Source: an uncultured Bacteroidales bacterium
GTDB lineage: Bacteria > Bacteroidota > Bacteroidia > Bacteroidales > WCHB1-69
Assembly: GCA_946413585.1 (NCBI GenBank)
Contig: CAMKLG010000030.1
Location: 1-33,727 of the forward strand
Length of the DNA stretch: 33,727 nucleotides
Direction: 5' to 3'
Of this stretch, positions 1-33,727 are shown piece after piece. How positions within the stretch are numbered: the stretch's first letter is position 1; each line of letters begins with the position of its first letter. Below the pieces are notes generated by a model. The model saw nothing but the letters and a program-made list of their open reading frames with translations, had not been told where the DNA came from and searched no databases. Made by a program: the position numbers and the translations under genes.

Positions 1-334
1 GCTGCGACAGTGTGGTGACGCTGCACCTGACGCTGTGGCACGATACGGCAGTGGTCTGGAGCGACACCGCCTGCGAGACATTCACATGGAACGACAGCGT
101 TTATACGCGGACCGGCGACTACGTGCAGCGCTTCGAGACGGTTCACGGCTGCGACTCGACCGTGACGCTGCTTCTGACGGTCAATTTCCCGATGCACACG
201 GACACCGTGGTGACCGCCATCGACAGTTTCTCGTGGAACGGCACAACTTACGATTCTACGGGCGTTTACACCTTCGCGCATCCTGACGCCAACGGTTGCA
301 CGCAGGTCGATACGCTGCACCTGACGGTCTATCA
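1..334 (+). repeat. Direct repeat copy 1 (near-identical to 1030-1363)
   Basis: Bases 1-334 match 1030-1363 with two differences that I can see (both T to C, near 286 and 296). The offset is 1029 bp, exactly seven 147-bp repeat units. The copy probably continues left of the window. Confidence 0.95.
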
Positions 335-3179
335 CTCCTCCTTCACGGAGTTCACCGATTCCAACTGCGTGTCCTACACGTGGAATGATTCAACGTATTA
401 TGAGTCAGGTGATTATATCCAGCAGTTCCACGACATCCACGGGGCGGACAGCACCGTGACGCTGCACCTGACCATCTTCCCGGCACAGACGACACTGTTC
501 GACACCACCGTCTGCGACAGTTACACGTGGAATGACTCAACCTACACGCTCACAGGTGTTTACACGCAGCATTTCGAGACGGTTCACGGTTGCGACTCGA
601 CTGTGACGCTCGACCTCACGGTGAACTACAGCGCGGACACGGCCGTCTATGACACCGCCTGCAACGTTTACGTCTGGAACGACAGCGTCTATGCCGTATC
701 CGGCGAATACACCCAGTCCTTCAGGACGGTCAATAATTGCGACTCGGTGGTCACCCTCCACCTGACCGTCTGGAACAGCGACACCTCGTCGTTCGGCAAG
801 GTCAGCTGCTACCAGTTTGAGTGGAATGGCGTCACCTACGACTCCACCGGCGACTACACGCAGACGCTGGCCAACATCCACGGCTGCGACTCCGTGGTGA
901 CGATGCATCTCGTCATCAACGACACTATCTTCAACAGCTTCGATGTCGAGGAGTGCAACAGCTACGCGTGGAACGACTCGGCATATACCGTCTCCGGCGA
1001 CTATGTGCAGGTGTTCCCGTCCTCCCTGGGCTGCGACAGTGTGGTGACGCTGCACCTGACGCTGTGGCACGATACGGCAGTGGTCTGGAGCGACACCGCC
1101 TGCGAGACATTCACATGGAACGACAGCGTTTATACGCGGACCGGCGACTACGTGCAGCGCTTCGAGACGGTTCACGGCTGCGACTCGACCGTGACGCTGC
1201 TTCTGACGGTCAATTTCCCGATGCACACGGACACCGTGGTGACCGCCATCGACAGTTTCTCGTGGAACGGCACAACTTACGATTCTACGGGCGTTTACAC
1301 CTTCGCGCATCCCGACGCCAACGGCTGCACGCAGGTCGATACGCTGCACCTGACGGTCTATCATGCTGTTTTCACGGAGTTTGCTGATTCCAGCTGTGTA
1401 TCTTATACTTGGAATGACTCTACTTACTACACTTCCGGCGACTATATTCAGCATTTCTATGAAATTCACGGCGCGGATTCCATCGTTACGTTGCATCTTA
1501 CCATCTTCGATCCGGCATTTACTGAATTTTCAGATACTGCTTGTGAATTTTACATTTGGAACAACGTTACGTACAGTGAATCAGGTGAATACGGACAAAC
1601 ATTCCAGACGGTTCATGGGTGCGATTCAACAGTTACGCTACATTTGACGATCGGTCATCCTGAACCAGTTTCTACCACACAGAACGCTTGTGACAGCTAT
1701 GTTTGGCACGACAGTGTCTATACTGAAAGCGGAGTCTATCTCTTCTCGTATATTAACTCATTTGGATGTGAACAGGTTGATACATTGTATCTTACCGTTC
1801 ATCATCCCGAACACATCGCTTTCACCGAATCTGCGTGTGAGTCATACGTTTGGAATGGAACAATGTACACGAATTCCGGTGACTATGTTTATACTCATGT
1901 GGATGAATTTGGCTGTGATCAAGTGGATACGCTCCATCTTACCATCAATCATCCTGCCCATACCGCTGAAACAGAAGTGGCGTGCGAAACCTTTACGTGG
2001 CACGGCCAAACGTACACGCAATCAGGTGATTACATGTACACTCACGTAGATGCTAACGGTTGTACTCAGGTGGATACGTTGCATTTGACCATCGGTCACC
2101 CAACTCATCTTGCCACGACCCAATCTGCTTGTGAAAGCTATGAATGGAATGGCCAAACATATACTCAATCAGGGACTTATACCTATGCTCATCCTGACGA
2201 ATTTGGATGTACGCAAGTTGATACCCTTCATTTGACTATCTACAATCCTGTTCATACTTCTGAAACGGATGTGGCTTGTGAAAGCTATGAATGGAATGGC
2301 CAAACATACACTCAATCAGGAATTTATACTTATTCGCATACAGATGTGCATGGCTGTGATCAAGTGGATACGTTGCACTTGACCGTCAATCATCCGGCGC
2401 ACAATAGTGAAACAGTCTCTGCTTGTGAGAGTTATGAATGGAATGATTCTGTTTATACCGAGAGTGGTAGTTATACGTTCATTCATCTTGATGACAATGG
2501 CTGTACGCAAGTTGATACGTTGCTTTTGACTGTTCACTTCCCAGAACATACGGCCACAACGGTTTATGTTTGCGATCCGTATATTTGGAATGGAACAATG
2601 TACAGTAACACTGGTACTTACACCTTCGAGCATCTTGATGACAACGGCTGTACGCAGGTTGATACCTTACATCTCATCTTCTTGGATTCTTCTATTGAGA
2701 TTGTTTCTCGCACGAAACATTTCTGTGAAGAAGGCAGTGCATTATTGGAAGTCCATACAGAACTGTCTGATTATGAATGGAGTACTGGTGAAACGACGAG
2801 TAACATTCGCGTATATGACGCAGGCACGTACACCGTCACGGCCACGCAAGGCGAATGCACGTTGGAGGCATCTTATACAATCTCACCATGCGAAGTTAGT
2901 ATCTTGTTACCCAATGCGATAAAACCCGATGGGGACGGTCTTAACGAATACTTCAGCATTCCGGAGGCCTACTATGACCAAATTAACGATTTCGGATTCA
3001 GCATCCAGGTTTTCAATCGTTGGGGCGAGGTGGTCTTCAGTTCCACAAGCAAGTATTTCCAATGGAATGGCGAAGTCAATGGTCAGATTTACCATGACAA
3101 TGTTTATAATTACGTCATTGAATACCGTAATGAAGCAGGTTCGATACGAAAGCTCAATGGTAGTCTTATCGTATTGTAA
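3..3179 (+). CDS. Giant tandem-repeat surface protein with type B T9SS sorting domain (5' partial)
   Basis: The reading frame is open from the first complete codon, so the gene starts left of the window and lacks its signal peptide here. It holds 18 complete 49-residue repeats (nt 39-2684) with consensus features W-N-D/G-S/T-x-Y, S/T-G-x-Y and G-C-D-S/T-x-V-T/D-T-L-H-L-T. An Ig/PKD-like stretch follows (about nt 2685-2892). The last 95 residues (about nt 2893-3176) have the LPNAIKPDGDGLNEYF start, a central FNRWGEVVF and a final NGSLIVL strand, which are the hallmarks of the gliding-motility-associated C-terminal domain (CHU_C type). From family knowledge, such domains direct export through the type IX system to the cell surface. 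The role as an adhesin or surface-layer protein is inference. Units 1-9 are GC-rich and units 10-18 AT-rich. Confidence 0.88.
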   Translation, partial: CDSVVTLHLTLWHDTAVVWSDTACETFTWNDSVYTRTGDYVQRFETVHGCDSTVTLLLTVNFPMHTDTVVTAIDSFSWNGTTYDSTGVYTFAHPDANGCTQVDTLHLTVYHSSFTEFTDSNCVSYTWNDSTYYESGDYIQQFHDIHGADSTVTLHLTIFPAQTTLFDTTVCDSYTWNDSTYTLTGVYTQHFETVHGCDSTVTLDLTVNYSADTAVYDTACNVYVWNDSVYAVSGEYTQSFRTVNNCDSVVTLHLTVWNSDTSSFGKVSCYQFEWNGVTYDSTGDYTQTLANIHGCDSVVTMHLVINDTIFNSFDVEECNSYAWNDSAYTVSGDYVQVFPSSLGCDSVVTLHLTLWHDTAVVWSDTACETFTWNDSVYTRTGDYVQRFETVHGCDSTVTLLLTVNFPMHTDTVVTAIDSFSWNGTTYDSTGVYTFAHPDANGCTQVDTLHLTVYHAVFTEFADSSCVSYTWNDSTYYTSGDYIQHFYEIHGADSIVTLHLTIFDPAFTEFSDTACEFYIWNNVTYSESGEYGQTFQTVHGCDSTVTLHLTIGHPEPVSTTQNACDSYVWHDSVYTESGVYLFSYINSFGCEQVDTLYLTVHHPEHIAFTESACESYVWNGTMYTNSGDYVYTHVDEFGCDQVDTLHLTINHPAHTAETEVACETFTWHGQTYTQSGDYMYTHVDANGCTQVDTLHLTIGHPTHLATTQSACESYEWNGQTYTQSGTYTYAHPDEFGCTQVDTLHLTIYNPVHTSETDVACESYEWNGQTYTQSGIYTYSHTDVHGCDQVDTLHLTVNHPAHNSETVSACESYEWNDSVYTESGSYTFIHLDDNGCTQVDTLLLTVHFPEHTATTVYVCDPYIWNGTMYSNTGTYTFEHLDDNGCTQVDTLHLIFLDSSIEIVSRTKHFCEEGSALLEVHTELSDYEWSTGETTSNIRVYDAGTYTVTATQGECTLEASYTISPCEVSILLPNAIKPDGDGLNEYFSIPEAYYDQINDFGFSIQVFNRWGEVVFSSTSKYFQWNGEVNGQIYHDNVYNYVIEYRNEAGSIRKLNGSLIVL
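39..2684 (+). repeat. 18 tandem 147-bp (49-codon) coding repeats
   Basis: Every unit is exactly 49 codons, so unit n starts at 39+147(n-1) with no indels. Each unit has one W-N/H-D/G/N core and one Cys pair (A/S-C-E/D-S-Y near residue 12 and G-C-D/T/E near residue 38). In some units one or both of these Cys are replaced, as in the G-A-D-S of units 3 and 10. Units with TVHGCDSTVTL alternate with units having ANGCTQVDTLHL. The unit ends in a T-V/I-x strand, so a beta-sandwich fold with a disulfide is plausible but inferred. Confidence 0.93.
1030..1363 (+). repeat. Direct repeat copy 2 (near-identical to 1-334)
   Basis: Second copy of the 334-bp block. Identity breaks at the His codon that opens the next 49-residue unit (third base of the codon, 1364). 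Beyond this point the protein stays similar to the first copy, but the DNA switches to AT-rich codons. Confidence 0.95.
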
Positions 3180-3221
3180 CGAACTCTAAATCAATGTTGT
3201 ATAGAAAATGGTGATTCCGAT

Positions 3222-3983
3222 TTAGGACTTCACTGCTTCTACTCGTTTCACGATTCGCACGCTCACTTCGTAGAGCAACCAAATGGGGAAGGAAACGATG
3301 AGGAGGGTGAAAGCATCACCGGTAGGGGTGATGATGGCCGCGATGACGAGAATCGCAACGATTGCGTGACGACGGTATCGGGTCATGTATTCTGATTTTA
3401 AAAGACCAAAACGTGCTAATAACCAACTGATTACGGGTATCTCAAAGATGATGCCGAACACGATGCTCATCATGAGTAAAGTATCCATATAAGACTGCAA
3501 TGTTAGCATGTTGCTTACTTGGTCGCTTACCTGATAGGTGCCTAGAAAGCGTACGGTAAGCGGAAAAATAAAGAGATAATTTACGGTAACGCCAATGAGA
3601 AACATCAAATATGCTGCTAACACGAGACTGACAGAGTGTTTTTGCTCGTTGGTGTAAAGGGCGGGCCGTACGAAATCGAACAACACTTTTATAATGTAAG
3701 GCGAAGCCATAAGTACGCCGAAAGCGAAGGCCGTTTTGAGGTGAATCATGAACTGCTCGGTAAGGCCGATGTTCATCAAGTGGAGGTTGAAATCACCGCC
3801 GCCGAACAGTTTATACATGAAAAATGTGGAATCTTTTGGGGCTAAAACAATCTTGAAAAGCCAGTCTTTAAAGCAAAAAGCGAGAATGGAGAAGATAAAC
3901 ATGGCTGCCAGAATTTTGATTAGGCTGCCGCGTAAATCCTCCAAATGTTCCCAAAAAGACTTGTTTTCTGCCGTTTCGGACAT
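3222..3983 (-). CDS. tatC: Sec-independent (twin-arginine) translocase subunit TatC
   Basis: A 253-residue inner-membrane protein, the usual length for TatC. It begins with the conserved FWEHLEDLRGSLIK cytoplasmic motif (residues 10-23), which contributes to twin-arginine signal recognition in the family. About six hydrophobic segments follow, and ITPTGDAFTLL lies in the last third. The start ATG is immediately next to the stop codon of tatA with no spacer, so the two are surely co-transcribed and perhaps translationally coupled. TatC binds folded, cofactor-containing substrates with Arg-Arg signal peptides and recruits TatA to form the pore. It converges on the giant repeat gene, with only a 42-bp gap and no clear terminator between them. 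Confidence 0.96.
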   Translation of the reverse strand: MSETAENKSFWEHLEDLRGSLIKILAAMFIFSILAFCFKDWLFKIVLAPKDSTFFMYKLFGGGDFNLHLMNIGLTEQFMIHLKTAFAFGVLMASPYIIKVLFDFVRPALYTNEQKHSVSLVLAAYLMFLIGVTVNYLFIFPLTVRFLGTYQVSDQVSNMLTLQSYMDTLLMMSIVFGIIFEIPVISWLLARFGLLKSEYMTRYRRHAIVAILVIAAIITPTGDAFTLLIVSFPIWLLYEVSVRIVKRVEAVKS

Positions 3984-4178
3984 CTATTCGGGCTTGTTCT
4001 CGGGCTCTTTCTCCGTTTGGTCGTTGGCGGCAGGCTTTTCATCCTTGCCATCCATGCCGTTCTTGAAAGAGCGCACGCCCTTTCCCAAACCGCTCATCAG
4101 TTCAGGGATTTTCTTGCCGCCGAACAACAGCAGCACAATCAGGGCGATAATAATAATTTCGGTCATTCCAATTCGCAT
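3984..4178 (-). CDS. tatA: Twin-arginine translocase subunit TatA/TatE
   Basis: A 64-residue protein with one N-terminal membrane helix (ITEIIIIALIVLLLF-like region, residues 5-19). The family FGGKKIPELMSGLGKGVRSFK hinge and amphipathic helix follow, then a charged, Glu/Lys/Pro-rich tail. This is the standard TatA plan. No separate tatB is seen, which fits the two-component Tat systems known in many bacteria. ATG at 4178 is used here; a second ATG four codons downstream (M5) would equally precede the helix. It is the first gene of the tatA-tatC pair. Confidence 0.94.
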   Translation of the reverse strand: MRIGMTEIIIIALIVLLLFGGKKIPELMSGLGKGVRSFKNGMDGKDEKPAANDQTEKEPENKPE

Positions 4179-4257
4179 AGCTTTGTAATGGTTATCGGTT
4201 ATAGATTATGGGTTATTGAATGGTTTCAAGTTACCAAATAAGGTCATGAATCACACA

Positions 4258-4548
4258 TCAACTTTTAAACATGATGTCCTGGACTAGGGGACCGAAGTCC
4301 GCTTGTATCTTTTTGATGATCTGGGATTTGTGGCCGAAGAGTTCGAACTTGAGGGCGGCGTTCTGTACGCGCACGTAAAGAATGCCGTTGCGCAAGTCCT
4401 CGCACTTTGAAAACTGGGCGCACATCGTTCCGACGTATTCCGGCCACCGTTCGAACAGCATCTGCTTGTCCATCAGATGTTGCTTCCCCGACTGGCTCAC
4501 AAACTGCCCGATCAGTTCTTTCAGGTTCATTTCGTGGTTGTCCTTCAT
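4258..4548 (-). CDS. DUF721 / DciA-like protein
   Basis: A 96-residue small protein. The core (residues 8-95) has the DUF721 pattern: a helix, then LFERWPEYVG, then a DLRNGILYVRVQNAALKFELFGHKSQIIKKI section in which a strand leads into a helix. DUF721 defines DciA, the replicative-helicase loader or operator in bacteria lacking DnaC. Bacteroidota members are typically this short, single-domain form. The replication role is inferred from the family, not from neighbours, which are Tat and QueE genes. An internal ATG at residue 7 is an alternative start. The upstream gap holds a telomere-like heptamer array (4571-4640). Confidence 0.8.
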   Translation of the reverse strand: MKDNHEMNLKELIGQFVSQSGKQHLMDKQMLFERWPEYVGTMCAQFSKCEDLRNGILYVRVQNAALKFELFGHKSQIIKKIQADFGPLVQDIMFKS

Positions 4549-4570
4549 TTGTAATGGTTATAGGTTGTTG

Positions 4571-4673
4571 AGGGTTAGGGTTTAGGGTTTAGGGTTTAGA
4601 GTTTAAGGTTTAAGGGTTAGGGTTTAGGGTTTAAGGTTTGGAATAGTCTATGTCTAAGTCAATAGTCAAAATT
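4571..4673 (-). repeat. Composite heptamer spacer A (queE to DUF721)
   Basis: On the plus strand 4571-4640 reads as TTTAGGG, TTTAAGG and TTTAGAG heptamers. After that come AGTCTATGTCTAAGTC and AATAGTCAAA up to the queE stop at 4675. The transcript of the minus-strand genes would be C-rich here. Four G-runs at 4572-4594 fit a G-quadruplex pattern on the plus strand. Confidence 0.85.
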
Positions 4674-4674
4674 A

Positions 4675-5289
4675 TTACAGTATTTGCATGTACTTATGCG
4701 TCTGTAGTGACATGCGCCATTTCGGGTGGTCGAGGATGTACTGCACGAGGTGTCCTATGATGGCGTTGCAGCGATTCCAGTCGGGTTGGAGGAAGAGAAG
4801 ACAGTTCTTGGAGACTTTTCGGGAGTTTTCCTCGGCCCAGGCAAAGTCCTCTTCGCAACCGATGACCACTTTGAGCTCGTTAGCATGAGCCAGCATTTCT
4901 GGTTTTGGAGCTGCACCGTATTTTGGGGAAAGACATATCCAATCCCACTCGCCGGAGAGCGGTTCGGAACCAGAAGTCTCTAGGAAACAACTGATTCCAT
5001 GTTCGTGCATCTTTGCGCAAAGGTAGTCCATATTGTAGAGCATAGGTTCGCCGCCGGTGACGACCACCGATCGGGATGGTATTTTCGCCGCCCTCGCCAC
5101 GATCTCGTCCACGTCCAGCTTGGGATACTTGTTCGCATTCCACGCTCGCATCTCATCGCAGAAAGAGCAACCCACCTCGCAACCGCCTACGCGCACGAAA
5201 TAGGCCGCCTTCCCCGTATGATACCCTTCGCCCTGCAGCGAATAAAACTCCTCAACCACAGGGATATACAGTCCTTTGTCGTTTGTCAT
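4675..5289 (-). CDS. queE: 7-carboxy-7-deazaguanine synthase QueE (radical SAM)
   Basis: A 204-residue protein with EEFYSLQGEG near residue 13 and the radical SAM cluster motif C37-x3-C41-x2-C44 (CEVGCSFC). VVVTGGEPML (SAM-binding GGE) follows, then LETSGS, ending LQTHKYMQIL, as in short QueE enzymes. QueE converts 6-carboxy-tetrahydropterin to 7-carboxy-7-deazaguanine in the pathway to queuosine/preQ0. The other queuosine genes are not in this window. ATG at 5289 follows a good -7 box at 5312-5319. The gene is divergent from enolase. Confidence 0.94.
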   Translation of the reverse strand: MTNDKGLYIPVVEEFYSLQGEGYHTGKAAYFVRVGGCEVGCSFCDEMRAWNANKYPKLDVDEIVARAAKIPSRSVVVTGGEPMLYNMDYLCAKMHEHGISCFLETSGSEPLSGEWDWICLSPKYGAAPKPEMLAHANELKVVIGCEEDFAWAEENSRKVSKNCLLFLQPDWNRCNAIIGHLVQYILDHPKWRMSLQTHKYMQIL

Positions 5290-5311
5290 TATTTTGATTA
5301 TTTACAATTTG

Positions 5312-5319
5312 CAAAAATA
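5312..5319 (-). promoter_or_regulatory. Bacteroidota -7 box for queE
   Basis: The minus strand reads TATTTTTG here, matching TAnnTTTG, 22 bp before the queE ATG. I see no convincing -33 TTTG. Confidence 0.65.
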
Positions 5320-5329
5320 CATTTTTTTG

Positions 5330-5392
5330 GCTATTGGCTGATGTCGGCTTTTAGCTTGCCCTCAACCCTCGACCCTTAACCCTCGACCCTAT
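5330..5392 (+). repeat. Composite heptamer spacer in plus orientation, upstream of enolase
   Basis: It reads GGCTGATGTCGGCTTTTAGC, then CCCTCGA and CCCTTAA heptamers. This is the strand-reversed version of the spacers upstream of minus-strand genes, with the C-rich strand again being the transcript strand of the downstream gene (enolase). Confidence 0.6.
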
Positions 5393-5422
5393 TTCCTCTA
5401 CTCTTCTAACCCAAAATTTTTG

Positions 5423-5430
5423 TATATTCG
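5423..5430 (+). promoter_or_regulatory. Probable -7 box for enolase
   Basis: TATATTCG followed by CGCCGC matches the Bacteroidota TAnnTTTG box with one change, 40 bp before the enolase ATG. Confidence 0.55.
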
Positions 5431-5458
5431 CGCCGCATTAAATAAAGTACTAAATTAA

Positions 5459-6760
<1,302 letters not shown>

Positions 6761-6776
6761 TCTCCTGTTTCACAGG

Positions 6777-6938
6777 TTAATGATTATAAAAAAGGCATCC
6801 CTTGTGGGGTGCCTTTTTTAGATTGTGGGGCTTGCTGTTTTCCACGCAGGGTTCGGTGATGGTGCGCTCCACGGAATCCACAAAGGGCAGATTATCAAGG
6901 ATATCCTTCATTTCTTCGCGTGTGGCACAGACAGTCAT
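6777..6938 (-). pseudogene. Possible short ORF or gene remnant downstream of the TPR gene
   Basis: On the minus strand an ATG at 6938 opens 53 codons that include MTVCATREEMKDILDNLP and VDSVERTITEPC, a plausible protein-like composition. The last dozen codons run through the enolase terminator, so the natural end is doubtful. The same frame reads back without a stop to the stop codon of the TPR gene at 6990. I do not recognise a family. It may be a decayed gene end or a chance ORF; the call is weak. Confidence 0.25.
6788..6819 (+). terminator. Intrinsic terminator after enolase
   Basis: A 14-bp stem with one G-T pair (AAAAAAGGCATCCC pairing GGGGTGCCTTTTTT) around a TTGT loop, with a T run at the 3' side. 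It starts 27 bp after the enolase stop. Confidence 0.92.
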
Positions 6939-6989
6939 GCCGTGCGCCTTTCGTAACTCAAGGGCTCTTGGTGATCTTCTGGATACTTT

Positions 6990-7829
6990 TTAATTCCTCT
7001 TCAAATACTCTTCCGCATACCGATAAAACTTCATCGCCATCTCCTTGTTGCCGCGTTTCTCGGCTTCGCGGGCGATGCTGAGGTAGGATTCATAGACGCC
7101 TTCGCGCGACAGAAGAATGCCCTTGTAATAGTCGTCGTTGCAATAACCGCTGGGCATGTTGTTGCAGAAGTGCTCGAGGGCGAGGAAGACCTCTAAGGCT
7201 TCCGCTGACCGACCGATTTTCACTAAGTTGCTGCCGTGCGTGTAAAGGCGGTCATAAAGTTCCAGCGTGAAGTCAGAAACCGCCATTTCTTGTTCGTTGG
7301 TAAGAGTAGCTTGAGTATAAACTTTATGGATAAGATCGACGCATGGCTGGAATTGCCTTTGCGCGAGCAGTATCTTGCATTTTTGTAACATGGCATCGGG
7401 GTTGAGCGGGTTATATTGCAGAGCGCGATCGAGGTTGTACATCGCGCGGTTGGTGTCGCGATAGGCCAGTTCTTCTATCGCACGTTGGTAGAACACTTGA
7501 TCCACTATGGCCTTATGCTCGGCAAATACATCGTTCAGTTGCAAGGCTTTGCTGTGAATATGTCGGAAAGATTGCTTGCTGGCGTAGAAATCCATCTTGG
7601 TGTTCCGTGCCAACGTGGTGTTCAGCTGTGCATCCACCTTATCCATCGCCTTGAGGATGTCCTGCAAAAACAGGTAGTGCAGCGACACGATTTCCGGATC
7701 CTTGTAGTCGAGCTCGTCCAAACGGTGATCCCACCGCTGGAATAATCCTGACAGTGAATCTGCCGGTACCTGCGCACTTGTCGTCGCCAGTGCCAAAACG
7801 ATGATGAAAAGGAGTCCGATTTTTTGCAA
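6990..7829 (-). CDS. Secreted/periplasmic TPR protein
   Basis: A 279-residue protein with a signal peptide (residues 1-19, hydrophobic LLFIIVLALATTSAQ, with cleavage before Q or V likely). The rest is mostly alpha-helical. A tetratricopeptide-like pair lies around residues 115-170 (RAMYNLDRALQYNPLNPDAMLQKCKILLAQRQF), and a final helical repeat near residues 240-278 includes KRGNKEMAMKFYRYAEEYL. No catalytic motif is visible, so a scaffold role in the envelope is inferred only. No ATG is available: the frame opens at a TTG (7829), with an upstream in-frame stop at 7860 and the next Met far inside the mature protein, so TTG is the likely start. A telomere-like heptamer array begins 15 bp upstream. 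Confidence 0.75.
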   Translation of the reverse strand: MQKIGLLFIIVLALATTSAQVPADSLSGLFQRWDHRLDELDYKDPEIVSLHYLFLQDILKAMDKVDAQLNTTLARNTKMDFYASKQSFRHIHSKALQLNDVFAEHKAIVDQVFYQRAIEELAYRDTNRAMYNLDRALQYNPLNPDAMLQKCKILLAQRQFQPCVDLIHKVYTQATLTNEQEMAVSDFTLELYDRLYTHGSNLVKIGRSAEALEVFLALEHFCNNMPSGYCNDDYYKGILLSREGVYESYLSIAREAEKRGNKEMAMKFYRYAEEYLKRN

Positions 7830-7839
7830 TGTTTGGGGT

Positions 7840-8058
7840 TGAGGTTTAAGGTTTAGGGTTTAAGGTTTAGGGTTTAAGGTTTAAGGTTTAAGGTTTAGGG
7901 TTTAAGGTTTAAGGTTTAAGGTTTAGGGTTTAAGGTTTAAGGTTTAGGGTCGAGAATAGTATAGGTCAAAGTTCAAAGTCAATAGTCGCTGTTACAAAGC
8001 ATTAGTTTGTAGCAAGAGAGTTATCAACTGCTAATGGCTAGTAGCTAACGGCTAACAA
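7840..8058 (-). repeat. Composite heptamer spacer B (15 perfect TTTARGG units)
   Basis: Positions 7845-7949 are 15 uninterrupted heptamers, each TTTAAGG or TTTAGGG. Then come GTCAAAGTTCAAAGTC and ACAAAGCATTAGT, and then CTAATGGCTAGTAGCTAACG up to the stop of the thioredoxin-like gene. It fills the whole gap between two minus-strand genes. Confidence 0.95.
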
Positions 8059-8586
8059 CTACTTCAAAAAGTCTTCGATGACCTTCTCCAATTCCGCTTC
8101 TGAGGGTGCGCCGACCATTTTGCCGGGTTGGGCGTTGGGCTTGAAGAAGAAAAGGGTGGGGATGCTTTGGATACCTAAAGCCTGACAAATATCCTGCGCC
8201 TTGTCCACATTGACTTTGTAAATAATCAGTTTGCCTTTGTATTTTTCGGCGAACTTTTCGGTGATGGGCTTCAATTGCATACAAGGACGACACCATTCTG
8301 CGTAAAAATCTATTATACAAGGAGTTTTGCCTTTGTATAGCAGTCCCTTCCCTTGGTCGATTTTGACGATCTTCATAAAATCATCGGATGAGAGGGAGAT
8401 GACTTTGCCAGAGAGATTTTCATTGTCCTTGAGGCTGCTTCCATCCTGGTCGGGATTCAGGTGGCTGTATGCCTCAGTGGTGTCTTCTTTCGGATTGCCG
8501 TTTTGTTCGGTCGTCTGCTTGTTTTTCTGTCCGCAGGCGGTGAAAAATAGCGCTAAGCTGATGATGAATAATATGTTTTTTTTCAT
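8059..8586 (-). CDS. Thioredoxin-domain lipoprotein
   Basis: A 175-residue protein. The signal ends in a lipobox (FFTACG, Cys18), so it should be lipid-anchored in the periplasm or outer membrane. A polar linker spans residues 20-60. The thioredoxin fold starts near residue 62, with the active site W98-C99-R100-P101-C102 in IIDFYAEWCRPCMQLKP and the cis-Pro loop QSIPTLFFF. It probably reduces or exchanges disulfides outside the cytoplasm; the substrate is unknown. The repeat proteins in this window each carry many Cys residues, but a link is only speculation. It lies between composite heptamer spacers on both sides. Confidence 0.9.
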   Translation of the reverse strand: MKKNILFIISLALFFTACGQKNKQTTEQNGNPKEDTTEAYSHLNPDQDGSSLKDNENLSGKVISLSSDDFMKIVKIDQGKGLLYKGKTPCIIDFYAEWCRPCMQLKPITEKFAEKYKGKLIIYKVNVDKAQDICQALGIQSIPTLFFFKPNAQPGKMVGAPSEAELEKVIEDFLK

Positions 8587-8595
8587 TATCTGAAT

Positions 8596-8716
8596 GGTTT
8601 AGGGTTTAGGGTTTAGGGTTTAGGGTTTATGGTTTATGGTTTAGGGCCGAGTCAAAAGTCTATGTCAATAATCACTGTCACAATGCATTAGTCTCTCGCA
8701 AGTGGACGACCAACAG
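8596..8716 (-). repeat. Composite heptamer spacer C (murD to thioredoxin lipoprotein)
   Basis: TTTAGGG and TTTATGG heptamers at 8598-8645, then GAGTCAAAAGTCTATGTC, then CACAATGCATTAGT and AGTGGACGACCAACAG, reaching the murD stop. Bases 8602-8625 carry four GGG runs with TTTA loops, a canonical G-quadruplex pattern on the plus strand. Confidence 0.92.
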
Positions 8717-10093
8717 TTAATAGCCTACTACTAATTGTTTGAAATAGTTTCCGCGTTCTTCGAAATTTTTGAACTGATTGTAGCTGGCGGCGGCGGGAGA
8801 AAGCAGAACAACGCCGTTTTGCGTGGTTTTATTGTAGGCGAAGCGCACGATCTCTTGGTAATCGTCTGTTTCGATGTGGTTTTCAGGCAGGGCGTTCTGC
8901 TCGCGACACATTTCCAACATTCGATGTCCGGCAGGACCCGTGAAAGCGATGTTCTGTATCGGATTGTCCTTTAGAAAATCGATAAGTACTTGGTAGTCAA
9001 TTCCTCTGTCGTAGCCGCCGAGAATAAGCGTATCTACACCGCGTAACGCATTCACAGCGGCGATGGCTGATTCAGGAATCGTGGAGATGCTGTCATTGTA
9101 AAATTCAATGCCCTTGAACTCACCCACATACTCTATTCGGTGTGGTAATCCTTTGAAAGTCAGAAGTGCATCAAGAATGTCGTTGTGTTTCACGCCCAAA
9201 CGGCGACAAATCGAGATAGCCGCCATGATGTTGAAATAATTGTGGGTGCCAGGGAGGTTTTTGTAGTCAATCAGGTCGTATTCATCGACGATTTCGCCGT
9301 CATTCATGAAACGAATGAGGTGATTTTTGCAACGCACGTGCAGACCCGGATGTATTTGTGTGCCGAAGATGCAGGTGTCACTTTCGGGTTTGTAACCCTT
9401 CACCCAACCAGGAATGTGCTCGTCATCCCCATTGTAAACCAAGAAGTTACCCTTCTTTTGGAATTTGAAGATGTTCATCTTGGCGATTTGGTACGTGTTG
9501 AAGGAGTTGAAGTGGTCGAGATGTTCTTGGTAGATGTTCAGTAGCACGGCATTGTCGGGTGAATGGTGCACGAACTCCAGCTGGTGCGCTGACAGTTCCG
9601 CTACTACAACAGATTCTGAGTCAAGCTGCTCCACGATGTCGAAGAAAGGCGTACCGATGTTGCCCGCTAAAAAGACATTTCCACGAGAGTGCTGCAAAAT
9701 ATGGAAAATCAGGGAGGAGGTGGTACTTTTACCCTTTGTTCCGGTTACGCCTACCACAAGCTCGTGAAAATATTCTAAAAAGAGATTCGTCTGAGAGGTG
9801 ATTTTTTCATTTTCAATGTAATAGTCAAGTCTGTTGAAACTGATGCCAGGACTTTTGAAGATGAGGTCGTAATGGTTGAGGTTGCGATCATACTCTTTCC
9901 CCTTGATGAACTTAAGGTGCTTGTCCTCGGCAAACTCATCCGTTTTGAGATTTTCATTACCGTCCGCAATCACGAGGTTCATTTTAGGGAAATGTCTCCT
10001 GATGAAACGGTAAGTGGAAACACCCTCCTTGCCGAATCCTAATATGATAACTTTTTGATTTTTAATCCTTTCTAGAAGTTGTTCTAAGGCCAT
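8717..10093 (-). CDS. murD: UDP-N-acetylmuramoyl-L-alanine--D-glutamate ligase MurD
   Basis: A 458-residue cytoplasmic Mur ligase. The N-terminal Rossmann-like nucleotide-sugar domain contains VIILGFGKEGVSTYRF (residues 15-30). The ATP P-loop is TGTKGKST (residues 117-124). The middle domain has AELSAHQLEFV and NIYQEHLDHF. The C-terminal domain has HRIEYVGEFKGIEFYNDSISTIPES and LILGGYDRGIDY, then LLSPAAASYNQFKNFEERG, the classic MurD ending. It adds D-Glu to UDP-MurNAc-L-Ala in peptidoglycan synthesis. It is not in a dcw cluster here. ATG at 10093 has a good -7 box 24 bp upstream. Confidence 0.97.
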   Translation of the reverse strand: MALEQLLERIKNQKVIILGFGKEGVSTYRFIRRHFPKMNLVIADGNENLKTDEFAEDKHLKFIKGKEYDRNLNHYDLIFKSPGISFNRLDYYIENEKITSQTNLFLEYFHELVVGVTGTKGKSTTSSLIFHILQHSRGNVFLAGNIGTPFFDIVEQLDSESVVVAELSAHQLEFVHHSPDNAVLLNIYQEHLDHFNSFNTYQIAKMNIFKFQKKGNFLVYNGDDEHIPGWVKGYKPESDTCIFGTQIHPGLHVRCKNHLIRFMNDGEIVDEYDLIDYKNLPGTHNYFNIMAAISICRRLGVKHNDILDALLTFKGLPHRIEYVGEFKGIEFYNDSISTIPESAIAAVNALRGVDTLILGGYDRGIDYQVLIDFLKDNPIQNIAFTGPAGHRMLEMCREQNALPENHIETDDYQEIVRFAYNKTTQNGVVLLSPAAASYNQFKNFEERGNYFKQLVVGY

Positions 10094-10116
10094 AGGTGGT
10101 TTGGTTTTTTGAAACG

Positions 10117-10124
10117 CAAAGATA
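10117..10124 (-). promoter_or_regulatory. Bacteroidota -7 box for murD
   Basis: The minus strand reads TATCTTTG followed by CGTTTC, 23 bp before the murD ATG. It implies that murD has its own promoter inside the run of minus-strand genes. Confidence 0.7.
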
Positions 10125-10135
10125 CTATTTTTTTA

Positions 10136-10261
10136 GGGAACAGGGAGAAGGGAGTCGTCACAAGTCACACGTCACAAGTCAAAGCCAAAGTCAAAGTTCA
10201 AAGTCAAAGTCCTCGTCACAAAGCATCCCTACCTCGCCAGTGTACGGCCAACAGCCAAAAG
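10136..10261 (-). repeat. Composite heptamer spacer D (TMTC-like gene to murD)
   Basis: GTCACAA, GTCAAAG and related heptamers run from about 10156 to 10215. After them come CACAAAGCAT and GTGTACGGCCAACAGCCAAA up to the stop of the TMTC-like gene. The TTTAGGG module is missing or reduced to a single TTTAGGGAACAGGGAG stretch. Confidence 0.8.
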
Positions 10262-12304
10262 CTAGTTCTTCCGATACTTTGCCGCTTCCTTCTCATCCCC
10301 TTTGTCCATATACATGTAGTACAAGTTCAACTTGATGTTGTCGTTGTCGGGGCTGAGTTCGAGAGCTTTCAGGAGGCAGCGTTCGGCGTTGGAGAAATCG
10401 CGTTTGATGGCGTAAGCGATGCCCATGTTCTCCCAAGCGCTGGAGAATTCAGGATGCTCTTCTACAATCTCCTTGAAAATCAGGATGGCTTCGTCCAGCT
10501 GTCCATATCCTCGACCCAAGACATTGCCTTTCACGTTCTTAGCAACAATGTTGTCGGGCTCTTTTTCCAGAATTTTGTTGACTTCGCGCCACGCTTCATC
10601 TACTTTCCCTTGGTTGAGCAATTCGTTGACGGGATCCAGTTCGTGTGCTTTCTGCGATTGAGATGCTGCGGTCAGCAGGTTCTGGGCTTGAGGGTTTTCG
10701 GGATCGATGAGCACTGCGTTTTGTGCAGCCTGCAGTGCCAGATCGGTTTTTTCGTCTAGTAAAGCTAACTCGCTGAGCAACAGGTATGCATTCAATGCGT
10801 GATTGTCCAGTTTCAGTGCTTTGTCCAGATATTTGTATGCGTCACGTTTGTCACGTTCTTTGTGGCTTTTTTTCCAGATTTGCAGACAGCTGCCGCCCGC
10901 CGAGATGTTGCATTTGATGCTGTTGTCGGAGGTTTTCACATCTGTCAGGAAAAGGGTGAAATCGTCCTTCCAGGTGAAATTACGTGTGAATGTCTTGATT
11001 CCAAAGAGCACGCAAACCACGGCTCCGATGCCTACGGCCGTCTTTTGCAGGGCAGGTGTGGGTGCGGTGGCTAATAGATAGAGCCACCAGCCTGCAAGCA
11101 GCGTGAATCCGGCTGATGCCATGAAGACGAATCGCTCGTTCATGAAGGTGCCTACATTGAAAAGAAGGTTGGAGGTGATGGAGAACGTGATGATGAAATA
11201 GAGGATGGCGAAAGCGGGTACGGTCTTCTTCTTCAGTTTCCAGATGCCATATCCAACGAGGGCGATGCAACCTACTAACAGCAACCAAACCAATGGGTTA
11301 CTGAAGTCGGTGATGGCGATTTGGTGCGGGTAGTAGTCGTGGGTGAGCGGGTGCGGGAAGAAGAGGAGTTTGAGGTATATGCCCCATGTGATCAACGTGG
11401 TGGCTATTTGTTGCGCGCGCGTGGAATGCACGTAAGGATTGTTCAGGATGTTGCTGGTCATGTCCGGCTGCATCATGCTTCCCAATGCCTTTGCGCGGAC
11501 GAAAAGGAAAAATGCGCTTCCTATCAGGAGAGGAATCAGCGTGACCAGATAGTCCATAGGACGTTTTTTGTCGCTTTGGAGATAGTAGAGCGCCAACGGG
11601 GTCACTGCAAGGAAGGTGATGGTGTTTTCTTTTGAGAAAATGCCGAAGGTGAATGCTAACAGGCTTACAATCAGCCAGTACCATTTTCTAGTATCGACAT
11701 ATTGTAAAGATGCCCAAAGTGCGGCGAAGGCTCCTAACATGGCGAAAATTTCGTCGCGACCCTTCACGTTGGCCACCACCTCAGTGTGAATCGGATGAAT
11801 AGCGAACAGCAGCGTCGCGATGAACGGTAGCGACTGGAACCATTTCTTTTGGGAGTGCTGCGGGAAAATTCGTGCCAGGACTTCGTACAGAAGTAGGCAT
11901 AATAGAATGAAATACAATAAGTTCATCAGGTGATTGACGAAGGGTAGGGGAGTGTCGTAAAAGAGTTGCTCGTTGGCAGGATTATGTAGGTTGTAGTAAT
12001 CGTCTAGGTCGCCGATTTGTTCGCGGATTTTCTTTCCAAATAATTGGAATTCAATCATGTACGTTAGTTGTGACATCGGACGGTAACGACCTCCGGCCAC
12101 GATGGAATGGTCGCTGCCGAAGTATCCTGTGAAAGTGTCTTCAGTGAAAATGCTCTTCACGGACTCCCACCCGCCTTTAATAGTGTATTTGCTCTCAAGG
12201 ATGACCATGCGGTCGTCCAGCGCATAGTGCAAAGTGAGCGTGTTTCCGTAACACATAATTGCGAGAATGGCGATGATGAGACGATGGAGGTTGTTTTTTT
12301 TCAT
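10262..12304 (-). CDS. TMTC-like polytopic membrane glycosyltransferase with C-terminal TPRs
   Basis: A 680-residue protein. Residues 1-440 are a GT-C-type polytopic membrane domain. A first helix is followed by an acidic loop with D30-D31 (YALDDRMVI), then GGRYRPMSQLTYMIEF and HPIHTEVVANVKGRDEIFAML, which match the conserved RPL and HP-x-H-TE-x-V-x-G-R-x-E motifs of TMTC/DUF1736 O-mannosyltransferase-like proteins. About ten further hydrophobic segments follow. Residues 480-680 are tetratricopeptide repeats (for example AYLLLSELALLDEKTDLALQ and ENMGIAYAIKRDFSNAERCL). By family analogy it would transfer a sugar from a lipid donor to exported proteins, but the donor and acceptor are unknown and activity is inferred. 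Bacteroidota are known to O-glycosylate secreted proteins. The start is ATG at 12304. Confidence 0.82.
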   Translation of the reverse strand: MKKNNLHRLIIAILAIMCYGNTLTLHYALDDRMVILESKYTIKGGWESVKSIFTEDTFTGYFGSDHSIVAGGRYRPMSQLTYMIEFQLFGKKIREQIGDLDDYYNLHNPANEQLFYDTPLPFVNHLMNLLYFILLCLLLYEVLARIFPQHSQKKWFQSLPFIATLLFAIHPIHTEVVANVKGRDEIFAMLGAFAALWASLQYVDTRKWYWLIVSLLAFTFGIFSKENTITFLAVTPLALYYLQSDKKRPMDYLVTLIPLLIGSAFFLFVRAKALGSMMQPDMTSNILNNPYVHSTRAQQIATTLITWGIYLKLLFFPHPLTHDYYPHQIAITDFSNPLVWLLLVGCIALVGYGIWKLKKKTVPAFAILYFIITFSITSNLLFNVGTFMNERFVFMASAGFTLLAGWWLYLLATAPTPALQKTAVGIGAVVCVLFGIKTFTRNFTWKDDFTLFLTDVKTSDNSIKCNISAGGSCLQIWKKSHKERDKRDAYKYLDKALKLDNHALNAYLLLSELALLDEKTDLALQAAQNAVLIDPENPQAQNLLTAASQSQKAHELDPVNELLNQGKVDEAWREVNKILEKEPDNIVAKNVKGNVLGRGYGQLDEAILIFKEIVEEHPEFSSAWENMGIAYAIKRDFSNAERCLLKALELSPDNDNIKLNLYYMYMDKGDEKEAAKYRKN

Positions 12305-12305
12305 T

Positions 12306-12368
12306 GTTTAGAGTTTAAGGTTTAGAGTTTAAGGTTTAGAGTTTATGTTATAAATTAACAGCGAGCAG
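12306..12368 (-). repeat. Composite heptamer spacer E (kdsA to TMTC-like gene)
   Basis: GTTTAGAGTTTAAGG-type heptamers (TTTAGAG and TTTAAGG alternating) fill 12306-12345. CAGCGAGCAGCTAAC follows, up to the kdsA stop. A short, degenerate member of the family. Confidence 0.8.
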
Positions 12369-13184
12369 CTAACACATTATCGCTTTACGTATCCGTAACA
12401 GCTTTTCCAACAGTGGTTTGAGTTCGTGTAAGGGAAGCATGTTGGCTCCGTCGGAGAGAGCCTTGGCGGGCTCGGGGTGGGTTTCCATGAAGAGACCGTC
12501 GAAGCCGACGGCCACACCGGCCTTGGCGATGGTCTCGATGAGGTCAGGTCGCCCGCCGGTGACTCCGGAGGGCTGGTTGGGCTGTTGTAATGAGTGAGTG
12601 CAGTCGAGGATGACCGGGCAGTGGTTCTCCTGCATGGCTTTCACGCCGCGGAAATCGACGATGAGGTCTTGGTAGCCGAAAGTGGTACCACGCTCGGTGA
12701 GCATCACACGCGGATTGCCCGCGCCGCGTACTTTACCTACCGCGCCGCCCATGGACTCTGGCGACATAAACTGTCCCTTTTTGATGTTGATGGTGCGACC
12801 CGTTTGGGCTGCCGCTACCAGCAGGTCGGTCTGACGGCAAAGGAAAGCGGGGATTTGCAGTACATCAGCAACTTCTGCCGCCCATGACGCTTCGTTTGCC
12901 GTGTGGATGTCTGTTACAATGGGGACCTGCAACTCCTCCTTCACACCTTTCAGAATGGCCATGGCTTTCTCGTCCCCAATGCCCGTGAAAGAACTTGCGG
13001 ATGAGCGATTGGCTTTTCTGTAAGATGCTTTGAAACAGAAAGGTATGCTTAGATCTTTGCATATCTTGTTGATTTCTCGTGCAATACGAAAAGTGATCTC
13101 CTCACTCTCCACTACACACGGCCCTGCGATTAAGAAAAAGTTGTTTTTGCAGGCTTCAGTTGACAAAAAAATGTCTGGTAGCAT
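12369..13184 (-). CDS. kdsA: 3-deoxy-8-phosphooctulonate (KDO-8-P) synthase
   Basis: The product is 271 residues from the ATG chosen at 13184. Visible motifs are FFLIAGPCVVESEEI, FKASYRKANRSS, VPIVTDIHTANEA, LQIPAFLCRQTDLLVAAAQTG, NIKKGQFMSPE, LTERGTTFGYQDLIVD, DCTHSLQQP and LFMETHPEPAKALSDGANMLPL, all characteristic of KdsA. It condenses arabinose-5-phosphate and phosphoenolpyruvate to KDO-8-phosphate for lipopolysaccharide inner core. An in-frame ATG at 13244 is rejected because the -7 box at 13210-13217 lies downstream of it, so the longer form would not be transcribed from this promoter. The extra 20 residues also precede the family's usual start. Confidence 0.97.
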   Translation of the reverse strand: MLPDIFLSTEACKNNFFLIAGPCVVESEEITFRIAREINKICKDLSIPFCFKASYRKANRSSASSFTGIGDEKAMAILKGVKEELQVPIVTDIHTANEASWAAEVADVLQIPAFLCRQTDLLVAAAQTGRTINIKKGQFMSPESMGGAVGKVRGAGNPRVMLTERGTTFGYQDLIVDFRGVKAMQENHCPVILDCTHSLQQPNQPSGVTGGRPDLIETIAKAGVAVGFDGLFMETHPEPAKALSDGANMLPLHELKPLLEKLLRIRKAIMC

Positions 13185-13209
13185 ATTCTTGAATGTTTTT
13201 TTCAGGCGG

Positions 13210-13217
13210 CAAAGATA
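13210..13217 (-). promoter_or_regulatory. Bacteroidota -7 box for kdsA
   Basis: The minus strand reads TATCTTTG followed by CCGCC, 25 bp before the ATG at 13184. It decides the kdsA start. Confidence 0.72.
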
Positions 13218-13475
13218 CGATTTTTGAGACGTTGGCCGCTTCATTTAGGAGATGTTTTTTCATCAACCCTTTTTTATCAAAATCCCATTTTTACATTTAC
13301 AGTGCAATTGTTGCGTCCGCTTTTCCTTTCTGCATTCAAACCTTTATCCCAGATTTGAAACAATACCTGACGTTTTTGTCCGAAAGTGCGACACGTAAAT
13401 TTTTACAGTTAATTGTTAAGAAATGAAAATGAAAAATAATTTTAATTATATGTAGGTTTGTGTTGGGAAAAGTTT

Positions 13476-13483
13476 TATTTTTG
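13476..13483 (+). promoter_or_regulatory. Bacteroidota -7 box for the secreted repeat-protein operon
   Basis: TATTTTTG followed by CCGCG. A TTTG at 13457-13460 sits upstream, at a shorter spacing than the usual -33 element. An in-frame ATG at 13489 is too close to the box, so translation from 13567 is favoured. Confidence 0.7.
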
Positions 13484-13566
13484 CCGCGATGAAAATTCGT
13501 GATATGACGAATCTTTTTAGAACAATTAGAATTAATAAACTCAACAATTATCAAAAAAAACATGTC

Positions 13567-16500
13567 ATGAAGAAAAAACTACATTTTTTGCTGACGATGA
13601 TGCTTTTTTGCGCGATGTTGACCCAAGCGCAAAATGTTCCATTTCATGTTCGTTTTTCAACTTCTGCGGCCTCTTGTTATAATAATGGCAAGATTGTCTA
13701 TGCGTTGACAGATTCAGAGGGGACGGTGCTGGATTCGTTGCCTGCAGGCTTGTCGCAAGTCCGCATCTATTATCGGTTGCCGAATAGCGACACCATCCAC
13801 TATTCTGGCTGGTATTATGCTGGGGGTGAGGATACGCTTACCATCAATAGCGGTTCCTACGTCGTTGGAGTGGAAGGGTTGCATGACAACGGATCTGGTG
13901 GTTTTGTGAGGGTGGATACGCATACGGTGATGACAGTGACGACTACCTATCAAAAACCCGAGGCATCCGCATTGGTGCAGACCGCTCCATATACGACTTA
14001 TGCGGGGAATATGCCGACTGTGCCTTGTGGAAACAGTGGGCGCGTGCAATTACTGGCATTGGGTGGCCGCTTCCCTTATACTGTAACGGTGTGCGATCAT
14101 TCAACGGGCGATACACTCCGCACTCAAATCTTTCCTGATTATCAGAATCATGGCTCATACGCCGAAAATGCATCTTATAAGGATTATTATACCTTTGATA
14201 CATTGGGCGCGGGCACTTGGGATTTTTATTTGGTGGACGGCTGTGGCTACGGACTGCCGCGCATCACGCAAAATGTGGCTGTAACAGGACTTCCGAAAGT
14301 GACAAAATTGAGGATTTACGCCTCGTCTGGCAATTTTGCGGATTCCAATGTGGTTAGAGTCATTGTGCAATTCAACAAGGCAGTGGAACCATATAGAACT
14401 TATATGGAACAATATGCGCGTTATCGTATTGACTATGAGGGGCTTGAATCTAAAGAATGGCGGCCACTTCCATCAAATATTAGAGAAGACTCGTTTGTGC
14501 TGTATGATACAGTGTATGCTGCTGGAAAATATTGTGATATATGGAATCGCAAGATTACATTTGAATATAAGTTGGAAGGGTGTGAGGATTGGCAGAAAAC
14601 CATGGCGTTCCAGTATTTGAGACCGGACGAACGCTATTATGAAAAAGATAGCGTTAATGTAACCCTCGCAATACATGAGAATGATCAGCCTTGCGGTACT
14701 ATAAGAGACTGGCAAAGAGATTTTTACCGTATTCGTTACTATACTACCAGTGTTTATCCCAACAGACCCTACGATCCTGATCTTTTTTACGATGTGACTT
14801 CTGATGAGTTGATATCAAAAGACTATTACAGATACTATTATACGCATCCGTTGTCGTGGGTTTACACGGATATGAGGACGGGTGAAGTTATCAAAACGGA
14901 CACAATCGGAATTATCACTGACTTCTCCTACCTGTATGCGCGTGAGGTCGAGGAGCGTTACGGCTCTTTGGATGATACCACATTGACGATTCCTGTCCTT
15001 CGCAGATTGAAGGACGGGAAAGGGTGCGAACTGTATGCCACGGAAGATACTATGACGTTTTTCCGTGGTCATGGTCGAGTGGTACCGGTTTGGACTACCG
15101 AGCAAAGCAAGGAATCTCAGTATTGTTGTCGAGATATGCAGAGTGTGACCATATCGCAATTGTCGTCGCAGGTCACCATTCCACCCATTTCAACAAAAGT
15201 GCGATTGGTGCATAGTCCGGATCATAATTTCTACAATTTCGAGGCTGTGTATGATCCTGAAACCGAAAGATGGGAGATTACTCGCGACCGTGTGGAAAAT
15301 GGAGCGATTATTGAAGGAAAGTATGATGGCAGATCGTTGTCAATAAGGGATTATTGTCTCTTAACTGGGCCCTATTGGTTTGAGGTGGTTACGCCTTGCG
15401 ACTCTTTCTTGCTGAAATGCGAAGCTAAATTTAATAATTATATAAAAATGGATCTTTTAGAGGATCCGGCTTACATTGTGACAAAGGATTGCGGCAATAT
15501 GTACATGGAATATACGGCCGGAAAATATTTGAGAACGTTATACAGAAGGTATGCATCTGAAGATAGGGCAGATACGGTGGAGAGTGTTGTCAACCCTATC
15601 ATAAAGGTGATTCAAGCACCGCACAATAGTCATGTTAACACTTCCTCCTTTAGCCTGAATACGCGAGTAAGAGTTTCAATGCCAGGTCAGTACATTTTTG
15701 AATTCAAACCGGATGATATGAATTCCATCCCTGTATGTGAATCAATGGTTAGGTATGACACGCTGGAAGTCGGTATCAAAACGGTGGAGTTCGAATATGC
15801 AATAGCATTGCTCTGCGACTCGTCTTCCACGGTGGGCAATGCGTATGTGAAAGGGAAAAACGGTACGGAACCTTATACCTATATATTATATAGTCGTCCT
15901 AACCGACAAGGTGAGGTCTTGGGGATGAATAATACGGGTGTGTTTTTGAATGTACCAATGCGTTCAAATGAGGAGTTATCTTGCTTGATATCAGATTCTT
16001 GTGTTTCATATTTCCATGTGAATTTTTATCCGAGAACGTTGGCAGAGTTGAAAAAAGTATGGTTTGATGATGGCTTGACGGTCGATTCTACTTGCGAAGG
16101 CACTACGATTCAGGTGCATGCACTTTCCATCAGTGAGGTGCTGCGTTATGAATGGTTTGGACCTGACGGTTTTCACGCTACAACATCGGATCCATACGTC
16201 CACATTCCGCGTGGTGGAAGCAGTGGTTGGTATAAAGTGGTGATATCATACGACCAGTGTGCACAAGAACTGTCAGACAGCATTTTTCTGACCGTTCAGG
16301 AAGCCCCCCGCCTTACTGTAGCTCCTAACGCTATGGTTTGTCCAGGTGATTCTGTGGAGGTGCGATTTGTGCCCACCACGCCATTGGATGTGGACAAAGT
16401 ACGCTTTGAAGTTGCCTTTTCGAATGGTGGCGGTACCACAACCCGAAGTTATGTTGCAACGCCGGGTGACACGGTTCGAGACGTCTTTTCGACTTTTTCG

Positions 16501-18321
16501 GACGCAAAAATCTACCCCGTTTTGGTAGATGATGGGCGTTGTGCATACCTATATGCGGATACGGCAGACACTGCGTTCATACACTTACGGACGGATCTGC
16601 TTCCAGCGTGCACAGTGCTAACCACCTATGACACGGTTTGTCATGGTAGCGATGCGCAACTTAGTGCAAAAGCCACGTTGTCAGAGCCTTATCTCCTTAA
16701 ATGGTACTCGGATTATGCGCTCACCCAGCTGCTGAGAACGGATACAATGCTTGATGACGAGGCATGGTCGTATTATGACACAGCCGCCATTACACAAAGA
16801 ACGATTCTCTATGTGGCGTTGGAAACAGAAAACCAATGTCCAACGATTAACGGATTGGTATCCAAAGAGATGAATATGCAAGATGGAACGACGGTTTTGG
16901 AATGTGGGCAAGGTGTCCGTCTCTTTGATGCCGGAGGTTCAGAAGGAAAATATCCCGTCCTCAGTAGTGCGGTGCACCGTTTCCGTTCCGCAGACGGCAG
17001 GCCGGTCGTTCTCCATTTCGAAGAATTGAAGTTGTCAAAGACCTCACATCTGCAGATTTTCACAGGTGATGAGTTGCATGCAGATTCTTTGCTCTGGGAT
17101 TTGACGGTGGGTAGTTGGAATCCGGGGATGGTGATTTCATCAGGGAATGCACTCACACTCCGATTCTCAAGCGGAAAGATTTCGGATGCTGGTTGGAGTG
17201 CGGTGGTGGAATGTGCGCCGGGAGTGGCCATTGCAGATGTGTGGCCGAAACATGAGACAGTGTTGCACGATGAGGTCTGCCAAAGCCAGACGCGCACGTA
17301 CGATGACCCTTACGGCATCGTTCCCGAACTTGCATCGTCAGAGGCATTGAACGCGGCCGTTCGGGAAGCTGGGATTTACTATTTCAACAAGAATTACTCT
17401 GGAATGGGAGAACATGGTTGCGATTCTTCCGTGACTTTAGAACTCTTCGTGAATGCGCCAGCGATCCATGATACTACGGTGTTGACCACCATACTTCACG
17501 GCGGAACTTTTCTTTGGCATGACAGTCTTTATAGGCAATCAGGACAATATGTTGTGCATTATTCTCGTGCAGATGACTGTGATAGCCTGGAAGTGCTGAA
17601 CTTGACAGTCTTGGACGCACACGTTGAATCGGAAAATGTCTGTAAGGGGGACAGTGCTACCATGATGGTGGATGTGAGCGGCTCTGGGAAACGTTCACGT
17701 GCAGTGTCGATGACGAGAACAGGAAAAATAGGGGATGTGTTGTGTACAGACGGTGCGTTGTTGTCGATAGATTCTTTCTTGGTCAGTGGCAAGACGGCTA
17801 AAGGAGTAGTCTTCGAGACGGATGCGCTGGGTCTCCACGGATTAGCTGTGGCATTGTCGGAAAGCACTCAGCCGATGGCCGTGACGATGAGAAGTGTATC
17901 AATATTGCCCAGGAACTCCCGGGAGTCAGCCTTATGGGATAGGGATGGCCTTGTAAACACACGGCGGATACGGAATGCAGTGGATGCCGCACCAAATACG
18001 AATTTCGAACACCACGCTCCGGCAGCTAAGTTTTGCTTCTATTATGATTCCAACACTTTACAGGTAGGATCCGCTCCCGAGGGTTGGTATATGCCCTCTC
18101 TTGGCGAAATGAATGTCTTGTATATCAACCGTTTGAAAGTGAATCGGACACTGCGAAAGCTGGCAGAACAGAATCCCAATGTGATGCCGATGTCCTCATC
18201 TGGCTATTGGACCTCCACTGTGTATAATAACAATAACGCATGGATTATTTCCAATCATGGAGGTGTCGCATCTTCAACTATTGGAAATCAATATGGAACT
18301 CGCCCTATTATGGCTTTCTGA
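13567..18321 (+). CDS. Giant secreted surface protein with HGCDS repeat motif and FISUMP-like C-terminus
   Basis: The product is 1584 residues from the ATG at 13567, which begins a clear signal peptide (MKKKLHFLLTMMLFCAMLTQAQ). An upstream in-frame ATG at 13489 would add 26 residues and lies within 6 bp of the promoter box, so it is rejected. The bulk is beta-rich with many paired Cys and no enzyme motif. An Ig-like stretch sits near residues 860-910 (RYEWFGPDGFHATTSDPYVH). Residues about 1282-1348 hold HGCDSSVTLELFV and WHDSLYRQSGQYVVHYSRADD, the same unit as the repeats in the gene at the left edge. The last ~115 residues have EGWYMPSLGEMNVLY, SSGYWTSTVYNN and a final GTRPIMAF, resembling Fibrobacter-succinogenes-type (FISUMP) or DUF1566 domains. 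No type IX sorting domain is visible. Surface adhesion is inference. Confidence 0.8.
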   Translation: MKKKLHFLLTMMLFCAMLTQAQNVPFHVRFSTSAASCYNNGKIVYALTDSEGTVLDSLPAGLSQVRIYYRLPNSDTIHYSGWYYAGGEDTLTINSGSYVVGVEGLHDNGSGGFVRVDTHTVMTVTTTYQKPEASALVQTAPYTTYAGNMPTVPCGNSGRVQLLALGGRFPYTVTVCDHSTGDTLRTQIFPDYQNHGSYAENASYKDYYTFDTLGAGTWDFYLVDGCGYGLPRITQNVAVTGLPKVTKLRIYASSGNFADSNVVRVIVQFNKAVEPYRTYMEQYARYRIDYEGLESKEWRPLPSNIREDSFVLYDTVYAAGKYCDIWNRKITFEYKLEGCEDWQKTMAFQYLRPDERYYEKDSVNVTLAIHENDQPCGTIRDWQRDFYRIRYYTTSVYPNRPYDPDLFYDVTSDELISKDYYRYYYTHPLSWVYTDMRTGEVIKTDTIGIITDFSYLYAREVEERYGSLDDTTLTIPVLRRLKDGKGCELYATEDTMTFFRGHGRVVPVWTTEQSKESQYCCRDMQSVTISQLSSQVTIPPISTKVRLVHSPDHNFYNFEAVYDPETERWEITRDRVENGAIIEGKYDGRSLSIRDYCLLTGPYWFEVVTPCDSFLLKCEAKFNNYIKMDLLEDPAYIVTKDCGNMYMEYTAGKYLRTLYRRYASEDRADTVESVVNPIIKVIQAPHNSHVNTSSFSLNTRVRVSMPGQYIFEFKPDDMNSIPVCESMVRYDTLEVGIKTVEFEYAIALLCDSSSTVGNAYVKGKNGTEPYTYILYSRPNRQGEVLGMNNTGVFLNVPMRSNEELSCLISDSCVSYFHVNFYPRTLAELKKVWFDDGLTVDSTCEGTTIQVHALSISEVLRYEWFGPDGFHATTSDPYVHIPRGGSSGWYKVVISYDQCAQELSDSIFLTVQEAPRLTVAPNAMVCPGDSVEVRFVPTTPLDVDKVRFEVAFSNGGGTTTRSYVATPGDTVRDVFSTFSDAKIYPVLVDDGRCAYLYADTADTAFIHLRTDLLPACTVLTTYDTVCHGSDAQLSAKATLSEPYLLKWYSDYALTQLLRTDTMLDDEAWSYYDTAAITQRTILYVALETENQCPTINGLVSKEMNMQDGTTVLECGQGVRLFDAGGSEGKYPVLSSAVHRFRSADGRPVVLHFEELKLSKTSHLQIFTGDELHADSLLWDLTVGSWNPGMVISSGNALTLRFSSGKISDAGWSAVVECAPGVAIADVWPKHETVLHDEVCQSQTRTYDDPYGIVPELASSEALNAAVREAGIYYFNKNYSGMGEHGCDSSVTLELFVNAPAIHDTTVLTTILHGGTFLWHDSLYRQSGQYVVHYSRADDCDSLEVLNLTVLDAHVESENVCKGDSATMMVDVSGSGKRSRAVSMTRTGKIGDVLCTDGALLSIDSFLVSGKTAKGVVFETDALGLHGLAVALSESTQPMAVTMRSVSILPRNSRESALWDRDGLVNTRRIRNAVDAAPNTNFEHHAPAAKFCFYYDSNTLQVGSAPEGWYMPSLGEMNVLYINRLKVNRTLRKLAEQNPNVMPMSSSGYWTSTVYNNNNAWIISNHGGVASSTIGNQYGTRPIMAF

Positions 18322-18371
18322 TTTTGTACTTGTAGGTAAAAATAATCTAACGAACTAATAATAAGCTAATT

Positions 18372-21356
18372 ATGAAAATATTTAAGACGATAATACGAAC
18401 CATTTTGCTCTTGATGCTGGTTGAGGCATGGAGCTGCTTTGAATCTTCATACGGTCAAACACGACAAGTGGGAGATCTCTATACTTTTGAAGACGGTTCC
18501 CAAGGGGTGGTGTTTTACGTGGATGCAGACAACCCAAATAGCGGTTGGGTGGTCGCGCTGAATGATTTAGACACCGTGTATGCTCTTAATTCGAATGGTT
18601 ATCTTCCAACGTCGCTTTTGAATTTTGCTCAAGATTATCCTTACTCAACTACGCTTGATTCGTGGAACTATTATGGAAAGAATGTCACGCAAACATTGAA
18701 AAACACGGGAGTCCCCTATTGGGTTGAGGCAGTAAATGCCGTCGGAAAGGATTGGTATATCCCGGACGCAATGCAAATGCGCCACATTTACGGTCTTTTG
18801 CCAATATTGAAAAATGCTTTTGATGCTGCGGGAGGCGGTTATTCGACATTGTTACAACAGTCACACTGGACTTCTTCGGTGCCCCCGAATGGAAGATTGC
18901 TACTTGTTTTTCATGCAGACGGGGCGGTGGAATCGTATGCGCTGAATCAAAAATTTGCAATACGTCTGATTCGGGATTATGAGGATCAACCTGTTGCTTT
19001 TTGGGCGGATGCGCCTGGAAACAATGTGATGGAAGTCGCTCCGCCCCGTACGTCGGCATACGATGCTTTTATTGTGTATCTGTCTGATACTATTTCGATT
19101 ACGAAAGAAGTAGAGGTTTATGAAACATTTGATAAGGATACGATTTATGAGCAGACGGAAGTGTCGGAAATACCCTATACCTCCCCAACGGATGCTATGT
19201 TTTCGGATATAGATGTCACAATTCCAGGAGATTATGTCTTCCACAGTCGAATGAACACGATTCACGGTTGCGACAGTGTGATTACGTTGATGCTACGGGT
19301 GGACAATCACAGCTATTATGCTGATTCGATATGTTCGCTTCAAGAGGATTACTACTTTGCCCCTTTCGATACCATTTTTCGCCCAGGTACAACTTCTGGG
19401 CGTTATGAACACCATGGTAGCAAGGTGACAGATAATGGTACTATTGACACGATTGCCTATTATGATTTGACCATCTGGCCTGAGTATGAGCAATTTGACA
19501 CTGTGAAATGGTGCCTCTATGAAACGGTTTCCGAGATGAATTATGACCAAAATCCCAGTATAAAACTGCGAATAGAGGGCGATCACCTGTCTGTTGTTTC
19601 TCTTTCTGAAGAAGTTGCAGTGGAGTCTGAAACGTCGTCGAATGATTTTGTGCTCAAAATGAAGACTGTTCATGGTTGCGATAGTCTTGTATATCTGCAT
19701 GTTGAGGTCTCTTCGGTTGTGCGAGACACACTTTATTACGATACGTTCATAGAGCAGGTAGAGGGAGGAATGATCACAGCAGACGATCATGCTTTCACTG
19801 GCATTACATCGGCAGGTGTCTATATCAGAAATGATACGCTCAGCGGTTCAAACGGGTGTGACAGCATTTCTACCATTGTGCTGATTGTGGAATTGTTGCA
19901 CCAAGATAGCATTTGTGGTCGCACGTTTACGTCCGAACACTCTTGGGATGATAATGTGGAAGATTATCGGTGGCACGCCCAGGCACTCCCTGAATCTCTT
20001 GGTATGTCGGGATATTACGAATTCCAGGGTCAGAAAATGATGAATGGGGTGTTAGTGGATACAATCTCCTATTTGCACCTGACGATTCTTCCAGCATACG
20101 AAACCTACGATACAGCAACGATTTGTCTATATGAGAATTCCATTACAATACCATACGATTTGATCCCGGAAGTGACCATTTCGGTTGAAGGTGATAACGT
20201 AGAAACCTTTTCTTCGGTTGGCTCATTGATCGAAATCTCACCGGTTTCGAGTCAAAAGTATGATTTTGTGTTGAAGATGAAGACGATAGATGGCTGCGAC
20301 AGCTTGTTCTACTTGCATGTCAGACCATTAAAAGTGAGTCGGGACACCATTCGAAAGGATGTTTTCCTTTATCAAGTTGAAGAGGAAAAGGTGACGGTAG
20401 TGTATCATGTTTTTGAAAATATTGATGAAGCGGGCTTTTACGATTGGCACGACACTCTTACAGGTGACAACGGCTGTGATAGCATTATTGTGCTAGAATT
20501 GAATGTAAGTCCATGTATTACAGATTTTTCCATTTCCTGTCCCCCTGATGTTTACGACACGCTGGCATTTGGAGATTGTGCGATGAAGATTTATCCCGAG
20601 CGGATAGGAAATCCTACAATTCTTTGCGAGGAAGAGTGGCCGTTCCTCATCTCCAATGATATTCCTAACGATTATCTTTTCTATCAAGGTGACAATGTGA
20701 TTACCTGGATGCTTACGGATGCCGTTTGCCGTTTCAGTGACACGTGCGAACAGCATATTGTCATCGCTTACCCGAAGTGTCCCGATGCGGTGGATTGCGA
20801 GGGCAATGTCTATCAGGGAGTGCGCATTGGCTGCGACTGCTGGACTCAACGCAATCTAGAATCCACTAAATACAGTGATTGTGAGGAAATTGCGGGCGTG
20901 TATGCGTATGCGAGTCTGCAGCACCCCGATACGGCGGCGAATGTGGCGACGTATGGACGGTTGTACACCTACGAGGCGGCTATCCGCGATGGCGCGGACA
21001 ATGGGTATGGACATGTGCAGGGCATTTGTCCAGCAGGTTGGTATTTGCCCACGCCTGAAAAATACATCAGCTTGAATGCCTACGGAAGCCATGCGCTGAA
21101 GTCGCCGCTGTACTGGCTTGACGGTGGAGGGAACAACAGTACGGGATTCTCTGCTTTGCCTGCTGGTTACTATAACGGTGCTCGAAATCGTTACGAAGGG
21201 TTGTTGTCAGAGACCTACTTTTGGTCCACGCAAAATAGGGGTTATGAGACATTAAACAATGTTTTTCTCTTGCGCCACGACTGCGATGTGGTGTTGACAG
21301 CTCACAGTTATACGGGTCTGGGCTACAGTGTGCGTTGCATCAAAGAGAAGGAGTGA
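18372..21356 (+). CDS. Secreted FISUMP-domain surface protein with HGCDS repeats and HYR-like domain
   Basis: A 994-residue protein with a signal peptide (residues 1-29, ending SSYGQ). Residues 30-205 form a FISUMP/DUF1566-like domain (GSQGVVFYVDADNPNSGWV, DWYIPDAMQMRHIYGLLP, HWTSS, FAIRLIRDY). Residues about 290-710 carry repeated NGCDS or HGCDS-(L/V)-x-x-L-x-V units separated by about 60-150 residues. Residues about 716-805 look like an HYR domain (GDNVITWMLTDAVCRFSDTC). Residues 806-994 are a textbook FISUMP domain (QGVRIGCDCWTQRNLES, GRLYTYEAA, ICPAGWYLPTPEKY, GFSALPAGYYNG, YFWSTQ, GYSVRCIKEK). It begins 50 bp after the preceding gene, so one transcript is likely. No type IX sorting domain is visible. 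Binding function is unknown. Confidence 0.85.
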   Translation: MKIFKTIIRTILLLMLVEAWSCFESSYGQTRQVGDLYTFEDGSQGVVFYVDADNPNSGWVVALNDLDTVYALNSNGYLPTSLLNFAQDYPYSTTLDSWNYYGKNVTQTLKNTGVPYWVEAVNAVGKDWYIPDAMQMRHIYGLLPILKNAFDAAGGGYSTLLQQSHWTSSVPPNGRLLLVFHADGAVESYALNQKFAIRLIRDYEDQPVAFWADAPGNNVMEVAPPRTSAYDAFIVYLSDTISITKEVEVYETFDKDTIYEQTEVSEIPYTSPTDAMFSDIDVTIPGDYVFHSRMNTIHGCDSVITLMLRVDNHSYYADSICSLQEDYYFAPFDTIFRPGTTSGRYEHHGSKVTDNGTIDTIAYYDLTIWPEYEQFDTVKWCLYETVSEMNYDQNPSIKLRIEGDHLSVVSLSEEVAVESETSSNDFVLKMKTVHGCDSLVYLHVEVSSVVRDTLYYDTFIEQVEGGMITADDHAFTGITSAGVYIRNDTLSGSNGCDSISTIVLIVELLHQDSICGRTFTSEHSWDDNVEDYRWHAQALPESLGMSGYYEFQGQKMMNGVLVDTISYLHLTILPAYETYDTATICLYENSITIPYDLIPEVTISVEGDNVETFSSVGSLIEISPVSSQKYDFVLKMKTIDGCDSLFYLHVRPLKVSRDTIRKDVFLYQVEEEKVTVVYHVFENIDEAGFYDWHDTLTGDNGCDSIIVLELNVSPCITDFSISCPPDVYDTLAFGDCAMKIYPERIGNPTILCEEEWPFLISNDIPNDYLFYQGDNVITWMLTDAVCRFSDTCEQHIVIAYPKCPDAVDCEGNVYQGVRIGCDCWTQRNLESTKYSDCEEIAGVYAYASLQHPDTAANVATYGRLYTYEAAIRDGADNGYGHVQGICPAGWYLPTPEKYISLNAYGSHALKSPLYWLDGGGNNSTGFSALPAGYYNGARNRYEGLLSETYFWSTQNRGYETLNNVFLLRHDCDVVLTAHSYTGLGYSVRCIKEKE

Positions 21357-21387
21357 TATGCGTGAAGACGGATATTAAAATGGATTT

Positions 21388-21419
21388 TTGTAGAGAAGCG
21401 TGCAATCGCGTCTCTACAA
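21388..21419. repeat. Palindromic repeat, copy 1 of 4 (TGTAGAGACG family)
   Basis: Arms of 13 bp (TTGTAGAGAAGCG and CGCGTCTCTACAA, one mismatch) around a 6-bp loop. It lies between the FISUMP gene stop and the threonine aldolase promoter. Confidence 0.85.
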
Positions 21420-21435
21420 TTTCAAAGGAAAATGT

Positions 21436-21443
21436 TACTTTTG
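21436..21443 (+). promoter_or_regulatory. Bacteroidota -7 box for threonine aldolase
   Basis: TACTTTTG followed by CCGCCG, 20 bp before the ATG at 21464. Confidence 0.72.
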
Positions 21444-21463
21444 CCGCCGAAAAAATCTGAATT

Positions 21464-22477
21464 ATGAGAAGTTTTGGCAGTGATAATCATTCGGGGGTGC
21501 ACCCCGCCATTTTAGAGGCAATTGCCCAATGCAATATAGACCACGAAATCGCATACGGCGACGACGCTTACACCGTCCGTCTTCGGGAGATTTTCAAACA
21601 GCAATTTGGTGAACAGGCTGAGGTTTTTCCCGTGTTCAACGGAACGGGTGCAAATGTGGTGGCGTTGCGCGCTTGTGTGCAGTCGTTTAACAGTATCCTT
21701 TGTGCGGAAACCGCCCACATCGCAGTAGATGAATGCGGTGCTCCCGCCTTCATGACGGGTGCAGCGGTGGTCAGCATTCCCACGCCTGACGGTAAGCTTA
21801 CCCCGCAGCTTATCGAGCCTCACCTCACGAACTGGGGCTTCGAACACCATTCCCAGCCCAAGGCCGTCTATATTTCTCAATGCTCGGAATTAGGTACGGT
21901 CTATACGTGCGAGGAAATCAAGGCCATCGCCGACTATATCCATCCGTATGGTATGTACTTGCATTTGGACGGTGCGCGAATCGCCAATGCCGCTGTGAAA
22001 CTGGGTAAGACATTCAAGGAAATGACCACCGATTGTGGGGTAGATATCGTGAGTTTCGGAGGCACGAAGAATGGAATGCTGATGGGCGAATCGGTAGTGG
22101 TCTTGCGTCCCGAGTTAGTGCCGAACCTCAAGTATTGGCGTAAGCAGAGTGCGCAGCTCAGTTCCAAAATGCGCTATCTCAGTGCGCAGTTCATTGCCTA
22201 TCTCGAGCAGGGCATTTGGAAGGAAAATGCCCTGCGTGCCAACGCGCAGGCGCAGATGTTGCGGCAGCGCATCGTCGATTTGCGCGGCGACATCTTCACG
22301 CAACGCACCGATGCCAACATTCTGCTGCTCAGACTCCCACGGACTGTCGCCGACCGTTTGTCCAAAACCACTTTCTTCTACTATTGGAACGAATCCGCTG
22401 ATGAAATCCGTCTGGTAACCTCTTGGGACACCACCGCCGACGACATCGAGCGAGTGTGCGCCGCTTTGGCGGAGTGA
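21464..22477 (+). CDS. ltaE: Low-specificity L-threonine aldolase
   Basis: A 337-residue PLP enzyme of fold type I. Conserved features are FGSDNHSGVHPAILEAI, the EIAYGDDAYT segment, FPVFNGTGANVVAL, AHIAVDECGAPAF, LHLDGARIANA (Asp that contacts the PLP ring) and FGGTKNGMLMGE, whose Lys forms the PLP Schiff base. It cleaves L-threonine or allo-threonine to glycine and acetaldehyde. The length is standard. The gene has its own promoter box and stands alone, convergent with DUF5618. The symbol follows E. coli usage, and substrate stereospecificity cannot be read from the sequence. Confidence 0.93.
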   Translation: MRSFGSDNHSGVHPAILEAIAQCNIDHEIAYGDDAYTVRLREIFKQQFGEQAEVFPVFNGTGANVVALRACVQSFNSILCAETAHIAVDECGAPAFMTGAAVVSIPTPDGKLTPQLIEPHLTNWGFEHHSQPKAVYISQCSELGTVYTCEEIKAIADYIHPYGMYLHLDGARIANAAVKLGKTFKEMTTDCGVDIVSFGGTKNGMLMGESVVVLRPELVPNLKYWRKQSAQLSSKMRYLSAQFIAYLEQGIWKENALRANAQAQMLRQRIVDLRGDIFTQRTDANILLLRLPRTVADRLSKTTFFYYWNESADEIRLVTSWDTTADDIERVCAALAE

Positions 22478-22500
22478 TCCTTAATGTTTTCTGTTGTTTT

Positions 22501-22528
22501 TTTGCAGGTTTAATGTTTAATCTGCAAA
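22501..22528. terminator. Hairpin between two convergent genes
   Basis: TTTGCAGGTT (22501-22510) pairs with AATCTGCAAA (22519-22528) with one G-T pair, giving a 10-bp stem and 8-bp loop. It lies between the threonine aldolase stop and the DUF5618 stop. There is no T run on the correct side, so terminator function is uncertain. Confidence 0.3.
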
Positions 22529-22535
22529 TGTACTA

Positions 22536-22937
22536 TTATGCGCTTGCCATTTTAGGGTAAAGCTTGGCACAACGGTTGATAATGGTGTTGGCGAAATCAA
22601 AGCCGGCATCACAAACTTTTTTCCCGCGTACACCGTCGTAGCCCATGTACAAGTGCATGGTTTCATAACCACCCACAATGGCGGCTAACAGTTTCTTGTC
22701 ACGATTTCCTGCGGCTTCCTTGTATTTTTCTATTGACGGGCGGCTTTTGCCTCTAGGAATATCTAGCACGGCATCCATTGCAACCAAACAACCGCACCAC
22801 AGAATGTTGCCCGCTGTCTTGACATACTTGTTGTCAGTGTAGATTTTAAGTTTTGGATCATAGTTGGCGTTCTGAATGATCTCTTTTGCATTGGCCACAT
22901 ATCTCCGGGCCTCTTCGATTGGATTTTTCTGTTCCAT
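22536..22937 (-). CDS. DUF5618 family protein
   Basis: A 133-residue cytoplasmic, all-helical protein. The pattern NPIEEARRYVANAKEII, KYVKTAGNILWCGCLVAMDAVL, then GKSRPSIEKYKEAAGNRDKKLL, then YETMHLYMGYDG matches the DUF5618 family of Bacteroidota as I recall it. The helical layout is reminiscent of HEPN-like proteins, but I see no R-x4-6-H catalytic motif and would not call it a toxin. It stands alone with its own promoter box at 22975-22982. Function is unknown. Confidence 0.75.
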   Translation of the reverse strand: MEQKNPIEEARRYVANAKEIIQNANYDPKLKIYTDNKYVKTAGNILWCGCLVAMDAVLDIPRGKSRPSIEKYKEAAGNRDKKLLAAIVGGYETMHLYMGYDGVRGKKVCDAGFDFANTIINRCAKLYPKMASA

Positions 22938-22974
22938 TGGTTTAATGTTTTGTTGATACTATATTTTCAGACGG

Positions 22975-22982
22975 CAAATATA
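22975..22982 (-). promoter_or_regulatory. Bacteroidota -7 box for DUF5618 gene
   Basis: The minus strand reads TATATTTG followed by CCGTCTG, 37 bp before the ATG at 22937. Confidence 0.7.
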
Positions 22983-23051
22983 ATACAAAAATCGCCATTT
23001 GTCAATAGTTTCGACGGAATTTCTTTTTGTCTGATTATCAGCAAAATAGAA

Positions 23052-23089
23052 AATAATTTAACAATTAAAATTCTAATTGTTAAATTATT
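23052..23089. promoter_or_regulatory. Perfect AT-rich inverted repeat, possible operator
   Basis: Two perfect 16-bp arms (AATAATTTAACAATTA and its reverse complement) around a 6-bp loop, about 70 bp upstream of the DUF5618 -7 box. The arms contain only one G or C each, so this is a poor terminator and a better candidate for a dimeric protein-binding site. Confidence 0.5.
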
Positions 23090-23175
23090 AAGGTAAAATT
23101 TCGCAGGAAATGATGCCTGTGTCTCACATCTTGATATTTTTTTTAGCGAGAGAATGACTAAAATAACCCTCAACA

Positions 23176-23205
23176 AAAAAAGGTGCCGTTCCCGACACCT
23201 TTTTT
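23176..23205 (-). terminator. Intrinsic terminator after the oadB operon
   Basis: AAAAAAGGTG pairs with CACCTTTTTT around a 10-base loop. Because both flanks are A/T runs it could stop transcription from either side. It lies about 70 bp after the oadB stop on the minus strand. Confidence 0.88.
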
Positions 23206-23273
23206 GTTATTTGGACGTTTGCTGTGTGGCGTATAACGCATCATCATTCATACGACATCACACGTCATACGTC

Positions 23274-24419
23274 TTAGTACAAGAAGCTCAACAGGATACC
23301 TGCGGCCACTGCGCTGCCGATGACACCGGCCACGTTCGGTCCCATAGCGTGCATGAGCAGGAAGTTGGTGCGGTCGTATTTCTGACCTTCCACCAGGGAA
23401 ACGCGCGCTGCATCTGGCACGGCGGAGACACCGGCATTACCGATGAGCGGGTTGATCTTGTTGTCGCCCTTCAAGAAGAGGTTGAAGAACTTCACGAACA
23501 GCACACCGGAAGCGGTAGCAATCACGAAGGAGAAAGCGCCGAGGATGAAGATGAGCACAGAAGCAGGTCTCAGGAAGTTGGTGGCCTGTGTGGAGCAACC
23601 GACGGTCAGACCGATGAGGATAGTCACGATATCGACCAGCGGACCCGATGCAGTGTTGGCCAAACGTTTGGTCACGCCGCTCTCTTTCAACAGGTTACCG
23701 AAGAAGAGCATACCCAACAATGGCAGACCCGTAGGCACGAGGAATGCGGTGAGCAGGATACACATCATCGGGAAGAGTACTTTTTCGCGATGGCTGACGG
23801 CACGCGGCGGGCGCATGCGGATGAGGCGCTCTTGTGGGGTGGTCAGCGCGCGCATGATAGGCGGTTGGATCACCGGCACTAATGCCATGTAAGAATATGC
23901 CGACACGGCAATAGCACCCATCATGCTCGGAGCCAGTTTGGATGAGATGAAGATGGCGGTAGGGCCGTCAGCACCACCGATGATACCGATAGCACCGGCC
24001 TCCATGGGCGAGAATCCTAACAGCAGAGCAGTGATGTATGCGGCGAAGATACCGAACTGGGCGGCTGCACCGATGAGAATCAATTTCGGGTTGGAAATCA
24101 GGGCCGAGAAGTCTGTCATGGCCCCGATGCCGAGGAAGATCAACGGCGGATAGAAACCTTTCACCACACCGAAATAGAGGTAGTTGAGCACGGCACCGTT
24201 CTCATATACACCCACTTGCAGACCATCGGTGAACGGGATGTTGCCGATGATGATACCAAAGCCGATGGGCACGAGCAACAGCGGCTCATATTCTTTGATA
24301 ATTCCCAAAGCTATGAAAACCAAACCGATGCATATCATGATGATATGCCCCCAGGTGCAGTTTCCGAAACCGGAATAGCTCAGGAATTGCAATAATCCTT
24401 CTTTGAAAAATTCTAACAT
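23274..24419 (-). CDS. mmdB: Sodium-pumping decarboxylase beta subunit (OadB/MmdB)
   Basis: A 381-residue polytopic inner-membrane protein with about nine to ten hydrophobic segments. The key motif GGADGPTAIFISS (Asp151 region) corresponds to the family's sodium-binding and decarboxylation site in segment IV. Also seen are LLLVPIGFGIIIGNIPF, FLGIGAMTDFSALI and GNAGVSAVPDAARV. The subunit decarboxylates carboxybiotin and uses the energy to export Na+. It is the last gene of the operon mmdA, OadG, biotin carrier, oadB, with a terminator after it. Given the CoA-dependent carboxyltransferase in the operon, methylmalonyl-CoA is the likely substrate rather than oxaloacetate. Confidence 0.95.
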   Translation of the reverse strand: MLEFFKEGLLQFLSYSGFGNCTWGHIIMICIGLVFIALGIIKEYEPLLLVPIGFGIIIGNIPFTDGLQVGVYENGAVLNYLYFGVVKGFYPPLIFLGIGAMTDFSALISNPKLILIGAAAQFGIFAAYITALLLGFSPMEAGAIGIIGGADGPTAIFISSKLAPSMMGAIAVSAYSYMALVPVIQPPIMRALTTPQERLIRMRPPRAVSHREKVLFPMMCILLTAFLVPTGLPLLGMLFFGNLLKESGVTKRLANTASGPLVDIVTILIGLTVGCSTQATNFLRPASVLIFILGAFSFVIATASGVLFVKFFNLFLKGDNKINPLIGNAGVSAVPDAARVSLVEGQKYDRTNFLLMHAMGPNVAGVIGSAVAAGILLSFLY

Positions 24420-24447
24420 AATCTCAATCTTTTAATGATGAAATTTA

Positions 24448-24888
24448 TTATTCAAACACAACGAGCACTTGGCCTTCCATAACGGCATCGCTCTTGCTCA
24501 CTCTCACCTCTTTCACCACACCATCGCGGTCGGCGTCGATGTTGTTCTCCATCTTCATAGCTTCGAGGAGGAGGAGACGTTGACCGACTTTGACGGCATC
24601 GCCAGGTCTCACGAACACGTCGAGCACGGTACCTGGTAGTGGGGAGTTGAGGGTGCCGCCACCACCTGTGGGAGCGGCGGGAGCCACCTTCTGTGCGGGA
24701 GCGGCAGCCTGCGCTTTAGGAGCAGCGGCCACTTTCACCACGGGTTTCACCGTCTTGGGCTTCAGCTCCATGTCTAATTCTACCTTGTAGGGCGTGCCGT
24801 TGACGTTCACCTCGATGGTGTTTTCTTCAAGTTCGCCGACTTCAACGGCATATTTATTTCCGTAAATCTTAAAATTATAGGTTTTCAT
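24448..24888 (-). CDS. mmdC: Biotin carrier subunit of sodium-pumping decarboxylase
   Basis: A 146-residue protein with three parts: a short N-terminal beta region (1-43), an Ala/Pro-rich mobile linker (about 45-76), and a biotinyl domain (78-146) with the EAMKM motif whose Lys112 is the biotinylation site. It carries CO2 from the MmdA carboxyltransferase to OadB. The linker gives the domain its swing. It sits between the OadG-like gene (24-bp gap) and oadB (28-bp gap). Confidence 0.94.
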   Translation of the reverse strand: MKTYNFKIYGNKYAVEVGELEENTIEVNVNGTPYKVELDMELKPKTVKPVVKVAAAPKAQAAAPAQKVAPAAPTGGGGTLNSPLPGTVLDVFVRPGDAVKVGQRLLLLEAMKMENNIDADRDGVVKEVRVSKSDAVMEGQVLVVFE

Positions 24889-24912
24889 ATTTCTCTCAAT
24901 TTTTTCTGTTAT

Positions 24913-25902
24913 TTATCTTAATCTCGGATTTTTCTTCATGGTGAGTTCTTTCTGAGCCCACGGAGAGTAGTGTTTGGAAGGCATGTTGATGGTGATGACC
25001 TCGCTCTCCTCGTCGTGCATGCTGCCGAAATGGAGATGCAGTGCGGTGCCGATAGCCGCACAGGTCGGTCCGTCAACCGTGTCGTCGTCCTCCTCTCCGG
25101 CTTTGGAAGCCATTGCTCTCGAAGGAGTTGCAGCTTGCTCTTGTGCTTTTGACTTCTGGGTGGCGCGACGGGTGACGTAGTTGAAAATCTTCAACATGAT
25201 GTAGATCATGATCAACGCGGTGAACACAACAGCCATGGAAATCAGTGCCATGCCGATGCCGTAGGGGTCGTCGCGTTTCAGCTTGTCCTGCTTGGAGATC
25301 GTAGCTTGCGTCTCGTTGGAGGAGTTGGGGGTGAACTCGTTCAAGAATGACAGTTCGCCAGAAGCGCGTGTGCCTTTCTTGAAGGCTTTGTCATCGCGTT
25401 GTCCATCAAGGATATAACCGAAGGTCAGCGAGGTGTCGCGCAATGAGACGGGATACTCCACAAGGTCAAGCAACTCTTTGCCGTTGGCATTGATGAGCGC
25501 GATGTAGCGTGTGCGTGACTCTGCAGGGGTGAAATTGGTGTGGAACGGACCGTACAGCGGCGAGTTGTCCAGGTAGAAAATCAGGAAACTGCGCTGGGGC
25601 ATGTACATTTTCTGGTCCGTGGGGATTCTGTACCACTTGGCCGGGATTATGCCGCCCTTCTTGCCAGCGGCAGCCAGTCCCGTGGTGTCGTCGGTGAGAT
25701 AACAGCCGGTGATGTTGACCGTGTTGTAGGCGGTGTTGAAGATTTCCACCCACGGCACGTGACGGCCATACTCGTCGGCATAGTTATCCACGTTCTTGAT
25801 CATCATCTCGTTGAGGCGCAGGTCATGCACCGACTGGCCGAAGGAGGCGGTGACGGCGAACAGCGCGACAACGGTGAAGATATATTTGTAAATCGATTTC
25901 AT
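24913..25902 (-). CDS. OadG-family subunit fused to a lamin-tail domain
   Basis: A 329-residue protein, much longer than a classic OadG (about 80-120 residues). It has a signal peptide (1-23, ending SFGQ), then a lamin-tail-like (LTD) beta domain at about 28-195 (LRLNEMMIKNVDNYADEYG, WVEIFNTAYNTVNITGCYL, SFLIFYLDN, ending FLNEFTPNSSNET). A single membrane helix lies at about 215-240 (IGMALISMAVVFTALIMIYIM), followed by a cytoplasmic tail with a KAQEQAATPSRAM linker. OadG stabilises the decarboxylase and links the carboxyltransferase to the membrane part. With this topology the LTD would face the periplasm. The role of the LTD is unknown. Similar fusions are, to my knowledge, common in Bacteroidota. 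Confidence 0.85.
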   Translation of the reverse strand: MKSIYKYIFTVVALFAVTASFGQSVHDLRLNEMMIKNVDNYADEYGRHVPWVEIFNTAYNTVNITGCYLTDDTTGLAAAGKKGGIIPAKWYRIPTDQKMYMPQRSFLIFYLDNSPLYGPFHTNFTPAESRTRYIALINANGKELLDLVEYPVSLRDTSLTFGYILDGQRDDKAFKKGTRASGELSFLNEFTPNSSNETQATISKQDKLKRDDPYGIGMALISMAVVFTALIMIYIMLKIFNYVTRRATQKSKAQEQAATPSRAMASKAGEEDDDTVDGPTCAAIGTALHLHFGSMHDEESEVITINMPSKHYSPWAQKELTMKKNPRLR

Positions 25903-25930
25903 AAATCTCTAATTTATTGGTTTTTGTGAA

Positions 25931-25960
25931 TGTAGAGACGCACCATGGCACGCCTCTACA
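25931..25960. repeat. Palindromic repeat, copy 2 of 4 (TGTAGAGACG family)
   Basis: TGTAGAGACG and CGCCTCTACA arms (one mismatch) around a CACCATGGCA centre containing CCATGG. It lies inside the operon, between mmdA and the OadG-like gene. Confidence 0.85.
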
Positions 25961-25969
25961 ACGAACATA

Positions 25970-27529
25970 TTACAACGGCAGGTTGTCGTGCTTCTTGGCC
26001 GGGTTCTCCAGACGTTTGTTACGCAGCGACTCGAGGGCGCGGATCACGCGGAAACGGGTGTTGCGCGGCTCGATGACGTCGTCGATGTAGCCGTACTGGG
26101 CCGCCACATACGGGTTGGAGAATTTCTGACGGTATTCTTCGACTTTCTCGTCGAGGAAAGCCTTGCGCTCGCCGGCGTCCTCGATTTTCTTCATTTGGGA
26201 GCCGTAGAGGATCTCGGCTGCGCCGCTGCCGCCCATGACGGCGATCTCTGCGGTCGGCCATGCGTAGTTCACGTCGCCGCGCAGGTGCTTGGAGCTCATC
26301 ACGCAGTACGCGCCGCCGTAGTTCTTACGCAGGATGACGGTGACCTTCGGGACGGTGCATTCGCCGTAAGCGTAGAGCAGCTTCGCGCCGTGCAGGATGA
26401 TGCCGCCGTACTCTTGGCCGGTGCCGGGCAGGAAGCCGGGCACATCCACCAACGTCACGATGGGGATGTTGAAGGCGTCGCAGAAACGGACGAAACGGGC
26501 ACCCTTGCGGGAAGCGTTGATGTCCAACACACCGGCCATGCATTTCGGCTGGTTGGCGACAATACCCACGGCCATGCCGTTGAAGCGTGCGAAACCGACC
26601 ACGATGTTTTGTGCGTAGGTGGCGTGCACTTCGAGGAACTTGCCGTCATCGACAATGCCGTTGATCACATCCTTCACGTCGTAAGGTTGGTTCGGGTTGT
26701 CAGGGATGATGGAGTTGAGGCTGTCTTCCAATCGGTTGATGGGGTCTTCGGTGGGCTCGTACGGAGGCTCTTCCATGTTGTTGGAAGGCAGGTAGCCAAT
26801 GAGGTCGCGCAACAAAGCGATACCGGTCTCTTCGTCCGGAACGGAGAATTGTGCCACACCGGATTTTGTGGAGTGGATGGTAGCGCCGCCGAGTTGCTCG
26901 GTGGTCACGTCCTCACCCGTGACGGTCTTCACAACCTTCGGGCCGGTGACGAACATGTAGCTGGAGTTCTGGGCCATCATGATGAAGTCGGTCAATGCAG
27001 GAGAATAGACCGCGCCGCCAGCACAAGGTCCGAAGATGGCGGAGATTTGCGGCACCACGCCGGAAGCCAGAATGTTGCGTTGGAAAATCTCAGCGTAACC
27101 TGCCAAGCTGTTCACACCCTCTTGGATACGTGCTCCGCCGGAATCGTTGAAGCCGATGACGGGTGCGCCAACCTTCATGGCCTGGTCCATCACCTTACAA
27201 ATCTTCGCAGCGAAGGTCTCGGAAAGAGAACCGCCGAACACGGTGAAGTCCTGTGAGAAAACATACACCAGACGACCGTTCACGGTACCGTAGCCGGTCA
27301 CCACACCGTCGGAGAGGAATTTGTCCTTCTCGATGCCGAAGTTCACGCAGCGGTGAGTCACGAACATGTCGAACTCCTCAAAGCTGCCCTCGTCGAGGAA
27401 CATCAGGATGCGCTCGCGCGCGGAATATTTGCCTTTGGCGTGCTGTTTGTCAATTTTGTCTTGACCGCCGCCCAAACGAGCCTTCTCGCGAAGTGCAAGC
27501 AACTCGTTAATCTTGTCTTGCATTGCCAT
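25970..27529 (-). CDS. mmdA: Methylmalonyl-CoA decarboxylase alpha subunit / acyl-CoA carboxyltransferase
   Basis: A 519-residue carboxyltransferase, the typical length for MmdA and propionyl-CoA carboxylase beta. Motifs include [89 protein letters not shown] and [12 protein letters not shown]. It moves the carboxyl group from methylmalonyl-CoA to the biotin carrier. The neighbouring oadB, OadG and biotin carrier show that this is the sodium-pumping decarboxylase rather than an ATP-dependent carboxylase, since no biotin carboxylase is present. The first gene of the operon, with a promoter box at 27595-27602. GC-rich, even codon use. Confidence 0.95.
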
Positions 27530-27594
27530 ATTTTATTGATATTTAGTTTGTTATAAATTTATAATTACCCAAATTTCACACTATAATGAATTTG

Positions 27595-27602
27595 CGAAAG
27601 TA
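27595..27602 (-). promoter_or_regulatory. -7 box of the mmdA operon
   Basis: The minus strand reads TACTTTCG followed by CAAATTC, a one-base variant of TAnnTTTG. It is 25 bp from the opposite-strand gltX box. Confidence 0.6.
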
Positions 27603-27629
27603 CAATTTTTTTTAATGCAAAAAATTGTA
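27601..27629. promoter_or_regulatory. Inverted repeat between two divergent promoters
   Basis: TACAATTTTTT (27601-27611) and AAAAAATTGTA (27619-27629) are perfect 11-bp arms with a 7-base loop. Each arm ends at or overlaps the TA of a -7 box, one for mmdA and one for gltX. Confidence 0.6.
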
Positions 27630-27635
27630 TTTTTG
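27628..27635 (+). promoter_or_regulatory. -7 box of gltX
   Basis: TATTTTTG followed by CGCCC, 91 bp before the gltX ATG. The remaining leader is long for this window. Confidence 0.72.
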
Positions 27636-27653
27636 CGCCCTTGTTTTAAAAAT

Positions 27654-27709
27654 CCAAAAGGCTGAAAACCCGATATATGTCAGCTCGGGGTGAACGGAGT
27701 GAGCCTTGG
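27654..27709 (+). ncRNA. Possible structured 5' leader of gltX
   Basis: CCAAAAGGCT (27654-27663) can pair with AGCCTTGG (27702-27709) with a two-base bulge. CCCGA (27669-27673) can pair with TCGGG (27685-27689) inside it. The stretch is richer in GC than the flanks. I do not recognise a known riboswitch or T-box. Tentative. Confidence 0.3.
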
Positions 27710-27726
27710 GATATAAAAGTAAAAGT

Positions 27727-29259
27727 ATGGAAAATATGAAACCCAGAGTCAGATTCGCGCCCAGTCCTACGGGACCGCTGCACATTGGCGGCGTGCGCAC
27801 AGCATTGTATAACTACCTGTTTGCCAAGAAGAACGGCGGTTCGTTCCTCCTTCGCATCGAGGACACCGACCAGACCCGCTTCGTGCCGGGCGCTGAGGAA
27901 TACATCATCGAGGCCTTCCAGTGGCTCGGACTTAAGTTCGACGAAGGTGTGGGTATCGGCGGCGAATACGGTCCCTACAAACAGTCGGAACGCAAACCGA
28001 TGTACAAGCCTTACGCCGAGCAGCTTGTGCGCGACGGTTGGGCTTACTACGCTTTCGACACGCCTGAATCGTTGGATGCCAAACGTAAGGAGGCGGAGGC
28101 GCAGAAGAAGACCTTCCAGTATGATGCTTCCACGCGCATGTCGATGGTCAACTCGCTGACTTTGAGTGCAGAAGAGACAGAAAAACGGATTGCTTCCGGT
28201 GAACCTTTTGTGGTGCGTTTCAAATATCCCGCCGACACGGACATCCACGTTCACGACCTGATTCGTGGCGAGGTGGTGATCAACTCCAACCTTCTGGATG
28301 ATAAGGTGTTGTATAAATCCGACGGAATGCCGACCTACCACTTGGCCAACATCGTGGATGACCACACCATGAAGATCACGCACGTGATTCGCGGTGAGGA
28401 GTGGCTGCCTTCCGCCCCGCTGCACGTGATGTTGTATAAGGCGTTCGGCTGGGAGGCCCCGCAGTTCGCCCACCTGCCGCTGCTGCTGAAACCCGACGGT
28501 AACGGCAAGCTCAGCAAGCGCGACGGCGACCGTCTGGGATTCCCCGTATTCCCGTTGGAGTGGCACGACCCCAAGAGCGGCGAAGTCTCCTCTGGCTATC
28601 GCGAGACGGGCTATCTGCCTGAGGCTGTGGTGAATATGCTTGCGCTTCTCGGCTGGAACCCCGGTACAGAACAGGAAATCTTCAGCTTAGACGAGCTGGT
28701 CAACCTCTTCTCCCTAGAGAAGATCAGCAAGTCGGGCGCGAAGTTCTCCCTTGACAAGGCCAAATGGTTCAACCACGAATATATACAAATGAAATCTTCG
28801 AAGGAGCTGATGCCCTATATCACCAAGATCATGGACGAGAAGGGCGTAGCGTACGAGGAGGATTACCTGCTGAAGGTCATCGACGTGATTAAGGAGCGCC
28901 TCACCTTCCCGGGCGAATTCTGGGAGCAGGCCGGATTCTTCTTCGTTGCCCCGACCGAGTACAGTGCGCAGGATCTGAAGAAGCGTTGGAAAGAGGGCAC
29001 GGGCGAGAAGCTGCGTGTCATTGACGAGTTGTTGCGCCAAGACGAGGTTTTCGACATGCAAGCTGCCCACGACCGCGTGATGGAGCACATCAAGGCCAAC
29101 GAATGGAATATGGGAGCTGTCCTCAACAGTCTGAGAATCGGCATTGTGGGTGCCGCCCGCGGTCCCGAACTCTTCACGATGATCAACATCCTTGGCACCG
29201 ACGAGGTGCATAAACGCACTGAGGCGGTGATTAAGGCCGTTGAGGGGGGAGACAATTAG
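27727..29259 (+). CDS. gltX: Glutamyl-tRNA synthetase
   Basis: The product is 510 residues from the ATG at 27727. Class I aminoacyl-tRNA synthetase with [16 protein letters not shown] (HIGH motif), [23 protein letters not shown] and the KMSKS equivalent KLSKRDGDR. The C-terminal anticodon-binding helices end the protein. It attaches glutamate to tRNA-Glu. The frame extends 7 codons upstream to a TTG at 27706, which is less likely because it lies within a possible leader hairpin and ATG at 27727 is in the normal position. MKPRV at 27736 is another option. Divergent from the mmdA operon. Confidence 0.97.
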
Positions 29260-29272
29260 TAATTAGAAATTA

Positions 29273-29300
29273 GTAGAGACGTTGCGCGCAACGTCTCTAC
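29273..29300. repeat. Palindromic repeat, copy 3 of 4 (perfect 28-bp palindrome)
   Basis: GTAGAGACGTTGC followed by GC and then CAACGTCTCTAC-type sequence: the whole 28 bp equals its own reverse complement. It lies between the convergent gltX and the outer-membrane protein gene and could also act as a terminator hairpin, though no T run follows. Confidence 0.9.
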
Positions 29301-29318
29301 GTGTATAATAGTCGGTTG

Positions 29319-29813
29319 TCAGAAATGGTAGGCCAATCGGACACCCCCGTTTAGGGACGAGAAACCGAAGGAGGGTCTCCATCCGAGTTCCGGGCTGTAT
29401 TGCGCTCCCAGCACGACTAGATCGACCGCCATGTCAACGTTTTCGCTGACGCGGAAGCGGAGGCTTGGTCGCACTCCCACTTGGCAGAGCTTGAGTTCGT
29501 CTGTGAATTCAAATCCGCCCAATGCGTAAAGATCCACGAAGATGCTCTCGTTATGCCACACGCAGGCACGGACGTATGGCTCCGCAATACCGGTTACGGT
29601 AAAAAAATCATTCCGACCCGCACAAATGACGGCTCCTATTCCTGAACCCAAAGCAACTCTGTCGTTAAATTCATAGCCGACCCATGCCTCGCCGGAAGCA
29701 ATGAAATAGCCACGAAATCCAAGACCGGCCGAACCGCCGAAGAACCAACCGCCTTGCGCGTTCGATGCGATGGAGGCGGACAATAACAATGCAAAAATGA
29801 ATATTTTCTTCAT
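29319..29813 (-). CDS. Small outer-membrane beta-barrel protein
   Basis: A 164-residue protein with a signal peptide (1-19, ending SNAQ). Alternating hydrophobic and polar residues with many Gly and aromatics follow (GGWFFGGSAGLGFRGYF, AWVGYEFNDRVALGSGIGAVI, VRACVWHNESIFVDLYALGGFEF). It ends in a beta strand with terminal Phe (GGVRLAYHF), the outer-membrane insertion signature. About eight strands, so an 8-stranded porin-family or OmpW/OmpA-like barrel is likely. Function is unknown. Flanked on both sides by TGTAGAGACG palindromes. Confidence 0.8.
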   Translation of the reverse strand: MKKIFIFALLLSASIASNAQGGWFFGGSAGLGFRGYFIASGEAWVGYEFNDRVALGSGIGAVICAGRNDFFTVTGIAEPYVRACVWHNESIFVDLYALGGFEFTDELKLCQVGVRPSLRFRVSENVDMAVDLVVLGAQYSPELGWRPSFGFSSLNGGVRLAYHF

Positions 29814-29841
29814 TACAATGAATAATTTACGAATACGGTTA

Positions 29842-29871
29842 TGTAGAGACGTGCCATGGCGCGTCTCTACA
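29842..29871. repeat. Palindromic repeat, copy 4 of 4 (TGTAGAGACG family)
   Basis: TGTAGAGACG and CGTCTCTACA arms with GCCATGGC in the centre: a 30-bp near-perfect palindrome with one G-T opposition. It lies between the serine dehydratase stop and the outer-membrane protein start. Confidence 0.9.
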
Positions 29872-29875
29872 GGGT

Positions 29876-31063
29876 TTAATCAATCGCCAGACCGCCCAAT
29901 GCCGTCTCCTTATACAAGCTGGGCAAGTCTTTGCCGGTCAGTTTCATGGTCTTCACTACCTTGTCGAAGCTGATGAGGTGTTTGCCATCGGACATCATGG
30001 CGAAGAGGTTGGCGTCGAGGGCGCGGAGGGCGGCGAAGGCGTTGCGTTCGATGCAGGGGATCTGCACGAGGCCGCAGATGGGGTCGCAGGTGAGCCCGAG
30101 GTGGTGCTCCAGTCCCATCTCGGCGGCGTATTCGATCTGTTGCGGGGAGCCGCCGAAGAGTTGGTTGGCAGCGGCGGCGGCCATGGCGCACGCGGAGCCG
30201 ATCTCGCCCTGGCAGCCCACTTCCGCCCCTGACAAAGAGGCGTTTGTGCGGATGATGTTGCCGAAAAGCCCTGCCGTGGCCATCGCCTTCAGGATAAACC
30301 TGTCGGTGTATTCGTGGTTGTGCTTGAGGTGGTAGAGTACCGCCGGCAACACGCCCGACGAGCCGCAGGTGGGCGCGGTGACAATTTTACCGCCCGAGGC
30401 GTTCTCTTCCGCCGTGGCCAAAGCGTAAGCCGACACGAGGCATCGGCCCTGCAGCGAGGCCTTGTAACTCAATGCCTTTACGTAGTATTGCGTGGCCTTC
30501 CGTTTCACGTACAGTCCGCCGGGCAGCACTCCGTCGTTGTTCAGCACGCCTTTTTCGATGGTCTTCTGCATCACCTCCCAGCGTTCCTCCAAAAAGTCCC
30601 AGATGTCGGATTCTTCGTGTTGTTCCACATATTCCCAGAAGTTCAGCCCGTATTTCTCCACGTGTTTCACGATGTCCGCCATGGTGTTCTCCTCGTAGCG
30701 TTCCTCCTTGTCCATCACGGTGTTCTCGTCGGCCAGCTCGCCGCCGCCGATGCTGTAGATCTTCCATTGGTCGGTGACCTCCTCGCCCTTGAGCGATTCG
30801 AAGAGCATGGCGTTGGTATGGAATTCGTGCTGTATTTCGGGTTTCCAGACGATTTCGGTGGGTTTCGGCGAAAGGGCGTCGATGATGGTCTTGTCGGTGA
30901 AGTGGCCCTTGCCGGTGGCCGCCAGACTGCCGTAGAGGGTCACGCGGTAGCCGGTGGCATCGAGGGTTCTCTCCTTGAAGATCTCGGCCGCGCGGTGCGG
31001 TCCCATGGTGTGGCTGCTGGACGGTCCGTAGCCGATTTTGAAGATTTTCTTGATGGATTCCAT
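29876..31063 (-). CDS. sdaA: L-serine ammonia-lyase (iron-sulfur L-serine dehydratase)
   Basis: A 395-residue single-chain enzyme. The N-terminal (beta-type) half has FKIGYGPSSSHTMGPHRAA (residues 10-28) and YGSLAATGKGHFTDKTI. The C-terminal (alpha-type) half has TAPTCGSSGVLPAVLYHL, NASLSGAEVGCQGEIGSACAMAAAA and LGLTCDPICGLVQIPCIERN. These supply the Cys ligands expected for the [4Fe-4S] cluster. It deaminates L-serine to pyruvate and ammonia, an oxygen-sensitive reaction fitting an anaerobe. It follows DUF4160 and DUF2442 with a 10-bp gap, so it is probably their operon partner. Confidence 0.95.
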   Translation of the reverse strand: MESIKKIFKIGYGPSSSHTMGPHRAAEIFKERTLDATGYRVTLYGSLAATGKGHFTDKTIIDALSPKPTEIVWKPEIQHEFHTNAMLFESLKGEEVTDQWKIYSIGGGELADENTVMDKEERYEENTMADIVKHVEKYGLNFWEYVEQHEESDIWDFLEERWEVMQKTIEKGVLNNDGVLPGGLYVKRKATQYYVKALSYKASLQGRCLVSAYALATAEENASGGKIVTAPTCGSSGVLPAVLYHLKHNHEYTDRFILKAMATAGLFGNIIRTNASLSGAEVGCQGEIGSACAMAAAAANQLFGGSPQQIEYAAEMGLEHHLGLTCDPICGLVQIPCIERNAFAALRALDANLFAMMSDGKHLISFDKVVKTMKLTGKDLPSLYKETALGGLAID

Positions 31064-31073
31064 AATCTATTGA

Positions 31074-31400
31074 TTATAAGTCTTTTTGTTGTTTCTTGAT
31101 GGATTGTTCTTCGTTATAGCGTGGGGCATCTTTTGCCACCATGTGACCGCTGAAGTCAGATTGTCCGTATTCGTACAGCGTGTCGCTGGGAAGGTCGATG
31201 CGGTCGTTCCAATAGACACAAGTTCTGCTGGTGTCTAACCGAACCTTCCCCCAAAGGCCTTCTTCTGTCTCCAATTCTTTGAAAGCCTTGATATGGGCTA
31301 TGTCATCCTTGACATCATACAACATGATTTCACCGTCGTCAAAAACGATGCGGAGCATGTAATCGTCCAATGCTGTGACTGTTTTTATCCTTGGTATCAT
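31074..31400 (-). CDS. DUF2442 domain protein
   Basis: A 108-residue protein. Residues 1-75 match the DUF2442 layout: KTVTALDDYMLRIVFDDGEIMLYDV, then an Ala-Phe-Lys-Glu-Leu segment, then LDTSRTCVYWNDRIDLPSDTLYEYG. The C-terminal 30 residues are charged and less conserved. The start follows the DUF4160 stop by one base. The DUF4160-DUF2442 pair recurs widely in bacteria and has been discussed as a toxin-antitoxin-like module, but its activity is not established. Function here is unknown. Confidence 0.85.
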   Translation of the reverse strand: MIPRIKTVTALDDYMLRIVFDDGEIMLYDVKDDIAHIKAFKELETEEGLWGKVRLDTSRTCVYWNDRIDLPSDTLYEYGQSDFSGHMVAKDAPRYNEEQSIKKQQKDL

Positions 31401-31401
31401 A

Positions 31402-31656
31402 TTATTCGAGAGGGGGTAATTTGGTTAATTCTTGAGTGTTCCACATTTTAATCAGTTCGTCCTTGTGCGCATTAATCCATTCTTTTACAAGGGTTTGTGC
31501 TTTCTTGGGTAAATCTCCCTCGGTCATTTCGATAGAATGGATATTAAAGATTCCCACGTGTTCATTGTAAAGGGCATGGATGTGTGCAGGGTTATGTTCT
31601 TTAGGCTTGTAAAACATCTTGATGATGATTCCGTAAAAGTGAGTGATCTCGGGCAT
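31402..31656 (-). CDS. DUF4160 domain protein
   Basis: An 84-residue protein matching DUF4160: MPEITHFYGIIIKMFYKPKEHNPAHIHALYNEHVGIFNI, in which the HNPAHIHA motif is the family hallmark, then DLPKKAQTLVKEWINAHKDEL. It begins a three-gene operon (DUF4160, DUF2442, serine dehydratase), with a promoter box at 31679-31686. Small and conserved, with no recognised catalytic activity. Confidence 0.88.
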   Translation of the reverse strand: MPEITHFYGIIIKMFYKPKEHNPAHIHALYNEHVGIFNIHSIEMTEGDLPKKAQTLVKEWINAHKDELIKMWNTQELTKLPPLE

Positions 31657-31678
31657 GGTCTTGTAAAATTAGAAAGTG

Positions 31679-31686
31679 CAAAAATA
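31679..31686 (-). promoter_or_regulatory. -7 box of the DUF4160-DUF2442-sdaA operon
   Basis: The minus strand reads TATTTTTG followed by CACTTTC, 22 bp before the DUF4160 ATG. Confidence 0.68.
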
Positions 31687-31723
31687 CACAAAAATAGAAG
31701 AAGATATGACGGATGTTGAAATT

Positions 31724-32332
31724 TCATTCATTATTTGTCGGAAATGGAAATTTCGGGACGGTATCTTTGAAGTTTCCTTTACGGATGTTTTCGGGAAGAT
31801 AATAGCCGATGTGTCGGAGCACAAAGCTGTCATTTTTTAGGCAAAAATACCAGATCAAAGGGTCGTAACAAAAATCATATTCGCATTTTTTGTATTGAGG
31901 AAAGGATTCAGGATCAACAAATTCCATTTTCGATTTGTTCCGGTTCACCATAAATTTGTTCAGCGCCATACAAACCAATTTTCCGTCAATGATAGTGAAA
32001 CAGTAGGATAAAGTGGTGTCCCATAATTCGCCAGTGTAGCGTGATGCAGGATGGTAGCAAATGAGCGGATATACTACAATCCATTGAAGCGTGTCGGTAG
32101 CCTTTTGGGGAGTGAGTGATTCAAATGCAATAATATCAATATTGTTGCCCGGTGACACCGAGTCCCAGTATCTGACAGTCTCCCGTACAATCCTATGAAT
32201 TTCTGATTCGGGTGCAACGAAGGTGGTGTCTTTATTGTCAACGGATTCCGTCGCCTCTTTGGAATTGTGACCACAAGATGCCAAAGTTGTGATTAGAACT
32301 GTAAGGAGCAATATGTTTTTAATCTTTGTCAT
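31724..32332 (-). CDS. Lipoprotein of unknown function
   Basis: A 202-residue protein with a signal peptide ending in a lipobox (LITTLASC, Cys20), so lipid-anchored in the envelope. No domain is recognised. The mature part is mixed, with a WDSVSPGNNIDIIAFESL region and a conserved-looking core (WIVVYPLICYHPASRYTGE, YCFTIIDGKLVC, YDPLIWYFCLKNDSFV). It lies 33 bp after the neighbouring secreted unknown (32366-33466) on the minus strand, suggesting one operon with it and the YARHG gene. Confidence 0.75.
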   Translation of the reverse strand: MTKIKNILLLTVLITTLASCGHNSKEATESVDNKDTTFVAPESEIHRIVRETVRYWDSVSPGNNIDIIAFESLTPQKATDTLQWIVVYPLICYHPASRYTGELWDTTLSYCFTIIDGKLVCMALNKFMVNRNKSKMEFVDPESFPQYKKCEYDFCYDPLIWYFCLKNDSFVLRHIGYYLPENIRKGNFKDTVPKFPFPTNNE

Positions 32333-32365
32333 AAGGTATGGTTAGTTGTGGGCATGGTTTTTGGA

Positions 32366-33466
32366 TTATTGTTGTTGCCATTCTCCTTCCGCAAAATAGT
32401 ATCGTCCTGGTGGCAGTTGCGCGGCCTCCTGGATTACATTGCGCCGCCATAACTTTCCGGGGATGGTGATGGTTGTTGAGATGTAGCCATTGTCGTATAG
32501 TTTCACCTCGCATTCGGGAATGTTCGCATGATTGTCGATAATGACTGACGGATAATTTGTCCGATCGTTGGTTAGAAAGATCTCGCGAGACCAGACGGCT
32601 ATGCTGTCGTAATAGGGACTTATTAAGGATTTACAGATGTCCAGATCGACGGCGGTATCACTTTTTATCTCCAATTTTATGCAATTGTTGACACTCTCTG
32701 TGCCGCAGTGCCAGGGGCCTTTATCTTTCCTGGTGGAATAATAATATCCCTCAGGTTGGAAATATAATAGTGGATAATCTTTTTTTAAGCTTATATTCAG
32801 GCTTTTGCACAGTTTCATCTGCCGATAGAGCACGTCTATGTCGTTATGTTCTACCGCAAAACAAAGACTGTCGGCCAGTTTTCTTAATTTGTATGTGCGA
32901 CCACCGAATGGAGTCCAAACCGAAGCTAACCGTCCCCAGTTGTTGAAATAATACATGGTGCCGTCGTTTCCGAGCATACGGGGTTCAAGGTAGGTTGCTG
33001 TCTTGGTGGCATGTTCAAACAAAGTGGTAAGTTGGTCACTTATTTCTTTTGAAATAGATAGAGTATAGCTTTTAACGGGTTTGGTGTCCAGCGATTTAGC
33101 TGCTTCAATCAACGGTTTTTGGATGTCTTTCCCCAACTTTTTGAAATCGGACTCCTCCATTCGCTCTTTCGCATACAAGGAAAACCCAATCCCGATGGTC
33201 GCCTTGTTTAGTACCAGTCTGTCTTTTTCGATAATTAGTGCGTATTCGGGCGAGAATGACGGTGCACTAATGTAAAAAGTCTTCAAGTACAAACCTTCCA
33301 TCGGAGTCTTCTTGTTATTTAATTTGTTTGGGCTGTTGCCTGTCAGAAGGATTTCAAAGATATTGCTGGTTCCATACAAGCCATAGGAAGTTGGCGTGAG
33401 GAATTCCTGCGCCGCGCCGCACAGCGTGGTCAGAAATAATGCCGATATGATGCAAAACCGTTTCAT
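32366..33466 (-). CDS. Secreted protein of unknown function
   Basis: The product is 366 residues from the ATG at 33466, which puts MKRFCIISALFLTTLCGAAQ at the N-terminus as the signal peptide. An ATG two codons upstream (33472) is also possible. The mature part is beta-rich, with TMYYFNNWGRLASVWTPFGG, DYPLLYFQPEGYYYSTRKDKG and a C-terminal GYISTTITIPGKLWRRNVIQ. No family recognised. It starts 10 bp after the YARHG gene stop (4 bp if the upstream ATG is used), implying co-transcription. Confidence 0.75.
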   Translation of the reverse strand: MKRFCIISALFLTTLCGAAQEFLTPTSYGLYGTSNIFEILLTGNSPNKLNNKKTPMEGLYLKTFYISAPSFSPEYALIIEKDRLVLNKATIGIGFSLYAKERMEESDFKKLGKDIQKPLIEAAKSLDTKPVKSYTLSISKEISDQLTTLFEHATKTATYLEPRMLGNDGTMYYFNNWGRLASVWTPFGGRTYKLRKLADSLCFAVEHNDIDVLYRQMKLCKSLNISLKKDYPLLYFQPEGYYYSTRKDKGPWHCGTESVNNCIKLEIKSDTAVDLDICKSLISPYYDSIAVWSREIFLTNDRTNYPSVIIDNHANIPECEVKLYDNGYISTTITIPGKLWRRNVIQEAAQLPPGRYYFAEGEWQQQ

Positions 33467-33476
33467 AATCATGCCC

Positions 33477-33727
33477 CTATTTCCAGAACTCCACCCACTT
33501 TCTCTCCTCCTGGGTGAACCCGTCCATTTCGCCTTTGTATTTCGGGTTCACGATGTACCATTCGGTGGATTCGAAATATTTCCGTAACGACTTGTCCTTG
33601 AATTTGTAGCCGCGATAGGCGAAGGGCAGGTTCTTGAGAATGCGGCGTTGCTTGGGGGTGAATTGCGGGATTTTTTCGAAGTATCCAAATATGAAGGCGG
33701 TGTCGAGGGAGAAATACTGGTTTTTTA
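33477..33727 (-). CDS. YARHG-domain protein (N-terminal part missing at window edge)
   Basis: The minus strand reads open from the right edge to a TAG at 33477, about 83 codons. The visible sequence contains QRRILKNLPFAYRGYKFKD, KYFESTEWYIVNP and QEERKWVEFWK. These are the signature elements of the YARHG domain, named after a variant of the Y-A-R-G-Y segment, found at the ends of extracellular or signalling proteins in Bacteroidota. The start and any signal peptide are beyond the window. It is the first visible gene of a possible three-gene operon. Confidence 0.8.
   Translation of the reverse strand, partial: KNQYFSLDTAFIFGYFEKIPQFTPKQRRILKNLPFAYRGYKFKDKSLRKYFESTEWYIVNPKYKGEMDGFTQEERKWVEFWK

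Follow-up and report, generated by a model that had tools for sequence, protein, structure and literature searches.

Ordered heptamer modules and a non-repetitive core in intergenic spacers of an uncultured Bacteroidales bacterium

Intergenic spacers of the window

The window, by which we mean the whole stretch of 33,727 nucleotides analysed here (contig CAMKLG010000030.1 of an uncultured Bacteroidales bacterium), carries a series of minus-strand genes with tandem heptamers in the gaps between them. On the C-rich strand, five modules were distinguished in the order TTGGCTG, CTTTGAC, CCCTATT, CCCTAAA, and ATAACC, designated C, B, D, A, and E, respectively; D (CCCTAYT), located between B and A, and E, located toward the start codon, are additions to the preliminary description of this DNA. 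The composite spacer between the gene TPR680 and a murD-like gene (10094-10261, minus strand) consisted of C, a non-repetitive core, B (CTTTGAC/GTCAAAG; 10157-10211 by TRF, minus strand), and D-type CCCT units, followed by the promoter-like TATCTTTGC. Its core (10210-10258, minus strand) was the best copy in the window, with a match of 49.3 bits and an E value of 1.0e-12 in the own genome to the model R1, of which it is one of the 26 source copies, and blastn independently paired it with the C10 copy (E 3.4e-14). The spacer between the murD-like gene and a thioredoxin gene (8587-8716, minus strand) consisted of a core overlapping the upstream stop codon (8672-8720, minus strand; 40.7 bits), B, and A (CCCTAAA on the coding strand; 8596-8646 by TRF, minus strand), and that between the thioredoxin gene and a TPR gene (7830-8058, minus strand) of C, the most diverged core (7986-8034, minus strand; 26.9 bits), B, and the longest array in the window, with 15.6 A units (7842-7950 by TRF, minus strand); both of these core copies were also used in building R1. 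The spacer from a radical-SAM (queE-like) gene to a dciA-like gene (4549-4674, minus strand; TRF array at 4567-4639) had B-type and then A heptamers, with neither C nor core, and the short spacer from a DAHP synthase gene to TPR680 (12305-12368, minus strand; TRF array at 12306-12345) had CTGCTCGCTGTTA and then A heptamers. Furthermore, a 78-nt insert with C and then CCCTCRA heptamers (5326-5403, plus strand) was present between divergent queE-like and eno promoter-like sequences, and a short E-type run (ATAACC on the coding strand; 4190-4216 by TRF, minus strand), unlisted in the preliminary description, was also found.

The tandem heptamers reported earlier were all recovered by TRF, including those before eno (5359-5390). 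The single modular order proposed for the five gaps was unbroken in each of them, although some gaps lacked modules when inspected by eye: the TTTAGGG-, GTCAAAG-, and GGCTAAC-type parts were all present in 7830-8058 and 8587-8716, whereas 4549-4674 was without the GGCTAAC-type part and 12305-12368 without the GTCAAAG-type part. The gap said to lack the first module was indeed without it, 10094-10261 having no TTTAGGG-type part. Between 4200 and 13300, six terminator-like sites were predicted, none of them inside the five gaps and one inside the queE/eno insert (5336-5349); neither promoter-like sites (14 vs 10.2 in shuffled sequence) nor terminator-like sites (6 vs 10.2) were clearly above shuffles.

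Period, order, and orientation of the modules

Module statistics were determined in 0.83 Mb of the 2.98-Mb genome, in two samples, using gene calls from a simple script, so that some gap borders are wrong, whereas the core coordinates do not depend on these calls. Intergenic tandem units of 7 bp were over-represented relative to other periods: in the first sample, 47 of 218 intergenic regions scored at least 12 at lag 7 compared with 0-5 at lags 4-6 and 8-13, and 35 regions scored at lag 14 as a multiple of 7. With genes included, there were 94 lag-7 arrays in 0.83 Mb and 0-6 arrays at lags 5-6 and 8-13. Each of ten modules, matched with at most one mismatch in 14, occurred in 6-34 of 410 intergenic regions (two samples pooled), compared with 0-1 region per module in resampled sequence.

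By strict matching, one order was common to all 17 intergenic strands with at least two of the five modules, and 30/30 module pairs agreed (both samples pooled), with a cut-off that was chosen after the looser results were known. Looser matching gave agreement in 53/60 pairs in the first sample and 28/29 in the second; shuffled gaps gave hits in 17/219 and 24/191 under the same conditions, indicating that the looser counts include chance matches. The strict order and the core shared between gaps upheld the earlier view that the arrangement is no simple slippage tract. Random order elsewhere, named in the preliminary description as the contrary outcome, was not observed in the own genome, where two exact patterns searched genome-wide placed B before A at six loci and A before B at one, and was observed in part within the genus, where 13 loci in 40 genomes were contrary in order compared with 28 (hits no more than 100 bp apart being merged by eye). 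By looser matching, A preceded B in both A-B pairs of G108, and the samples of G087 and G006 were too small for judging the order. Modules in other species interconvert by single changes and also occur in reverse order. Reversed copies elsewhere in the own genome, with GGTTTAG adjoining the upstream stop codon, kept their internal order unchanged though sited at the opposite gene edge.

Orientation had been proposed to follow the downstream gene. This was observed as a tendency for some modules in tandem gaps (sense:antisense 22:6 for A and 10:1 for E; both samples, strict matching) and was not a rule, D being at 10:10 and C at 3:8; by looser matching, A was at 20:4 in the first sample and 9:8 in the second. 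The upstream stop codon beside sense C modules was TAG in 21/32 genes compared with 143/576 overall, and TAG preceded core loci in 17/20 open frames of a first set and, more weakly, in 8/17 of a second. Stop codons on either strand were present in 91/106 arrays, compared with fractions of 0.71 for letter-shuffled heptamers and 0.54 for other intergenic heptamers, with arrays treated as independent.

The core and the same gaps across species

The core, which was missed in the preliminary description, is a sequence of about 50 bp without repeats between the C and B modules, of the form TTGGTCGTGCACTGGCGAG-N5-GATGCTTTGTNAC, and was present in three of the five window gaps and at unrelated loci. 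The query 7955-8055, taken as a mobile unit, returned besides itself just the neighbouring gap and two short matches, because it holds the most diverged core copy; the query 10186-10262, with a better copy, uncovered the family. Core loci were dispersed, R1 giving 31 copies in G009, 14 in G087, and 12 in the own genome (G000) at E of 0.01 or below. The core was found in 15 of 104 family genomes, 13 of them within the genus and 2 others weakly, and in an order-wide draw (E of 0.001 or below) in 1 of 295, which was the own genome. An alignment of 26 copies from six genomes, selected for similarity to a copy in the window, contained 6 fully conserved columns and 9 almost fully conserved ones, and CACTGGCGAG was nearly invariant among these copies chosen by similarity. 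R1 itself spans the nearest two C-type units before the core; among 21 further copies outside the model, inspection by eye identified C-type units before 21/21 and B-type or related heptamers after 20/21. The composite also has a polarity: in 47 core copies, including several orthologous ones, A, B-type, D, and E units to the right of the core were exclusively on its strand (22 vs 0 on the opposite strand for A, 10 vs 0 for D), and C2 and C units there were at 6 vs 1 and 3 vs 2, respectively. The shared non-repetitive core indicates common descent of the core-bearing composites, and R1 identified it in only about 7 of 111 module-bearing gaps in the sample, so that common descent is shown for these alone. 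The core alignment, folded alone, gave no RNA structure, with a mean z of 0.13 for one strand and 0.28 for the other. Rfam had no match at the core in 20 loci; in one of them (L300), a tRNA, overlapped by a second match on the opposite strand, lay away from the core. A second core (TTTCGCGAACACTG) was rejected, being present in 5/47 loci at three or fewer mismatches, all in G009 and none in the window, and a very loose fuzzy core pattern, which gave mostly chance hits in coding sequence among the matches listed, was dropped.

The same gap was found with a composite, without one, or with a different filler in different species. The murD-trx and trx-TPR distances (stop codon included), 133 and 232 nt here, were 9-17 nt in five distant congeners, and in close species these gaps carried other fillers or nearly none. 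G087 and G009 share another, GC-rich repeat in the murD-trx gap, preceded by C-type heptamers in G087, and both have a composite in the trx-TPR gap; in G087, the TPR680-murD gap was 85 nt without core and B, and a related array of 91 nt, compared with 64 here, lay between the DAHP synthase gene and TPR680. Among 30 enolase loci, queE and eno were adjacent in five, with an empty gap in two and different heptamers in three, and the 78-nt insert was missing from G087 (99-nt gap) and G099 (102-nt gap). Between G000 and G007, 32 adjacent gene pairs were comparable, with two arrays shared, one in G000 only, and three in G007 only; for G004, 13 pairs were comparable.

Eight groups of core loci had flanks in common. 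Two of the four orthologous spacer pairs of G000 and G087 were 98-99% identical without gaps (152/153 and 200/204), with fourfold identities of 0.64-0.70 and 0.80-0.82, respectively, in the neighbouring genes; the other two pairs were at 164/190 and 153/201. A spacer pair of G000 and G009 was less conserved (150/162) than its flanks (97-99% identical). Unit number differed between orthologous copies, length differences of 21, 21, and 7 nt being multiples of 7 and those of 27 and 20 nt not. Compared with 46 other cores, that at 8672-8720 was closest (45/54) to G087_C50, the copy in the next gap of G087, and matched the own-genome copy of the next gap at 39/54 and an unrelated own copy at 40/54.

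Origin of the spacers and their known relatives

It is possible, though rather unlikely, that the spacers are functional cis elements, in which selection would keep each composite as a site for protein binding, in the core or the heptamers, or as an unstructured leader, rich in C and in stops, that tunes termination or translation of the adjoining genes. The two nearly identical orthologous spacers, the nearly invariant core motif, the sense bias of A and E, and the abundance of stop codons are consistent with this, but the remaining orthologous pairs are less conserved, including one below its flanks, close species lack the composite or have another filler in the corresponding gap, five congeners pack these genes tightly, the core has neither structure nor an Rfam match, and the neighbouring genes of the window have no obvious function in common. 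We regard as unlikely a self-spreading spacer, whose sequence-specific core would direct the copying of ordered heptamer blocks between gaps and species, making exchange easier for spacers than for the adjoining genes; such exchange would account for the nearly identical spacers beside genes of lower fourfold identity.

Independent slippage, in which similar seeds would give rise to separate arrays in the individual gaps and the order would reflect what base composition requires between stop and start codon, seems decidedly improbable as the sole origin. The intermediate units CCTTGAA and TCTAAAC that connect modules, the presence of CCCTATT in G000 and CACTATT in G007 in one orthologous gap, the different heptamers of three species in the queE/eno slot, and lag-7 arrays at 16 of 80 Bacteroidota loci selected through enolase would all fit it, but unrelated loci share a non-repetitive core and reversed copies keep their order at the other gene edge. 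The dispersed copies, modular build, and clean 78-nt filled/empty pair at queE/eno might suggest a non-autonomous transposon of the MITE, REP, or BOX type mobilised by a transposase, which is nevertheless very improbable. Terminal inverted repeats of three composites in the window did not exceed shuffles (173-295 of 300 scored equally well), no target duplication was seen by eye in the single filled/empty alignment, and the composite at 10094-10261 had no match in phage or plasmid records. Genes of the Y1 (RAYT) transposase (PF01797), the one transposase family searched, numbered two in the own genome and occurred in 36/40 congeners, which gives no link to the 13 core-bearing genomes; REP elements are palindromic units associated with such a transposase. 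That the GGGTTTA strand folds into a G-quadruplex acting close to start codons, as has been suggested for heptamers of the GGGNATC type, is scarcely credible: the geometry resembles that in the part of Rehm 2015 (PMC4692102) drawn on here, and the canonical pattern was present in 10/34 A-bearing gaps and in three of six window gaps tested (4549-4674, 8587-8716, and 5290-5470), but it was absent from the other 24/34 and from the longest window array, GGG runs are lacking in units B, C, and E, and 17 of 111 module-bearing gaps had the pattern overall.

We consider it probable, with some reserve, that the gaps hold whole or partial copies of a dispersed composite spacer family, in which spacers would be copied, units would slip, and selection would mainly purge. 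A full copy would begin at or just past the upstream stop codon, often TAG, continue with C (TTGGCTG/TTAGCTG), the core of about 50 nt, B (CTTTGAC/CTTAGAC/CTATGAC), D (CCCTAYT), A (CCCTAAA/CCTTAAA), and E (ATAACC), and run as far as the promoter or start codon that follows. New copies may result from the copying of an existing spacer into another gap, possibly by ectopic gene conversion or template switching, the heptamers providing homology, after which units would expand and contract by slippage, with length changing largely in whole units. Selection would mainly remove copies that harm a promoter, start, or coding sequence. The module order would go back to an ancestral composite, and the bias in orientation close to start codons may represent what selection tolerates, with no device serving each gene. 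In character, the spacer seems closer to a spreading filler than to a gene-specific switch. Against this composite spacer family stand the lack of a copying event with a near-identical donor, the best match to the 8672-8720 core being that of another species, and the 98-99% identical spacers beside genes of 0.64-0.82 fourfold identity, which is not expected of a neutral filler that turns over freely; module interconversion and the reverse order in other species fit independent slippage for part of the arrays.

BOX-like modular repeats, built as boxA-boxB-boxC in BOX itself, are defined by a fixed module order and a variable copy number of inner modules, and cyanobacteria have short tandemly repeated repetitive (STRR) sequences. 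By this general definition, the spacers resemble BOX in their order (17/17 strands) and in a unit number that varies between orthologous copies, and differ in that the core alignment has no stable RNA structure. In the part of Croucher 2011 (PMC3049150) used here, the BOX of Streptococcus pneumoniae is likewise a small interspersed modular repeat nearly confined to one species group, judged parasitic and not host-specialised, but has extensive secondary structure, unlike the 7-bp modules and unstructured core described above. TAACTGA direct repeats of marine Beggiatoaceae, Cyanobacteria, and some Bacteroidetes are also intergenic heptamers, mostly right before start codons in one genome, with larger multi-heptamer assemblages in some Bacteroidetes and shorter, repeat-free gaps in relatives; the portion of MacGregor 2015 (PMC4679880) drawn on describes one main heptamer, with no fixed multi-heptamer order or non-repetitive core. 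TAACTGA was absent from the 45 most frequent classes of exact tandem units in our first sample. The GGGNATC repeats of Xanthomonas and Nostoc are genome-wide heptamers over-represented in intergenic regions, whose G-rich strand is antisense close to starts and sense close to stops, but, in the same part of PMC4692102, they consist of a single G-rich unit with four copies preferred, whereas here there are several units, most of them not G-rich, and a core; the commonest tandem unit classes of the first sample differed from GGGNATC. The introduction of that paper mentions three heptanucleotides of Calothrix, and such STRR sequences similarly place several tandem heptanucleotides within one genome, with module order, core, and whole-composite spread not described there. 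The preliminary claim that no element with this layout had been described agrees with the literature searched, although intergenic heptamers near starts were already known from the portions of PMC4679880 and PMC4692102 cited. Bacterial heptamer and modular intergenic repeats are a known kind, and the composite, judged from its sequence, appears to be a variant of these.

Heptamer repeats recur in unrelated bacteria with no accepted reason. Here, several heptamers in one order, arranged around a shared core in some gaps, fill gaps between genes that are close-set in relatives, within one genus represented by 40 genomes. This provides a concrete system for asking how heptamer repeats originate, are copied, and are tolerated, as well as whether the core is recognised by a protein. 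It is also a warning that long intergenic gaps and stop codons within a repeat need not imply regulation in such genomes.

Heptamer arrays and their order

Contig 30 of a 2.98-Mb draft genome (G000; 125 contigs, completeness 87.8%) contains the window, and the nearest relatives of its enolase in a named genome collection were Bacteroidales drafts. The spacers lie among ordinary genes, namely those for a DciA-like protein, a radical SAM protein (queE-like, the name being inferred), enolase (eno, assigned by Pfam), a TPR protein, thioredoxin (trx), a Mur ligase (murD-like), a 680-residue TPR protein (TPR680) and DAHP synthase. A tandem repeat of 147 bp (2.2 copies) was also observed at 2127-2445, within a large open frame at 12-3179. 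The tandem heptamers described preliminarily in the gaps at 4549-4674, 7830-8058, 8587-8716, 10094-10261 and 12305-12368 were confirmed to be real and far above chance, with period 7 exceeding all other short periods, and their units formed a vocabulary of related heptamers. Whole-sequence scans detected 94 lag-7 arrays in G000 (0.83 Mb scanned) and, in four other genomes, 29 in G007 (0.36 Mb), 10 in G004 (0.40 Mb), 5 in G006 (0.10 Mb) and 5 in G108 (0.14 Mb). A further 32 came from 80 loci anchored on enolase (1.47 Mb) in additional genomes, of which nearly all are Bacteroidota. Thus, the heptamer habit is broad, yet strongest in G000 among the samples scanned. Similarly placed intergenic heptamers have been described (MacGregor 2015, PMC4679880; Rehm 2015, PMC4692102), the former including larger heptamer assemblages, in Bacteroidetes.

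On the C-rich strand, the modules follow one another as C (RGCTRTT), B (CTTTGAM), D (CCCTAYT), A (CCYTAAA) and E (MATAACC). The claim of a fixed order held in G000, where strict matching in 410 intergenic regions showed it to be kept in 30 of 30 module pairs and in all 17 multi-module strands; under looser matching, agreement was 53 of 60 pairs in one sample and 28 of 29 in the other. With two exact patterns, A preceded B at 1 locus and B preceded A at 6 in the whole of G000, and the corresponding numbers in 40 genus genomes, with matches within 100 bp merged into one locus, were 13 and 28. The order was mostly reversed in G108 (A before B at 5 loci, B before A at 2), and, because of this contrary order in part of the genus, module order is a property of some lineages. 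The further claim that orientation follows the downstream gene held as a tendency for A (22 sense, 6 antisense) and E (10 and 1) but not for D (10 and 10) or C (3 and 8), and orientation relative to genes is looser than module order.

Of 34 A-bearing gaps, 10 contained a G-quadruplex pattern, as did three of six window gaps. Several A arrays were also located close to contig starts (about 100 bp or less), at positions 99 and 64 of G000 contigs 22 and 29 and at 23, 41 and 4 of contigs 5, 7 and 24 of another genome, G012, as if they were assembly breakers. At three G000 sites (C12:11533-11680, C15:19505-19666 and C16:32728-33128), C heptamers lie opposite an inverted copy of themselves, an arrangement that yields imperfect hairpins, and the last of these sites adjoins a putative RNase P RNA-like sequence.

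A shared core between modules C and B

The central new fact is a core, a non-repetitive part of about 50 bp between modules C and B, with window copies at 10210-10258, 8672-8720 and 7986-8034. An all-against-all gap comparison indicated non-periodic similarity of the gap 10094-10261 to gaps on contigs 9 and 10, and a genus-wide search with 10186-10262 produced matches across C, core and B from several genomes. Together with the window copies, these provided 26 copies that align nearly gap-free (consensus TTGGCTGTTGGTCGTGCACTGGCGAGAAACGGATGCTTTGTAAC), although their identity is not a test in itself because they were picked by similarity. A sequence-only model of the core, R1, detected at E <= 0.01 12 copies in G000, 14 in the close relative G087 and 31 in G009. 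At the same threshold, 15 of 104 family genomes had one or more copies; 13 of these belong to the genus, and the other two have a single weak match apiece. In an order-wide draw of 295 genomes, including at least four from the genus, the core was detected at E <= 0.001 in G000 only, and it had no match in the 80 enolase-anchored loci. In 21 further copies outside the R1 training, C units precede the core (the nearest two being covered by R1 itself), and B-type or related heptamers were seen by eye 3' of it in 20. Any A, B-type, D or E module to the right of the core shares its strand in all 47 copies, several of which are mutually orthologous and hence not independent.

The core is usually placed after a gene end. 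Within 80 nt upstream of it, a same-strand open frame (200 nt or longer) terminates at 20 of the first 26 loci (17 TAG, 3 TAA) and at 17 of the 21 others (8 TAG, 6 TAA, 3 TGA), with TAG less strongly preferred in the second set; some of these frames may shadow opposite-strand genes. In G000, TAG accounts for 21 of 32 stops followed by sense C modules versus 143 of 576 overall, indicating that the unit TTAGCTG often provides the stop codon or lies directly next to it.

Pneumococcal BOX and related repeats are regarded as probably parasitic (Croucher 2011, PMC3049150). A MITE was not supported, as terminal inverted repeats were absent from the three window composites tested, and no link to Y1 transposases was found; the 10094-10261 copy had no match in phage or plasmid records, and a search for structured RNA at the core found none. 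In the parts consulted of the mainly open-access literature, no description of ordered heptamer modules around a core was found.

For the core at 8672-8720, the best match is the G087 copy of the neighbouring gap (45/54 positions), compared with 39/54 for the G000 copy of that gap and 40/54 for an unrelated G000 copy. As the own neighbouring copy is no closer than the unrelated one, gap-to-gap copying of this core is only suggested.

Turnover and conservation at orthologous gaps

Spacers come and go at the same gaps between species. The distance from the last aligned codon of the preceding gene to the gene start, stop codon included, is 14-17 nt for thioredoxin and 9 nt for TPR in five distant congeners, whereas it is 133 and 232 nt in G000, and 8 and 52 nt in G007, which is closer than the five. 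In G087, whose murD-like protein is 96.5% identical to that of G000, the array in the DAHP>TPR680 gap spans 91 nt (64 in G000), and the TPR680>murD gap keeps the C and D edges without core and B. At murD>trx, G000 has a composite with core, whereas G087 carries C-type heptamers and then a GC-rich repeat, the latter shared with G009 at this gap; the trx>TPR composite is present in all three genomes. Loci L351 and L352 carry the GC-rich repeat CCAAGAGGGCTGCAGGCCCGACACGTGTCAACCC... in the murD>trx gap in place of the G000 composite, and more dispersed GC-rich repeats (CCCCACACTGCGCTCCTTCGTCGCTTGTGTGGGG and others) occur in G000 gaps with heptamer arrays (C10:23000-23179 and C15:30744-30900; L158 and L168).

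A queE-like gene adjoins eno in 5 of 30 loci, and this slot holds distinct heptamers in each of G000 (a 78-nt insert, 5326-5403), G108 and G012, with the gap being about 100 nt and containing both promoter-like sequences in G087 and G099. Palindromes similar to an intergenic palindromic repeat at 25903-25969 (GTAGAGACG...CGTCTCTACA), which has a second copy in another G000 gap, are present upstream of eno in G006 and G092. The core has been retained in place across species at some loci: common flanks define eight groups of core loci, and one of these groups also links the two neighbouring window copies. Length differences of orthologous copies were whole units in three cases (21, 21 and 7 nt) and not in two (27 and 20 nt).

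A fifth orthologous spacer pair, between G000 and G009, was identical at 150 of 162 positions and is thus less conserved than its flanks (97-99%). At this locus (L346 and L294), the 97-99% flanks compare with 58-78% protein identity for three window-region genes, and a different part of the Mur ligase gave 87% and enolase 97%; the locus was perhaps transferred recently between species. The other four pairs, between G000 and G087, gave identities of 152/153 and 200/204, both ungapped, and of 164/190 and 153/201, which are upper bounds for arrays because repeats align easily. The fourfold-site identity of neighbour genes, with coding strands taken from the longest open frames, was 0.64-0.70 for the 152/153 spacer, which includes the entire core unchanged, 0.80-0.82 for the 200/204 spacer and 0.67-0.79 for the third, and that of six window-region genes was 0.65-0.75. 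The two near-identical spacers are at odds with a purely neutral filler, and some spacers are either constrained or recently exchanged.
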